DNA from: Chrysophaeum taylorii
Taxonomy: Eukaryota; Sar; Pelagophyceae; Pelagomonadales; Pelagomonadaceae
Direction of reading: 5' to 3'
NCBI GenBank assembly: GCA_029834535.1
Contig: JAQMWT010000316.1
Location: 1-64,000, forward strand
Length of the DNA: 64,000 nt
This document shows positions 1 through 64,000 of this stretch, piece by piece (within the stretch, counting starts at the first letter, position 1; every line of letters starts with the position of its first letter). Under the pieces are notes generated by a model. That model was not told where the DNA came from. It ran no database searches and saw only the letters and a list, made by a program, of their open reading frames with translations. The position numbers and the translations under genes are program-made.

Positions 1-325
1 AAAGAAGAGAGAAATGGGGTGACAGTACGAAGTTCTCAAAGAGCAGATCCTCGTTCGCACGCAGCATAATACTGAGGCCGTCCTGGAACGTCTAGCGACT
101 GAGGGAGATATGCACGGCTGGTGTCGGTGCAACCGCAGCAGCCTGTGTGGTAGCAGAGGCATCATGGTTTGTCGCTTTTGCGACAACCTGGGGGAAGTTC
201 GGCCGTGGAGAGCGAGCGGACTGTCCTTCGAACGACTGGGGAGAAGCCGCGGCCACGGGAGTGCCAAGAGTGACATAGGCGACACTCACACGCACAATTT
301 GTGGCAAAGAAGGGTAGGGCCAGGC

Positions 326-346
326 TAGTTTAACGACGTTGCGGTC
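326..346 (+). repeat. 21-bp dispersed direct repeat, copy 1 of 4
   Basis: TAGTTTAACGAC, one variable base, TT, one variable base, CGGTC. Here the variable bases are G and G, identical to the copy at 2168. Confidence 0.8.
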
Positions 347-570
347 ACTGGGGTTAGGCATCTTCAATCCTGTAAAGGCTTGTCATCATAGGCATGATGC
401 ATACAGAGTAGAGAACGAAAAGTGGAGAACTCAGCAAAGTGGCTTTGTAAAACCATCAGCCACGTTTAGCTTGCCGGGACATGATGGACTCGTATTTTCT
501 GTAGCGAGATGTACTCACGGATCTTAAACCATCTGGTCGACAGTGCCTTGATCGAGAAGATCCATCTGGG

Positions 571-846
571 TTATTGTATGTGAACAGCGGCAGCATTGTC
601 AGACAAGAGAGGCTTCTGATGAAGCGCATCTTCAGCAATTGTTGTCATTGTCATCGAAGTCAACAGGATCAGCGGTGTTCTCACCATTAACATTGTTGAC
701 GCGAAGGTGGGGTTGACGACAAAGGAGAGTTCCAACAGCAGCTTGCGTAGCCAAACAGCTTCATCAGCACAAATACTGAGGGCAATCAACTCAGCTTCGT
801 GAGTTGAGCAGGAGACAATCGGTTGAAGCTTGCTTTTCCAACACAT
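571..846 (-). pseudogene. copia RNase H segment
   Basis: A 91-residue frame. Its first 40 residues (WKSKLQPIVSCSTHEAELIAL then EAVWLRKLLLEL) match the copia RNase H hallmark W.SK.Q..V..ST.EAE..AL...E..WL..LL.EL. The catalytic Glu of the HEAE motif is kept. The frame turns to unrelated sequence after residue 45, so it is truncated by a shift. The start codon in the frame is internal; this is the end of the pol polyprotein. Confidence 0.8.
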
Positions 847-1046
847 AAGGCAATGAAAAGATAGAAGACAAACCGGTATGATTTCCTATCTTCCTGTGCT
901 AAGGAAGGGGCATTGTCAGCGTCAACCATGGCAACTAAGGGATCAAACTGTCCAGTGGATACATCCTGCGGTTGGTAGTCGACCACAGTAGAGATCAATT
1001 CGATTAGCGGAAACAGTGCGAAGGTGAGCTTCAATAGCCATTACCT

Positions 1047-2150
1047 TTAGGATGAAACCAGAGGCGAAGTGAGCGGTTTTCCGGCTTCCTCAGGTAGCGG
1101 AGCAAGGTGTTCTAGCATCTGGACATGAACGTACGTGGGTGCATGCATACCACGCGAACATCTGCCCAAGGCTTGCGAGAAGTCAGGTCTGCAGGCCACT
1201 TGCATGAACACCAGCTTGCCAAGGAGGGTGGCAAAGGCGAGTTGATGTACAACCTGTTTCAGAGCTGGGAGTGCCATCTTTATACTTGAAGGACGAGGAC
1301 ATGGATATTATGAGCAGTTGCTGCAAGACAGGATGATCAGCGAAGAGTTCATCAAGCTTGGCTTGCACATCCAGAATGGCCCGGATCCATCGACGACACA
1401 CACGCATGCCTAGGAGGGTATGACAGGTTCAAACTGCTCTGCCAGCTACCGTTTGTGGAGGGCATCCTGTAACTCAGTACGAAGATGTCATCATTGCACA
1501 CACAATGTCGTCTACAGACAGACTGCATACGACGAACTTAGCATGTGCGGATACTCGAGCATAGGCAAGAGTCCGAATGCGCGCTAGCCAAGGCTACGGA
1601 AGAAGCCGTCTATCCTTTGTTCCAAAGAGATGGTGATTGCCGAAGTCCATAAAGTGACTTCAGCAGTTTCCAGGCGTCGGCCCTTGTACTTAGCGTCATC
1701 GGGGTCGAAGCTTGATGCCGTCTGGTAACTGAACATAGACGTTGGCATCAATGTCAGACTGAACGCGCGCGTTCGGGACGTCTGCGTGGTAGACAGGCAA
1801 TTGCTTGTATGCTGCATCGCCAGTAGTACCCGGATTGCGGTCATTGTGGCCATTGGGCTGAAGGTGCCAAAGAAATCGGCCAAGCGGAGGCTAGGAAGCC
1901 ACGTAGCACGAGGCCTTGTGCTTAACCATTTGCCTGCAGTCCGTTTTAATCTTCAGCACCATCCTGCTGTCAATAGGACGAGAGACACCGTCGGGTAATG
2001 AAAGCTGAAGCAGCCAAAGCGGACAATGTCGTGGAGTTCCTTGGCGATGGCCTTGAGGTAGGCGTGCCTGTCTTCAGGCGACATACCGTGGAGGCACTTG
2101 TTTGTATTCGTCGATGTCCGCTTCTTGGACCTCTTATTCGTCAGGACCAA
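1047..2150 (-). pseudogene. copia reverse transcriptase, frame-broken
   Basis: Several short frames give the copia RT in order. The start (2150-1953) has the SPEDRHAYLKAIAKEL segment that resembles the A..KE..L opening of copia RT. The next frame (1883-1584) has TFSPMATMTAIRVLLAM, like the TFSPV..M.TIR.LL motif. Near 1512-1495 the frame reads LSVDDIV, the catalytic YVDD box with Ser for Tyr. The 1277-1047 frame has the RPDFSQALGRCSR segment that precedes RNase H. At least three frame changes separate these, so no functional RT can be made from this copy. Confidence 0.75.
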
Positions 2151-2167
2151 CAGTGGCTGGTGAACTA

Positions 2168-2188
2168 TAGTTTAACGACGTTGCGGTC
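2168..2188 (+). repeat. 21-bp dispersed direct repeat, copy 2 of 4
   Basis: Same motif with variable bases G and G. On the minus strand it is read in a different frame from copies 3 and 4, so conservation is at the DNA level. Confidence 0.8.
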
Positions 2189-2780
2189 GAGGCAGTGTGC
2201 GCGAATTCGGGATAAGCGGAAACAGCGTCAGTAGGGGGGTAGAGGAAGCAGATTCCAGTTGAATATGGATAGTAGGGTCGGCATGTAAGACCTGAGTGAT
2301 ATACTCTGTAGAGACCAGAAGGTATTCCTCCAAGTCAGACAGAGATGCAGAATTAGCGCCAAACTCGGAAGAATTGTGATCGATAAAGCTGGTCGGCGCC
2401 AGATACGTAAGTGCATACTGTAGTGAAGAAATGCCAAAGGCAGCGGCGTGCTCAGTGAACGCAGCTAAAAGAGGCTGAGAAATGGAGCGCGTAGGTGAAC
2501 CATCCGCAGTTAGAAAGGTTGCGGCTGGGATGCTGGATGCGCACTTAGCGTGGGCGAAGTAACCATCGACGTGAGGGTAACGGGCAAGTAAGTCAGTGCG
2601 CAACGGGAGAAGAAGACGAGCTAACAACGCATGTCCCCCCCTCTGAGCAGATAGCAGACCAGAGGATACCACCATTGATATGCAGGGCGGAGAGGGCGGG
2701 AGACTTGAACGTAAGAAAGTGGTGGCGAAGATCCCAGCGGAAATCGGCGAGTTTGCCACCAGCGGCTTTGTAAGCACCAA
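2172..2780 (-). CDS. unassigned retroelement ORF between integrase and RT
   Basis: A 202-residue open frame between the integrase and RT regions. In copia elements this stretch is a poorly conserved linker. A segment around residues 90-175 has regular hydrophobic spacing and an acidic patch (SLSDLEEYLLV) and looks coding. The last residues are encoded by one copy of the 21-bp repeat (2168-2188), after which the frame stops. No domain recognised. Confidence 0.35.
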   Translation of the reverse strand: MVLTKPLVANSPISAGIFATTFLRSSLPPSPPCISMVVSSGLLSAQRGGHALLARLLLPLRTDLLARYPHVDGYFAHAKCASSIPAATFLTADGSPTRSISQPLLAAFTEHAAAFGISSLQYALTYLAPTSFIDHNSSEFGANSASLSDLEEYLLVSTEYITQVLHADPTIHIQLESASSTPLLTLFPLIPNSRTLPRPQRR

Positions 2781-3076
2781 TAGTAGACGCTTGCAGCCGG
2801 GCTTGGATATTTTTCATGGAGGTTGCCTTGCGGTTGTTAGGTTGTTTGGAACCTGGTACAAGAACGAGGTCATCTTGTGCAAAAAGGTCTTTGTAAGAAG
2901 GAAGCAAGGGCGGCGGTGGCATAGAGCCAGAATCGTCGACGGGAGCGTCGGAAGGAGGAGGAGAAGCAGGAGCAGGGACGAAGAAGGAGCTGAGGGAGGT
3001 GGAGAGTGCCCCCTCTGAGGATGAGGTGTCCGTGTCCCCCTCTGAATGAAATGGTCTTGGATAGCAGCGTGGGGTG

Positions 3077-4990
3077 TTAGCGAGAAAGGCGCTGGAGGAG
3101 CGTGAGGTGGAGGAGCAAGTTCAGGATCAGGAGTAGGATGCTTGAGCATGTAGAGGAATTGTAGCTTGGACGAAACACGATTTGACCGTTTTCAGGGTTG
3201 AGGACGACGTCGGCAGTATGGTCAACACGTGGGGAGACGAGCGGGTTTTGCGCGTTGGCGCAACATAGATATAAGTATTTGCGGCGGCACGGTTCCCACT
3301 TGTGGTGCTCGTGGGGTTCCAATAGAAGGTAGCATTCAGCGCCGAAGATCTTGAGCATGTCATGCTGGGGAGTGCTCAGTTGATTGTAGAGTAGCTGTTG
3401 CGGACTCAGGATAGCATGGTGAATGCGCTCAAGCGTGGCGTTCGGTAGAAGGTTGTAGCTTTGGATGGTGTGTATCACCGCCCAGGGAAACATGATGGCT
3501 GGTTCCACGATCTTGGAGCCACGATAATGAGCATTAAGGAGAGAGCGAAGGCGAGTTGAGGAGGCGGAGGCGATGAAGCCGATGGCAGACTCAACTTCAA
3601 AGTAAAAGTGGTGCATGTACGGCGGGGAAGCGATGAGCTGAATGCCCTTATCGACACGGTACGGGGAGGTAATGTGCTGGCTAAAGTAGGGCTTGAAGGC
3701 ATCGGAGTAGAGGGTGCGCAGGTGCACGTTGAGTTGTGTACGACAAAAGTCATACACAAAGTCCAGAGCTTGAGTGAACTCCGTGGCGTTGGTGGTGCGT
3801 GTAAAGTACACCGAGAGAAACTTCGAGATAAGTTCCTTGAACACAATGATATGGGTGAAGCCCCCCCATTCTGACGGAATTGTCACATAGCCGCCGTCGC
3901 ACGCCCAGACTTCGCGGGCTTGGTGAGTTTGCTCAAAAGAGGGCTTGGTCGGATTGAAGTGCTTGTGCGGGTGGCGCTTGCTGTGCACGATGCAGTTGGT
4001 GCATAAGTCGCGATACGGTAGATCTGAGGCAGAGAAGCCAGGGCGAGCCAGTAAGTTGGGGGCCTTGGCTGCAACGTTGTCGGGGCAGTGGTGCACCCGG
4101 TGGAAGCGACTGGCACGTTCTTTGGCGTTGAGGTATTCAGCAGATCCGTGTGCGAGGGATTTGCGAGGAATGTGATGAGCGGGGATATGACGTTTGCGCC
4201 GAACATCGAACTTGAGTTCGGTGTCCAAGGCAGGAGGAGGCGGTGCGTCGTCATCCTGGTGCGCAGCAGGGTCACTTGGAGGTGCGTCCTCATCATCACA
4301 AGTAGCTAGAGTGTCTTCGTAGGATGACGAAGACATATAGTTTAACGACATTTCGGTCAAGCAGTTGCTGGAGATAGAAGTCATGAAGGCTTGTGCCAAA
4401 GACAAGGTATCTGTGCTGCACGTGGTGGAGGCCGGATCAAAGGTCATGAAGGTGGATACATAGGATATCTTCATCACGGCAGTAGAATGTTGGAAGGTAG
4501 GGTCCAACATAAGGGACTTAATATCGGCAACGAGGAGCGAGAGGTGCTTGTACAGTGTGCTGTACGTACCGGCAGGCAGAGCATTGCTGAGCATGTCGCA
4601 GCAAAGGTCGTGGCGAAGAGACAAGAGGAAAGATTCCTGTCGTTTGGTGTGGTTGTTAGCACGAATCAACTCCGGTCGAGTGGGATAGCGTAGTTTCCCG
4701 TTGCGAGGGTCGAGTAAGATAATGTTTGCATACCCTCGGACGGTGGGCAATGGAAAAAGCATGGAGTGGATTTTAGAGCCGAGTTTGCGGTCACTTCCAC
4801 GAAGATACCCTATATAGCGACTATGGGATAAGTGGTGATCTTCCAGAGCAAAATGAGAATCCTTGTAGTCGAAAGAATTGTCGGTGGCCTTGTAGGTAAG
4901 GCAGCCAGGCAGCATCTGGACAAGAGCTTTTGTATGGCAGTGCCATAGGCGGCAGCGGAGCCAACTTGAGGAAGGGCCTGGATGATCCAC
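3077..4990 (-). CDS. copia integrase ORF
   Basis: A 637-residue ORF. The first 260 residues are not recognised and include an acidic segment (about 225-255). A zinc-binding motif follows, with HRVHH then CTNC (about residues 297-340), as in the pre-integrase domain. The core has the catalytic triad: D in WACDGG, D in LYSDAF and E in FYFEVE, with the last two 35 residues apart (DD35E). Downstream text (WAVIHTIQSYNLLPNATLERIHHAILSPQQLL is the region, about 500-530) matches the copia integrase tail. It joins retroelement cDNA to host DNA. The C-terminus runs into a hydrophobic out-of-frame-looking tail, so the end is probably shifted. Confidence 0.82.
   Translation of the reverse strand: MDHPGPSSSWLRCRLWHCHTKALVQMLPGCLTYKATDNSFDYKDSHFALEDHHLSHSRYIGYLRGSDRKLGSKIHSMLFPLPTVRGYANIILLDPRNGKLRYPTRPELIRANNHTKRQESFLLSLRHDLCCDMLSNALPAGTYSTLYKHLSLLVADIKSLMLDPTFQHSTAVMKISYVSTFMTFDPASTTCSTDTLSLAQAFMTSISSNCLTEMSLNYMSSSSYEDTLATCDDEDAPPSDPAAHQDDDAPPPPALDTELKFDVRRKRHIPAHHIPRKSLAHGSAEYLNAKERASRFHRVHHCPDNVAAKAPNLLARPGFSASDLPYRDLCTNCIVHSKRHPHKHFNPTKPSFEQTHQAREVWACDGGYVTIPSEWGGFTHIIVFKELISKFLSVYFTRTTNATEFTQALDFVYDFCRTQLNVHLRTLYSDAFKPYFSQHITSPYRVDKGIQLIASPPYMHHFYFEVESAIGFIASASSTRLRSLLNAHYRGSKIVEPAIMFPWAVIHTIQSYNLLPNATLERIHHAILSPQQLLYNQLSTPQHDMLKIFGAECYLLLEPHEHHKWEPCRRKYLYLCCANAQNPLVSPRVDHTADVVLNPENGQIVFRPSYNSSTCSSILLLILNLLLHLTLLQRLSR
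4338..4358 (+). repeat. 21-bp dispersed direct repeat, copy 3 of 4
   Basis: Same motif with variable bases A and T. It lies inside the integrase ORF, where it encodes TEMSLNY on the minus strand. Confidence 0.8.
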
Positions 4991-5229
4991 AAGAAACCCA
5001 TAAACGGCTCCAAGTTATACAGATCTGTCTCTGTCGCGGGGGACGTTGGAGGCAGCAAACGTGTACGTGCTTCCAAACGCGTCAATGGAAGCATGATATT
5101 TGGTGGCGGCGTTTTCTATGGTGAGGTTGCCGTCAGTGTGGTGGCCACCGGTTAAGAAGTAGGCGTTTTGTGATGTTGATGAGGTTGTAAGTAGTAACCT
5201 ATGTGACGGTTGGTCAGTTTCGAAAACGG

Positions 5230-6264
5230 TTATGTAATAGGACACAGGAGTGGGTGAGTTAGTGTGCAATCTGGCAAACAAGTTATATAATATGGTGAAG
5301 GCCTTGACACGCAATGGATTAGTTGCGTGTGGCAGTGGTTCCAAGGAGGAGCGTTTGAAACACAGCTGATCATAAGTACCCTCGGTCGAGAGTGCGTGCG
5401 TTGCTCGTGAGCCTGTTGTGAGTGAAGGCGAAGAAATTGTAAATTGAGTGTTTCAAGGTCAGTCACGGTAAGCTGAACATAACCTGTGCGAGTGTAAGGT
5501 GCAAAAGTTTTAGGAACGGGGACATCTGGTGGATCGGGAAACACCCGGATCCAGTCTTTGGCGATATCTTTGGATAGCCAAAGTCGTTTAGGAATGGCTT
5601 GTATGTCATCCACGATCTTAAAGAAGGGGCGTGGGTGGTGGATAGGCCATGAAAGTATGTTGATTGGTCCAGTAGAATACCTGCGTGCGATGCAGATCCA
5701 TCTTCCCCTAGATTGGTAGTCGCCACATAGGTAGGTCGGGAACCTGTCAACAACATCAACACAGTAATCGAGTGTGGAATGGATGAGGTTGGCCACAGTT
5801 ATGTGGTCTTGATGACAGTACTTGTGGGGTGGTGTCATCTCAGCCAGTAGTACCAAGGGTTGGAGAAGTTTGATGACAGACAGCATGCTGTCGAACAGAG
5901 AGTCGTCGAGCAGGCTGTGTAAGTCTTCGGTCTTATGCTGCTTTAGTAGATTCCTGTTAGTGCATGGAGGAGTTATCTCGATAATATCACAATAAAATTT
6001 GCGCCTTTCCTCTGGTGAGATTTGGTGAAGATGGTTGATAAAGGCGGGTAAAGATTCAAATAATAACACTGTACGAAAACGGTGGCGTAACATGCGCACA
6101 AACGTATCATCAGACTCAACAACAACTTTTAAATTGATATTTAAGCCTAGGTCATTAGTGGCTTGAGACAGGAACGCTGGGGTTGACAAACCAGAACAAA
6201 GTAACATGACAGAGGGTTTGCGAAGATTGGGCTCTTGTGAAAGAAACACTGGGCGAGAAAGCAT
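5230..6264 (-). CDS. C5-cytosine DNA methyltransferase-like domain inside the retroelement
   Basis: A 344-residue ORF whose first 240 residues show the motifs of C5-cytosine methyltransferases in order. Motif I-like SAM site is at about residues 17-33 (SVMLLCSGLS). The motif II-like acidic turn is VVVESDD (47-53). The motif IV catalytic loop is DIIEITPPC, with the PPC at 99-101. The motif VI equivalent is LAEM (140-143, canonical ENV). The motif VIII equivalent is Q184-SRGR, then hydrophobic WICIARR. These enzymes use the PPC cysteine to attack cytosine C6 and the motif VI glutamate to assist. The C-terminal part (target recognition, motifs IX-X) is not clear; the coding signal seems to move into another frame near 5344-5015, so this copy is frameshifted. 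It sits between protease and integrase. Cytosine methyltransferases have been reported inside retrotransposons of dinoflagellates and charophyte algae. Profile search and structure prediction would settle this. Confidence 0.68.
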   Translation of the reverse strand: MLSRPVFLSQEPNLRKPSVMLLCSGLSTPAFLSQATNDLGLNINLKVVVESDDTFVRMLRHRFRTVLLFESLPAFINHLHQISPEERRKFYCDIIEITPPCTNRNLLKQHKTEDLHSLLDDSLFDSMLSVIKLLQPLVLLAEMTPPHKYCHQDHITVANLIHSTLDYCVDVVDRFPTYLCGDYQSRGRWICIARRYSTGPINILSWPIHHPRPFFKIVDDIQAIPKRLWLSKDIAKDWIRVFPDPPDVPVPKTFAPYTRTGYVQLTVTDLETLNLQFLRLHSQQAHEQRTHSRPRVLMISCVSNAPPWNHCHTQLIHCVSRPSPYYITCLPDCTLTHPLLCPIT

Positions 6265-7740
6265 TCATGTTAATGGTGGAGTATTTTGCTGAACAAATTT
6301 GTTCTGTTTCCGAAGATTAAGAACCAAAGGGCGAATCCACGGGCGATCTGGTAAAACTCTCTTGAGGAGATAGTTATAATATGCCAGTAGATCCCTGTTT
6401 TCGTGGTATCGCTTGAGCGGAAATGCGAGTGGGCGTAGTTCGAGTTGCTTGTCGCGGGCGATGTTGTAGGTGAGACAAGGGAGAGCAGGCAAGTTAGCTG
6501 CTACATAATGTATGGGAATACGCACATCTTTGTCTATGCGGCTCGTGACAGCGCTGAGCTTTGGCTCAGATCGATCACTGAACACAGTGGTCAAATTCGT
6601 TTGGTTCCACTCGAGCATGCTCAATATAGCGAGATGTCGGTTGTGTACGGGTTTAAGACATAAAGCGAAGTCAATCTTCACGTAACCGATTTGTGGATGA
6701 TCTGGTAGTGGGACAACTATGTTACGTGTTAACATCATATGGGAGGCACGTTGTTGTCCAGTGGCAGTTTGTATAATAATCGGTGCGTATTTGGGATCCG
6801 GTGGAATAATATGATTCGGAGTTGCGTAGTCGTAGCTGGACATAAAGGATATGTTAGCACGAGAGTCAAAATATAAAAAGGAACAATGTTGGGGAACACT
6901 GTTTACCTTAATATATTTCGTTAGAAGTGCATTTTCCGAATGCGGGCAAGTAGTGGAGCGACTCGCAGTGAAGAAGTTATCCAGAAATAAGAGGTTATTC
7001 GGGATGATGACCGGTTGAACAGGTGGTGATGGTTCGTCAGCATCATCAGCCATGCCGTACTTCTCATCAAATGATGATAGCGAGGTCTTATCGACATCCC
7101 TTGTGGTTTCGGTTTGTTGTGGTTGGTTTATGGCTGATTGGACCTGTGAAGATAGCGAAGACAGTAACGCTGGTGGTAACGCCGAGATGGCGGAAGCAGC
7201 AAAGAGGTTAGGCACTATATCAGAGGGGTTACCCTGTGTGTTGGAGGCATTCTTGGTATCTGTAGTAGGAGGTAGTGCCTTTGGCGTGGGAGCAGTGGCA
7301 ATAGTATGGTGTTGTGGCTCCACGTAGTTTAACGACTTTTCGGTCGAGGATAGATGAACGTCTACATCATAAATGATGTCTTCTGCGAACATGAGTTGTT
7401 CGTTTAGACGAAGTAAGTCACCATTGTCCTCAGTAGATGTGGTTGATAGAATATCGGCGGATTGCAACAGAGTCTCAAACAACTTGGTGATGTTCTGTTG
7501 TAGCTGAGCCGTGATATCATTATCTGTCACATGCCTTGTAAGTTCACTACACTGCTCTTGCAGTGTATTTATGATGCGCTTGGTTCGATCTAATAATTTC
7601 ATATTAGATCGAGAGGACCTGTCGAAAGTGCGAGAGTAAATTGGATGGTCATGGGACTGTCCAGCAGTTTTCTTGGTGACATAAGAATCACCACGCGGAG
7701 GATGTTCCAGGTTGAGAAGAAGTAATGGACGCAAGAGCAT
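6265..7740 (-). CDS. retroelement gag/protease ORF with coiled coil
   Basis: A 491-residue ORF starting with ATG. Residues about 45-130 are charged and leucine-rich, probably coiled coil. A Pro/Thr/Ser-rich linker follows. Around residues 285-300 the stretch FLYFDSRANISFM resembles the copia protease active site, but the usual D-S/T-G-A is D-S-R-A here, so the glycine is lost. A downstream hydrophobic stretch (about residues 335-365) fits the beta-rich protease body. The ORF ends in TGA at 6267-6265 and the next ORF's ATG follows immediately in the same frame, so the two could once have been one polyprotein or be linked by readthrough. The changed active site suggests inactivity. Confidence 0.6.
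   Translation of the reverse strand: MLLRPLLLLNLEHPPRGDSYVTKKTAGQSHDHPIYSRTFDRSSRSNMKLLDRTKRIINTLQEQCSELTRHVTDNDITAQLQQNITKLFETLLQSADILSTTSTEDNGDLLRLNEQLMFAEDIIYDVDVHLSSTEKSLNYVEPQHHTIATAPTPKALPPTTDTKNASNTQGNPSDIVPNLFAASAISALPPALLSSLSSQVQSAINQPQQTETTRDVDKTSLSSFDEKYGMADDADEPSPPVQPVIIPNNLLFLDNFFTASRSTTCPHSENALLTKYIKVNSVPQHCSFLYFDSRANISFMSSYDYATPNHIIPPDPKYAPIIIQTATGQQRASHMMLTRNIVVPLPDHPQIGYVKIDFALCLKPVHNRHLAILSMLEWNQTNLTTVFSDRSEPKLSAVTSRIDKDVRIPIHYVAANLPALPCLTYNIARDKQLELRPLAFPLKRYHENRDLLAYYNYLLKRVLPDRPWIRPLVLNLRKQNKFVQQNTPPLT
7325..7345 (+). repeat. 21-bp dispersed direct repeat, copy 4 of 4
   Basis: Same motif with variable bases T and T. It lies inside the gag/protease ORF, where it encodes TEKSLNY on the minus strand. 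Confidence 0.8.
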
Positions 7741-7891
7741 CTGCAGTTTGAGTCAGACTTTTGTCTGATAGATCCAGCGTGTTTGTAAGTAGTAATTTCG
7801 GTTTTGGTTGTGGTGTCAAACCTTCAACGTAAGGTTGCCAAGAAACAGGGCGTTCTAAGCGCCTTTTATTCGACCCATTTGATACTACTTT

Positions 7892-9015
7892 TTATAAGTC
7901 TAATGCGTATTCTAAGATATAGCTAGGGTTGGTAGGATGACACAATCGTTCAGCGTCTGGCACAGGCCGAGATGAAGATCGAGTTTCATACATATAACAC
8001 CAGTCTACCCAACCACGATCGTAACGATTGTTGCTGGTATTATCGGCATAATGCCGATGTATCTCTTTATAAATTTTTCTACAAAGAGTACCAAAGTCGA
8101 ATTGAAGGTCAGTCTCTTCCTGGTTAAGTCGGTAAGAGATTTGCCTAAGTGCTAGGACAGCTTCAATAAAGACATGGACATACCAGTTAGGATTATAAAC
8201 AACAGAGTTAAACTGCTGCTTTAAGGTAGGACACATCAGTAGTCGTAACAGACTCGTAGTGACTAAAGGCAATGAGCATAATGGCGCGAGCCTTGTTGGG
8301 CAAATAACTTTTGTTATACACCTCATTGATGGCGGGCCAGGCCGCAAGTGCTGGTTTTCCAACACTTTCAAGATTGAAGTAAGTATGCAAGAATGTAGCA
8401 TACGTGTTCTGATAAGTGTGCCTATCAGCAGCAGTTAGCGAGAACATGGTAACAGGGGCACGAACGCGGGTGTCAAAAGCTAATGCTTTCGGGTGCAAGC
8501 GATTTAAGATTCGTTCTTCTTCTAAGAAACGAACATTGATTTCAGGGGGTAATGCCTTGACTTCATTGTCGTAACAGACAGTAGCTAGCTGAGCTACTTC
8601 GGCGTCAGTTAACTTTGGGAAAGCTTCATTGGTGAAGTGCCATTCCTGATACTCAAGGGGGTAATTCATCAACAGCTAAATGGAGATCAGCAGCCCTATC
8701 GGTCTTCCATTCGAGGAAAACGCGATCGAGAATTTGATTCCGGAGGATCTCGTAGTCCTTGCATGACCGAGTGTATGCTTCGTACGAGTCGTACTCGAGG
8801 AAGGCATCGGCATGACTGGACCGTAATAATTGTTTAATATGCTTAATTTGCAAGGACACCTTGCGAGTTTGAAGCTGAAATCGATTTCCTTCGTTGAGAA
8901 ACTCAACTACAGGAGCTTCGAGCTTCAGTATGTCCGCACCTGTGATCGCCTTGGGTGCGGCTCGTGCTGCGTGTTCTGCCATAGCAGTAGACGGGGAACC
9001 TGTGGGTTCAGTCAC
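7892..9015 (-). pseudogene. gag-like region in three overlapping frames
   Basis: Three overlapping minus-strand ORFs (9015-8653, 8672-8208, 8401-7892) appear to be one protein split by frameshifts. The first has an N-terminal charged helical segment, then a stretch with W, L and D residues (about residues 50-115) of the kind seen in copia gag. No CCHC zinc knuckle was seen. The frame at 9015 opens with GTG; its first ATG is at 8982. Identification as gag rests on its position upstream of the protease and on general character, not on a recognised motif. Confidence 0.5.
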
Positions 9016-9820
9016 GCAGTTGACACTGTCTAGACATTCTAAGGGGGTCTGTCTGTCTATCGGTGTCTATGTACACTCATGCGTTATCGATGGAAAAACG
9101 TCTATTTGACAACGGTGCAAGCTGTGAGTCCAGAGTAGTTCCGCTAAGCGTAGTCACTCATGGCAGCTGGTTATTTTGGTGCTCTCAAGGAGCTTGGTAA
9201 GTGCATTGTCATGGAATGTACGAGTGGACGTACCCAAAATATTCCATAACATGTGTGCAAGAGTACAGGTTAGCCAACTTACACACACATCAACATTAAC
9301 ATGACAACACGATACTATGAACAGGTGCACACAAGGTTACACGATCGCGTGTGCAAAATATGCTATATACAGCCCAATGGTAATGGCGTTGTATAAACAA
9401 GCGTGTTTGCGTGGCGAGGCTGGACTGGCGCGGTAACAGTCCAAAACCCATAGGCTACGTGCACGCTTTAACACATGGCTTCTCAGGGACCCGCCTGGGC
9501 CCATAACCTGCAGAGCATTTAGCATGCAGTGGTAAGTCACCTGGGAAACCATCCCGTCTCATCATGAGCGTCTGGAAGTATTTAATTCGGGGAATGAAAG
9601 GTATGTTCCCTATATCCTCAGAACACGACAGGCGGCATCTAGAACTACACGAGAAAGGTTACGTGTATAGTGCTACATACCTCGGGACGCGCTAGACCAT
9701 GATGATGAGCTTGAGCACAAATCAGAGGACTAATTGACTGTGTAGAAAGGAAGAAGAAGGGTAAGGAAGAGATCACTTTCTTCTCAACGGACAGATAAGG
9801 GTAAGAGGCATCATATTTCT
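9016..9820. other. no supportable gene; expected location of the retroelement leader and 5' LTR
   Basis: AT-rich stretch with no convincing coding frame. It is where the copia element's leader and 5' LTR should lie, but no second LTR copy is available for comparison and I could not place a primer-binding site. Confidence 0.3.
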
Positions 9821-9821
9821 C

Positions 9822-9898
9822 TGGACCGGCTCCTCCCGGTCCGGCCTGGCTCCCACGCTCGGTCCTGGCTCCCATGCTCGAGAGAGGTCTGAAGTTTA
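9822..9898 (+). repeat. dispersed repeat shared with 56107-56170 in inverted orientation
   Basis: The stretch containing CCGGTCCGGCCTGGCTCCCA and then AGGTCTGAAGTTTAGTT matches the reverse complement of 56107-56170 with a few changes. Inside it, a 20-bp subunit (CCTGGCTCCCA plus GCTCG) is duplicated. Confidence 0.65.
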
Positions 9899-9996
9899 GT
9901 TGCGTCTGGCGGCAGCACGCGTATGGCCTACGAGCGGAGCCCGTCCTCTCTTCGCCTGCTGCCACGCGGCTCGGCGATGATGACCCGCGTGTTTCA
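9899..9996 (+). mobile_element. short remnant of a LINE ORF 3' end
   Basis: The predicted peptide segments RQHAYGLRAEPVLSSP and RLGDDDP closely match the C-terminus of the non-LTR retrotransposon ORF at 42405-42481 (RQHAYDLRAGPVLSSP, RLGDDPD). The nucleotide match is clear but diverged. It is a 5'-truncated relative of the LINE described at 40195-42861. Confidence 0.65.
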
Positions 9997-10200
9997 AGCA
10001 CCCCGCCTCACCCCCTCCAGCCCCTGAACGGAACACCACTACCTACCACGAGCTCGCCCCCCCCCCCCCCTCCTCTCCGTAGTCGCCCTTTTAAACGCAT
10101 TTTTTAGATACAATGCGCTGCGCGCGACCACGGGCGCGCGGGCATGAGCGCGCGAGGTAGAGAGAGAGAGAGAGAAAGAGAGAGAAAGAAGGAAGCTCGA

Positions 10201-12453
10201 TCAGGAGAGGAGAAAAGCCGTCGCCGCGGCAATCAGGGTAGCCGCGGCAAGGAGAATGCGTGGAGTCTTAAAGATGTCAGCGGCAAAATAGATCAGAGCC
10301 GAGACCTCACCGATCGAATCGACGGCGTAGGGTGATCGCCACAGGCCCCCGTGGACGGACTGCGAGGAGAAAATCATGAGGGGGTTTTTGAGTTTGGTCG
10401 TCTGCGCCGGGTGCTTGGGGCCTTTGACGTTGAGGAGGTCGTGGACGAGGAGCGCGGCCATCACGGCGGTGGTGGTCTCTTGCTTGAAAATCTCGAAGTT
10501 GAAGGCAGGCATGCCCCCGTACGCCCAGGCAAAGGTGCGGTTGTGGATAACACTAAGCGTAGCCGTCGAGGGCGCGACGGTCGAGGACGCGAGGTGTCCG
10601 GCGTGGGCAGCTAACATGGCACGCCAATGCTGGATGCGCTTGGCGAGGGCATAGTTTGGTCCTTGGGCGACGCTCAGGCCGTTGCAGACGTGGAACTCGT
10701 CCTTTTCGGCTGCGCCGTAATAGTTTGGTTCGAGCTTGCCCGTGATTTGGAAGAAAAGAGATTCTAGGAGCTTGAGCGACCGGTTGGCGCGGTTGGCTTT
10801 GGAAGCTCGGTAAGCCTCCTCAGGAACGACGTGGAGATCGGTTGGCGTGCAAAGGAAGGCACACCCCGAGATTGCCTGGTCGCGGTCGCGACAGGCCGCG
10901 AGGAGGCGGTCGATAACGGCGTCGGCACACAACGAGAGCTTGACGTGGAGATCGCCGTCTAGGTAGGTGTAGTTACCGATGACAACCTTGGCAGATCGAT
11001 TCAGCGAGGGGAGCCAGGTGTCACAGAGCCAGGTGGCGATTTCGTTGGGTTCGTTGAGAAGGTCGCATCCGGCGCGATCGGCGTCGACGCCGTCCCCCGG
11101 GACCACTGGGAAGGTGAGGGTGCCCGCGGATGGGAGCGCGGTAATCTTGGCCCAGAGGGCGGGCCTCGGGATGTCGAGCGCGACGACGTTCGCACCCAGT
11201 GCGAGCAACGACGCGCACGGACCCATCGCAGAACCCGCGCCGATCAACACGAAGTGGCAGTCGGCGAGGGTGGTAAAGTGATTTTGAACCCAAGCAAGCG
11301 CCTCGGCCGCGCTCGGCTCGATCACCCCCTTGGCGACCCAGCCGTCCGCCAAGGCGCGGACGTCCGCAATCGTATCGCCAGGCGGTCGTGGCGCACTCGG
11401 CGACCACCCGCCGTCGTACGGCACCGCCAAGGCGTTCGAGGGGGAACGTTCGAGGCTGCCTTTGACAGTCCTCGTCTCGAAGACGCGGCCTGTCGCCGTT
11501 ATCTTGGAGCCCTTGGCCACGGCGGCGGCAAAGGCGTGGGTCACGCCGTCAGCATCCACAAACTCGAAGTGATCCCGCATCCACTTCAACCCCTCGCGAG
11601 CCGAGGAGAGCGCGCTCTCCGGCGACGACAACGAGGCCGAGACGAGGCGATTAAAATGTTTGACGTAGCCGAAGCGGTAATCTTTCTCCCTCTCCGCTGC
11701 CTTAGCCCCCTCGACGTCGCCCGTCGCGGCGAGGGCAGCAGCAATCACCTTGCGATTCGCCGCCGTCGTGCTCCTCGCGCCCTTGGCGTCTTTAGGGAAC
11801 TGACATCCGCGGGGAGGCGGCGGCTTGGGCGCAAACCGCTTCTTGAACGCACGCTTTCGGTTTCCAACCATGTTTAAGTACATGAACGGGCTTCCAGGAA
11901 TATACAACAGTTGGATCGCGGAGATGAGAGCCCTCGTCGCGTCGCTCTCGAAGCACTCGTAGCCGAGCCGCGACGTCATCAGCTCCCCCAAGATTCCCGA
12001 GGGATACAGCAAGTAAAAGACGCTGTACCGAAGCCAAAACAACGGGTACGGCACTTCTGTACCAACCAAACTGGCGACGTAAAACGAATACCGGATCACC
12101 TCCACGGCGCACCAACTCAGTACCATCACGCCCGGCCACGGCTCGCCGCCGATTTTGCACTCCGAACCGAGCACCGGAACCACCACGATCCACAGCCGCG
12201 ACATCACCTGCAAAAACGTCGGCACGAGCGGCGACGGCACTAGCCGCAAGGCGCTGTGAAAGATCTCGAGGGACATCGCCAACTGCCCAACAAGAACGAA
12301 GCTCCCCGCGTAGCCCCACACCCCCGCGAGCCCTTTCCTCTTCATTGCGACCACGCTGCATCCGGCCGCGAGCCCCCACAGCACCAGGCACATCATGTTG
12401 TACAGCACCAGGTACGCCTTGATAAGCATGGCCTTCCCTCCTTTCGCCGCCAT
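10201..12453 (-). CDS. 3-hydroxyacyl-CoA dehydratase (HACD/PTPLA family) fused to a long Rossmann-like domain
   Basis: A 750-residue protein starting at an ATG that gives an N-terminal KAYLVLYN, typical of the family. Residues 1-205 are a multi-span HACD domain: LEIFHSALRLV (62-72), SWCAVEVIRYSFY (113-125) and LRYSVFYLLYPSGILGE (141-157). The catalytic pair corresponds to Y150 and E157, seven apart as in yeast Phs1. This enzyme does the third step of very-long-chain fatty acid elongation in the ER membrane. Standalone HACDs are about 200-300 residues. Here some 540 extra residues follow: a basic linker, a helical part, a GAGSAMG nucleotide-binding-like loop (405-411) with an acidic residue after the next strand (ALD, 425-427), and a final hydrophobic segment (about 731-749). 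I do not recognise this second domain. No frame break is seen between the parts. Confidence 0.8.
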   Translation of the reverse strand: MAAKGGKAMLIKAYLVLYNMMCLVLWGLAAGCSVVAMKRKGLAGVWGYAGSFVLVGQLAMSLEIFHSALRLVPSPLVPTFLQVMSRLWIVVVPVLGSECKIGGEPWPGVMVLSWCAVEVIRYSFYVASLVGTEVPYPLFWLRYSVFYLLYPSGILGELMTSRLGYECFESDATRALISAIQLLYIPGSPFMYLNMVGNRKRAFKKRFAPKPPPPRGCQFPKDAKGARSTTAANRKVIAAALAATGDVEGAKAAEREKDYRFGYVKHFNRLVSASLSSPESALSSAREGLKWMRDHFEFVDADGVTHAFAAAVAKGSKITATGRVFETRTVKGSLERSPSNALAVPYDGGWSPSAPRPPGDTIADVRALADGWVAKGVIEPSAAEALAWVQNHFTTLADCHFVLIGAGSAMGPCASLLALGANVVALDIPRPALWAKITALPSAGTLTFPVVPGDGVDADRAGCDLLNEPNEIATWLCDTWLPSLNRSAKVVIGNYTYLDGDLHVKLSLCADAVIDRLLAACRDRDQAISGCAFLCTPTDLHVVPEEAYRASKANRANRSLKLLESLFFQITGKLEPNYYGAAEKDEFHVCNGLSVAQGPNYALAKRIQHWRAMLAAHAGHLASSTVAPSTATLSVIHNRTFAWAYGGMPAFNFEIFKQETTTAVMAALLVHDLLNVKGPKHPAQTTKLKNPLMIFSSQSVHGGLWRSPYAVDSIGEVSALIYFAADIFKTPRILLAAATLIAAATAFLLS

Positions 12454-12792
12454 CTGGGCTCGCCCAAAACTCTTAGGCTACCTGGTCGACACCAATCGAA
12501 TGGCGGCTTCAACTTATGACGATCCTCGCTTCAAGTTATGACGCAAGCGGCATCATCAATTTATGACTCAGACGGCGAGCCCACAACTTCGCCTAGGCTA
12601 TGCCCGGAACTTCTAATAAGCAGCGCGTTGCGCCAACAACTCCGCGCGCTTCTTGTATGGAACTTACACTCGACGAGAACACAACGCACTTTCTCCTCCG
12701 CTCACGACGACCTCAGCCTCCTCATTCTGCAGTGCTTCTCGGGAACACATTTCTTTTATGGCCGCGCCGATGACGTCCAACAAGCAAAAAGG

Positions 12793-12832
<40 letters not shown>
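12793..12832 (+). repeat. (CAT)n microsatellite
   Basis: About 13 perfect CAT/ATC units. Poly-His, poly-Ile and poly-Met frames across it are artefacts. Confidence 0.95.
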
Positions 12833-13530
12833 GACGGCAAGTCGCGCACTGTGCAGTCCGTCGACGTATTCAAAAACGCTTCGGTAGAACCAAGTATTTC
12901 AATTCTCTCTTGCCGAGAAGATTCGCCTTTTTGCTGCGGATACCTACAACGGGGAGCAGAATTTTATTTTACATATTTTCTCCGTGTTTCAAGAAATGTT
13001 TTGAGAAACGAACCAAGATCTGGGCGACGATGCAGTTTTATTAGAAGAGGCTGGGCCGTCTCGCGCCTGCTGCAATGGCTCGTCGGGTGCCGTTGTTGGC
13101 CGAGATGAGTGCCGTCCACCGGATCAACGCGGGACGTTGTGGATTCTGCTGCGGTCGTTCGATGCCGAAGCAGCGCGGTGTGGCCGAGGCGGATGACGAG
13201 GAGGCAGGCGTGCGTGGAGGAGGAGGATGACGTCGAAAACGCGGGGGGGCGGCGACGTGTGCATCCGACAAAACGCCTGTTGGCGCACCAGGACAGTGTT
13301 GGTCGAGGGAAGGCCCGTTAGCGGAAAGAGTCGACGCTGAAGCGGAGCCTCAGCTCGGGGGGCTCGAACAGCTGCCGTCGCTGGCGAACGTAACCGCGTC
13401 CGGGACCATCTCGTCCGACATGCCGAGCGCCTGCGCCCAGTGCCAGCGTCTGATCCCGGCTATCATCGAGCAGCTTGTGCCGGCGTCGCGGTCGACCAAG
13501 AAGATGGCGAAGTGTATGCGGACCTGTGCC

Positions 13531-13610
13531 TACAACCTCGCCAAGCTCAAGATGGCACTGGCCCAGTGCATACAATCTCGCCAAGCTCAAGATAACACTG
13601 GCCCAGAGCA
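13531..13610 (+). repeat. 40-bp tandem duplication
   Basis: Two units, 13531-13570 and 13571-13610, differ at about 4 positions. The unit is not a multiple of three, so it shifts any frame passing through. Confidence 0.9.
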
Positions 13611-14191
13611 GCGCCCTCGGGGAGAACTACACCGGTCACCGCTCCTGTCTCGCGACCAAGATCAAGTCCCCCTGGACTTTTGGACCGGGATCCACCACGA
13701 AGGAACTTGAAGAAGAGTCGGACGTGGCGATATATTTGGGAAAATTGGCTCGCTGCCGACAGGACCGTAGAGACCAGTGCCGTCGCTCATGCCACGGTAG
13801 GCTTGAGGGACCGCTTTTTCAGCTTCCCCGACGCCTGCTTGATGGACTCGGTGGTATAGTATGGGCCGCGCTCAACAGCCGGCCAGTCCGGTGGTGAATC
13901 AGAGACGACCTCCAGGTCGGCCGAGACGTGGCCGTCGTCGGCGATGTGCAAGAAGCCGCGGTACTTGGTGATGTCGCTGACGGGCGCGAAAATCTCGCCG
14001 GGAGCCTCCTTAAAAGAGCTTGATCGTAGCGGTATCGTAGCCACGGGCGGTGAGGTGGTTGGAGAAGAGTTCGTTGAGCATGCCCTGATTGGAGCGTCGT
14101 TGGAGTTGAAGTCACCGGCCGTCTTCTGCGCCGCGACGTTGCACTCCAATTTGGTGTTCCTGGAGATCATGAAGAAGACGAGCAAGGCGTC

Positions 14192-14419
14192 CACGACGCC
14201 TCGAGCGAGCGACATCAACGCCAACAAACCCAGCGCAGTATTGCGACTTCTTCGTCACAATTGCAGTTGTCCATGAACTCAACCAGGAATCTAAGAAAAG
14301 AAGGGCACGACGCCTTGAGCGAGCGACATCAACGCCAACAATCCCAGCGCAGTATTGCGACTTGTTCGTCACAATTGCAGTTGTCCATGAACTCAACCAG
14401 GAGTCTAGTGAAGGGATGC
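14192..14419 (+). repeat. 114-bp tandem duplication
   Basis: Two units about 114 bp apart (CACGACGCC at 14192 and 14306) with only a few differences. The length is a multiple of three and both units are open in several frames. Confidence 0.85.
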
Positions 14420-14757
14420 ACAATGGACGAGTAGGGCCGGCCCGCACGAGCAACCCTACGCTCCACTCCGACCTCGTCCTGGCCTGTTTCAACCGCTGGG
14501 ACCACCGCCCCATCACCGCGTCAACCCCCTTCTCCATATACTGCCGTCGCCCCCTTCATGCTGATAGGCGGAAGGAAGCTGCCCAAACTTGCGCATCTCC
14601 TCGCTTTTGGGTCGAATTCTCTTCTCGACGGCAGCCTTGCTCGGCGCCATCGGCTAGTTTTAATGAACTCCGCTCGCACACCGGTTTCGATTTTGGTGAC
14701 GTGGCCCGCCGCATTCGCCCATCTTCTCACGACCACCATTCCCGCCGTGCCACCCTC

Positions 14758-14798
<41 letters not shown>

Positions 14799-14806
14799 TA
14801 TTGATT
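14758..14806 (+). repeat. (TGAT)n microsatellite directly before a start codon
   Basis: About ten TGAT units ending two bases before the ATG at 14808. The repeat would form the immediate 5' leader. Confidence 0.95.
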
Positions 14807-14807
14807 T

Positions 14808-16577
14808 ATGGGCCTCGCGCGGCGCAAGCTGCACGATGCGTCGATGCGGTCGTTTCTCGTGGGGAACACGAGGGCGCGAGCCCTGACGTCGCGAGGGAAG
14901 CGGTTCGCGTGGCTCGCCGTGGGGGATCTCCGGAACGTTCTCGAGACGGTCCGGTTGACCGAGGAAGAGGTCGTCGATTTAAGCTTGAACGACGCCTCGG
15001 GTCTGGTGGCCGCGCGGAACTTGCTGATGGTGCGGCTCGCGTTGCGTCGCGAGGACGCGGCGGCCGTGGCCGTGTGGTGCGATGCGTTTGTTAGCCCGCG
15101 GTGCCTCGCCGTGGTCCGGGAGGAGCTCGCGGCGATTCGTCGCGGTCGGGCGGGCAGAGTCGCGAGGCTCTGGCTGGATCTAGACATGGATGTCGGGACC
15201 GCGCGGGCGAAGCGCAGCGAAGCGCTCGGCGTGGAGGGATCGGGCCACGCCGTCGCGGGCGCGAGCGCGTCGTGGCGGGCGTCTGGCGCGAGCACGAGCG
15301 AAAGTCTTACGGCGAAAACGTTGGTCCCAAACCCGACGATGTTCGATGTCGAGGCGCCCGGCGTGCCGTTCGTAGAGACGACGGGTCCCCAGGGGGCGTT
15401 CGACGCCTTGGCAGGCCTCGAGTCCGGGACCGAGGCCTTCGCGCGAGCCGTCGACGAGGCCTGGCGCCCGCTTTTCGAGGCTCTGCGGAACGCGCGTCCG
15501 ACGCTCCGGACGACGGTCCGGGACTGCGCGGCGCGCGTCTTAAGGTCGTGGCCGCACGCGTTCGACGCTGTAGACGCCTCGAACGTCGCGGACTACGTCG
15601 GGCTCTGGAATCTGCTGGTCGCGTGCCCGCCGCTCGCGAAAAGGACCGGGTTCCTGCGGACCGAACACGCGCTGACGGTCGCGAACAGCCTAGACGCCCT
15701 GTTGAACGAGGAGTTTCCGTTTTGCGGCGACGGCATGCGCCGCCTCCTCGATGCCGCGGGGTGGCGACCGCGCCAGGTTCCTGGTGGTGGTGGTGGTGGT
15801 GCGAAGGAGAAGGTCCTGCGCGTCGAGTGGCGGCGGACGTGCCGCCGTCGCCTCGAAAAGCGCGAGGAGGCGCCGAGTTTGGTCGCGCAGTTGCTCGAAC
15901 GCAGCGCGCCCATCCCGATGAACGCCGACATGCTCGGGGACGCAAAAGTCCCAATCGAGCTGTCGTACGCGTGGCCAAAGGTGACCTGCGCGACCGTCGT
16001 AGAAATAGCTCTGGCGGCGCGGACGGCGGCTCTCGACGCTGTTTTCGAGTGCGACGCCTTCCGCTCGTCCCGCGCTCGCCACCTCCTTTTGGCCCTCAAG
16101 CTCGATCTCTCCGCGCGCCCCAAACGGACCCTCTCTCGCCTCGTCCCGAAGCTCGTCTTTCGTAGGCGCCTCTTCCGGCGCGTGAAGTGGCGATCCCTGC
16201 GGTGCGAGGGAAGAGAGGATCTTTTCGCGCTCCGCGCCGGCGTCTTCGAACCCGCGCTCGGGGTCGCGCTTCTGCGGGACGACCGGGTGCTCCGCGACTT
16301 TATGAAAAACCAGGGCTGGGTCGTCGCGGCGGGAAAAACGACGGAGGCGTTCAACGCGGCCTTCGACTGGTGCCTAACCGCCGCCGACTACCGGGAGCTC
16401 CAGCTCCTCGATCAGGTTCGCTTTCCGAGGTTCCAGACCTCCACCTTCCGCATTCCGTGGCCATCGGGCGGCGGAGGAGGAGATTTCGGAAACGCTCCGC
16501 TCGAAACTTACTTCCGCTACGCCGTCCTCCTCGACGTCCAGACATTTAGAGTCCTCTGCGCCCCCGTCCGTTTATGA
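14808..16577 (+). CDS. conserved-looking protein of unknown function, 589 aa
   Basis: Long ORF starting at the first ATG after a TGAT microsatellite. It is Arg- and Ala-rich with high GC at third positions like neighbouring genes. I see no signal peptide, membrane segment or known motif. There are recurring hydrophobic and W-containing blocks, such as the segments starting ARNLLMVRLALRR (about residue 69) and DVADYVGLWNLLV-like (about 262), compatible with a helical repeat protein. A poly-Gly loop near residue 328 is encoded by a GGT repeat. It converges with the oxidoreductase gene, leaving 2 bp between stop codons. Size is similar to the unknown protein at 48697, but I could not align them. 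Confidence 0.65.
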   Translation: MGLARRKLHDASMRSFLVGNTRARALTSRGKRFAWLAVGDLRNVLETVRLTEEEVVDLSLNDASGLVAARNLLMVRLALRREDAAAVAVWCDAFVSPRCLAVVREELAAIRRGRAGRVARLWLDLDMDVGTARAKRSEALGVEGSGHAVAGASASWRASGASTSESLTAKTLVPNPTMFDVEAPGVPFVETTGPQGAFDALAGLESGTEAFARAVDEAWRPLFEALRNARPTLRTTVRDCAARVLRSWPHAFDAVDASNVADYVGLWNLLVACPPLAKRTGFLRTEHALTVANSLDALLNEEFPFCGDGMRRLLDAAGWRPRQVPGGGGGGAKEKVLRVEWRRTCRRRLEKREEAPSLVAQLLERSAPIPMNADMLGDAKVPIELSYAWPKVTCATVVEIALAARTAALDAVFECDAFRSSRARHLLLALKLDLSARPKRTLSRLVPKLVFRRRLFRRVKWRSLRCEGREDLFALRAGVFEPALGVALLRDDRVLRDFMKNQGWVVAAGKTTEAFNAAFDWCLTAADYRELQLLDQVRFPRFQTSTFRIPWPSGGGGGDFGNAPLETYFRYAVLLDVQTFRVLCAPVRL

Positions 16578-16579
16578 TG

Positions 16580-17623
16580 CTAGTTTTTTTGCCAAAAGGT
16601 GCGGTCGCGGCCGGCCCAGTACCGGTCGAGGACGGCGTCCACGACGAACGCGGTGCGGAGCGCCGACGCGGTCGTCGAGGGACACTTCCCCGCATCGCCC
16701 GTTTCGAGCGCGTCGAGGACCGAATCGACGAAGGGCGCGTGGACGGGGTTCGGCGGAAAATCGAGGAAGCGCTGCTGCCGCCTCGACGACGCATAATCGT
16801 CGTCGTCGTCGTCTTCGCGCGACGACGGCCTCAGGAGCACGATCTCGGTCCCGTCGAGGAAGTCCGGCACGACGAGGTGGGCCTTGGTCCCTTGGATCGT
16901 CAGCGTGTCCTCGTCGGTCCCTGCATTCATAAAGGTCCAGTATGCCGCGCCGGTACCGCGAGGTCCGACCCTAAAACGCATCGTCGCGGCCGTTTCGACC
17001 TCGGGCCTTCCCGGGCCCGAGGCGGTGCCTCGGACGTCCCGGAGTGGCCCGAGCACAAAGTCGAGGAGGTCGAGGGCATGAGACCCAACGTCGAGGAAGA
17101 GCCCCCCCCCCGACGCTTTGGGGTCGATCCGGCCGACGGGTTTCGTTTTTTTGAAGTAACGCACGCGCACGACCTCGCCCACTTCCTCGCGCACGAGCGC
17201 TCGAAGCCGCTGGTACCTCGGCAGGCTCCGCCTGTAGTACGCCACAAACAGCGGCGTTCGCGAAATTCCAAAGGCTGCGATCATAGCCCTCGACTCGTTC
17301 GCGTTCCTGGCCATCGGTTTATCGATGACGCACGGTTTCCGGTGGCTCGCGGCGACCAGGGCATACTCCAGATGGGACCCGGCCGGCGTCGCGATGTATA
17401 CGGCCGACACCTCGCGGATCAGTACCCGCGCGTCGGCGTACCATCGCAAGCCGTGTCGCTGCGCGTAGGCCCAGGCGAGGCTCGCGTTGCGCTGCGAGAC
17501 GGCCACAGTCTCGCTCCGACCGGCGCGATCCAGCGCCTCCAAAGTCTCCGACCCGACGAAGCCCCACCGCACCACCTCCGCACCGACGACTCTCGATGTT
17601 ATGAACAACAACAACAACAACAT
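16580..17623 (-). CDS. Gfo/Idh/MocA-family NAD(P)-dependent oxidoreductase
   Basis: A 347-residue protein. AVYIATPAGSHLEYAL and KPCVIDKPMA (about residues 74-106) match the family's P..H.E.A and EKP motifs, with the catalytic-site Lys kept. GGGLFLDVGSHALDLLDF (about 172-190) is the C-terminal-domain signature. These enzymes oxidise or reduce sugars or related diols with NAD(P). The N-terminal nucleotide loop is weak: GFVG is present but the usual GxGxxG is not. The first residues, MLLLLLFITS, come from a (GTT)n microsatellite and make a signal-like hydrophobic start; a poly-Asp run near residue 276 also comes from a triplet repeat. Substrate unknown. The start is the only upstream ATG in frame. 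Confidence 0.8.
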   Translation of the reverse strand: MLLLLLFITSRVVGAEVVRWGFVGSETLEALDRAGRSETVAVSQRNASLAWAYAQRHGLRWYADARVLIREVSAVYIATPAGSHLEYALVAASHRKPCVIDKPMARNANESRAMIAAFGISRTPLFVAYYRRSLPRYQRLRALVREEVGEVVRVRYFKKTKPVGRIDPKASGGGLFLDVGSHALDLLDFVLGPLRDVRGTASGPGRPEVETAATMRFRVGPRGTGAAYWTFMNAGTDEDTLTIQGTKAHLVVPDFLDGTEIVLLRPSSREDDDDDDYASSRRQQRFLDFPPNPVHAPFVDSVLDALETGDAGKCPSTTASALRTAFVVDAVLDRYWAGRDRTFWQKN

Positions 17624-17744
17624 TCTTAACTTCTTTCCCTTCCGAATAAAGTTTTCGGATCATACCCAGAATGATCCTTCCTTCCTTCTTTGGCGGGTTA
17701 TCCTAAATACTAATCGAGAGATGTTTGTCTGTCTGTCTGTCTGT

Positions 17745-18006
17745 CTTTAAATGTCGACTGCTAAGAGGGGGGGGTGTGTGTGGGGAGCATGAAGGATGTG
17801 GGTGGGTTTGTGGGGTATGAGGGATGTGCCTGACGGGCGGAGATAAGTACGCGGGACCTAGTCTGTCTGTCTGTCTTTAAATGTCGACTGCTAAGAGGGG
17901 GGGGTGTGTGTGGGGAGCATGAAGGATGTGGGTGGGTTTGTGGGGTATGAGGGATGTTTGTCTGTTTGTCTTTAAATGTCGACTGCTAAGAGGGGGGTGT
18001 GTGTGG
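17745..18006 (-). mobile_element. three 5'-truncated LINE 3' ends in a TGTC tract
   Basis: Three stretches (about 17745-17860, 17877-17956, 17970-18006) start with TTTAAATGTCGACTGCTAAG and extend 116, 80 and 37 bp into the same sequence. That sequence is the reverse complement of the LINE 3' UTR at 42482-42576. Each is preceded by TGTC/TGTT units. Same orientation each time, different truncation points: independent target-primed insertions. Confidence 0.8.
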
Positions 18007-18091
18007 GTTTGTCCCTCGATTTAGGGTAAGGATCATGTGGGCGCGAGAGTAAGGATCAGGTAGGCGCGAGAGCCAGCCCGCGAGCCAGACA

Positions 18092-18650
18092 TTGATCCTC
18101 CAAGCTGTCTACGGCGACCTCGCAGACTATTTCCACGACCCGCGGCGGCTCTTTCAGCGCGCCATTCTCACGCCCCGTCGAAACGATGTTGTCGATGCTG
18201 ACAACGGGCGCATGACCGCGGCCTTTTTTCCCCGGAGACGAGGCGTCGGAGTTCTTTTTCGGGAGACTAGGTTGGGTCGGAAGACGACGCCTCGCTCTTT
18301 ACAGTCGAGTTTTCAACTCCCTGACAACCAACGACATGCTGACTTTGAGCGCGAGCTTAAGGTCTTCGCAACCTCGACCCGTCCCACGGCCACTGCAACG
18401 GTACCAGATACATGATCTATCGTGTCGTTGTCACCGAGGCTCCTCCAACCTGTATCCCTTAAGGCCCGCCTACGCCAAACGATCAACAAGAGCCAGGGCC
18501 AGACGCCCCGCGAGGTCGGCGTCCTCTTGTCCACAAGCCCGTCTTCTGTCACGTCCAGCGCTACGTGGCTCTCTGTCGATCGGCAGCCCCGAGAATATGC
18601 TCTTCTGAGTCGACGACTCCACCCTACCCCACACGTGCTGCGCAATACCG
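18092..18650 (+). pseudogene. Pif1-type Helitron helicase C-terminus, copy A
   Basis: Reading across frames gives ILTPRRNDVVDADN (from 18163), LRNLDPSHGHCNGTRYMI (from about 18362) and INKSQGQTPREVGVLL (from about 18480). These correspond to the last helicase motifs of Helitron Rep-helicase proteins (N..LRN.D...G.CNGTR, TINKSQGQT, G..L). Two or more frameshifts and no upstream helicase or Rep part make it non-functional. Confidence 0.8.
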
Positions 18651-18679
18651 ACAAGCCCCCTCCCGGCGTCTACACGCGC

Positions 18680-19030
18680 ACTGTAGGTGAACTTACTGAG
18701 ACAAGATGAACTTACCGGGGTTTAGAGATTGGGACTATGTGAGTATAGTGACCAGGTGAGCTTACTGAGACCAGGTGAACTTACTGGGTTTTTTAGAGTA
18801 AACTCAAGGATTGGCGGCGCGTGCGGATCATAGCAGCTTGGATTGGCGGGGGTGAGAGCGACGAGCTCAAACTTCAAAGGAGTGGGTGTGAGCACGAGTG
18901 GGTTTACGCCGAACTTACTGGGGTTAGAGATTTGGACTAGGTGAACTTACTGACCAGGTGAACTTACTGGGACAAGGTGAACTTACTGGGGTTAGAGATT
19001 GGGAGTAGGTGAACTTACTGGCCTGCACTT
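18680..19030 (+). repeat. clustered GGTGAACTTACTGG repeats at the Helitron 3' end
   Basis: Roughly ten imperfect copies of a 14-16 bp unit, with linker GAGATTGGGACTAGG, fill the last 350 bp. The same layout is present in all five Helitron copies. Confidence 0.85.
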
Positions 19031-19159
19031 GTTATTATTATTATTACCTTCATCACCTCGCGAACGAACCCAGAAAGTTCCTTCTGTGGCGTGGCGGATC
19101 CTTCTCTGAAGGTGGGCCGCGCCGCCGCCGCCGTGGCGGCCTCCTCGACAGACTGCGAG

Positions 19160-19885
19160 ATGGACGAGTCGGACTTAGTAACGCTCTCTAAAGGCATCGA
19201 AGACGAGCTTCGGGCGTTACACAAGGAAGCTGTGAGTATTATCAGGCGGGAACATCTGCGTGGTCGGATCATGAAGGCGGACGAAAACGACCTCGTTTTC
19301 AACCTGCTCGTGACGTGCGAGAAAATAGAGCCTTTTCCTAAGGGCTTTACCTGGATGTTTGAGAGCGACTTGGACAAACTCGTCCTTCCACCCGACGCTG
19401 TCCTCCTAGCCCTCGTCGTCAAGGACGGCTCTAACTTGGCTCGCTACCTCGCCGCTCATCGGAGTAATGACCGCTACAAGCTGCAGTCTCACTCGCGACC
19501 GGGGACCAAAATCAAAAGGTGCATCTCTGCTCAGAAAGCCTCCTTTCAAGTAGCGTACGAAGAGCGCCCGTATTTGGACGACGCGGGTGGTACGACCCCC
19601 GCTGCCGTTCAGATGTTCCACGGTATGGAACGGCGATCTATTGAGAAAAAAAGCAACACGTCCAATTTACAAGGAGCGTTGTGGAGCCGTATCGTAGAAG
19701 TTCCGCCGGAGACTCCATACCCAAACGCGCAGACCAAGGGCCGAAACAATTGCAAGCCGCGTCAAGTCAACGGGTCGTACTATCAAAAAAGCGATAAAAA
19801 AGCCGATTTCACGTATAAGAAATTTGGGGAATTAGAACTCGTGCAGATCGTCCCACGCAAAAAGCCCAAGCTTGTCGTGCCGTGA
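19160..19885 (+). CDS. unknown basic protein, 241 aa
   Basis: The first in-frame ATG is at 19160; the frame is open from 19091 but begins with GTG there. An acidic start (MDESDLVTLSKGIEDELRAL) is followed by an alpha-helical region with FNLLVTCEKIEPFPKGFTWMF and a Lys-rich C-terminus, possibly nucleic-acid binding. No domain recognised. It starts about 130 bp after the Helitron copy A end, so part of its promoter may be Helitron-derived. Confidence 0.5.
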   Translation: MDESDLVTLSKGIEDELRALHKEAVSIIRREHLRGRIMKADENDLVFNLLVTCEKIEPFPKGFTWMFESDLDKLVLPPDAVLLALVVKDGSNLARYLAAHRSNDRYKLQSHSRPGTKIKRCISAQKASFQVAYEERPYLDDAGGTTPAAVQMFHGMERRSIEKKSNTSNLQGALWSRIVEVPPETPYPNAQTKGRNNCKPRQVNGSYYQKSDKKADFTYKKFGELELVQIVPRKKPKLVVP

Positions 19886-21296
19886 TTTACTTTGAGCGCG
19901 ACTACGATCTATTCGCCAACGCGCGCATGACCAAGAGCTCGGGAATTTCTGGTGACAGGGTCAAATGGCCAATGTATTTTCCATTTTTGCTCGTTGTCCC
20001 GAGGTTCCCGAACATTTGATCATGATGCATTGGAGGATTGGATCTACACCTCCGTCGACGGGCACCACCACCACCACCACCATACGTCGCACAATCTGCA
20101 GATTGATTCCTCGGAGAGTGTATGTTATCCACACCCTCAGGTACAGTCCTCATTCAGATGTGCATCCCCTGTACAGTCCTCACGCGACCACCCACCCACC
20201 CACCACCGAGAGTCTTTGTGGTGGACAGATGGAAAAGTTCCATGTACTTTCTATTCATTTCCCCCCGATCGCCTCCTCCTCCCTCCTCGTCCGCACATAA
20301 ACGAGGATATCATCTAATAACCTTGAAGATGCGAGCGAACCAAGAGGTAGGTCCCAATGATGGCAGATTGGTTTGCTCCTTAGACGGCGTAGTCACCACA
20401 TGTCCAAGTTTTCTTCGAGATGCAAAAATAAATTTTAGCCGCAAAACTGAGCGCTTCCTCCGCCAGGAGTGTTATGCGCCGGCGGCACAACCAACCATGA
20501 GGAAAGACGACGACTCGCAGTCGAGCCTCGGACTGTGGTAGCGTCTGCTGAGCGTTTCGAGGTGTCGCTTCTCGAGGCGCGCGTTGTCTCTAACCGACAC
20601 GCAGATATGCTTGGCGTACTGTCGTTTTTTGGGGGATCTCGTCGCGCCCGCCGTTGACGACCTGAAACAAGCAATGAAACTTCCGTCCGTGTATTCGATG
20701 GATGACTCAACTTTTTTGTAAGTGAATCAGAGCTATCCATCCATCAACTGGCCGGGCGGCGCTCGAGTCTCGGATCTGGCGAACCTCGCGAGCTCTAAAG
20801 GTTCTCGCGGAATAGCGTTCGGAACCACGATTTGACACCAGAACGCGTCGAGGATCTCAACACCAGGTCTAACTAACTTTTAACAAAAAGAGACCGAAGA
20901 TTATTTTCTTGCCGACATAAATGCCACGCCGTCGCCGAGAAGAGAGTATCTTCGGGTTAATTGCTCGAAGTGGCTTTCAGCCATAGAAATTGCCCTCCTT
21001 GACAAGTCGTAAAGTCAACCATCATCGCCCGTGGATGAGTACGACTTTTGGAAGGCTGGGCCTTGAATCCACCCACCAAGGGAAGAGCTACGTATATTGT
21101 GCGCCGAGCACGTCTTTAAGAGCCGAGTTATTGATTGTTGTTTGTGGCGTTGGCCGCCGCAATCCCACGACACTGACGTGACGGGTCGTCTAATAAGTAA
21201 GTAAAAAGTGCCCCCCCTCACGCGCCGGGAGGAGGACAAGTGCTTCGAAGAAGTGGCCCGACCGTTTACTTACCCTGCGGGCAAGGTGCGACGGCC
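19886..21296. other. spacer without a supportable gene
   Basis: Only short scattered frames. A CAC repeat lies at about 20062-20080. AT content is higher than in flanking genes. Nothing else recognised. Confidence 0.4.
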
Positions 21297-23153
21297 ATGA
21301 ATATTATTATGTGGTTGGTCGTTCCACACCTCGTAGTCGTTTTGACGAATGCGCGGAGGAAGGTTTCGCGCGTCGTCGCCCCGCGCGCGTCGTTTTTGTC
21401 GGTCGCGTGGACGAAGAGTATATTGGCGGCGAACGGACTGTGGGGTGTCCCTCCGCAACCGCGGGGGGTCGTGTACCTCGCCGTTGGTGCCGGAAGTCTG
21501 GAAAAAGCGATCCGGAGCGCTCGGTCGGTGCGCGCGTGGGCGTCGGACCTGGGTATTTTGCTGGTGAGCGACAGCTCTGGCGCCGCTCGCGCGTCGAAGG
21601 ACGACGGGGTGTTCGATTTGATCGTTTCGGCGGGCGCGAAGAGCGCCAAAATCCAGTACGAGGAGGTGGGAGAGTACGAGGGGTTTCGGGATCGGGGGGG
21701 AATTGGGCTGGAGAACGAGTTTCTCTCGAAGCGCGGCCTCGGGCTGAAGCGATTACGGACGCTCAAGGTGCGGTCGCTGATGATCGGACTCCGACTGTTT
21801 CGTACGGCTTTGTTTCTCGACACCGACACGGCCGTGTGCGGGTCGCTGGAGGCGGTGTTCGGCACGCGCGAAGACGTCGCTTTCGTGACGATCCCGGGCG
21901 GACGGGCCCACGCCCAGGAGCTCGTCGCGCGGGCGTACGGCGTTCCGGAAAGTTTTCCCGAGGCGAACACGGGAGTCCTGTTGATCCGGAACTCCTCGAG
22001 GACCCAGCGGCTCCTGGCGAACTGGAACGTGGCGTATCACACCCTCGCGCAGCGCGACGACCGTCTCATGGATCAGCCGGCCTTTCGGGCCGCGTTGTTC
22101 AAGTCGGGCGCGACGTTCGGGATCCTCGATCGAAAATACAACTGTCGCGGGCGCGATCGGCGGCGAAAAGAGGCCATCCCCCTTGCCTGCGGGTCGAAGG
22201 ACGACCGGTTCGGAAGGTGCGTCGTGATCCATTCCCACGCCATTACGCCCGACCCGCCCGACCCCAACGGCCTCCCGAACTTTTTTCTCTCCAACGTTTC
22301 TGCCGACGTCTACCGGAACGCGCCCGCCGTCTTCCTGCACATCCCCAAAGCCGCGGGGAACTCGGTCAAGCAGCTGTTTGTGAAGCGAGTGCTGCGGAGG
22401 CGCGGTCGGGACCGCTCTCTCCACATCGACACGCGACGCGCCTGGGACTCGGACCTCTCGGGGGAGCAGCGATCGGAGGCCGCCGTCCTCTACGGCGCTT
22501 TCTCCTTCGGTGCCTGCGCGACGCATCCGAAGGGTCCCTGCGCCTACTACGTCATCTTTCGGGACCCCGTAGCGCGCCTCCTCTCCGAGTTCAAGTATTG
22601 CCGCGCGGTCGACTTCTCCGACCAGTGCTGCGCGGGCCGCCGGGGGGCGGCGGCCATGCGCCGCGTCCTAACCCTCGACGACTGGGCCGAGGAAAAGGGC
22701 AACTTCATGCTCGAGCACCTCCTACGCCTCACGCCCCTCGACTGGGGGGAACGCGGATCCTGGCGAAAACAAAACCCCGAGACCCGCGTCAATCCAATCG
22801 AAACGAGGCGTCGCCGAGACGGGCCCGCTCGCCACGCCGATCTCGACCTTGCCTTGGCCAACTTGGACAACTGGTTCGCTGTCGTCGGTTTGACCAAGCG
22901 CTACGACGACTCCCTCGCCTTGTTTTCCTACGTCCTCACCGGCCAAGTCATCCCGCGCTCCCTCGTCCGCTCGGTCCACACCCACAACCAGCACTCAACA
23001 AACACCTCCCTTTCTCCGCCCAACACGACGGACCGAATCCTCCGAGCCGTCGCCCTGGACCTGCAGCTCTACGGGGCGGCCGAGGAAATATTTGATCGCC
23101 AGGTCAGCACCTTCCTTTCCCACGGTCTTAACTTTATTTCAAGACGTCGATGA
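21297..23153 (+). CDS. membrane-anchored glycosyltransferase-sulfotransferase fusion
   Basis: 618 residues from the first ATG; the longer frame upstream opens with GTG. Residues 1-17 (MNIIMWLVVPHLVVVLT) are a signal anchor, pointing to the Golgi lumen. Residues about 55-330 form a nucleotide-sugar transferase domain: LFLDTDTAV with the metal-binding DTD at 175-177, and PEANTGVLLIRNS (221-233), typical of GT-A enzymes. Residues about 343-610 form a sulfotransferase domain: VFLHIPKAAGNSVKQLF (345-361) is the 5'-phosphosulfate site for PAPS and YYVIFRDPVARLLSEF (417-432) the 3'-phosphate site. One protein could add a sugar and sulfate a glycan. Acceptors unknown. Confidence 0.8.
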   Translation: MNIIMWLVVPHLVVVLTNARRKVSRVVAPRASFLSVAWTKSILAANGLWGVPPQPRGVVYLAVGAGSLEKAIRSARSVRAWASDLGILLVSDSSGAARASKDDGVFDLIVSAGAKSAKIQYEEVGEYEGFRDRGGIGLENEFLSKRGLGLKRLRTLKVRSLMIGLRLFRTALFLDTDTAVCGSLEAVFGTREDVAFVTIPGGRAHAQELVARAYGVPESFPEANTGVLLIRNSSRTQRLLANWNVAYHTLAQRDDRLMDQPAFRAALFKSGATFGILDRKYNCRGRDRRRKEAIPLACGSKDDRFGRCVVIHSHAITPDPPDPNGLPNFFLSNVSADVYRNAPAVFLHIPKAAGNSVKQLFVKRVLRRRGRDRSLHIDTRRAWDSDLSGEQRSEAAVLYGAFSFGACATHPKGPCAYYVIFRDPVARLLSEFKYCRAVDFSDQCCAGRRGAAAMRRVLTLDDWAEEKGNFMLEHLLRLTPLDWGERGSWRKQNPETRVNPIETRRRRDGPARHADLDLALANLDNWFAVVGLTKRYDDSLALFSYVLTGQVIPRSLVRSVHTHNQHSTNTSLSPPNTTDRILRAVALDLQLYGAAEEIFDRQVSTFLSHGLNFISRRR

Positions 23154-23286
23154 TGACTGACTCTTCAGCGAAGCTCTCGTCCTTTCGGCTCACATTCATC
23201 ATCATTCAGCGACGGGAGAGACCGACCCAACCCGACCTGACCTGACCTGACCTGAGGGGTCAATTAGTAATCGGGTTTCGTCGTCT

Positions 23287-24329
23287 ATCCTAACTACTAA
23301 TCGACAGATGTTTGTCTGTCTGTTTGTCTGTCTGTCTGTTTGTCCCTCGATTTAGGGTAAGGATCAGTTAGGCGCGAGAGTAAGGATCAGGTAGGCGCGA
23401 GAGCCAGACAGTGATCCTCCAAGCCGTCTACGGCGACCTCGCAGACTATTTCCACGACCCGCGGCGGCTCTTTCAGCGCGCCATTCTCACGCCCCGTCGA
23501 AACGATGTTGTCGATGCTGACAACGCGCACATGACCGTGGCCTTTTTTTCCCGGAGACGAGGCGTCGGAGTTCTTTTCGGCTGACTAGGCTGGGTCGGAA
23601 GACGACGCCTCGCTCTTTACAGTAGAGTTTTCAACTCCCTGACAACCAACGGCATGCTGACTTTGATTGCGAGCTTAAAGTCTTCGCAACCTCGACCCGT
23701 CGCACGGCCACTGCAACGGTACCAGATGTATGATCGATCGTGTCGTTGTCACCGAGGCTCCTCCAACCTGTATCCCGTAAGGCCCGCCGACACCAAACGA
23801 TCACCAAGAGCCAGGGCCAGACGCCCCGCGAGGTCGGCGTCCTCTTGGCGAAGCCCGTCTTCTGCCACGTCCAGCTCTACGTGGCTCTCTGTCGATCGGC
23901 AACCCCGAGGATATCCTCTTCTGAGTCGACGACTCCACCCTACCCCACACGTGCTGCGCAATACCGATAATCCCCCTCCCGGCGTCTACACGCGCACTGT
24001 AGGTGAACTTACTGGGACCAGGTGAACTTACTGGAGTTTGAGATTGGGACTAGGTGAACTTAGTGACCAGGTGAGCTTAATGGGACCAAGTGAACTTACT
24101 GGGGTTTTTAGAGTGAACGCAAAGGCTAGCGGCGTGTGCGGATAAAAGCAGCTTAGATTGGCCGAGGTGAGAGCGACGAGCTCGAAGGAGAGTGGGGTGA
24201 GTGGGTGTGAGCACGAGTGGGCTTACGCCGAATTTACTGGGGTTAGAGATTGGGACTAGGTGAACTTAATGTGGTGAAAATGCTGGGGTTAGAGATTGGG
24301 GCTAGGTGAACTTACTGGCCTGCACGTGT
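23287..24329 (+). mobile_element. Helitron-like element, copy B
   Basis: It begins TCCTAACTACTAATCGACAG and ends GGCCTGCACGTGT. The TGTC/TGTT tract is uninterrupted (23310-23342) and gives the pre-insertion state of the LINE target. The Pif1 remnant and the GGTGAACTTACTGG cluster are present. It lies 134 bp after the glycosyltransferase-sulfotransferase stop codon. Confidence 0.8.
23400..23970 (+). pseudogene. Pif1-type Helitron helicase C-terminus, copy B
   Basis: The frame 23740-23970 reads QTITKSQGQTPREVGVLLAK and then VFCHVQLYVALCRSATP. These match the Helitron motifs TINKSQGQT and VFSHGQLYVALSR. Upstream motifs lie in other frames. It lacks everything N-terminal to about motif IV. Confidence 0.85.
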
Positions 24330-24578
24330 AAAATTATAAAACGATGGGAGGGAGGAGGTTGTTTAGGGCTGGGGGGGGGATTGTTGTTGTTCTCGTCGTT
24401 GTTTTATGAATATAAAACTAGTAGAGTTTAGTAGATTCAAGGTGGGGCAATTGTCACAGCGTAAGAAAGGTCAAGGTGCGAGAGGTGGTGATGTTCGCCT
24501 TCTTAGCGAGGAGAGCGCCTTAAGGGCGTGCGGCGTAGGTGTTTGTTTGACTTAGAGGGGTTCGGGTTCGTTAAGTAC
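24330..24578. other. short spacer, 3' side of the Pro-Thr repeat gene
   Basis: AT-rich region with TAAAATTATAAAACG and GTT repeats. It is probably the 3' UTR of the downstream minus-strand gene. Confidence 0.3.
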
Positions 24579-25258
24579 TCAAGGCGTCGTCGGCACTGGT
24601 GTTGGTAGGATCGACGGCATCATTGTTGGCATGGTCGACGGCATTAATGTCGGCATGATCGTCGGCATGATCGTCGGCATGATCGTCGGCATGGTCGTCG
24701 GCGTGGACGTCGACATGATCGTCGGCATGGACGTAGGCATGGACGTAGGCATGGACGTTGGCATCGAAGTAGGCATCGACGTTGGCATCGATGTGGGCAT
24801 TGACGTAGGCATGCTCGTCGGCATTGATGTAGGCATCGATGTCGGAGTCGACGTCGGCATCGACGTCGGCGTAACTGTCGGGGTCGACGTCGGCACTGAT
24901 GTGGGGCTAGCCGTCGGCACCGAAGTGGGGGTCAACGTAGGCACGGGTGAGGGCGGGTAGAGCGTCGTAGGAGCTATCGTAGGCGCGGGGATTGGAGTCA
25001 TCGTGGGACAGTACGTCGGCATCTCGGTCGGTCCCTTGGTGGGCATCGGGTACGGAACCATCGTTGGCGAGTACCTGCGAAGACAATGTCAGGAGGGCCA
25101 GGATCATCATCGTCGCAGACTCACGAGGGCGCCGGGGTAGGTCCCATCGTGGGCGCGGGGTAGGGCGCCATCGTCGGACCGTAGGTAGGCATCGCGGTCT
25201 GCGCCGCCCCTCGCGCGAGGAGGAGGAGGAGACAGAGTAGCCGTCGTTGAGTCTCCAT
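24579..25258 (-). CDS. secreted Pro-Thr repeat protein, two exons
   Basis: Two exons: 25258-25125 and 25074-24579, joined across a 50-bp intron (25124-25075) that starts GTGAGT and ends TTCGCAG. The product is 209 residues. It begins METQRRLLCLLLLLARGAAQ, a clear signal peptide. The rest is almost entirely PT-containing units: MPTYGPT-type at the start, then a long run of PTSMPT six-residue units (about residues 105-175), then PTIMPT. Such repeats occur in secreted wall-associated or surface proteins of algae, probably O-glycosylated and extended. The splice preserves the repeat register (PTPAPS-YSPTMVPYPMPT), which supports the intron. No catalytic domain. Confidence 0.75.
25075..25124 (-). 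other. 50-bp intron of the Pro-Thr repeat gene
   Basis: GTGAGT donor at 25124 and TTCGCAG acceptor ending at 25075, phase 2. Splicing joins a signal-peptide exon to the repeat exon in frame. Confidence 0.75.
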
Positions 25259-25451
25259 CACACCTCTGTTGTGTTGTTGTTGTGCCTTCCTTCCTTTTGT
25301 GTGCGTGCTGGAAAATTTTAGAGGCCGTGTCTAAAAAAGGGACGATGGAATAAAGTTTTGCCGCAATTTGGGTTCTTGCCGCAATTGGTGAGTGTCTTTT
25401 GCCGCAACATGTCACGTCAGCGGAACTCCATGTTTACAGGGTAAGATTTAT

Positions 25452-26981
25452 TTATAATGGTAAAACAAAGCTGGCCGTTGAGCAGCGGGAGGTTATTTTG
25501 GCGGGCCGGGGCCTGAGCCTTGCGACTGCGAGCATGGTGGTGGAGGGTCGCCTTCTCGGCTTGGAAGAAGAAAAGTCGGAGGCGGGTCGGATGAGGGGCC
25601 TTATGTCGGTGCGGCAGGTCGGGCAGAGCGAGCAGCGGCGGAACCAGGGGCGGAGGCAGGCGACGTGAAAGGCATGGGTGGTGGCGCAGGGGAGGCGGAG
25701 GACGAGTCCTCCCTGGTCCCGGAGGGAGTGGAAGCAGATGGGGCAGCAGCAATCGGCACTGTCGTCGTCGTCGTCGTCGTCGTCGTCGTCCTGGTCCACG
25801 ACCAATATCGCGGTGCGGAGCAAGCGCGCGTAGGCTTCCGCGGAGAGGGGTCCGGCGAGGATTTTGGTGCCGTCGGGCGTTTCGAGAGCGGCGGCGCCGG
25901 CGCGCACGAGTTCGCCGGGCGTGGGGAGCCAGTGGCGACGGCGGTTATTCAGGAGGGAGGCGGCGGCGGCACGAGCGTTGTTGTTGTCGTCGGCGGCGAT
26001 TCTCGCGCGGAGCCACGCGTCAGCGTAGTCTATGCTTCGGGCGTTGTCGTCGCCGAAGCAGGAGGGGTGGAAGCGAAGGGTGGAATTTCGTCTTTTCCAG
26101 AGGCGCATTGGCTCGCCGACGCGCGTGAAGGGGCCCCCGCAGCCCTGGCACAGTTTCCCAACGTCGTATCCCGCGACGGCGCGGAAAAGGTCGGTCGGTG
26201 GGTCGGGGATAGGCGGGAGGGGCGCCGGTGGCGCGGGTGGCTTGGCGTGGCGCGCAACCCGCGCCGCGGCGAGGGCGGCGTGGACGGCGCGGGCGGCCGC
26301 CGCGCGGGCGCCGCTCGCGGCCGCGATCGCTTCGAGCTGGAGATCGCGGACGCCGAAAAACTCAACTACGCAACGCGCCTTGGCAACCATGATGCCGACG
26401 CGGCCGTCGGGAACGTCGATGGCGAGGGTGGCGAGGACCGCGCCGGGGGTGGCGACCCGCACGATATTTCCCCTCGCGACGACGACGAGCTCGACGATCC
26501 CGGACGCGAGCGATGGCTCGGGAACTGTCGCAAGGCGCGTCGTGGACCCCCGAACCCATCGCTCGACCGTCAGGACGGCGTCGTTCGCGTCGACGCCGAC
26601 GGCATAAAGCTCGGGCCCCGCGGCGCCGAAGACGACGTGGAATCTCCGGTCCGCATTTCTGGGATCCGAATGTTGCACCGCAAGCGCTCGGAGCCGCAGG
26701 TCAAAGTCGCAAGACGCTACCGGTCGCAGCGCGAGCAGGGTCTCGGCGGCCTCGACTTCGACACCGCCGTTTTCCAGCGGCCGCATCCATCCCTTCCCGA
26801 CGCTTTCCCATGAGCAGAACGGCATCTTAAACCTCTTCATCGTCTTCCGCACCGCCACCGGCACCGGGGGGGGTCTTGGGGCCTGCTTGCGGGACGTCAT
26901 GCCGACGTCGCAGGCCGCGGAGAAAGTCGCCGGCGAGGACCCGATTGTAGTCGTCGGCCGCCCAGCGGCCGTCATAAGCAT
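25452..26981 (-). CDS. RING-finger protein with PARP-like zinc site and beta-sandwich domain
   Basis: 509 residues. Residues about 55-215 look like a laminin-G/concanavalin-type sandwich: W65, CDFDLRLRAL (91-100), GVDANDAVLTVERW (129-142), and GRVGIMVAKARCVVEFFGV (193-211). Residues 278-308 (CQGCGGPF ending HPSCF) form a C-C-H-C zinc site like PARP-type fingers. Residues 412-457 are a RING finger: CPIC, then LPC, THAFHVACL, then CPTCR. The RING suggests ubiquitin ligase activity; the first domain may bind the substrate. A poly-Asp run (397-407) before the RING comes from a triplet repeat. The N-terminal 50 residues are doubtful; a later Met (48 or 53) may be the true start. Confidence 0.72.
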   Translation of the reverse strand: MLMTAAGRPTTTIGSSPATFSAACDVGMTSRKQAPRPPPVPVAVRKTMKRFKMPFCSWESVGKGWMRPLENGGVEVEAAETLLALRPVASCDFDLRLRALAVQHSDPRNADRRFHVVFGAAGPELYAVGVDANDAVLTVERWVRGSTTRLATVPEPSLASGIVELVVVARGNIVRVATPGAVLATLAIDVPDGRVGIMVAKARCVVEFFGVRDLQLEAIAAASGARAAAARAVHAALAAARVARHAKPPAPPAPLPPIPDPPTDLFRAVAGYDVGKLCQGCGGPFTRVGEPMRLWKRRNSTLRFHPSCFGDDNARSIDYADAWLRARIAADDNNNARAAAASLLNNRRRHWLPTPGELVRAGAAALETPDGTKILAGPLSAEAYARLLRTAILVVDQDDDDDDDDDDSADCCCPICFHSLRDQGGLVLRLPCATTHAFHVACLRPWFRRCSLCPTCRTDIRPLIRPASDFSSSKPRRRPSTTMLAVARLRPRPAKITSRCSTASFVLPL

Positions 26982-27036
26982 GTGTTGTATCTTTCGCGTA
27001 TCTACAGCAGAATAATTCGAAACCGATAACGTCTAG

Positions 27037-28115
<1,079 letters not shown>

Positions 28116-28183
28116 TCGTAGTACATCGTTCTTTTTTCCTTCCTTCAAAACAAAAAAAACGAAGACTCTCTTCTATATTATTA

Positions 28184-29362
28184 TTAATCTGGCTCGTCGT
28201 ACGACGCCGGGGTGGCGTCGCTGTTGTTGTTGAGGAAGCCGCTTTTTTTTAAAAAAGCCGTGGATTTCTTCCTTGCGGGAGGCTCCACGACGGCGTCGGC
28301 GAGGCTGGCGATATCGCCGCCGTCGTCGTCTCGTCGGAGGAGCATGTCGGCGATCTCGGAGCAGACGCGCGAGATTCGAGAAAGGACTCCGTCGTCGTCG
28401 TCGTCGTCCGCGTTGGTATTATCGGCCGTCACCAGCACGCCGCGCGCGTCTTGGGGTTTGTCCTTCGACGACGACGCAAAGGCGATATCCGCGTCGCGAA
28501 CGACAAAATACGCGTTGAGAGCGCGGAGACGCCGGCGACAGCGTCGCGTCGCGCAAAAGCAGTGGAGGCTCTCGAGCAGCAAGAGCGCGAGGTCGGGGTC
28601 TTGATCGTCGCGGCCCCCATCGAGGCCCTCGAAGGCTGCGGCGAGCGGGGCGCGGTCCTCGGGCGAGAGCTTGGCGAGATCCGCGTCGTCTGCGAGCGCG
28701 CGCGCGACGTACGCCGGCGCCCCAAGCTCGGTATCGAGGAAATAGTGGGCGTCGCGATCGATCGCGCAATGCTTGAGGGCGGCCGCCACCCCCCGGCGGC
28801 GCTCGCGCCGCGGTACCAGGAGCTGCGGCAGGAGGGCTTCGAGGACGCGGCTCGACCGGCGCAAGAGCAAGCGTCGCGTGGTCTCGGAGTGAGCCGTTAG
28901 ATTACGCAGCGTCTCGCCAAAGAGCGCCCAGGTGTCGTGGTGGTCCGGGGGACGCTGGGCGAAGGCCCGCAACAGCGGGACGACGACGCCCTCGCACGCC
29001 GCGCAGCCAGATAGTGTCGTCGTCGCGTTCTGCAGCAGCTTGAGCGCCGCCTCCCGCGCCTCCTCGTCCGCCGTCGCCGCGGACGTCAACGAGAGGTCCA
29101 GCCGACCCACGACCGCCGCGAGGCGCCGCTCACCCTGCGCGCTCGCCCAGGCCGTCACGTTCACGAGGGTAACCAGCGCATCCCGCCGACTCGTGGGGAC
29201 ATTGCTGAGCTTGCCCAAGAGCTCGATGCCGTCGGGGGTGTCAACGAGGGTCGCGATGTGCTGCGGCTCGCCGGAGGCCGCGGCCAGGGCCCTGCCGGCC
29301 TCGCCGCAGAACGCAGGATTACTGAGGTTCTCGCGGACGAGGCCGAGAAGCTCGTCCATCAT
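28184..29362 (-). CDS. HGH1: HGH1-like protein (eEF2 folding co-factor family)
   Basis: 392 residues from the MM at 29362; the frame extends upstream into a pentanucleotide repeat (GTER units) that is unlikely to be translated. ARM/HEAT-like helical repeats cover residues 1-300. The C-terminal signature is present: LLPQLLVPRRERRRGVAAALKHCAIDRDAHYFLD (a 34-residue block near residue 190), then DPDLALLLLESLHCFCATRRCRRRLRALNAYFVVRD (near 275), like the family's E.L..LC....GR..LR....Y.I.R. HGH1 works with TRiC/CCT in folding translation elongation factor 2. The tail is acidic and Asn-rich. It is divergent to the membrane protein at 29436, with 73 bp between starts. Confidence 0.82.
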   Translation of the reverse strand: MMDELLGLVRENLSNPAFCGEAGRALAAASGEPQHIATLVDTPDGIELLGKLSNVPTSRRDALVTLVNVTAWASAQGERRLAAVVGRLDLSLTSAATADEEAREAALKLLQNATTTLSGCAACEGVVVPLLRAFAQRPPDHHDTWALFGETLRNLTAHSETTRRLLLRRSSRVLEALLPQLLVPRRERRRGVAAALKHCAIDRDAHYFLDTELGAPAYVARALADDADLAKLSPEDRAPLAAAFEGLDGGRDDQDPDLALLLLESLHCFCATRRCRRRLRALNAYFVVRDADIAFASSSKDKPQDARGVLVTADNTNADDDDDDGVLSRISRVCSEIADMLLRRDDDGGDIASLADAVVEPPARKKSTAFLKKSGFLNNNSDATPASYDEPD

Positions 29363-29370
29363 CTCAAGAG

Positions 29371-29406
29371 TTCCGTTCCGTTCCGTTCCGTTCCGTTCCG
29401 TTCCGT
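29371..29406 (+). repeat. (TTCCG)n microsatellite in a 73-bp bidirectional promoter
   Basis: Seven TTCCG units between the starts of HGH1 (minus) and the 29436 gene (plus). Confidence 0.95.
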
Positions 29407-29435
29407 TGGGAGTCCCGAAACTGCAGTTTCTTGTG

Positions 29436-30215
29436 ATGGTCTCTACGAGTTTGCTCATCGGAGTCGTCGCGGCGGGGAGCGTCGTCGTGGGTCTGACGGC
29501 GCACCGCGTCGCGACGTGGTACCTCTCCGAAGAAGAGGAGGGGGGTGATGTCGAGAAGCCAATGACCTATGGGGAAGCTATGGCGCTCGCAACCAAGGTA
29601 GCCCCGGCAGACGTATCTTCCTCCGGCGAAACCCGCCGCCGTCGCAAGCGCAAGCAAAAACCCGAACTCGTCACGCTCAGCATGCTGCGATACGGCGAGT
29701 ACTCGACCGACGACACCAAGCTAACTATCCAGGCGTGGCGGCCCGACAGCACGCATCGTCTCGCGGGCCACGTAGTCGTCGACATCATTCCTAAACCCAC
29801 CCAAGCGATGGCCCCCACCTCGGTGCGCCGTCTGGCCGTCGACCTCGAGACCGTCGAGGCAGCGAGACTCGTTCTTCTCGAGGACGCCGAGGCCGTCGTC
29901 CTCGCCGTCAGCGACTACGAGGTCAAGGGCCAGGGCGTCATCTTCAAGGACCTCGACTACGCCCCGGGGGTCGGTGTCGACGACACGACGCTCTACGTCG
30001 TCCTCGTGATGCGTCACCAGACGCCCGATATCGACGACCCTGCCTCGACCGAACATCGCATCAGCGAGTTCCGCCGCCTCGCGAGAGGCCTCGCCGCGCC
30101 CGCGCCCGACCAGCAGGACCAACCAGTCCTCCCGTCGGACCCGACCACGCTCGTCCGCCTCCCCAACACCTCCGTCGCCGACTTTTTCAACTCCTCCTTC
30201 CGGTCCCTCTTTTAA
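29436..30215 (+). CDS. unknown single-pass membrane protein, 259 aa
   Basis: It starts at the ATG that gives MVSTSLLIGVVAAGSVVVGL, a signal-anchor-like segment. An acidic stretch and a basic RRRRKRKQK (about residues 69-77) follow. Then comes a folded domain of about 150 residues with LTIQAWRPDSTHRLAGHVVVDI and an acidic LEDAEAVVLAVSDYEVKG region. I do not recognise the domain. It shares a very short promoter region with HGH1 and converges with the next gene, leaving 61 bp. Confidence 0.6.
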   Translation: MVSTSLLIGVVAAGSVVVGLTAHRVATWYLSEEEEGGDVEKPMTYGEAMALATKVAPADVSSSGETRRRRKRKQKPELVTLSMLRYGEYSTDDTKLTIQAWRPDSTHRLAGHVVVDIIPKPTQAMAPTSVRRLAVDLETVEAARLVLLEDAEAVVLAVSDYEVKGQGVIFKDLDYAPGVGVDDTTLYVVLVMRHQTPDIDDPASTEHRISEFRRLARGLAAPAPDQQDQPVLPSDPTTLVRLPNTSVADFFNSSFRSLF

Positions 30216-30248
30216 CTGATATTCACTCTTACGACTCGGCCTCTCGCG

Positions 30249-30276
30249 CGTCCGTCCGTCCGTCCGTCCGTCCGTC
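30249..30276 (+). repeat. (GTCC)n microsatellite between convergent genes
   Basis: Seven GTCC units abutting the stop codon of the minus-strand TSP1-like gene at 30277. Confidence 0.95.
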
Positions 30277-30852
30277 CTAAAGGCTCGACATGCGAATGCC
30301 GTACTCGTCGTCGAGATCGTCGTCGTTGTCGTCGCCGCGATGGCGGCGGTTGAGCGCGACAAAGGGGTTGTGGTGCTCGGTCTGCGCTAACTTGGTGTAG
30401 GCGACTCGCGGCTTGTGGCCCCTCCGGACGCGGAGCCAGAGCAGCGCGACGATGGCGAGAGCGACGACGCCCAGGACGCCCAGATACACCCCCGGCTGCC
30501 CCACCAACTGGTCTGGCTGGGGCCATCTCCGCGATGTCGGAAGCGCCGTCGGACAACTCGACGGCGCGCAGCACGGCTCGGACGCCGGCGGCAGCTCGCA
30601 CCACTGGCTCTCGACCACCTTGGTTTTATTATTCTGGACGACGCACTCCACCTCGCGCGTCCGCATACACCCCTCGCACGCCCCCCATTTCCCGATCACC
30701 GCCGTGTAATTGACCACCGTCGGTGCCGTCGTCGTCGTCGTCGTCGCTACAGAAGATTTCTCCGCGACCCCGCGGGAGGTCGGGGAGGAGGTAGGTTTGC
30801 GGTGCTTGTGCTTGGTGCTGTTGTGGTGCGTCGTCGTCCCATTGCGTCCCAT
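30277..30852 (-). CDS. single-pass membrane protein with a thrombospondin-1-like cysteine module
   Basis: 191 residues. After a Thr/Ser/His-rich start, residues about 53-100 carry WGACEGCMRTREVECV and further Cys pairs, resembling a small TSP1 repeat (W..C..C..R.R.C..). A 20-residue hydrophobic span (about 121-140, YLGVLGVVALAIVALLWL) is followed by basic residues and an acidic tail (DDNDDDLDDEYG). No signal peptide is seen at the ATG used, so it is either a type III membrane protein or an upstream exon is missing. TSP1 modules mediate adhesion at the cell surface. Moderate confidence. Confidence 0.6.
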   Translation of the reverse strand: MGRNGTTTHHNSTKHKHRKPTSSPTSRGVAEKSSVATTTTTTAPTVVNYTAVIGKWGACEGCMRTREVECVVQNNKTKVVESQWCELPPASEPCCAPSSCPTALPTSRRWPQPDQLVGQPGVYLGVLGVVALAIVALLWLRVRRGHKPRVAYTKLAQTEHHNPFVALNRRHRGDDNDDDLDDEYGIRMSSL

Positions 30853-30965
30853 TCTTCCTCAAAATAAATAAATAGATAAATGTCAGAAGCCGTCCGCCAT
30901 CGTTGATGCACCAAAACCCTAGGTATTGGTGCCCTGCCCTGCCCTGCCCTGCCAGACAAGCTTTG

Positions 30966-31703
30966 ATGCCGCGACGACGCGAGCGGCGGCGGACGGGCGG
31001 GGTGGCCAAACAAGTCAATCCGCTCAAAAAAGCCCACGGGAACAAGCTGGACGGCTTGGCACCCGACTGGTTCGAAAGAATGTTCGGACCTCGCTGTTCT
31101 TTCCCGCTCGTGATCGATCTCGGAACCGGGGGGGGCGAGTGGGTGCTTGAAGCAGCGCAACAGTTTCGAGCCCTCAACTTCCTCGGACTCGACGTGAGGG
31201 ACGACGCGCTACCGGCCGGTACCTCCAACGCAGGCTTTCTCGCGGCCAACAGCGCCGACGGAGATTTCGACGCCGTCCTTCGCCACGTCAGCAAATACTG
31301 CCGAGTACGATTTGTCCTGGCGCAGTACCCTGACCCACACTGGAAACGGAAGCACCGTTCCCGGGCCATGTTGACCCCCTCGCTGTGCCGCGCCATAGCG
31401 CTCGCCGCGCCCGAGGCCTTTGCCGTGAGGACGGACGTCCCGCACGTCGCCGAGGACGCCCGACGCGCGGCCGCGCAGCCACCGAGCTTGCTCGACGAGA
31501 CCACAGAGATCTCGGAGGATCTCGCTGATCTCCTGGCCGTGCCGACGGAGCGCGAGCTCTACGTGCGCCGAAAAAGCAAGGCGGGTGGTGATTTTCCGCG
31601 GCTCTGCGTCTTTCGCGCGACGGTCGTGGATCCTCCGCACCACCTGTTGGCGGAGGTTGTTGCGTATCATAAAACGTCCACCACCACGGTTCTGGATCCG
31701 TAA
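30966..31703 (+). CDS. TRMB: tRNA (guanine-N7-)-methyltransferase
   Basis: About 245 residues from the ATG giving MPRRRERRRTGG; an ATG at 30906 would add 20 residues encoded by CCTGC repeats. VIDLGTGGGEWVLEAA (near residue 47) is the SAM motif, NFLGLDVR follows as the acidic strand, and YPDPHWKRKHRSRAM (near residue 121) is the TrmB signature for catalysis. TrmB-type enzymes (METTL1/Trm8 in eukaryotes) methylate G46 in the tRNA variable loop, stabilising tRNA. The eukaryotic partner WDR4/Trm82 is not in the window. The C-terminal part is longer than usual and slightly divergent (ERELYVRRKSKAGG). Confidence 0.85.
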   Translation: MPRRRERRRTGGVAKQVNPLKKAHGNKLDGLAPDWFERMFGPRCSFPLVIDLGTGGGEWVLEAAQQFRALNFLGLDVRDDALPAGTSNAGFLAANSADGDFDAVLRHVSKYCRVRFVLAQYPDPHWKRKHRSRAMLTPSLCRAIALAAPEAFAVRTDVPHVAEDARRAAAQPPSLLDETTEISEDLADLLAVPTERELYVRRKSKAGGDFPRLCVFRATVVDPPHHLLAEVVAYHKTSTTTVLDP

Positions 31704-32390
31704 TGCACGACGGAAGTCTGGGCCCTCACTGGGGCTGGGCGAAGAACTGCACGCTCTCGCGAGAGCGTCTCGTTAGGAGCCAGAAAACCGTCACCTCGCT
31801 TCGTCGCTTTTTTACCAGTTGTATTTCCTGTAAACAAGTAATGTCTGACGAAGAAGCGGGAAATAAATGAGAACCAACCACCTCGACAATGGATGGGCGG
31901 CAGGAAAGTCCACGACGCCGAAGAAGAAGTAAGCGTGAAAAGGGGGGCGCTTAGGAGATGTACAGAAAGAGGGGATGGCAGTTCGGTACGCGAGAGAGTT
32001 GGTTCGAAGAAAACATTATTATCATCATGCTCACAACGTCCCAGGCGCAACGTAGACTCAAACATTACGTTGGCTCAGTCCCCGCCATCAGCTCGCTGGC
32101 CGTAGTATGACGAGCGAGCCCATGATGATCCCAAGTGGCGGCAGGAGTTCGCCATGTAAAAGATGGTCGAGGTTACTCCCTAGCCACGAGCAGCATGCAC
32201 CCAGGTCGTCGTCGTTCCGCGTCTCGGGCCTAAATTTCCAATTCCTCCGTCGTTTCGTTTCGCGCGTCCTACGGTTCCTCCGTCGCGCGTCCTACGGTTC
32301 CTCCGTCGCGCCTTGTCGCGTCGAAACTGGGGGATGTAGAGCGCAGGGAGTTCACGAGAACCCCGATAACCCCCTTTACGCGACCTAGGT
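31704..32390. other. spacer without gene; 22-bp tandem duplicate
   Basis: A short duplication, GCGCGTCCTACGGTTCCTCC twice, lies at about 32264-32310. Nothing else supported. Confidence 0.5.
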
Positions 32391-33332
32391 CTAATAAGTC
32401 GCGTCGCACCACGGTGCTGGATCCACAGAACACGACGCGATATATTTCGCCCTGAGCGCGGGGTGAAGGAAGGGTGCCATAGCTCGCGTGATGTTGTCGA
32501 CGAGTTGGGGGTCAGCCAGCTCGGTGCGAAAGGCGTCTGCCGATGCCGTCCTGACCTTGGCACTCTCTTTTCCCGGGCGATTACGCCCGGGCAAGGTAAG
32601 ACGTGCCTCGTCGCGTCGCATAGCGCTTGCCGAGGTTGCGTCGACGACCCGAAGCATGGTGCTCATGTCGGGGTGGAGCCGGAGGAACGTGGCGATGCGG
32701 TAAATCTGGTTGACCGGATCGTTCAGTACATCCTCATAGAACAAGACGAGCGAGGGGTTTGTCTTTCTGACGAGCTCGTCGTGCCAATAGTATCGGAGCG
32801 ACGTCAGAGCAGCGATTTTTGGAGTTGCATCCAGGCAGTAGTCGCCCAACTTCCATCTCTCGCGAAGATCGTCAAAGTAATGATACGAAGACACGGCGAC
32901 GGAACGCGGATCGCGGACTATGAGGACGTATCTGTGCGGGCCCAAAGCTCCCATCGCTGCCTCCGGCACGCAGTCGCTGGACCAGATCGGGAATCGGGAT
33001 TCGATGCACGGCCTAAGTAGTTTGTCGTAGTACCTCTCAACGCTGATGATCTTGTCGTCGAAGGGCCGACTCCCGACTTTATGGCCACCGGGCAGGCCGT
33101 GCTTTGATCCCTCGGGTTGGAACTCCACGCGAACGTCGTTATAATTTACCTGCCGTGTCTCGCGCGAGCGGCTCATGTTGCGGTTCAGTGTCTCGGCGAC
33201 AATCGTTTCCGTGATCACCTCGCACCACGTCGTCCCAGACCTGGTCGAGTTGCGTTTCAAGCGTGGCGGCGTAAATCCCACATTTAGAATGGATTCACAC
33301 AAAGCGGAAACAATCAAGCCGGTATCATTCAT
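32391..33332 (-). CDS. sulfotransferase (PAPS-dependent)
   Basis: 313 residues. STRSGTTWCEVI (about residues 29-40) is the 5'-phosphosulfate-binding loop, and RYVLIVRDPRSVAVSSYHYF (about 133-152) the 3'-phosphate site with the conserved R and S. LVLFYEDVLNDPVNQIYRIATFL (about 194-216) is the following family block. It transfers sulfate from PAPS to an unknown alcohol or glycan. No signal anchor precedes the domain. The first residues come from an (ATGA)n microsatellite that also holds upstream start codons, so the true start or a missing upstream exon is uncertain. Confidence 0.8.
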   Translation of the reverse strand: MNDTGLIVSALCESILNVGFTPPRLKRNSTRSGTTWCEVITETIVAETLNRNMSRSRETRQVNYNDVRVEFQPEGSKHGLPGGHKVGSRPFDDKIISVERYYDKLLRPCIESRFPIWSSDCVPEAAMGALGPHRYVLIVRDPRSVAVSSYHYFDDLRERWKLGDYCLDATPKIAALTSLRYYWHDELVRKTNPSLVLFYEDVLNDPVNQIYRIATFLRLHPDMSTMLRVVDATSASAMRRDEARLTLPGRNRPGKESAKVRTASADAFRTELADPQLVDNITRAMAPFLHPALRAKYIASCSVDPAPWCDATY

Positions 33333-33342
33333 TCATTCATTC
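33326..33342 (-). repeat. (ATGA)n microsatellite supplying start codons
   Basis: On the minus strand the repeat gives ATGs at 33340, 33336, 33332 and 33328. The first two open two minimal upstream ORFs that stop at once, the third opens the sulfotransferase, and the fourth another frame. Confidence 0.85.
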
Positions 33343-33749
33343 CTCTCGTGATGAGAGTCTCATCATCAAGCACGAACTCTGCCTCGGACTTTGGCTGGCC
33401 GAAAACGCGCACGGTCTCCGCCGCGGCGAGAGGAAACAACAGCAACAGCATCTAGAAGCTTGTTGTGGACAAACACGAAACAGACAGATGACTGTAATAA
33501 AGATACCCGTTGTTGATATGTAGTGGTGTCGAAATCCGTTTCAAACCGAAGACCAAGTGTCACGATAAGAGGGCCATCGCCACTTCGTCGAGGGCCATCG
33601 CGTGAGACAAGCCGCGGTGTCTGCGACGGAAGGACGTCTCGCTTTGCTCCGCGGGGACTGTACTCATTCTGGCGACCGCCGCGACCTCTGCGTACTTGCC
33701 ATAGGGGCATTTATTGTTTCAAGCAGCGGAGACACGGAGAGACGCGACG

Positions 33750-33965
33750 CTCCCACACCGCAGGCGTCCGCATTTGCTGGGTGTCCGCTGGCCATCCGTG
33801 TCCGCTGGGTGTCCGCATCCGCTGGTTCCGCAGGGTGTTCGCATCCGCAAGGTGTCCGCGTCCGCAGGTCCCCCGGTCGCGGACACTTGCGGTCACGGTC
33901 CAAATCCGCGGGTCGGATGCGGGCACGATCCGCGTCCGCGAGCATCCTTATGGCAATCAACTCGC
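33750..33965 (+). repeat. degenerate GTCCGC-rich short tandem repeats
   Basis: Many imperfect copies of GGTGTCCGCATCCGC-like units. Frames across them on both strands are low complexity and not credible as proteins. Confidence 0.75.
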
Positions 33966-34033
33966 GGCCGATGGCGCTTGTTTGAATCGTCGACAAGGCC
34001 GGCTTTCATCGCGTGAGCGCGCGTCTCTGATTA

Positions 34034-34609
34034 TTAAAACAATCGTATCGCGAGCCTCGCCCTTTCGGCGGTGGTTTCGCGAATGAAGGCTTTTGCGACG
34101 TATCGCTCGACGTCGACGAGATGCGTCGAGTCGGCGGATGCAAGGTCACATATGGTGTCAGGGACACGCACGCCCAGCTCTCGGGATCTCAATGATCCGT
34201 GGCACCGCCGCCTACCGGGGCGAATGACCTTGCCGTTGGCCACCCTGAGCGCGTCACCGCACGGAGAAGGAACTCGCGGAGAAGCGACGCTCGAGAAACA
34301 GGTGCTCGCGCGTTTCACTGCTCGGTCGCTGTGCACATCACCGGAAAGCTGGGTGACACCCCGAACCAGGACGGTTCGAGCACTGCGAATGGCCATCAAA
34401 GACTGTGGAAGCGCGGCACGCGACGTCACGATGAGCCAGGTGTCGGTTGCTGAGGAAGGCTCTCTGGCACGCAGCGTGCGACGATCGAGATCCAGAGCCG
34501 CGAGAAGCACATTCGGAACAACCACGACATTCCTTCCTTCGTAGTGAATGGGGTGCAACAATACAATGGCGGACACCGCGAGAGACGCGGCGAGGCCGGC
34601 CGGCCACAT
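34034..34609 (-). CDS. possible small membrane-anchored protein
   Basis: The ATG at 34609 gives MWPAGLAASLAVSAIVLLHP, a signal-anchor-like start, then NVVVVPNVLLAALDLD and an ordinary-looking 150-residue remainder, 191 residues in all. No motif is recognised. It is on the same strand as, and upstream of, the sulfotransferase, and might be a degraded luminal enzyme. The surrounding sequence is repeat-rich; coding status is uncertain. Confidence 0.35.
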   Translation of the reverse strand: MWPAGLAASLAVSAIVLLHPIHYEGRNVVVVPNVLLAALDLDRRTLRAREPSSATDTWLIVTSRAALPQSLMAIRSARTVLVRGVTQLSGDVHSDRAVKRASTCFSSVASPRVPSPCGDALRVANGKVIRPGRRRCHGSLRSRELGVRVPDTICDLASADSTHLVDVERYVAKAFIRETTAERARLAIRLF

Positions 34610-34918
34610 TGAGCAAGCAAAAGAGCGCGACGCCCTCGCCTCAGGGTATCCGTGCGCACGCCTCCTCTCGCCGCAAGAACAACAGGACGCAGAGATCGAT
34701 GACGAATACTGTGACCAACGACGCCAAGCAGGCGCAACGCTTGCTACTAGGATGGTTTCTCCACGAATGCGAGACGGTTCACTGTAGTGTAGTACGCCGG
34801 GAAGACCGAGATGCAGCCTCCGCTGCGGAAGCAACTTCGTGTCGAGCGTCTGACCGCATCGGACACCTTCTTCGTTCAGCATGCTCGAGCAGTGCCTCGT
34901 CATTTTGTTGACCTGCAA

Positions 34919-35660
34919 CTTACCGGGATTGTGCGGCCTCTCTAATTGATTATGACTAAGAACTCACAACGTGGTATGTATTTGGTTCTGTTGATTTGTG
35001 CACAAAAGACCACCGACTGGCAAGCTTTCGCCACCGACTGATTCGTACCTGCGATAACGATATGATGATGAGCATCAATGTGCACCATAGTGTTTATCGG
35101 TGACAAGGCAAGGCCGTACGCCGATCAACCGATGAACTGCGGCATGTTCATATTACCGCCGAAGATGCACATTACCAGACATTACGTGCTGGCGGGCCTT
35201 CGAGACAAGGAGGTCTACGATGCCGCGCCGCGCTGAAATTTTGTGGGGAACCAGAGGAGTTGGTGGATCCTATTATTTGACGGCGTGATTTGGATGTTAT
35301 TTTTCACGCGCTGCAACACATCTTCCACCCAAAAACTTTCATCGCCATCTCGCCGTGCGGCGGCGGATTTTCGCAAACCGCCCGCGGCATTTTATTCAAT
35401 GCGGCGGCAGGCTACGCGCAAAGCCGCAAGGCGTTCCAACACGCACGCCCGTGTAAGTAAGGCATAGGAATGGGTGGTCTCTCCACTAGCCCATACCTCT
35501 CGCGCTCTCGGCATGTTCCGCCGACGAACCGGCACCCGACAACGATTGCACCGACCTCCGCTCCTCGCCGACCAGGTGCCCCTCCTCTCGACCAAAAGTC
35601 GCCCTTTTTGACACACCTGCCAAAACGACCTAAAGCAGCCCCGCCCATTCGCACTCCCCG
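34919..35660. other. spacer without a supportable gene
   Basis: Only short frames. The final 200 bp are C-rich and lead into the SDR promoter. Confidence 0.35.
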
Positions 35661-35667
35661 CTCCCCC

Positions 35668-35675
35668 TATATAAG
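35668..35675 (+). promoter_or_regulatory. TATA box of the SDR gene
   Basis: TATATAAG lies 25-32 bp before the ATG at 35700, in a C-rich context. A normal TATA-to-start distance would make the 5' leader extremely short. Confidence 0.5.
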
Positions 35676-35699
35676 CGATCCTATTTCGGCATCCTAAAA

Positions 35700-36563
35700 A
35701 TGTCTGGCCCGCCAATGTCAGTGCCGTCATTCGACGTGAAAGGCCTGAATTTCGCCGTGACGGGCGGGTCGAAGGGCCTCGGATGGGAGGTCGCGCAGCA
35801 ACTCGCTCGTCGCGGGAGCGCCTTTGTGCTCGTGATCGGCGGTCGCAGCGAGTCGCCCTTCGGCAGCGAGAGTGCACAGGTCGCGGGATGCGAAATGAAG
35901 TACGTCAAGAGCGACCTCCTGACGAACGAGGGGTTGGTCGCGATCTGCGCGGTACTTCGCGAACACTTTGCCGACAAACCGCTTCACGGATTGGCAAATG
36001 TCGCCGGACTCACGTTTCCGCGAGCGACGATGCAAGAAACGACACCCGAATCCTGGGATAAAATGATGGCGGTCAATTGCCGCGCGCCAGTCTTTTTGAT
36101 GCGAGAAGCGGCGTCTCTGATGCGCAACCAGGGCTCCCAGGGATCCATCGTCAACGTCACTTCGGTCGCCGGCTATTGCGGAGCTCCCTTCATCTTTTCC
36201 TACTCGGCCGCCAAGGCCGCCCTCAATTGCGCAACCAAGACGGCCGCGATCGAGCTTCGCCCCTCCAATATTCGCGTTAACGCTGTGGTACGTGTCGTCG
36301 TCTGCGACCCACCCTCAACTCCTCTCGAACGTACGTAGGCCATGGGCTGGACGCTCACCGACAACGAGAACGCGAGCCAGTCTGCCATCAACCCCAACTG
36401 GCTCGCCCAGGCAGATGCTTCCCATCCCTTCGGCCGCATCCTGCGTCCGGTCGACCTCGCTGCAACCATCGGCCACCTCCTCTCACCGGCCGCCGTCATG
36501 ATCACTGGCACGATCGTCGATGTTTGTCCGGAGTATATCAGCGGCGAGCTCCTGGTTCGTTGA
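35700..36563 (+). CDS. short-chain dehydrogenase/reductase, two exons
   Basis: Exons 35700-36287 and 36339-36563, joined by a 51-bp intron, giving 270 residues. TGGSKGLG (residues 21-28) is the NAD(P) loop, NVAG the structural motif, and SYSAAK carries the catalytic Tyr and Lys after SVAGYCG. RVNAV is cut by the intron and continues AMGWTLT, restoring the usual RVNAV..G..T block, then GTIVDVCPEY at the end. This is a classical SDR; substrate unknown. The unspliced frame would stop soon after the donor. The tail-end Pro-rich start (MSGPPMSVPS) is probably disordered. Confidence 0.85.
36288..36338 (+). other. 51-bp intron of the SDR gene
   Basis: GTACGT donor at 36288 and acceptor GTACGTAG ending at 36338, phase 0. 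It restores the conserved SDR C-terminus. Confidence 0.85.
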
Positions 36564-37130
36564 CTCCGAGTCGCCTCCTAACTGAGGGAGGAAAGGACGA
36601 AATTCCCCCTTTCGACGACGTTAGTCCCCCCTCCCACGATATTCTCCTATCGGACGATATTCCACGCGCCTCCACTCTGTCGCGGGCGCTTAACTGGGAC
36701 CCACGACCTTCTCTTCTTACAACCAACAAAGTCTCGGCACTGCACGAATCAACGCGACGCCGCCTTTTCGTACGGCCCCCGGCCAAAGCGGACCTCGTAA
36801 TTTATGTAAGTGGCTCCGCGCGGACAGGTCGGCGTCCTTCTTCGTTTTCGTTCACCCCCACCCACACTCCCTCCCTCCCTCCCTCCCTCCCTACACTCGA
36901 CGTTATATATAATGCCTTGGTGCGCCTTCAATGGGGTTTCGCCGGTACGCCGGAATCACGGCCGATCGCGTTGGGGAAGGCACCCTCGGGGATTATCTCA
37001 GTTTTCGCTCGGTACCCGTCGAGCGGCACGCGCCTCATATTCTAAATTACAGCACCCCCCCGGGGCTGTCGTAGGATAGGTTATTCGGTTGAGTTCCCCC
37101 CCCCCGCACAGAAGCGAGGGAGAGTGGACG
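36564..37130. other. spacer with a (CCCT)n repeat, upstream region of the helicase gene
   Basis: A (CCCT)n tract lies at about 36867-36892. No coding frame is supported. An AT box (TATATATAA) at about 36902 is 220 bp from the next start. Confidence 0.4.
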
Positions 37131-38336
37131 ATGGGTTCGCGGTCGGATGATGTGGAGACGTACGACGAGGAGGAAGGGATGGAGATAACGCAGTCGGCGG
37201 AGGTGACGGTGGTGCAGCGGTTTGAGGACATGCAACTGCGCGAGGACCTGCTGCGTGGTATCTACGCGTACGGTTTCGAGCGGCCGTCTGCCATCCAGCA
37301 GCGCGCCATACGGCCGATTATCGCAGGGCGTGACGTGATCGCGCAGTCGCAATCGGGGACCGGGAAGACCGCCGTGTTTTGCATCTCGATGCTCCAGGTG
37401 CTCGAGTCGGCGACGAACGAGACGCAGATGCTCGTATTGTCGCCGACGCGCGAGCTCGCCGAGCAGACGCAAAAAGTGTGTCTCGCGCTGGGAGATTACA
37501 TGAACGTCCAGTGCCACGCGTGTATCGGGGGGAAATCGATCGGCGAGGACATCCGCAGGCTCGACTACGGCGTCCAGGTCGTTTCGGGGACGCCGGGACG
37601 AGTGTTCGACATGATCAAGCGTCGCAATCTGAGGACCCGAGCCCTCAAGATGCTTGTCATCGACGAGGCCGACGAGATGTTGAACCGCGGGTTTAAGGAG
37701 CAAATCTACGACATTTACCGGTACCTGCCCCCTTCGACGCAGGTGGTCCTGGTGTCGGCGACGATGCCGCAGGAAGTGCTCGATATGACGAGAAAATTCA
37801 TGAACGAGCCGGTCAAGGTGCTCGTCAAGCGCGACGAGCTGACGCTCGAGGGTATCAAGCAGTTTTTCGTCGCCGTGGAACGCGAGGAGTGGAAGTTCGA
37901 CACGCTCTGCGACCTCTACGACACGCTCACGATCACGCAGGCCGTCATCTTCTGCAACACCAAGCGCAAGGTCGACTGGCTGACCTCCAAGATGCGCGAT
38001 GCCAACTTCACAGTCTCGGCGATGCACGGCGACATGCCGCAGCGCGAGCGTGACTCGATCATGGCCGAGTTTAGGTCGGGTGCCTCGCGCGTCTTGATCG
38101 CGACCGACGTCTGGGGCCGGGGCCTCGACGTCCAGCAAGTCTCCCTCGTGATCTGTTACGATCTTCCCAACAGCCGCGAGCTCTACATCCACCGGATCGG
38201 CCGATCGGGCCGCTTCGGCCGCAAGGGCGTCGCCATCAATTTCGTCAAGAACGACGACATCCGCATCCTTCGCGACATCGAGCAGTTCTACTCCACCCAG
38301 ATCGACGAGATGCCCATGAACGTTGCCGACCTCATC

Positions 38337-38339
<3 letters not shown>
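37131..38339 (+). CDS. EIF4A3: DEAD-box RNA helicase eIF4A-III (exon junction complex)
   Basis: 402 residues from the ATG at 37131; the upstream TTG extension is ignored. All motifs are intact: Q motif [10 protein letters not shown], Walker A SQSGTGKT (73-80), [31 protein letters not shown]-equivalent [11 protein letters not shown], and [13 protein letters not shown]. Overall length and the ending NVADLI are those of the eIF4A-III/FAL1 group rather than eIF4A-I. It clamps RNA in the exon junction complex and acts in nuclear mRNA and pre-rRNA processing. Intronless here, while the genome does contain tiny introns. Confidence 0.95.

Positions 38340-38366
<27 letters not shown>
38340..38366 (+). 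repeat. (AAG)n microsatellite after the helicase stop
   Basis: Nine AAG units begin directly at the stop codon. Confidence 0.95.
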
Positions 38367-38367
<1 letters not shown>

Positions 38368-38455
38368 GGGTCGGTCTCTCTCTTCGTATTATTACGCGCG
38401 CCGCGCTTTCTTTTTTTTGTTTTTTCTCTCTCTCTTTCCGTATTCGAGCGCGTCG

Positions 38456-39139
38456 TCACCTCGCGGCGACGCGGAGGGCGGGGGTCGAGGTGAGGAGTCG
38501 GTCCACCAGAGCGGCGAGGGAGCACTTGCTGTCGGGCAGGGTGAAAGGGGTGTACTTTTTGGCGTCGGGCTCGGCGTCGACGATGAGGAGTGCGGCTTTG
38601 GGGTCGAGCGGGAGGTGCGGGGCGAGGGTTTCGAGTCTCGACGGCGTGCCGACGGCCACCGTCGGGACCTTGGACCGTCGAAGCAGCGCTTTCTGTTCGT
38701 CGACTTTCATGTGTTTGCCAAAAAGCTTGGCTACGGGGGCATTTTTCCTTGCCGAGCGGATAGCTTTCGCGATGTCCGCGCACCGAGCCGCCGAAGAACA
38801 CGCGACGACAGTTCCGAGTCTCTTGCTTTTCGCGGCCGCGGCGGCGCGCACGAGGTCGCCTTTGATCAACGCGAGCCTGGGACCGACATCGCACGTCGTC
38901 TCTGGTCGCAGCCCACGCAGCCACGCGTTCCAGGCCTCGCCGTCCCACTCCCGCGGGCTCACCTCGACTTTAGTCTTCTTCCGCTTCTTCGTTTTTTTCT
39001 CAGGCTTCTCTGCATCCTTTCTCTTCTTAGTCTTCTCCCCCTTCTTGGGCTCGTCGGCGATGATCACCTCGGCTCCTTCGTCGTCCTCCTCCACTTCCTC
39101 GAGCATGTAGCTTTGGCCAAGCTCTTCATCATCGTTCAT
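38456..39139 (-). CDS. CMSS1: CMS1-like ribosome biogenesis protein
   Basis: 227 residues. An acidic then Lys-rich N-terminus (KKGEKTKKRKDAEKPEKK) suggests nucleolar targeting. The rest matches the CMS1 family: ACSSAARCADIAKAIRS, VAKLFGKHMKVDEQKALLRR (about 137-156) and VAVGTPSRLETLAPHLPLDPKAALLIVDAE. It resembles a helicase fold without catalytic motifs. Yeast Cms1 associates with the 90S pre-ribosome/U3 complex. It converges with the eIF4A-III gene, a helicase group also active in pre-rRNA work. The human protein is similar in length (about 280). Confidence 0.8.
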   Translation of the reverse strand: MNDDEELGQSYMLEEVEEDDEGAEVIIADEPKKGEKTKKRKDAEKPEKKTKKRKKTKVEVSPREWDGEAWNAWLRGLRPETTCDVGPRLALIKGDLVRAAAAAKSKRLGTVVACSSAARCADIAKAIRSARKNAPVAKLFGKHMKVDEQKALLRRSKVPTVAVGTPSRLETLAPHLPLDPKAALLIVDAEPDAKKYTPFTLPDSKCSLAALVDRLLTSTPALRVAAR

Positions 39140-39154
39140 TTTTTTTTGCAGAAA

Positions 39155-39175
39155 TCACTGACTGACTGACTGACT
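39155..39175 (+). repeat. (ACTG)n microsatellite upstream of the CMS1-like gene
   Basis: About five units, 16 bp before the CMS1-like start on the minus strand. Confidence 0.9.
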
Positions 39176-39599
39176 ATGAGGGTTTAGGAAGGGGGATTGT
39201 TTTTTTTTACAAGGGCTAGTTTTTACGTACGTAATAAGTGACAAGTCCAGGCCAGTAAGTTCACCTAGTCCCAATCTCTAACCCCAGTAAGTTCACCTCG
39301 TCCCAGTAAGTTCACCTAGTCCAAATCTCTAACCCCAGTAAGTTCGGCGTAAACCCACTCGTGCTCTCACCACTCCTTCGAGCTCGTCGCTCTCGCCTCC
39401 GCCACTCTAAGCTGCTTTAATCCGCACACGCCGCTAATCTTTGAGTTTACTCTAAAACCCCCAGTAAGTTCACCTGGTCCCAGTAAGTTCACCTGGTCAC
39501 TATATTCACCTAGTCCCAATCTCAAACCCCAGTAAGTTCACCTAGTCCCAGTAAGTTCACCTACAGTGAGCGTGTAGACGCCGGGAGGGGGCTTATCGG

Positions 39600-40158
39600 T
39601 ATTGCGGAGCACGTGTGGGTTAGGGTGGAGTCGTCGACTCAGAAGAGCATATTCTCGGGGTTGCCGATCGACAGAGAGCACACTAGAGCTGGACGTGACA
39701 GACGACAGGCTTGTGGGCAAGAGGACGCGGACCTCGCGGGGCGTCTGGCCCTGGCTCTTGTTGATCGTTTGGCGTAGGCGGGCCTTAAGGGATACAGGTT
39801 GGAGGAGCCTCGGTGACAACGACACGATCGATCACGTATCCGGTACCGTTGCAGTGGCCGTGCGACGGGTCGAGGTGGCGAAGACTTTAAGCTCGCGATC
39901 AAAGTCAGCATGCCGTTGGTTGTCAGGGAGTTGAAAACTCGACTGTAAAGAGCGAGGCGTCGTCTTCCGCCCCAGCCTAGTCAGCCGAAAAGAACTCCGA
40001 CGCCTCGTCTCCGGGAAAAAAAGGCCGCGGTCATTCATGCGCGCGTTGTCAGCATCGACAACATCGTTTCGACGGGGCGTGAGAATGGCGCGTTGAAAGA
40101 GCCGCCGCGGGTCGTGGAAATAGTCTGCGAGGTCGCCGTAAACGGCTTGGAGGATCAA
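39600..40158 (-). pseudogene. Pif1-type Helitron helicase C-terminus, copy C
   Basis: On the minus strand, 40158-39832 gives ILTPRRNDVVDADNARM, and 39825-39538 gives RQTINKSQGQTPREVRVLL. Frame changes separate the motifs. It ends in the same RRLHP.PHVLRNTDKPPPGVYT tail as copies A, B, D and E. Confidence 0.8.
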
Positions 40159-40194
40159 TGTCTGGCTCGCGGGCCTACATGATCCTTACCCTAA

Positions 40195-42481
40195 GCGTAT
40201 CCTGTGTGGCCCTCCATGGCCCCACCGGCCTCGATCGCTCCCCCTTCGACTCTCAAGAAGGCGGCCAGCAAGGCGACCCCACCTATCCACCGGCGTACTG
40301 TCTGGCAACGCATGACGCCGCACAGGCCCTTGACACCCGCTTACGTTCATGTGCCGGCTACGCCCGATTTGGCATGGACGACGGCGTCATCTCTGGTTCC
40401 CCTCGTGAGGTTGTCGACGCCCTCCTGCAGTACGCCCGCGACATCCAAGCTAGCGGCGAGGAGCTCCGCCTCGACAAGTGCGTGGCGTTCTGTCCGGCAC
40501 TTGGCATGGGTCTTCTCGATCACCCCGATGTTCACGACCACGTCCAAGTTGCGCCTGACGGCACGCGTACTCTTGCTGGTATCCCCGTTGTCGCCGACGG
40601 CCTCGTAATCTACGGTGTGCCCATCGGCTCCCCGGCCACGCCGGAGATGCCTATGTCGAAGCTACCTTGCAACGCGAGGTTGACGCTCAGGTGAGCTACA
40701 TGAGCCGTATTCGCACCAAGCTCCAGAACGTCTCCCTCCACTGCATGTACTCGTTGGGCCGCTACTGCATCGCCCCGCGCATGGACTACATCGCGCAACA
40801 CTGCTACCCCACCAATGCCTTGAGCGCGCTCCGCCGCTTCGACGTTGCCGTCCTCAGCTTCGTCGCCACAGCACTTGGCGCAGATCCGCATCAGGTTTTT
40901 GACTCCACCGGCATCGTCCTCCAACGCCTCCGTCTTCCTGCTCGAAGTGGGGGTGGCGGCATTCGCTCCTGCGCCGACCTCAGCCCCGCCGCCTTTGTTG
41001 GCACGGCGGCCCAGGCCCTCCCACACCTCGTCGACCTTCGCGATCCTACGGGTGCCGTGGAGGTCCCTGGCTACCTCCCCCGCCTCGCCTCGGTCCTGGG
41101 TGCCACTTCTTTTCGCACAAGTAACGAGTTGCACCGTTGGCACCACCTCCTCGCATCCGGTTGCCGCCTGGGGCGAGCACTCGAGACTGCGTGGGACGGA
41201 CTTCGGGCTGATCTCCGTACCACGCTGGCTTCCCACGGCGGCGCTGGTTCCGGCGACCCCGCCAACGTTCATCTCGTCGACGGTCCTCTCTCCCACGAAT
41301 TCGTCTCCATGGGCGTCCTCGTCGACCCCACCATTTCGACACCCGTGCTCATACCCCAACTCCAGCGTGCTCTAACCTCCCAGCGCGAGACAGCTCGGGC
41401 CACTGCACTCCAGCGCCTTGCGGCCACCCTTCCCATCACCGAAGCACTTCGAGTAGCGGCGTTCTCATGGGATCGCTTCTCGACCACGTTCATCAGCTCG
41501 TGGCCCAGCTCTGCCCTTCAAATCCCCAACCGCTGCTGGGCTGAGATGTGTGCCCAGTACTTTGGCTACCCCTCTCCAGCTTGTTTGGGCCTCGTGGGCA
41601 CTCGCATTCTGGGCACTGACGTCGTTCTCGATGCTCACGGCAAGGTGCTTCTCACGCAGGCCAACCTTGTCAACCGCGGAGGAGCGCGGACCACCTGGCA
41701 TGACGGCCAGCTCGACTTCGTCCACTGCAGCGTCAAAGAGGCCGGCATCCCAGCCCTGTCCGAGATTTTCGGCATCTTTGCTGACGTCGTCGCCCCTACC
41801 ATTCGCACGCGCCTCTACGGCCGGTACCGAGGCAATCTCGCCCGACGTCAAGTCGTCCCAGACATCCTCACCACGCTCGACAACAAGGAGCAACTCTACG
41901 ACATCAAAACCCTCGCTTGGGGTTCGTTGTACACCGCCCACGCCCTCCACCCCTCCCACCCGTCGCCTGTCGATCGGCGCGCAGCGCAAGTCCACTCCGA
42001 ATACCTCGCTCACGCCCGCGGCATCGACGCCACCATCCCCCAGCCGGGTACAGCACCACCGCCTGGCTTCTTGGGCCCTGTCGAACAGCGGCTACGTAGC
42101 TACGGCACCGTCGCCGGCCTCGTCTTTGGTGCCTTCGGTGAGGCCAGCGCGGCGTGCCACGCTCTCGCCCAAACATGCGCAGAGCGCATCGCTGCGCGAA
42201 CCTGGGTGACAAGCGGCTGCGCCAACTTCACAGAGGCAAAGGCGGCCCAAACTCGCCGCATCTACCATGAGTGGGGGATCGCCAACGCATTAGGCCGTGC
42301 TCGCTGTGCCCGCACCGCCCTCACCCATGTCGCCGCCGCGGGGAACCCCACCCAGGCCGCGCGATCCCAGCAGGACGTCACCCTTCGTCGCACATACGTC
42401 CGGCGGCAGCATGCGTACGACCTACGGGCGGGGCCCGTCCTCTCTTCGCCTGCCCCACGCCTCGGCGATGACCCCGACTAG
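40195..42481 (+). pseudogene. LINE reverse transcriptase and C-terminal region, one frameshift
   Basis: The first frame (to about 40650) has GGQQGDPTYPPAYCLA (RT motif 4, usually G..QGDP..P) and GMDDGVISG (catalytic motif 5, x-x-DD). A thumb-like segment follows, then GVPIGSP. Near 40650 the coding signal moves to the frame that continues AYVEATLQREVDAQ and runs 600 codons to the stop at 42481. That part has RYCIAPRMDYIAQHC and a long C-terminal region without a zinc motif that I can see. The single frameshift and missing 5' half make it non-functional. Confidence 0.75.
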
Positions 42482-42576
42482 GTCCCGCGTACTTATCTCC
42501 GCCCGTCAGGCACATCCTTCATACCCCACAAACCCACCCACATCCTTCATGCTTCCCACACACACCCCCCTCTTAG

Positions 42577-42837
42577 TAGGGTCGGATAAGAAAACGAGAC
42601 TAGCCCGCGCCGCAACGACGGGTCCTACAACGCGTGGGCTTTTTCCTTTTTTTGCGTGAGGGGACGAAAGGATGCCGACTTCACTATGGGGACTAGTTCC
42701 ATCGCGACGATCTCGCGGCGTGGCGGCACATACTGCTTGAGTGCAAATGAACATAGCTCAGCGATCCGTTGAGTATGTCTTAGTACAAACTGAAACATAG
42801 TTAACGGCTCGTACGAACTTTCTTATCCGACCCTGCG
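42577..42837. mobile_element. 261-bp inverted-repeat element (MITE) with target duplication
   Basis: The terminal inverted repeats are GGGTCGGATAAGAAA (42579-42593) and its exact complement (42819-42833). TCTTAG is duplicated on both sides (42571-42576 and 42838-42843). Copies A and D/E show the same LINE 3' UTR without it (CTCTTAGCAGTCGAC), which gives the empty site. No coding capacity. Confidence 0.85.
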
Positions 42838-42887
42838 TCTTAGCAGTCGACATTTAAAGACAAACATCTGTCGATTAGTAGTTAGGA

Positions 42888-43397
42888 CTGCGGCGGCGGA
42901 AATAATAAATAAATAAGGGTCGTCCACTCACATGGGGGGGCGTTACCACTGCACCTACTACTTCAAGTACACCCTTGTGGCGATCTTGACGGTGCTGAGC
43001 ATCCGTCTCCACAATAAATATTATTCCGAGCTTCGTTGAGATGGGTGTTTCCTCCTCTTAGAGTTCCTTCGAAGAAGAAGAAGAAGAAGAAGAAGAAGAT
43101 CTCCTGGTGCGTGTCCCGTCCCCAGGACGCGAACGGGGCTCGCATTGCGCGTCGAGGCGATGTGGAGGTGCAGTACGAGGCGCGGACGATGACAGAAGTC
43201 CAGGGCGCCGTGGGCCAAGTGGGGCGTCCAAGACAAACAAAGGAGGGTGTAAGTATAATACGATCGTCCGACGACGAAGGGCGATGCCGATTAGAGCCGC
43301 CCCGAGGCAGTCAGTTCAGTTCAGTTCAGTTCAGTTCGAGAGCTTTCGGGGCCGAGCATAGCACGGAGAAAGAGCTCCGCGCCGGGTATAGAGAAGA
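42888..43397. other. spacer with (GAA)n and (AGTTC)n repeats
   Basis: A GAA tract lies at about 43073-43101 and AGTTC units at about 43312-43340. No gene supported. Confidence 0.5.
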
Positions 43398-44054
43398 TTA
43401 GGGTTGGGCCGCGTGGCGGCGGATATCCGAGTCGAGAAATCGCTTGACGGCGTCATAAATGACCTTTGACTCGGTGCCCTCAAAACTGGCGAGGATACCC
43501 CTTTTTCGATAGTGGTCGACCACGGGTCGCGTCTGCTCTCGATACGTTCGGAGGCGCGCCTCGACGGTCGAGGGCTCGTCGTCTTCGCGCTGGATAAGGA
43601 GGTCCCCCGTCTCGTCGTCGATGCCCCTGACTTTTGGGGGAGAAAAGTCGTATGAATAGGTGCGGCCCGAGGGGCCGTGTATCCAGCGGTTGCCGAGTCT
43701 CTCGACGATGACGGCGTGAGGGATGTCGAGGTTGATCGCCGCGGCGACGGGGGTGGAGGCGTCGAGGCTCGCGGCCTGCGGTGCTGTCCGCGGGAAGCCG
43801 TCGAGGAGCAGGCGCTGGGCGCCTCGTCTTAACTCGGTCGCCACGAGCTCGATGATGATCAGATCGGGGACGAGGCGACCTCTCGCGATGAAGTGCGCGG
43901 CCTCCTTGCCGGCGGGCGATTCCATCGCGATGTTTTGTCGAAGGAGGTCGCCCGTGCTGACGTGGCGGAAATCGAAGTCCCGCACGATGTACTTGCCGAT
44001 GGTGCCTTTGCCGCCCCCGGGGGCCCCGATGAGCAGGGCGACATAGGGGCGCAT
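43398..44054 (-). CDS. adenylate kinase family, long-LID type
   Basis: 218 residues from the ATG at 44054; the longer frame runs back into the divergent gene. GAPGGGKGT (10-18) is the P-loop, STGDLLRQNI (33-42) the NMP-binding part, and LLLDGFPRT (about 83-91) the core. NRWIHGPSGRTYSYDFSPPK, then DDETGDLLIQREDD, is the long LID domain. It balances ATP, ADP and AMP (or GTP and AMP). No clear targeting peptide. Only 52 bp separate its start from the FIGNL1-like gene on the other strand. Confidence 0.9.
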   Translation of the reverse strand: MRPYVALLIGAPGGGKGTIGKYIVRDFDFRHVSTGDLLRQNIAMESPAGKEAAHFIARGRLVPDLIIIELVATELRRGAQRLLLDGFPRTAPQAASLDASTPVAAAINLDIPHAVIVERLGNRWIHGPSGRTYSYDFSPPKVRGIDDETGDLLIQREDDEPSTVEARLRTYREQTRPVVDHYRKRGILASFEGTESKVIYDAVKRFLDSDIRRHAAQP

Positions 44055-44106
44055 ATGAAGTAAGAAGAAAAGAGAACCCTCGATTGATCGATTCATCCAA
44101 TAAAAA

Positions 44107-44516
44107 ATGCTTGGTGGGTTGCCTTCGGAGTTTGTTGCCGTCGTCAAGGCCGAAGAGGAGGCGACGGACGTGTGGGACAAGTTGAACTATGCGTTCGCCG
44201 CGCTGGAAGTCCTGGACGCGGTGCCCGCGAGTAAGCGGCCGCCGTTGTTCGAGGCGCTCAAGCGCGACAGGACCCGTCGGTTTCGAGATTTGTCGTGCGA
44301 GGCCGCGCTTGCCACAGAAGAAAGAGGGCCGGTGCTGCGGATGGAGGAGGTGACGCTGTGGGAAACTGAGGAGGAGATGCGGCGCGACGCGCCGTGGCTG
44401 TTCGACGAGCCCGGGGTCGACGCGGCGACGCAGACGTCGACGGAACGTAGACACGCCGGGACGCAGACCGCGGCGGCGTCCTCCCGGAGCATCCGCGACA
44501 TGATGGGGGCCCCGCG

Positions 44517-44547
<31 letters not shown>

Positions 44548-44630
44548 TTGGTGCCGCCGGCGCGACGACGACAAGAACAGCAGCACCGGCAGCCGTCGCG
44601 AAAGAAATTCCGAGTTCCGACCCCAACCGG

Positions 44631-44668
<38 letters not shown>

Positions 44669-45600
44669 AGGCGCCGGAGGTCCCCGAGAGGCTGAAGCAA
44701 TGCGACCCGGAGCTGGTGAAGCGGATAGAGAACGAAATAATGGACCGGGGGGATGCCGTTACTTTTGACGACGTCGCGGGGCTCGAGGGCGCTAAGGGTG
44801 CCATCCGCGAGATGGTTATCTGGCCGATGCGTCGGCCCGAACTCTTTACGGGACTCCGCGCCGTGCCCAAGGGCATGCTGCTCTTCGGCCCCCCCGGCAC
44901 TGGTAAGACGTTGATCGGCCGAGCGATCGCGTCGTCGTGCGAGGCTACGTTCTTCTCCATAAGCGCGTCGAGTCTCGTGTCTAAGTGGATAGGCGAGTCG
45001 GAAAAGCTCGTGCGCGCCCTCTTCGCCGTCGCCGGCTACCGCGAACCCTCGGTCGTCTTTGTGGACGAGGTGGACTCCCTCTTATCGCAGAGGTCCTCGG
45101 ACGAAAACGAAGCATCCCGGAGACTCAAGACCGAGTTCCTCGTACAGCTCGAAGGGGTCGACTCCTCCAAGGCCAAGGAGCGGGTTCTAGTCGTCGGCGC
45201 CACCAACCGCCCCCAGGAGCTCGACGAGGCGGCCCGACGAAGATTTGTCAAACGATTTCACGTTCCCTTGCCCGACGCCACCGCTCGCTACGTTCTCTTT
45301 TCCCGCCTCCTCTCCAAAAACAATAACACCCTTTCGGACCCCGAGTTGCGCCACCTCGTCGACCGGACGCACGGCTTCTCGGGCGCTGACGTCCGGAATT
45401 TGTGCCAGGAGGCCGCGATGGGCCCGATGCGCGACGTCGGCTCCAGGCTCTTCGGGGCCGCCGACCAGGACGACGTCGCGATCCCCCCCATTGCCTTCTC
45501 ACACTTCGAGGCGGCCCTCCGCATCACGAGGGCCTCCGTCTCCCCGGCGGACCTCGTTGGCTACGACGAATGGGACCGCCAGTTCGGTACTCAGAGGTAG
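44107..45600 (+). CDS. FIGNL1: FIGNL1-like AAA ATPase
   Basis: 497 residues. The N-terminal 190 are poorly conserved, with a poly-Glu run (about 139-147) and a poly-Gln run (about 175-184) from triplet repeats. From about residue 195 the block RLKQCDPELVKRIENEIMDRG, then VTFDDVAGLEGAK, matches FIGNL1 closely. Walker A is GPPGTGKT; Walker B is VVFVDEVDSLL (DEVD where DEID is usual). ATNRPQELDEAARRRFVKR carries the arginine fingers, and the end VSPADLVGYDEWDRQFG is the Vps4-type C-terminal helix. FIGNL1 removes RAD51 filaments in homologous recombination. It is shorter than animal FIGNL1 (about 670), mainly at the N-terminus. It could also be called fidgetin-like. Confidence 0.88.
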
Positions 45601-45613
45601 GGGGGGTCTTTTG

Positions 45614-45645
45614 GATGGATGGATGGATGGATGGTTGGATGGACG
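45614..45645 (+). repeat. (GGAT)n microsatellite after the FIGNL1-like stop
   Basis: Six or more GGAT units. Confidence 0.9.
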
Positions 45646-46336
45646 ACGCCATTCATTCACAACAAGCAAGCAAAAAAAGCAAGCAAGCCCGAGGACATCG
45701 GTGCTTTGCGGCAGGAGAGGATTATGCGCGCCGACTTCTTACCTTGCTTCGTCGACTGTGCCCTCGACGTCTCGAGGGTGCCGAGCGGCTTGAGGAGCGC
45801 TTCCTTCCTGTCGATCAACCTTCTTCAAACTGCCCACGAGCTTCAATCCGAAGACGAGTCCAGTAAACGACGTGAAATGATTTATGGTTGAGATTAGTCG
45901 ATGTGAAAAAGGGAAACAAACGCCTGGTGGCGTTGTAATAATAATAATACGTGCGTCAGGGGTTGAAGTAGAGTCCAGGAAACGACGGGAACTGGGGTAG
46001 AGAACTCGATAGAACTAAGGGGTAAGGATGGCGGTGTGAGGGTTACCGCCACAGTCGTCTTCTGGGTCGACGACTCCACCCTACCCCACGTAGCGGCGCA
46101 ATACCGACAACGCCACCCTGGCGTCTGTCTACGCGCGCAACGTGGTTTACCACCACGAGGTCCTCCTCCGGTAGCCGCACTACCCTTATTAGGACGAGGG
46201 TTGTTCGCGAGGGACCGGGTCGAAGTCAGCGCAGCAGCGCAGCACGAAACCAAGTGAATGTGGTGGGGTAAACTACTCAAAGGTAAAAAATGAATGTGGG
46301 GTTAGAAATCTGAGCAAACTTCCTCGCGCCTCCACT
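45646..46336. other. spacer with a diverged Helitron fragment
   Basis: At about 46055-46140, GTCGACGACTCCACCCTACCCC, CGCAATACCGACAA and GGCGTCTGTCTACGCGCGCAA resemble the end of the Pif1 remnant in the intact copies, but more diverged: an older, sixth Helitron trace. A small frame at 45724-45891 is not supported. Confidence 0.5.
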
Positions 46337-47405
46337 TCCTAACTACTAATCGACAGATGTTTGTCTGTTTGTTTGTTTGTCTGTCTGTCTGTCTGTCTGT
46401 TTGTCCCTCGATTTAGGGTAAGGATCAGGTAGGCGCGAGAGTAAGGATCATGTAGGCCCACGAGGCAGCCATTGATCCTCGAAGCCGTCTACGGCGACCT
46501 CGCAGACTATTTCCACGACCCGCGGCGGCTCTTTTAGCCAGCGCGCCATTCTCACGCCCCGTTGAAACGATGTTGTCGATGCTGACAACGCGCGCATGAC
46601 TGCGGCCTTTTATTCCCGGAGACGAGGCGTCGGAGTTCTTTTCGGCTGACTAGGCTGGGTCGGAAGACGACGCCTCGCTCTTTACAGTAGAGTTTTCAAC
46701 TCCCTGACAACCAACGGCATGCTGACTTTGATCGCGAGCTTAAAGTCTTCGCAACCTCGACCCGTCGCACGGCCACTGCAACGGTACCAGATACATGATC
46801 GATAGTGTCGTTGTCACCGAGGCTCCTCCAACCTGTATCCCTCAAGCCCCACCGACGCCAAACGATCAACAAGAGCCAGAGGCAGACGCCCCGCGAGGTC
46901 GGCGTCCTCTTTCCCAAGCCCGTCTTCTGCCACGTCCAGCTCTACGTGGCTCTCTGTCGATCGGCAACCCCGAGGATATCGTCTTCTGAGTCGACGACTC
47001 CACCCTACCCCACACGTGCTGCGCAATACCGATAAGCCCCCTCACGGCGTCTACACGCGCACTGTAGGTGAACTTACTGGGACCAGGTGAACTTACTGGG
47101 GTTGGAGATTGGGACTAGGTGAGCTGAGTGACCAGGTGAACTTACTGAGACCAAGTGAACTTACAGGGGTTTTTAGAGTGAACGCAAAGGCGAGCGGCGT
47201 GTACGGATCAAAGCAGCTTAGATTGGCGGAGGTGAGAGCGACGAGCTCGAAGGAGAGTGGGGTGAGTGGATGTGAGCACGAGTGGGCTTACACCGAACTT
47301 ACTGGGGTTAGAGATTGGGTGAACTTACTGGGGCCAGGTGAACTTACTGGGGTTAGAGATTGGGACTAGGTGAACTTACTGGCGAACTTACTGGCCTGCA
47401 CTTGT
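46337..47405 (+). mobile_element. Helitron-like element, copy D
   Basis: 5' end TCCTAACTACTAATCGACAG and 3' end CTGGCCTGCACTTGT. The TGTC/TGTT tract is intact. The Pif1 remnant (46540-47030) has QTINKSQRQTPREVGVLF and VFCHVQLYVALCRS. It is followed almost directly by copy E in the same orientation. Confidence 0.8.
46540..47035 (+). pseudogene. Pif1-type Helitron helicase C-terminus, copy D
   Basis: The frame 46805-47035 has the KSQ and QLYVAL motifs. Upstream pieces (GHCNGTRY equivalent near 46775) are in other frames. Not functional. Confidence 0.75.
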
Positions 47406-47410
47406 GTCTT

Positions 47411-47450
47411 TAAATGTCGACTGCTAAGAGGGGGGGGTGTGTGTGGGGAG
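47411..47450 (-). mobile_element. 40-bp LINE 3' end flanked by a 10-bp target duplication
   Basis: TAAATGTCGACTGCTAAG and the G/T-rich continuation are the reverse complement of the LINE 3' UTR. CTTGTGTCTT occurs on both sides (47401-47410 and 47451-47460). It is an extreme 5' truncation inserted at the junction of two Helitrons. Confidence 0.75.
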
Positions 47451-47459
47451 CTTGTGTCT

Positions 47460-48476
47460 TCCTAACTACTAATCGACAGATGTTTGTCTGTCTGTCTGTC
47501 TGTCTGTTTGTCCCTCGATTTAGGGTAAGGATCAGGTAGGCGCGAGAGTAAGGATCAGGTAGGCGCGAGAGCCAGACAGTGATCCTCCAAGCCGTCTACG
47601 GCGACCTCGCAGACTATTTCCACGACCCGCGGCGGCGCTTTCAGCCAGCGCGCCATTCTCACGCGCCGTCGAAACGATGTTGTCGATGCTGACAACGCGC
47701 GCATGACCGCGGCCTTTTTTTCCCGGAGACGAGGCGTCGGAGTTCTTTTAGGCAGACTAGGTTGGGTCGGAAGACGACGCCTCGCTCTTTACAGTCGAGT
47801 TTTCGACTCCCTGACAACCAACGGCATGCTGGCTTTGAGCGCGAGCTTAAGGTCTTCGCAATCTCGACCCGTCGCACGGCCACTGCAACGGTACTAGATA
47901 CATGATCGATCGTGTCGTGTCACCGAGGCTCCTCCAACCTGTATCCCTTAAGGCCCGCCGACGCCAAACGATCACCAAGAGCCAGGGCCAGACGCCCCGC
48001 GAGGTCGGCGTCCTCTCGCCCAAGCCCGTCTTCTGTCACGTCCAGCTCTACGTGGCTCTCTGTCGATCGGCAACCCCGGGGATATGCTCTTCTGAGTCGA
48101 CGACTCCACCCTACCCCACACGTGCTACGCAATACCTATAAGCCCCCTCCCGGCGTCTACACGCGCACTATAGGTGAGCTTACTGGGACCACGTGAACTT
48201 ACTGGAACCAGGTGAACTTACGGAGGTTAGAGATTGGGATTAGGTGAACTTAGTGACCAGGTGAACGTACTGAGACCAAGTGCAAACTTACTGAGGCTTT
48301 TAGAATAAACTCAAAGCTTAGCGGCGTGTGCGGGTCAAAGCAGCTTATTGGCGGGGGTGACGGCGACGAGCTCGAAGGAAAGTGGATGTGAGCACGAGTG
48401 GGTTTACGCCGAATTTACTGGGGTTAGAGATTGGGACTAGGTGAACTTACTGGCGAACTTACTGGCCTGCACTTGT
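47460..48476 (+). mobile_element. Helitron-like element, copy E
   Basis: 5' end TCCTAACTACTAATCGACAG and 3' end CTGGCCTGCACTTGT. Without the small LINE insertion, copies D and E would be about 5 bp apart, head to tail. Confidence 0.8.
47630..48141 (+). pseudogene. Pif1-type Helitron helicase C-terminus, copy E
   Basis: The frame 47902-48141 reads RRQTITKSQGQTPREVGVLS and then VFCHVQLYVALCRSATP. Frameshifted upstream, as in the other copies. Confidence 0.8.
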
Positions 48477-48696
48477 ATCCCCTAAATCTAACAATACATT
48501 GCTGTGTTTGGACGGACGTTGAGCCAGCCTGCACTGTTCGTTTGTCAATGTCGACTGTTGTAAAATCCCAAATGTAGATTTCCAGTACAAGGTGGTATCT
48601 TAACGGCTTATTTGGCGTCACTGCCTTGACAACACACTGATAACAAGGAAGTAGTTGGACGTACGAGGATATATTTCTTTGTTTCTTCGATCAAAG

Positions 48697-50418
48697 ATGG
48701 ACGGAGCGTCGTCGGTGAAAAAGGGGCCCTCTGGAACGCGGCTGCCCGAGACGGTGCTGAAGGAAGTGGTGGAGTTCGGGGGCCTCCCCGTTGCCATTCC
48801 GATGATGCGAGCGAGCAAGACGTTGAGCGAGACGGCGAAGCGGGTTCGCGACACGAGAATGCCGTCCCAGCTGCGCGAGGTCCTGGCCGACAAGGAGTGC
48901 ACGCAGGGGCTGCTCGCGAAGAGCCTCGTTGTGAAGGATGAGACGGTGCGGTCCAAGCCGCACTACTACAAGCGGAGGTACCGGGGGGGGTGCTACCACA
49001 TCTTCGACACGGCTTCGACGACCCGGGCGCTGCTCGAGGAAAGCGGGGGCCTCTGGGGCCTCGTGGAAAGGCTCGAAAAACAGCGGGCGCGGCGCGAGCG
49101 GCCGGCCAAGCCCAAGGTCGAGAACGGCGCGCCCCCAAAGTCGAGAATCGGCGAGTGGATCGTGGCGAAGGACGCGAGATCGAAGTACCCGCTGTTGACG
49201 ACCGCGCAGCTGGGGGAACCGACGGTCCCGCGACCGGGATCGACGGCGCTGAGGCCCAACCTCGGGTTCTGGCGGTCCGACTGCCGCAGGATGGAATTCT
49301 TCAACGCCCTCGAAGAATGCGGCGCGGGCGAAACCGTGCGCGAGACCGCGTGCTTCCGCGAGAAGCTCGAATCCGAAACGCGTCGCTGCGCGAGCGGCCA
49401 GCATCCCGTCGGCCCCGAGCGACCGGTGGCGCTCGCGCAGCGGTGGCAGGCGGCGGCGCTCATGAGCCTCGTGCTCCCCGCGTATTGCCGAAAACCGAGC
49501 TTCCTCGACGCGTTCGTCGCGCTCAACGCGAAGAGGACGGACGCCGCCCGGATTCCCCCGCCCCCCGGCGTTCTGTTCTCGCTTCCGCGACAGTATTGCG
49601 CGGAGCCCGTCGAGCGCCGCCTCGGCATCCGCGCGGTCGACGACGCGCTCGCCGATCCACGCGTCGGTCGCCGGATTGCTCTGATATTGCTGGACGCGAG
49701 TCGCGCGATCGCCCGCGGCTTGCGGCTGGCGTTGACCGAGCGTTTCGCGATCGTCGCCGAGTTCCTGGGTGCCCGGAACGCGCGCGTCCTGTCTATCGCG
49801 ATGCCCGATGCCTGGGGTTGCGCGAGCCGCCTCGACGCGTACGAGGCGGAAAAAAGGGCCGCCCGCGACCGCCGGCTGCTCCGGGCCGCGGGAGTCTCCG
49901 ACCCGGAGAGCGAATGTCCTTCCGTTCGACGCGCCTGCGTCGATGAGATCCTCCGCAAGTCGCGCAACTACGAAGAGACCCACAAATGCTACGGCACCGC
50001 TATTTCCGCCCGCGCATTGCGGAGCCTCGTTTTCGACTCGGACGCCGACCGCCGATCCGCGCTGCGAGACGCCCTCGGAGCCAAAGGCTTGTCGCTCCGG
50101 TCCGACTCCAGCTTCTGCAGCAACTACGTCTGCGGGACTACCTCCGCTTGTTTGGAGGAGGTCGTCGCCGTCATGCGCATCACCGACCACCTCTTGAGCC
50201 AGGGCCATGAGTACTGGTCCACCAATTCCGAAATCTGGGAGGTCGACCTTCGCTACCTCGCCTCCGTCTCGGACGCGCAAACCTGGGACCAAAGCGCTGA
50301 CAAGGTCATCTCTACGTCGGTGCTTTCCGAGCCGCTTTCTCACTACGACGCCGACAGCGGCTACGAGCCGTGCGACTACGACGCGCACTACGAAGACTAC
50401 TGCCTCATGATATGGTGA
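48697..50418 (+). CDS. unknown protein with F-box-like N-terminus, 573 aa
   Basis: It starts at the first ATG (MDGASSVKKGPSG); the upstream extension opens with TTG. Residues about 15-55 (LPETVLKEVVEFGGLPVAIPMMRASKTLSETAKRV) have the spacing of an F-box or F-box-like helix set; this is weak. The middle is Arg/Ala-rich with many Cys (ECGAGETVRETACF, KCYGTAISARAL), and the end is acidic with Tyr and Asp (SGYEPCDYDAHYEDYC). No catalytic motif. Third-position GC matches host genes, so it is probably real. It begins 220 bp after Helitron copy E. Confidence 0.6.
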   Translation: MDGASSVKKGPSGTRLPETVLKEVVEFGGLPVAIPMMRASKTLSETAKRVRDTRMPSQLREVLADKECTQGLLAKSLVVKDETVRSKPHYYKRRYRGGCYHIFDTASTTRALLEESGGLWGLVERLEKQRARRERPAKPKVENGAPPKSRIGEWIVAKDARSKYPLLTTAQLGEPTVPRPGSTALRPNLGFWRSDCRRMEFFNALEECGAGETVRETACFREKLESETRRCASGQHPVGPERPVALAQRWQAAALMSLVLPAYCRKPSFLDAFVALNAKRTDAARIPPPPGVLFSLPRQYCAEPVERRLGIRAVDDALADPRVGRRIALILLDASRAIARGLRLALTERFAIVAEFLGARNARVLSIAMPDAWGCASRLDAYEAEKRAARDRRLLRAAGVSDPESECPSVRRACVDEILRKSRNYEETHKCYGTAISARALRSLVFDSDADRRSALRDALGAKGLSLRSDSSFCSNYVCGTTSACLEEVVAVMRITDHLLSQGHEYWSTNSEIWEVDLRYLASVSDAQTWDQSADKVISTSVLSEPLSHYDADSGYEPCDYDAHYEDYCLMIW

Positions 50419-50485
50419 GCAGAGGAGGCGTACTTTCAATCGAAGTTGTTTTTTCTGGGCGGCGGCGCGTGGCCGCGGCCTCGCG

Positions 50486-51305
50486 TCAAGAAAAAGAAGG
50501 AGAAAGGCACGCCCTCCCTCCCTCCCTCCCTGTATGATGATGCTTGTGGCCTAGACCATTATTATTGGAGGAGGAGGAGGAGGACGAAAAGTCGGTCAGG
50601 CCGGCGCGGTCGAGGTTAGGTCTCGCGCCGATATCTATTCGGCGCCTCGAAACGCCAACGAGATCGGCTGCATTCCTCCGGCCGGCGGCGAACAAAAGGT
50701 GGTGCCGCCACCAACGCAGGGGTCGATCGATCACACGCTTTCCTTCGCACCCGACGAGGTTTGCCATCGCCTCGGCTATCTCGAGATTCGTCGCTCCGCT
50801 AAAACGGTAGGGTCGCGCGCGCCATACGGCCGAATCGAATCGCGGCGCGCGCGGTCGGCGGGGGTCGTCGAGAATCGCGAGGTAGGTCGTCTCGCGGCCC
50901 GCGAGAACGCCGAGCCGGAAGTGCGATTTGCCTAACGCCGCCGGCGACGGTATAGCCCGAGCGAGCGCGAGCGCGAGCGCCATCGCCGCAGAACAGAACG
51001 CAGCGGACGCGCGAGAGCTCGAGGGCGGAATGTCGTCGAGTCTTAAGGCGCGCGTCGCCGCGACGAGTTCCGCGGGGTTGCTGGTCGGCGCTTCCGAAAT
51101 TATCCACGCCAAATCGCGCGCGCCGGAAAGATATTCGGCTCGTTCAAAGCTCGCGACCGACTTCCCAGAGGAACTCGTCGAGCCGCCGCGCCCCCGCGAC
51201 GACTCGGAGCTCGAGCGCGAGCAACCCCGCGAGCTTGGTGCGCTCCCTAGCGACGATGGCCTTTCTTCTGAGGATGATGGGGGCAAGCAAAAGAGACAAC
51301 AGCAT
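50486..51305 (-). CDS. unknown protein, probable frameshift or missed intron near its start
   Basis: The main frame (to 50486) has a credible coding stretch, ARDLAWIISEAPTSNPAELV to LRWWRHHLLFAAGRRNAADLVGVSRRR, about 200 residues, ending in poly-Ser/Asn. Upstream, another frame (MLLSLLLAPIILRRKAIV, ATG at 51305) looks coding and would continue into it around 51150, but I see no good splice sites. The region just before the ATG is a Helitron-derived fragment. Function unknown. Confidence 0.4.
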
Positions 51306-51315
51306 CTGCTGCTGG

Positions 51316-51378
51316 TGCTGATCAAAGCAGCTTCGATTGGCGAGGGTGAGAGCGTCGAGCTGAAAGGAGAGTGGGTGT
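51316..51378 (+). repeat. isolated Helitron 3'-region fragment
   Basis: GATCAAAGCAGCTTCGATTGG and GGTGAGAGCG, then GAGCTGAAAGGAGAGTGGG, match the segment lying between the helicase remnant and the 3' end in copies B, D and E. No other Helitron sequence flanks it. Confidence 0.7.
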
Positions 51379-51558
51379 AAAGGGGACGGCAAGGCGCTCG
51401 CCCCTAACCGTCCGGGCGCCGGTGCAGGGTACTGGCGGCGGCCGAGAGAGGCCGTAAGCGTCTTGGCGCTCCCTCCCTGAAGCACACCGAGGAGGAGGTA
51501 AATTTAGGTTATTACAAGTGCTCGCGAACTAACCCTTTTATTTATCTCTGGTGCTGAG

Positions 51559-52374
51559 ATGAAGGGGAGGGCGCGACGATGGCGCAGACCGGCGCGCGCC
51601 AGCAAGATGAACCCGATGCTCGAGGAGTACCGGAAGGTATCGTGGCCCCACGACATGGGGAGATTGCTTGATGCAGACTACGATCCCGCGCGGCGCGCGT
51701 TGCTCTGGATGGCGCTGGAGAAGGCCAACGCCATCCGGCGGAGGTTCGCGTGGGCGATCCCCGACGACCGCGCGATTGGGATCCTTCGGTCCTTCTCTCC
51801 AATCGTCGAAATCGCCGCCGGCCGCGGCTACTGGTGCTCGCTCGTCGAACGCTCCGGAGGAGAGGCGACGGCCTTCGATCGCGCGCCGCCCCGGAGGACG
51901 TTCGCGACCGTTCGCGTCGGCGGTCCAAAAGTTCTCAAGTCTTGCGGGCGAAAGACGCTCTTTTTGTGCTACCCCGACGAAGACGATGACGAGATGGCGA
52001 CGCCCGACGACGAGGCGACCTCGCTCCAGTGCCTCGTCGCGTTTCGCGGCGATACCGTCGTTCTCGCGGGCGAAACCCTTATTTCGGGTGGCACGCTCTC
52101 GCTCTCTCAGGCACCCTGGGGTCGCTGCTTCGACAGCGAGTTCCAAGTGGCCCTCGCCGAAAGGTACCACTGCGTCCTCGTCGCGGATCTTCCGCGCTGG
52201 CCGCACGCGACCGACGCCATTTCCGTCTGGCGCCGCACGCGCGTCTGCCCCGTCCTCTGGCCTTCTTCGGAAGAGGGGGGCGAGGAGAAGGACGAGTGGG
52301 CCGACATCCCGCCCGACGAGAGGCTCGTCTTCTCCCTCGCCGCGCCCTGCGCCCAGCACCTCCTCCGCTCGTAA
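51559..52374 (+). CDS. SAM-dependent methyltransferase-like protein
   Basis: 271 residues. PIVEIAAGRGYWCSLVERSGGEATAFDRAPP (about residues 81-111) is a SAM-binding motif I with the following acidic strand. TLFLCYPDEDDD (about 133-144) fits motif IV, usually LCWPP. RGDTVVLAGE (about 160-169) is followed by LPRWPHATDAISVWRR (about 211-226), a pattern I associate with a family of uncharacterised eukaryotic methyltransferase-like proteins. The substrate is unknown. Converges with the HCF101 gene, 30 bp between stops. Confidence 0.65.
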   Translation: MKGRARRWRRPARASKMNPMLEEYRKVSWPHDMGRLLDADYDPARRALLWMALEKANAIRRRFAWAIPDDRAIGILRSFSPIVEIAAGRGYWCSLVERSGGEATAFDRAPPRRTFATVRVGGPKVLKSCGRKTLFLCYPDEDDDEMATPDDEATSLQCLVAFRGDTVVLAGETLISGGTLSLSQAPWGRCFDSEFQVALAERYHCVLVADLPRWPHATDAISVWRRTRVCPVLWPSSEEGGEEKDEWADIPPDERLVFSLAAPCAQHLLRS

Positions 52375-52404
52375 AAAAAAAAATATATCGAATAACCCCT
52401 CACC

Positions 52405-53742
52405 TCACGCGCCGCTCGAAAGGGCGATGAGGGCGTCGAGGTCGTAGACGTCGTTCTTGAGGCCGGAAGACCAGTCGATCGCGATCGCTCGCTTACCGAT
52501 GAGGGAGACGCGGGAGGGCCGGGGGGGTACTTTTTGGGTCGCGGGCTGGCGGTCGCGGCTCTCGTCGAGGAGCGCGTCGAGGGAGACGACGTGCTCTCGA
52601 GCTTGGTCCCCCACAAATCTCCGAACAACCACGGCGCCGCGGTTGCGGTCGAAGCTCGCGTCGACGGAGACGTCTCTGGTCCTAAACTGCGCGCGAAGGA
52701 GGCGTTCGACGCAATAGTCGGCGAGCGGCCCGAACGCGCTTTTTGCGTCGTCGTCGTCGTCCACGTTCCTCGTTCCTTCGTTGGAATCGCGGACCGCGAG
52801 GGAAAGCGGGATCTCGAAGCAACTCGACTCCCCGAGCCCCAAAGTTGCGGCCACCTGGGCCCTCGTCGAGACGTCCCCAAAAATCCTCGTTCCGCACCCT
52901 TCGAGGTAGGCCATGTTCTCGACGACGGCGAGGGGCGGAACGCGGAACTGCTGGAGAAGACCGAGGCCCCGCAAGACGTCGGCGTGCGCGAGCCGCGAGG
53001 GCGTCGTCACCACCACGGCGCCATCGAGCGCGAGGTCGCGGTAGACCGCGAGAGGAACGTCTCCGATGCCGGGCGGCAGGTCGACGATAAGGTAGTCGAG
53101 CTCGCCCCAGTCGGTCATCGCGAGCAATTGCGTTGCGACGCGACCCGCGAGGGGACCCCGCAGCGCGCTCGGGTCCGTGGATGCCTCGCCCACAAATCCG
53201 AGCGACGCGACGCGCAGGACGCCCGTCTCTTCGGCCTCGATCGGCAGCGCGAGCCCGCCGCCGGCCGGCGACGGTCTCGCCACCTCCCTTCGTCCTACCA
53301 AAGACGGCAGCGAGGGTCCGTGGACATCGGCATCCAGCACACCCACGCGCCCCCCGCGGCGCCAGAGACTCCTGGCGAGGTGCCACGCCACCGTCGACTT
53401 ACCGACTCCGCCTTTACACGAAGTGACGGCAACCGCGCATCGCACCGACGCCGCCCCCGGGCTCGACGCGGGCTTTCCCCCAAAACCCGACGCCCCCAGG
53501 GTGATGCGCACCTCGCGCACCCCACCGACCTTCTCGACCGCCGCGCCGCACGCCTCCGCGACCGCCCGCCGCGCGGGGTGTGCCGCGCTTCCCACGTCCA
53601 CCTCCACCGACACCCTCGTACCCTCGGCCCTCACGCGCGCGAGGCCCCCGCTCACCACGTCCACGCCCAACACCGGGTCCACGACACCTCGCAGCGCACG
53701 CACGGCCTCCTCCTGTAGACTCCTCCGTCCCCACAACCTCAT
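52405..53742 (-). CDS. HCF101: HCF101-type Fe-S cluster carrier (Mrp/NBP35 family)
   Basis: 445 residues with three domains. MIP18/DUF59-like domain is at about 8-85 (LRGVVDPVLG). The P-loop NTPase is at about 100-345, with SCKGGVGKS where SGKGGVGKS is usual, DADVHGPSLPSLVG, DYLIVDLPPGIGD and VVENMAYLEGCG. The C-terminal DUF971 is at about 355-445 (RVSLIGKRAIAIDWSSG, YDLDALIAL). This three-domain order is HCF101, which passes 4Fe-4S clusters to targets such as photosystem I in plastids; non-photosynthetic eukaryotes also have relatives. The Mrp CxxC is reduced to one Cys, as in other HCF101. No obvious transit peptide at this ATG, so location is open. Confidence 0.85.
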   Translation of the reverse strand: MRLWGRRSLQEEAVRALRGVVDPVLGVDVVSGGLARVRAEGTRVSVEVDVGSAAHPARRAVAEACGAAVEKVGGVREVRITLGASGFGGKPASSPGAASVRCAVAVTSCKGGVGKSTVAWHLARSLWRRGGRVGVLDADVHGPSLPSLVGRREVARPSPAGGGLALPIEAEETGVLRVASLGFVGEASTDPSALRGPLAGRVATQLLAMTDWGELDYLIVDLPPGIGDVPLAVYRDLALDGAVVVTTPSRLAHADVLRGLGLLQQFRVPPLAVVENMAYLEGCGTRIFGDVSTRAQVAATLGLGESSCFEIPLSLAVRDSNEGTRNVDDDDDAKSAFGPLADYCVERLLRAQFRTRDVSVDASFDRNRGAVVVRRFVGDQAREHVVSLDALLDESRDRQPATQKVPPRPSRVSLIGKRAIAIDWSSGLKNDVYDLDALIALSSGA

Positions 53743-54044
53743 CCCATTCTTCTGTGTGTGAAAAAAAAATACTAGCCCTCTCCAAGAGAAGGAACGGTCT
53801 TCTTCTCTTTTTACGTGCTAGAAAAAGAAGAAAACGTCGTTCTTCCGCATTTTCTTCTTACTTGTTGCTAGAAAGAGAAACAAATTACCTACAGGACACA
53901 GCAACTGTTCTTCCGCATTTGCGCTCCGTCACGCCCAAGGCGTCGCCATCGCCCAGCGAACCTGGACGTCGAAGCGCTTCTGACTTGAACGCTGTGTCGT
54001 ATAGTTTCTTATTTCGACCAAAGCTCCTGCCGCGCCGGCCACTG
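53743..54044. other. short spacer, AG-rich
   Basis: Upstream region of HCF101. An ATG-GGA-TGA minimal upstream ORF lies just before the start. No gene. Confidence 0.3.
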
Positions 54045-54097
54045 ACAAACAAACAAACAAACAAACAAACAAACAAACAGACAGACAGACAGACAAA
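54045..54097 (+). repeat. (AAAC)n(AGAC)n microsatellite
   Basis: About eight AAAC units run into five AGAC units. It is the same sequence class as the Helitron TGTT/TGTC tract, but no Helitron flanks are present. Confidence 0.9.
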
Positions 54098-55093
54098 GCT
54101 GTCTAAGACTTTTTAGAAGTAAGTAAGGATTTTCGACGTCTCACGTCTCGTGTGCGCTATGTGCACCTCTCAAGAACGTCTGGCACACGCATAACACCGT
54201 GTCCCACACGTTGAGGGGGTCCAGGCAGTTGACCCATATCGTCTGCGACTCTCTGTACCTGCTACGGGGATGATTTTGTACTGCGAGCTCTATGACGAGC
54301 TAATCTGAACGCTGATTGGTTCGTTTAGCGTCAGCACCAGCCAATGAGTGGCCAGAATGCCTCGTCGTCACACGTCAGCATTTTGCGGCGTGCTGCTCGA
54401 GACATTCTGACGAGCAAGCGACATCGACCGACCACTGACCGAACGATGCCTCGGGGGAGGGAACCTCAGCAGCGAATGCGCCGTGCGTAATGAAGACATT
54501 GAACGCGACAAGCGTGCTGAGGAGCAGCGGGTAGCTGAAGCAATGGCGACGCTGCAGAGGCTCGAAGGGCCTTCTTGCAGCCGCGACCAGCTGCGAGGAA
54601 ACGAGCCAAAAACCCGTCAGGGACAACGGTGGAGTGCGTGACGACGAGGACGACGTACACAATGAGGTGGTGATGTCAGAAGCAGAGCCGGTCAGGCCAG
54701 CACCTGGAAATACTGACCTGATTGACCTCTACGGCGACGTGACCGATGTGAATCCAAGCAATTTGCGTGGACTCGACGCCTTCGACCTGCAAGAGTACAG
54801 AGCTCTAGCGTCGGGTTTTGTGCCGACAGCACTCGATCGCGAAGGCGTCATGCGAGCTCCTGCGCGGATGGACAATTATGTGTCGTTCGGCTGACGGCGG
54901 TCGCTCTTGGCGCGCGCCAAGGAACTGTCCTCCGTCCTGCGGAAGCCGACGCGACGCTCTGTTCGCATGTGCGAACGGGCGACTCGGTAGTCCACCTCTG
55001 TTGGCCCCGTAGCACTACAGGGATTGACTTGGCGTCGCGGCTTCGGAACCGCCCCCTTGGTTTCGGATCGTACGCAATGCGGATTTCACCGAC

Positions 55094-55504
55094 GTGATGC
55101 GCAGTCTTATCGACAAGCAAATGACGGAATGCGGACGCCGACGGCAGAACGAGGTGGGCGACGGGCACTGCGGCTACCGCGGTAGCGTGCGGCAGGTGCG
55201 GCAGGTTCTCCTTGAGCGCGGTATTTGCGTCGACTCAATCACTACCGCGCACGTCGAGATGGCGCGCGATGTGGTTGCAAGAGGATTGGAGGACAACCCT
55301 GACGCCATTGCCAAGCTGTCACTCGACCCCAACTTTGCGGAGCACGTTGTAAGGAGGCCGTTGGATCTTCGTGCAGTCGACTGCACTCAGCCCTGCGACC
55401 GCCACTACTTGTTCAGCACCACCGACTCGATCGACGGTCTAGTCCCAGGCCAATGTTTACTCGACTTCGCTGTTGGACATCACTGTTCGGAGATTCGACG
55501 CTGA
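55094..55504 (+). pseudogene. fragment with an OTU-protease-like motif
   Basis: 136 residues containing VGDGHCGYRGSVRQVRQVLLERG. D-G-x-C followed by aromatic and Arg resembles the catalytic loop of OTU cysteine proteases, which also occur in some transposable elements. No matching catalytic His block (HY...) is convincing, and the frame is broken on both sides (continuing in another frame at 55473-55727). Confidence 0.3.
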
Positions 55505-56106
55505 TGGGACCTTCGAAGACGTACCGATCAGTCGCTGCACACCGAGTCGGGAAGACCTGGTATTTGAGCACGACGGCAGAGTTCACCACACGTCCTGGGT
55601 AAGCGTCGAACTTGAGCAGGCTGCCATCACAGTACACAGACGGCTACCCGCAGCCTGGTTATGCGCTCGCAAAGAGCGACACTCAGTGCTAATTATCGCG
55701 CTTGCCGCATTGACTGAAGACGGATAGTGCGCAAGCTAGATAGTACGCGAGAGAGCGAGGTACGAGCTCAGCCCATCAGCGTCGAGACGAAGACGAACTT
55801 AATTCTGCTTTCTTTTCGCATACAAAAACAATAAGATTTCTAGAACTCGCGCTAGAAAATCAAAGCCCTTGCAGGCTCTGCTACTCCTTTTCGAATCCTT
55901 TACACTACACACCTTTTCTACTTTCTATCGTGAGGGTTTTCTCTCCGAGTTAACTACGGCTTTCCCTCATCCTTCCCGTCCTTCCCGTGCGATTTCTACT
56001 TACGAGACAACATGAGAATCGTCTAGTGTCTTCATCACAATAGGAGAAAATCCATCGTTTCGTGCCGTAAGGTCCAAAGTTCACTGTTTACATATAAGCC
56101 CAACTT

Positions 56107-56170
56107 ACTAACTAACTTCAGACCTCCCCCGAGCATGGGAGCCAGACCGGACCGACAGGAGCCAGTCCGG
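56107..56170 (-). repeat. dispersed repeat, inverted copy of 9822-9898
   Basis: The reverse complement reads CTCCTGTCGGTCCGG, TCTGGCTCCCATGCTCG and AGGTCTGAAGTTAGTT, matching 9830-9897 with small differences. Confidence 0.65.
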
Positions 56171-56937
56171 AATCACTGGCCTGTAGACAAGGAGCGCCTA
56201 CATTCAAGCTCATTCGACCATAAACCCAACCTGCTGGGTTTGCGGTTTTTGCGAGGGGGGAATCGGTCGATTTGGACAGGACTTTCGTTCGGGCCTCCGA
56301 GGAGGTCCTCTTGGGCTGTCCGTGAAGGTACAAGTGACTCCGGGCGCGCCCGTATGACTTATATACACTATGCCTGAAGTTGGCGACCGTATTACGAGTC
56401 CAACTTTGGCACCCAGCGTGCAACTAGCGGTCGGAAGCGACTCAAGTCGGACCGCAGAGCGGCCCCGATACGCGAGGGGACAGTTCCTTGTCCTCTCTCC
56501 ACGCTTTTCGTGTGCCGAGGTCATCATCAGAGTCATGCATATAGCTAGTCCGCGACGTTATCCTCCTCCAGAGTCAACGCAGATAGAATCGGCGCGTCGA
56601 TCGCGCGATGGGAGGAGTGTTTGCGCTTGAGACGCGCAGCCTCTCTTTGTCGTTCGATTTTGGCGTGTTCGAACTCGGAGGTGCCCACGTCCAAGAAGCG
56701 GTAAACGATTTTGTACTTGCGGGCTACGCACGAGAGAACCACATGAGCCGAAGAGGCGGAAGGTTTTCGGGGCCAATGCTGTCGAAGACGCGCTCACGTT
56801 GTCGGCGCGCCATCTCACTCTCTGTTCCGGTGTTATTTATGTCGGGGATAGTGCCGCTTTGACTGGCCCCAGCCATACTCAACGCCATTGCCGCCGAGCT
56901 CTGGGTGGCATTTCGGCGACGAGAGTAGGATGTGGCC

Positions 56938-57262
56938 ACGGTCAAGGACGAGCTGCTGGAGGAGGTTGAGTTCGCTCTTGTGAAGTCCGGGCAATTGCCG
57001 AGGATCTCCTTGGTTGAGGTCCCCGGAACGACGTCGCCGAACTTGTCGAGCTGGCCACTGAGCGAGCGATACGCGTCCCAACGAGTGGTCGACCTCAATT
57101 AGGAACTGGTGACGAAGGTACCAAATCTCCATGACATCGAGGACGTCCTCGACCTGAAGGAGAAAATTGTCCGAGTCCCAGAAGCCTTGGTGCTGCTTGC
57201 AGACCTTGAGCGTCTAGAGAGCCGCAGACTGGAGCCACTTGACGCCGCCGCGCTCAGTTAGT
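56938..57262 (+). pseudogene. decayed coding fragment of unknown function
   Basis: A plus-strand frame with clear coding character, VKDELLEEVEFALVKSGQ and then, after an in-frame TAG at about 57101, ELVTKVPNLHDIEDVLDLK and PEALVLLADLERLESRR, ending in a stop near 57260. It lacks a start codon. No family recognised. Confidence 0.4.
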
Positions 57263-57589
57263 AAGACCTTTTCAAAGGGGGCTTGCTTGTCGGATCGATC
57301 GTGACGTCGACATCATTGTCGCCGTCGTCGTCGTCTTCGTCGTAAACGTCGGGATCTGGCACGTTGGTCGCTACTTGGCGAAGCTTGTCATGCTTGTCAC
57401 CCGAGTTGTAAAACCCGTGGAGCCGGGTTCGTGTGAAGCGCGTTTCGTCCGTGGAAGTCATCAACAGTTGCAGGAGTGTCCAGCACCACTTCCAGTACAT
57501 GCGCTGCCGACATGTTGTCGCGCTCGGCGGCTCCTCAGCGGGAGCGGGGCGCTGCCATGCCAAAACCAAGAAACACCTCGAACTCTAAC

Positions 57590-57680
57590 CCATAGATTAT
57601 AATCCCTAACCCTCTAATTTTCTACCTTATCACATAAGTTAACTCCCTAACCCTCTAATTATAATCCCTAACCGCTGAAC
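57590..57680 (+). repeat. short interstitial CCCTAA-rich patch
   Basis: Six or so TAACCC/CCCTAA units are interspersed with TCTAATTATAA. Too degenerate to be a working telomere. Confidence 0.45.
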
Positions 57681-59260
57681 GCCTGTGTGCTCACCAGCTC
57701 ACCCAGACCCGACCTTGGCACCATCCTGCGAGCATTTTAGGCTACACTTGACATTGGATGTCAAACGGGGGTCGAAGGCGCGTCGATCGGCGTCCTATAC
57801 CTCGACAGTCGCGACTCTGAGCAGATTCTACGGACGAAAGTACTTTTCAGTCCTCGTCTAGATGTGTGCTGACGACGCGTCCAGCCCCCCTCAAGACGCC
57901 GATCGAAGCAACTTTGACCCTCCTTGATGGCCGAACAATGACCTTGACACTAAACCCTCTCAAAAATCTGTGATAATAATATGTTGTTGCGGTTTATAGC
58001 CAAATAAGCTTATAGGAACCAACATAAAAGACGGCGCTGATTGCGGTTGCTGCTGTTCGCGAGAGACAGCAGGAACTGCAGATAAAGGGACGTGTACTGG
58101 TATACCTGACGGCGGTGTACCAGACGTTTGATCGCGCTGATTCTGCTGATTGTGTGCGGCTAAGGGTAATACGAAGCATGATGTCCGAAGTTTTGACAAG
58201 CGTTGCGTTCGACCGAGTCAACACCTGCGACCATGTTGGTAGAACGTGATGATAGATAGTAGCAGGTTAAGGAGTAAGTAACGGCTTGTTCCGGTACAAG
58301 CAAATGGTGTCCGAATGTACCGGAACAGGAATCTTCCAACAGAACAAGCGCATATCTTTGATGATATGACATGACCATGTTCAAGGGAAAGGAAAGAAGA
58401 TTCAAGGTCGAAGAATCTGATGACCCGCCCCACTGACGACCTTGGAACGGCAACCAAAGTGCAAGTCTCTCTTCCCCTTTATTTTTTTGACCCAAACGTA
58501 GACATCATGAACGCCAACAATGTCACAAGGATCTTGGTTGAGGTGGTTTTCAAAGAGGTCGACTGCTAATAGGGGGTGGGAGGCACCCGCGTCCCGAGGC
58601 AAAGATCTCTCCTGAGTCTCCCGAGTGGTTGACTGCGGGTTGAGCAACGAGAATATTGCCGGCGTGGCTATAGCTTGCGCACCCGCGCTGACGGAGTGCC
58701 CTACCCACCGCACACCTTGTAACACGGAGAATCGAATCTCCTGTCCGCAGGGCGGATATCGATGTACTCTCGACGACATACATATATAACGACCCCGAAC
58801 GTGGGTAGCTTTGGTTAGCCGGCGCCGAACTTACCGCGGGCCATCAGTCGGCACGTCATTTGTCGGCACGCGACGATTCTGTTGTGCCGCCAGAAGCGTG
58901 TCGGCATTTCCGCGAGGCGACGCAGTGGATAATTAAGCACTCGTCGAGGAGGCTACGGTATTGCAAGCAGGTGGCGTGCGAAGCCGATGTGGCCGACCAG
59001 AAGAAAAAGGGCCCTGGCGATAATCGAACAGCCATTAGCAAGTGATGGCATCGTGAATATTCGTGTCTCGAAGGCCGGCGCGATCGAAGTATTGTTGCGA
59101 GGTTGATGTGGGTCGCAGTTTCACGACCGTCTCATGATCGCGATGATCCTTGCTTCTTTCTCCAGTTCCTGTACTCGCCGCTTTCTTTGCTTTGCACAAC
59201 CCACCATTTATTTATCGGGTGAGCCGTTGGGTTTTGTTGCCCGAGGTTGGGCTAATAATC

Positions 59261-59469
59261 CGCCTTTCAAAAATGTCACTTTCAGACACCTTGAATTATT
59301 ACAAAAGTTTGTGTGTATTTCAGAGTAGTAGTGTCATCGATAAGTCTGGATCCTGAGTAGTAAGTATATGGTCATCGTTCCAGGCGGCCTGATGCCCCGC
59401 TTTCGCCTCTTTCAACAAATATCACTTTCAGACACCTTGAATTACAAAAGTTTGCGTGCATTTCAGAGT
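59261..59469 (+). repeat. 66-bp direct repeat, two copies 143 bp apart
   Basis: 59261-59326 and 59404-59469 share CACTTTCAGACACCTTGAAT and the following TACAAAAGTTTG..TG.ATTTCAGAG with a 3-bp indel. The second copy lies about 350 bp downstream of the AIP1 stop codon. Confidence 0.8.
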
Positions 59470-59602
59470 TGGGATCGAAGTTTCTGGTCCCTATCAACAG
59501 ACATCGTCTGGATCGATCTTGAAGTGTTACAGCTCTCCTGCGCCCTATGTCCCCAGACGCAGCATCGCCGGACGTTTCGAACTATCTATTACGCGCCGCC
59601 GC

Positions 59603-59641
59603 CGCTCGCTCGCTCGCTCGCTCGCTCGCTCGCTCGCTCCG
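59603..59641 (+). repeat. (CGCT)n microsatellite in the AIP1 3' flank
   Basis: About nine CGCT units, 170 bp past the AIP1 stop. Confidence 0.9.
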
Positions 59642-59810
59642 GGAAGGAGATGAGACGATGAGTGCGCGACAGCATCCTCACGGCGCGCGCGCACCAGGAG
59701 TAAGGTAAACTTGCGGCTTCGCGGGAAGGAGAGACGCACGACCATTGATGACAATCGCGAGGAGCGAAGAGATGGCGCCGCCGACGACGACGCGAGGGGA
59801 AGAGAAACAA

Positions 59811-61746
59811 TTAGAGCGGCTGCGGAGGAGGTGAGACGTAAAGAATCAGAAGATGGACGTACCGTCCAGACGCAGGCGCAGGCGTCGTTGCCGACCGAGA
59901 CGAGATGGTCGCCTCGCCAGGCGAGCGCGGTGACGCCGTCCTTGTGCGCGAACTCGAACTTTACGGGCGCGTTTTGCGGATTGTCGAGCGACCAGACGAA
60001 GATGGACTCGTCGTTTGCCGTCGAGGCGAGGAACTTGGAGGAGGGGTGCCAGGCGAGGGAGGTGACGCGGGCCGTATGGAATCGCCAGAGGCTCTGGAGC
60101 TCGACGGCGTAGGCTCGGGTTTCGTAGAGCTTGATTTCGCGGTCAGCGTCGGAAACGGCGAGCTTGGCGCCGTCGGGAGAGAACGAGATGGCGGTGATCT
60201 CGCCTCGGTGCGGCGGAAGCTGCAGCTTCTCGGCGAGGGTGTTTGGATCGAGGACTCGAAGCGAGCCGTCCTTGCCGCCGACGACGACGGCGTCGGCGGC
60301 CGCCCCGACGGCCGTCGGGTCGAACGTCGTCGCGACGAAGAGAGAAACCTTTGGAGGAGGAGGAGGTCCCGAGAGGTCGACGCGGCCGACGCCACGCGTC
60401 GTGGAGAAGACCACGCCGTCGTCGAGGGGCGCGAGGGCGTTGGGCTGGCCGTCGACGGCGAGCTCGGCGTCGTACTCGTCTTTGGAGGCGAAACGGATCT
60501 TGTCGTCGAAGCCCGCGCTGACGACGGCGTACGGCGAGGAAGGCGGCGCCGCGCAGAGCGCCGTCACCTTGCCGGCGTGACAGGGGCGCGCCGGGCTGCC
60601 GCCGGGCTTGGTCGGAATCGCGGTCTCGAGCTTGAGCCAGTTCTCCGGCCCGAAGCGGAAAACGGTACCGTCGTTGCAGCCGACGAAAACCCCGTCGTCG
60701 TCGACGGTCGTCGCCGCGGCGGATATCGGGGCTTGAGGCGCGACCAAGACCTTCGACACGCTGAGCGCGTTGTCGCTGCCGACTGTCAGGCAGTTCACGT
60801 CCCCCGAGAGAGAAACCGAGACGAGACCGCCTTTCTGCGGCCACGCCACGGCGTTCTGCATAGAACCGACGTCCGCGCCGAAATCGAGGGTCGAACACTT
60901 CGTCGTCGTCGTCGTCGAGGTGCCATCCGGAACTACCCACAACTTGACGGTCTTGTCGGCCGACGCCGTCGCGAGGAGCTTGCCGTCCGGGGAAAAGGCG
61001 CACGAATACACCGAACCCTTGTGCGCGAGCTTCTCGTCGGTCGGCCGGAGGTCCGAGAGAGCGACGGTCCCTTCCTTGCCGTCGTACAGCACGATCTTCT
61101 TGTCCGAGCCGACGCTCGCGAAGAGGTCGCCGCTCGGCGCGTAGCGCACGCAGTTGACGTAATTCCTGTGCTCGCTCACCGAGTGGTCGATTTTGAACGG
61201 GGGTCCCTTGTAAAACACGACGCGGAAATCCTCCGAACCGGTCGCGATTCGAAACGGACGCGTTTGCCGGTACGCGCAGGTGATGGCCTTCTTGATGTGT
61301 CCGACCATCTCGCCCACCGTGTTTCCCGTGTCCCACATCACGCACTTCGCCACGACGCCCTTCCCGTCGCCCACGACGCAAATTCGCTTCGATTCGCCGT
61401 CCCATTCCAGGTCGACGATCGCGCCGCCCAACGCCTGCACCTCGAGCTTGAGCGTGTGCTCGGGATTGTCCCACGACCAGACCCGCAAAAACCCGCCCGC
61501 GTCCCCCGACGCCACCCAGAATCCGTTCGGGGAGAACCGGGCGACCCCCACAGCAAATCGATGCCCACGGTACACAAAGTTATCCGTCGGCACCTCCAGC
61601 GACCGGACGATCACGAACTTGGCAAACGGGTAGATCAGTCGCGCCTCCGAGGGGTGTGCGTACAAGTTCAGGGCGTGCCCTCTCTCCATCGACGGCCCGG
61701 GCACGTAACGGCTCAACAGCTTTGGGGACTCCAGAAATGTCGCCAT
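59811..61746 (-). CDS. AIP1: actin-interacting protein 1 (AIP1/WDR1), WD40 repeat protein
   Basis: Exons 61746-59863 and 59819-59811, joined by a 43-bp intron; about 630 residues. Fourteen or so WD repeats fill the length, as in the two-propeller AIP1. The GHRFAVGVARFSPNGFWVASGDAGGFLRVW block (about residues 48-77), ESKRICVVGDGKGVVAKCVMWDTGNTVGEMVGH and HRNYVNCVRYAPSGDLFASVGSDKKIVLYDG align well with WDR1. AIP1 works with cofilin to disassemble actin filaments. Splicing makes the protein end CVWTPL, close to the animal end in WT plus a few residues; the unspliced frame would add a 100-residue low-complexity tail. A start before the GATT repeat is unlikely. Confidence 0.9.
59820..59862 (-). 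other. 43-bp intron before the last two codons of AIP1
   Basis: GTACGT donor at 59862 (same donor sequence as the SDR intron) and CTCCGCAG acceptor ending at 59820. The last exon codes only Pro-Leu-stop. Confidence 0.65.
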
Positions 61747-61752
61747 AAGATT

Positions 61753-61781
61753 ATGATTGATTGATTGATTGATTGATTGAT
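61753..61781 (+). repeat. (GATT)n microsatellite before the AIP1 start
   Basis: Seven units, 7 bp upstream of the minus-strand ATG; it would form the 5' leader. Confidence 0.9.
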
Positions 61782-62420
61782 AACCCTCGTTTGTGAACAG
61801 AGCCCGCGAGCGCCCTCTCTCAAGCACCCGAGTCGATCTGTTTTGTAGTATAGAGAGGGCGCACGCCGCAGATCGTGAAAAAAAGGACGTAATGGTCAAA
61901 CAACAACATCACACCTACCTGCCTCGGGTCCTTCGGCGCCATCCTGTTGGAACTCTGATTTAACAAAACACACAACTTATAATAGCAATAAAAGCGGTAT
62001 AAATAAGGGGGGGGACGGTGCCGCTCTCTCCCTTGGATGGATGGATGGATGGAACAAGGCCGTCCGTTCGTTCGCTTGTTTGCGGGGAGTGGCACACGCC
62101 ACAGCGTGCTGGCTAACCTTGCTGGTTGGCAAAAGCCGAAGAATGAGAAGAAGCAGAAGAAGCGCCAGGTTGCTTCGGTGGTGGTGGTGGTGGTGGTGGT
62201 GGCTGCTGCTGCCATGGTGGGGAGCGCGCGCGGTGGTCATGACCGTGCACCAGCTTGCTTGCCCTAGAAGAGGAGAGGATGCCGAGCGAACCCGACCGCG
62301 GGACGGCGCGGGAGCGCGCTCGAGCACGGTGATACTCCTCGTTCTCATCCTCCTCCAACGCGGTGGGTTTGGGGGCGACAGTGAGAAAACGACAGAAAAG
62401 AGGACACGTTGATCCTGATT
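61782..62420. other. spacer between AIP1 and the SANT-domain gene
   Basis: It holds (GGAT)n at about 62033-62051 and (GGT)n at about 62178-62202. No gene is supported; tryptophan- or valine-run frames are repeat artefacts. Confidence 0.5.
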
Positions 62421-62812
62421 TTTTTTGGGGGGAGAGGGGGGCGTCCGTCCGTCCGACCGTCCCGTCCGACCATCCGTACCACCGTCCAGTTGGGTCCTTT
62501 CGGCCGAGGAAGAGCCGCCTTGAGAGCACTGTACACACACGAGAACGGATGGTTGTAAAGCGATGTCTTGTTTCTTTCCCTTGGTTGTTCCAAAACGACG
62601 AACGCCTAGTCATAGCTTTTTTGGGGGGAGAGGGGGGCGTCCGTCCGTCCGACCGTCCCGTCCGACCATCCGTACCACCGTCCAGTTGGGTCCTTTCGGC
62701 CGAGGAAGAGCCGCCTTGAGAGCACTGTACACACACGAGAACGGATGGTTGTAAAGCGATGTCTTGTTTCTTTCCCTTGGTTGTTCCAAAACGACGAACG
62801 CCTAGTCATAGC
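62421..62812 (+). repeat. exact 196-bp tandem duplication
   Basis: 62421-62616 and 62617-62812 look identical base for base. The right unit includes the last three codons of the SANT-domain gene on the minus strand, so the duplication spans the gene end and its 3' flank. Confidence 0.9.
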
Positions 62813-63998
62813 GGACGGCGGGGTCGACCGGCTGCTGCTCGGGCGCGGGACGATCGTCCTGATACGGCGCAGCCCAGCGGTTCTCGGCGGGCGGCGTCGG
62901 GTAGGCCGAGGGATGCTGCGGCGGCGGTCGCGCGTGTTGCGGCGGCGGCGGCGGCGGTCCGGGGGTATGGTGGTAGCGGGCCATCTTGGCGGGCCGCATC
63001 GAGCCGGGCGGGGGAGCTTCGTGCGCGCCGCTCTGATACGTCTCGGGAGATGTCGGCGCGTGCGTCGCGACATACGACGGGTGGCCGTGCGCGGCGCCCG
63101 GAGGCATGGGGGCGGCCGAGGTGGGACGGTCGTCGGCCCCGCCGTGCGGGAGGAGCGGCGGGCGCGCGTACGCGGGCGGCTGGGACGAGGGCGGGTGTCC
63201 CATGTAGCCGGGCGGGGGTCCGCCCATGACGTGAGGGTCGGCCGACGGCGCGTAGCCCGCCCCCGGCGGCGGCGGCGGGGGGGCACCGGGCGGACCCCAG
63301 GGGGCCCCGTCGGAGGGCCGCCCCATCGTGGGGACCATCGGTCGCGGCGGGCTCCGCGCGTAGTGCTGGTAGCTCGGCATGCCGCGGTGGTCCTGCATGT
63401 ACGGGTGGTAAGGCGGCATCGCCGGCTGCATCGGCTGCTGTTTCTGGTCGTTCTGGCTTACCATGTCGACGCGATGCGGGTTGCGTGCCGCCTCGATCGG
63501 CGTGATGAGGTTGGACGTGTGCGCGAGGCTCATCTTGAGGTGCCCGACGCCCCGGAGACTCCTGTGGAAGGCCTCCTCGAGGGGCTTGAGGTCGGCCTCC
63601 TCCTTGCTCAGGTCGTCCTGAACCCGTTTGTAGGAACATTTCCCGATCGCCCGCTCCCCGCTGAACTTCTTCGAGACGCGCATCGGAGCGCAGTTGAGGA
63701 GGTCGGCGAGGAGCGCTCGCATCGTGAGACCCTCGGGACAGTTGGGCACGCGCCCCGTCTTGAAGAGGGCCGCCACCTTCTCGGCGTAGGCCTCCTCCTC
63801 GCGCGTCCACTGCCCGAGGCGCCGCGACGGCTCCTGGGGTGCGGGCTGCTGGTAGGTCGGGACGGGCGCCCGCGCGGGCATGTGGGCCGCGTACTGGTAG
63901 TGCGGGTACGGCCCGCCCCACTGTTGCTGGTCGGGCGCCGGGGGGACGTGGTAGTCCTCGTACCCATAGTCGCGCTGCCGCCACTCGGCGGCGCCATA
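62802..63998 (-). CDS. SANT/Myb-like domain protein with proline-rich tail, 5' partial
   Basis: The frame runs off the right edge, so the start is missing; 398 residues are visible. GQWTREEEAYAEKVAALF, then LTMRALLADLLNCAPMRVSKKFSGERAIGK (about residues 63-125 of the visible part) is a Myb/SANT-like domain of a type I know mainly from stramenopiles (GxWT.EE..YA ... MRISKKF.G...GK). A helical segment follows, then a long Pro/His/Gly/Tyr-rich disordered tail to the end. Probably a nuclear DNA-binding regulator. Its last three codons lie in the 196-bp duplication. Confidence 0.78.
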   Translation of the reverse strand, partial: YGAAEWRQRDYGYEDYHVPPAPDQQQWGGPYPHYQYAAHMPARAPVPTYQQPAPQEPSRRLGQWTREEEAYAEKVAALFKTGRVPNCPEGLTMRALLADLLNCAPMRVSKKFSGERAIGKCSYKRVQDDLSKEEADLKPLEEAFHRSLRGVGHLKMSLAHTSNLITPIEAARNPHRVDMVSQNDQKQQPMQPAMPPYHPYMQDHRGMPSYQHYARSPPRPMVPTMGRPSDGAPWGPPGAPPPPPPGAGYAPSADPHVMGGPPPGYMGHPPSSQPPAYARPPLLPHGGADDRPTSAAPMPPGAAHGHPSYVATHAPTSPETYQSGAHEAPPPGSMRPAKMARYHHTPGPPPPPPQHARPPPQHPSAYPTPPAENRWAAPYQDDRPAPEQQPVDPAVRYD

Positions 63999-64000
63999 TT

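Follow-up and report, generated by a model that had tools for sequence, protein, structure and literature searches.

We consider it probable that a Ty1/copia family of LTR retrotransposons has incorporated a C5-cytosine methyltransferase (DNMT) in its polyprotein where protease and integrase meet, and that the packaged enzyme methylates the element's new cDNA. This reading is built on the DNMT ancestry of the domain, for which relatives and profiles speak, on where it sits in the element, on its having spread along with that element, and on the purifying selection that acts on it. The domain lies in what we call the window, i.e., the whole stretch of 64,000 nucleotides that was analysed (bases 1–64000 of contig C316), and the assembly that was searched for its relatives comprises 70.8 Mb in 697 contigs. 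Features of the element in the window are all on the minus strand.

The ORF at 5230–6264 (−), 344 aa long, is real as described in an earlier interpretation made from the letters alone (hereafter the sequence-only reading), and the ordered set of DNMT motifs claimed for it was borne out. These are CSGLS at aa 23–27 (motif I; 6184–6198, −), E50, TPPC with the cysteine C101 (motif IV, the catalytic loop; 5962–5973, −), LAEMTPP with E142 (AEM standing at the motif VI position; 5836–5844, −), and QSRGR at aa 184–188 (motif VIII; 5701–5715, −). According to copies, profiles, and the two relatives P0001 and P0002 described below, the in-frame part of the DNMT domain is aa 1–293 only (5386–6264, −). 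Because the match of many copies runs to about aa 293, beyond which their longer frame stays open, the last 51 residues of the window ORF (aa 294–344) are out of frame, and the domain continues in the ORF at 5015–5452. The copy had been called frame-broken, and indeed it loses its frame after aa 293; it is also cut by the start of the contig. A motif IX-like segment, LTVTDLETLN, was recognized by eye from the alignment at 5443–5472 (−), and a motif X-like segment, NPLRVKAFTILYNLFARL, was recognized by eye at 5267–5320 (−), past the frame break in the ORF at 5015–5452; the latter resembles, by eye, NSPLHVKVFTLLHNLFAR of P0001.

Across 28 copies of the family, C101 and E142 (which aligns to the glutamate column of ENV) are invariant and R186 is kept in 26. 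Residue 187 is E in 23 copies, G in four and K in one, so that QSRER, rather than the QSRGR correctly claimed for the window ORF, is the usual form of motif VIII, a motif placed by P0001, P0002 and the copy alignment. The family domain thus has the catalytic PC cysteine, the ENV-column glutamate (reading EMT) and QxRxR, all in order, in an altered catalytic neighbourhood: motif I lacks its second glycine, no Q follows PPC, and ENV has M in place of its N.

The case for the window ORF as a C5-METHYLTRANSFERASE is a good one that runs indirectly, through relatives and profiles, and these together with the motif order support the identification of the window domain as a divergent DNMT. Searched alone against Pfam, NCBIfam and PDB sequences, the window ORF matched no methyltransferase (PF00145 gave nothing at E up to 10). 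The protein database holds two relatives, at 41% and 39% identity: P0001, an MMETSP transcript (E = 6.9e-60), and P0002 (E = 3.9e-48). P0002 matches PF00145 at 6.1e-5 and 23.0 bits, above the cut-off of 22, and P0001 at 4.4e-4 and 20.2 bits, just under it, so the profile match that the sequence-only reading looked to was negative for the window ORF itself, positive for P0002 and marginally short for P0001. CSGLS (motif I), E50, D52, C101, AEMTPPH and Q184/R186/R188 are invariant among the window ORF, P0001 and P0002, and P0002 has TAPC where the window ORF has TPPC.

A family profile built from the 28 copies, P0001 and P0002 found the DNMT of a second copia family, described below, at 8.8e-9 and 6.9e-8 by hmmsearch, the controls being at 0.0027 (reversed window sequence) and 2 (best of the window-ORF background); the second copia DNMT itself matches PF00145 at 9.5e-8 in the same ORF as RVT_2. 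Aligned by hhalign, the two copia DNMTs gave a probability of 94.9 and E = 4.3e-8 (2.6e-7 with the 28 copies, 0.021 reversed). Against an alignment of the host DNMT2 and DNMT5-like sequences, the family profile reached E = 0.0012 by hhalign, in register, with four controls at 0.38–0.58. By hmmsearch it matched neither the host DNMT2, the DNMT5-like gene (E = 0.83) nor the gypsy-type DNMTs; the profile of the second copia family missed the window domain by the same method (E = 1.9); and by hhalign against a mixed host and gypsy alignment the family profile scored 0.082, no better than the reversed control at 0.1. A profile search of PDB with the window family returned a weak match to the cytosine methyltransferase 8yf3 (E = 0.026). 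The C5-methyltransferase ancestry that had been claimed is upheld by the PF00145 matches of P0002 and P0001, the profile links to the PF00145-positive copia DNMT, and the order of the motifs.

AlphaFold models of the domain from three-sequence alignments were of such low confidence (pLDDT 43 and 45) that we give the fold searches made with them no weight. With such a model, Foldseek placed DNMT3A/3B only at ranks 30–49 of the best 50 (E = 0.023–0.039), no C5 methyltransferase was among the best 50 VIA-align matches or another best 50, and mainly other Rossmann or P-loop proteins stood on top. One could accordingly propose some other Rossmann-type domain that is not a methyltransferase and carries the motifs by chance, pointing to the lead of P-loop and dehydrogenase folds in these low-confidence searches and to the absence of direct Pfam, NCBIfam and PDB matches. 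We regard this as highly improbable, since PF00145 matches were obtained for P0002 (above the curated cut-off) and P0001, the profile links were assessed with controls, and the motif positions are in order. Scans of viral and prokaryote contigs found no relatives of the window domain, and a search of the protein database for long Pol proteins with the window domain as a region gave none at E up to 0.01.

The carrier of the putative DNMT is one LTR retrotransposon copy that spans the window from base 9827 down to base 1 (−). Its 5′ LTR (320 bp, 9508–9827, −) was located by blastn with the LTRs of another copy at 92–93% identity, and in several other copies the LTR termini read, by eye, TGCAGAG...CTCTGCA; the 3′ LTR is missing, the window starting with the first base of the contig. 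Adjoining the 5′ LTR is a stretch that is primer-binding-site-like by position, GGTTATGGGCCCAGG (9493–9507, −), which may resemble the complement of the initiator-tRNA anticodon arm. Separately, L069 has a lone tRNA-like 3′ half at about 1490–1550, without an ARAGORN call. The Gag region (7892–9066, −) is spread over three frames (8653–9066, 8208–8675 and 7892–8434) and matched no Gag family in Pfam; in copy C127, Gag and the protease region are open as a single 960-aa ORF1. The 3′ part of ORF1 (6268–7752, −) bears a protease-like DSRA motif at about 6855–6870, recognized by motif and position only, the usual form of the aspartic protease motif being DSGA. The location of the DNMT between protease and integrase, as originally proposed, therefore holds for position, whereas the "protease" amounts to a DSRA/DSCA motif in the right place, in a region with no Pfam match.

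On the other side of the DNMT, the integrase core (rve; 3671–3925, −) lies in the ORF at 3077–5014 with a Pfam E of 0.016, below the cut-off, as are the rve matches in other copies (E = 0.0037–0.0076), and an integrase SH3-like domain occupies 3254–3373 (−; PF25597, E = 1.8e-4, 21.8 bits, cut-off 27). The reverse transcriptase (RT)/RNase H region (571–2813, −) is broken into pieces (2172–2813, 1584–1952 and 571–885) that have no Pfam match, and the region that matches these pieces in other copies scores 7.7e-42 to 9.3e-42 with RVT_2. The start of an ORF3 (1–382, −) is cut by the contig start and matches another copy's tail by blastn at 84.7% over 1–364; in copy C9, ORF3 is 641 aa long and lies between RNase H and the 3′ LTR. 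The 641-aa ORF3 at L046 713–2635 had a weak coiled-coil match (E = 0.007, under the cut-off). Outside the element, the window holds a 758-aa ORF at 10201–12477 (−) with PTPLA at aa 65–213 (E = 4.6e-38) and some 540 aa without a Pfam match, and the block at 24001–26000 has a GC skew of 0.315, higher than in neighbouring blocks.

The family is numerous in the assembly. With the window ORF as query at least 117 related places were found, its own copy included (117 of 1254 first-look candidates scored), and with another copy as query at least 134 DNMT places (134 of 1122 candidates scored; 135 rows, as one place is split over two). An RT query gave at least 150 matches (150 of 1819 candidates scored), 42 of which were protein-identical to the query, counting the query's own copy, and this points to recent spread. 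In copy C42, one frame of 1691 aa starts with the DNMT and runs through integrase and RT (rve at 784–866, E = 0.0076; SH3 at 968–1007, 5.6e-4; RVT_2 at 1431–1651, 7.7e-42), the rve and SH3 scores both being below Pfam's cut-offs. LTR pairs were found in six of ten copies (311–326 aligned columns, 90.8–97.2% identical), and the elements so bounded are 11.2–12.6 kb long. The assignment to Ty1/copia is thus sound, with RVT_2, SH3 and rve in one frame with the DNMT and LTRs in pairs. A 5-bp target-site duplication was seen by eye in two of the six LTR-paired copies (C334 and C158), while a third agreed at 4 of 5 bases and three had none that was clear.

Among the matches listed, RT lies 2.5–6.5 kb downstream on the same strand at 54 of 134 DNMT places (median 4143 bases) and at the same distance upstream at none of the 134. 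Six RT copies without a listed DNMT were also inspected: five have the whole-length domain in pieces, owing to frame breaks (and in L060 also to an insertion of ∼300 bases), and the sixth has its first 79 residues only. The ORF is therefore not absent from other copies of the element. In the matches listed and these small samples, the DNMT regularly forms part of the element and spreads with it. Of the relatives elsewhere in the genome to which the sequence-only reading had directed attention there are at least 134, and the whole ORF2 (about 1990 aa) is open in none of the scored copies, the longest open frames in the family being 1691 aa with the DNMT and 1727 aa with RT. At 14 of the 134 DNMT places the in-frame match stops at aa 236–255, as if frame breaks cluster there, be they inherited or due to errors of assembly.

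ORF1 and ORF2 are separated by a UGA (6265–6267, −) with the same frame on both sides. Of the window copy and the 29 copies closest to it, 26 keep the UGA, two have UGG instead and two are disrupted there; two further copies outside the 30 keep it as well. The codon after the UGA (n = 26) is ATG in 14 copies, CTA in six, ATA in five and CTG in one, and since it varies, the stop is not generally followed by a start codon. There is no other in-frame UGA in the 1691 codons of ORF2 in C42 or the 960 codons of ORF1 in C127, and the tryptophan codons of these frames (12 and 10, respectively) are all UGG. Gammaretroviruses make Gag-Pol by readthrough of a stop codon. A UGA kept between two ORFs in one frame suggests a readthrough Gag-Pol product here too; readthrough is the simplest reading, and the DNMT would then probably be the first domain of a minor, packaged product. 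UGA as a general tryptophan codon was considered and ruled out, with none in 1691, 960 and 1768 codons.

Purifying selection keeps the DNMT domain. The median dN/dS of the domain was 0.156 (378 pairs, 28 copies), as compared to 1.56 and 2.32 for wrong-frame readings of the same DNA; the set comprised 28 of 32 copies, L003, L019, L027 and L039 having been dropped for indels or early frame shifts. For the last 400 codons of ORF1, dN/dS was 0.32 (56 pairs that were long enough and past the divergence filter). Within the domain, 11 of 40 positions in motifs were variable, versus 118 of 252 in the rest. We found no clear methylation footprint in the family copies in either the CpG ratio or C/T differences: CpG observed/expected was 0.90–1.03 in family copies, 1.27 in the rest of the window and 1.00–1.14 in three host light-harvesting genes, and C/T differences at CpG were 1.1–1.3 times those at other C in family copies.

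The lack of a clear footprint, the divergence of the domain beyond the reach of Pfam, and the three family-wide losses in the catalytic neighbourhood noted above (in motif I, after PPC and in ENV) would all fit a domain that descends from a DNMT and no longer methylates, serving instead as a nucleic-acid or SAM-binding module of the polyprotein, e.g., in integration targeting. This is unlikely in our view, as the near-invariant C101, E142 and R186 (28, 28 and 26 of 28 copies) are all three also present in P0001 and P0002, and the genome's second copia family retains PCQ and ENV. We think it very unlikely that the enzyme acts, like DNMT2, on RNA, be it the element's own or the primer tRNA, and not on DNA. 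Copia particles do contain the element RNA and a tRNA primer, and the profile match at E = 0.0012 had DNMT2 and the DNMT5-like sequence as its joint target and does not discriminate between them. In the passages of PMC5890265 compared here, RNA methylation is raised for a LINE-borne DNMT that was inactive on yeast DNA; those same passages report that DIRS DNMTs methylated DNA at CG in yeast, whereas the DNMT2 control did not.

A DNMT that methylates the element's own cDNA thus remains our preferred reading, and for readthrough, packaging, activity, target and role we infer the following course. Ribosomes would mostly stop at the in-frame UGA after Gag-protease and sometimes read through it, and the resulting Gag-PR-DNMT-IN-RT-RH product would be packaged with the element RNA. 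The protease would free the DNMT from the polyprotein, and the DNMT would methylate cytosines in freshly made cDNA, either inside the particle or during integration, so that new copies would arrive premarked. A host DNMT5-like enzyme could then maintain the mark, which may limit further transcription or hide the copy from other defences.

This family is not the only carrier in the genome. Scanning the assembly with PF00145 yielded at least 124 rows (123 of 474 candidates scored), of which 55 fall in the second copia family (by comparison with the first 108 rows listed) and 31 on gypsy-type DNMTs (by comparison with the 121 rows listed for these). The remaining 38 comprise DNMT2, the DNMT5-like gene, four rows on L056, L057 and L058, and 32 others, most of which share model positions with the gypsy-type rows. 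The second copia family gave at least 154 DNMT matches from the 150 of 657 candidates that were scored, with some single copies represented by several pieces; identity is 52–100% among the matches listed. Its copy L053 (C96) has, in one ORF, PF00145 (9.5e-8), rve (0.005) and RVT_2 (1.7e-12), with a DGGAS protease-like motif preceding the DNMT and with PCQ and ENV intact; L052 (C314) was followed as far as the integrase. A single pair gave a DNMT dN/dS of 0.48, perhaps with a local frame shift, and against PDB profiles this DNMT matched an unrelated protein at E = 0.19 and the cytosine methyltransferase 8yf3 at 0.26.

The gypsy-type carrier was seen in one copy, L055 (C235:20000–25000), with PF00145 (4.4e-5, 23.5 bits), RVT_1 (1.2e-13), RNase H (1.6e-27) and an integrase zinc-binding domain (1.1e-13), which follow one another as listed, in frames that overlap. 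Its DNMT has at least 121 matches (121 of 1043 candidates scored), most of them over the whole query and some in frames of up to 3067 aa, and between L055 and L056 (C677) the DNMT dN/dS was 0.147 over 155 codons. The DNMTs at L056, L057 and L058 (C57) resemble that of the gypsy-type element; the diverged one at L057 (C260) has ASPPC, CSRTR and, by eye, motif IX/X-like segments, and matched nothing among PDB profiles. In all three families, where the upstream part was seen, the DNMT comes after the protease position, which in the gypsy type was judged by eye.

The profile comparisons given above indicate that the two copia DNMTs are related to each other. By hhalign, gypsy-type DNMTs compared with either copia DNMT or with host DNMTs were not clearly above controls, nor was the second copia DNMT compared with host DNMTs; because the gypsy comparisons were near the controls, they speak neither for nor against a shared origin of the copia and gypsy-type DNMTs. 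The host has a DNMT2 at C634 (L051) and a DNMT5-like gene at C621:14500–19500 (L054), in a 2086-aa open frame. Outside the second copia family, and among the matches listed of the exon-by-exon scan, only DNMT2 and the DNMT5-like gene exceed 25.4 bits with PF00145. In a fungus, DNMT5 is reported to serve solely for maintenance. It is conceivable, if quite unlikely, that retrotransposons supply the genome's de novo cytosine methylation and the host only copies marks; the hundreds of DNMTs in two copia and at least one gypsy-type families would then lay down new methylation. If true, elements of the copia and gypsy kinds would have arrived at self-marking convergently, by taking in a DNMT at the same joint.

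The host is likely a chlorophyll-c alga, judging from its light-harvesting proteins. The assembly has 84 light-harvesting protein matches, and two were compared with PDB: one had the fucoxanthin-type 9ygv (FCP6, FCP10) as its best match (E = 9.5e-57), and the other was closest to LHCI-11 of 9vfj, with FCPI-type proteins lower down. The stramenopile host that the sequence-only reading had suggested is consistent with one of the two being nearest to a fucoxanthin chlorophyll protein, and a haptophyte or other chlorophyll-c alga is also conceivable.

DNMT-bearing retrotransposons have been described before. In the compared passages of PMC5890265 (de Mendoza et al. 2018), DNMTs are carried by LINE and DIRS elements in Symbiodinium and by Gypsy elements in Klebsormidium, and the Symbiodinium Copia elements have no DNMT domain. 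In the yeast assay reported there, DIRS DNMTs methylated CG de novo, LINE and Gypsy DNMTs were inactive (a result the authors called inconclusive), and self-methylation of cDNA upon reverse transcription was proposed for the DIRS elements. Like SymbioLINE-Dnmt and SymbioDIRS-Dnmt3 in that account, the present family has an intronless DNMT in the element's coding region, hundreds of copies, and key motifs that are kept; unlike them, the carrier is a Ty1/copia LTR element with the DNMT lodged after the protease position and before integrase. KnitGypsy-Dnmt3 of Klebsormidium nitens, as presented in the same passages, shares with the window family a DNMT within the Pol ORF of an LTR retrotransposon, as well as purifying selection (Ka/Ks below 0.2 there, a median of 0.16 here). 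However, it has Ty3/gypsy domains, DIRS-like repeats, a charophyte host and a DNMT of DNMT3 type, whereas the window family is copia and has no DNMT class assigned. Symbiodinium host genes are there of DNMT5, DNMT6 and DNMT2 types, as compared to DNMT2 and a DNMT5-like gene here.

A 2019 opinion article (PMC6338049) names, in the part compared, Gypsy and DIRS as carriers of cytosine methylases. One sentence of PMC12344493 (Mol Biol Evol 2025) puts retrotransposon DNMT3s in "LTR Copia and DIRS", citing the 2018 work; it thus says Copia where its source, in the passages compared, says Gypsy, DIRS and LINE, and the word stramenopile is absent from its main text. Sola1-1 of Ectocarpus (PMC12477816, in the part compared) is likewise a transposon with a DNA methyltransferase gene, in a brown alga, but it is of the Sola family, with a transposase and with a ParB/methyltransferase on the opposite strand that is predicted to make N4-methylcytosine or N6-methyladenine. 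In the literature searched, which mostly did not extend to subscription journals, we found no description of copia DNMTs in stramenopiles or haptophytes. The kind of element is thus known, and the carrier class (copia), the lineage and the repeated occurrence in one genome appear to be new.

Earlier DNMT carriers came from dinoflagellates (LINE, DIRS) and a charophyte (Gypsy); two copia families and a gypsy-type element here would mean that such capture is commoner than those cases alone indicate. The position of the DNMT after the protease each time it was seen suggests that capture is perhaps favoured by the way Gag-Pol is produced and packaged. In a small genome (70.8 Mb), with a host DNMT set that is possibly simple, both a benefit of self-methylation and the source of de novo methylation would be testable. 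Element-borne DNMTs may, in this alga, chemically mark the elements' own DNA.
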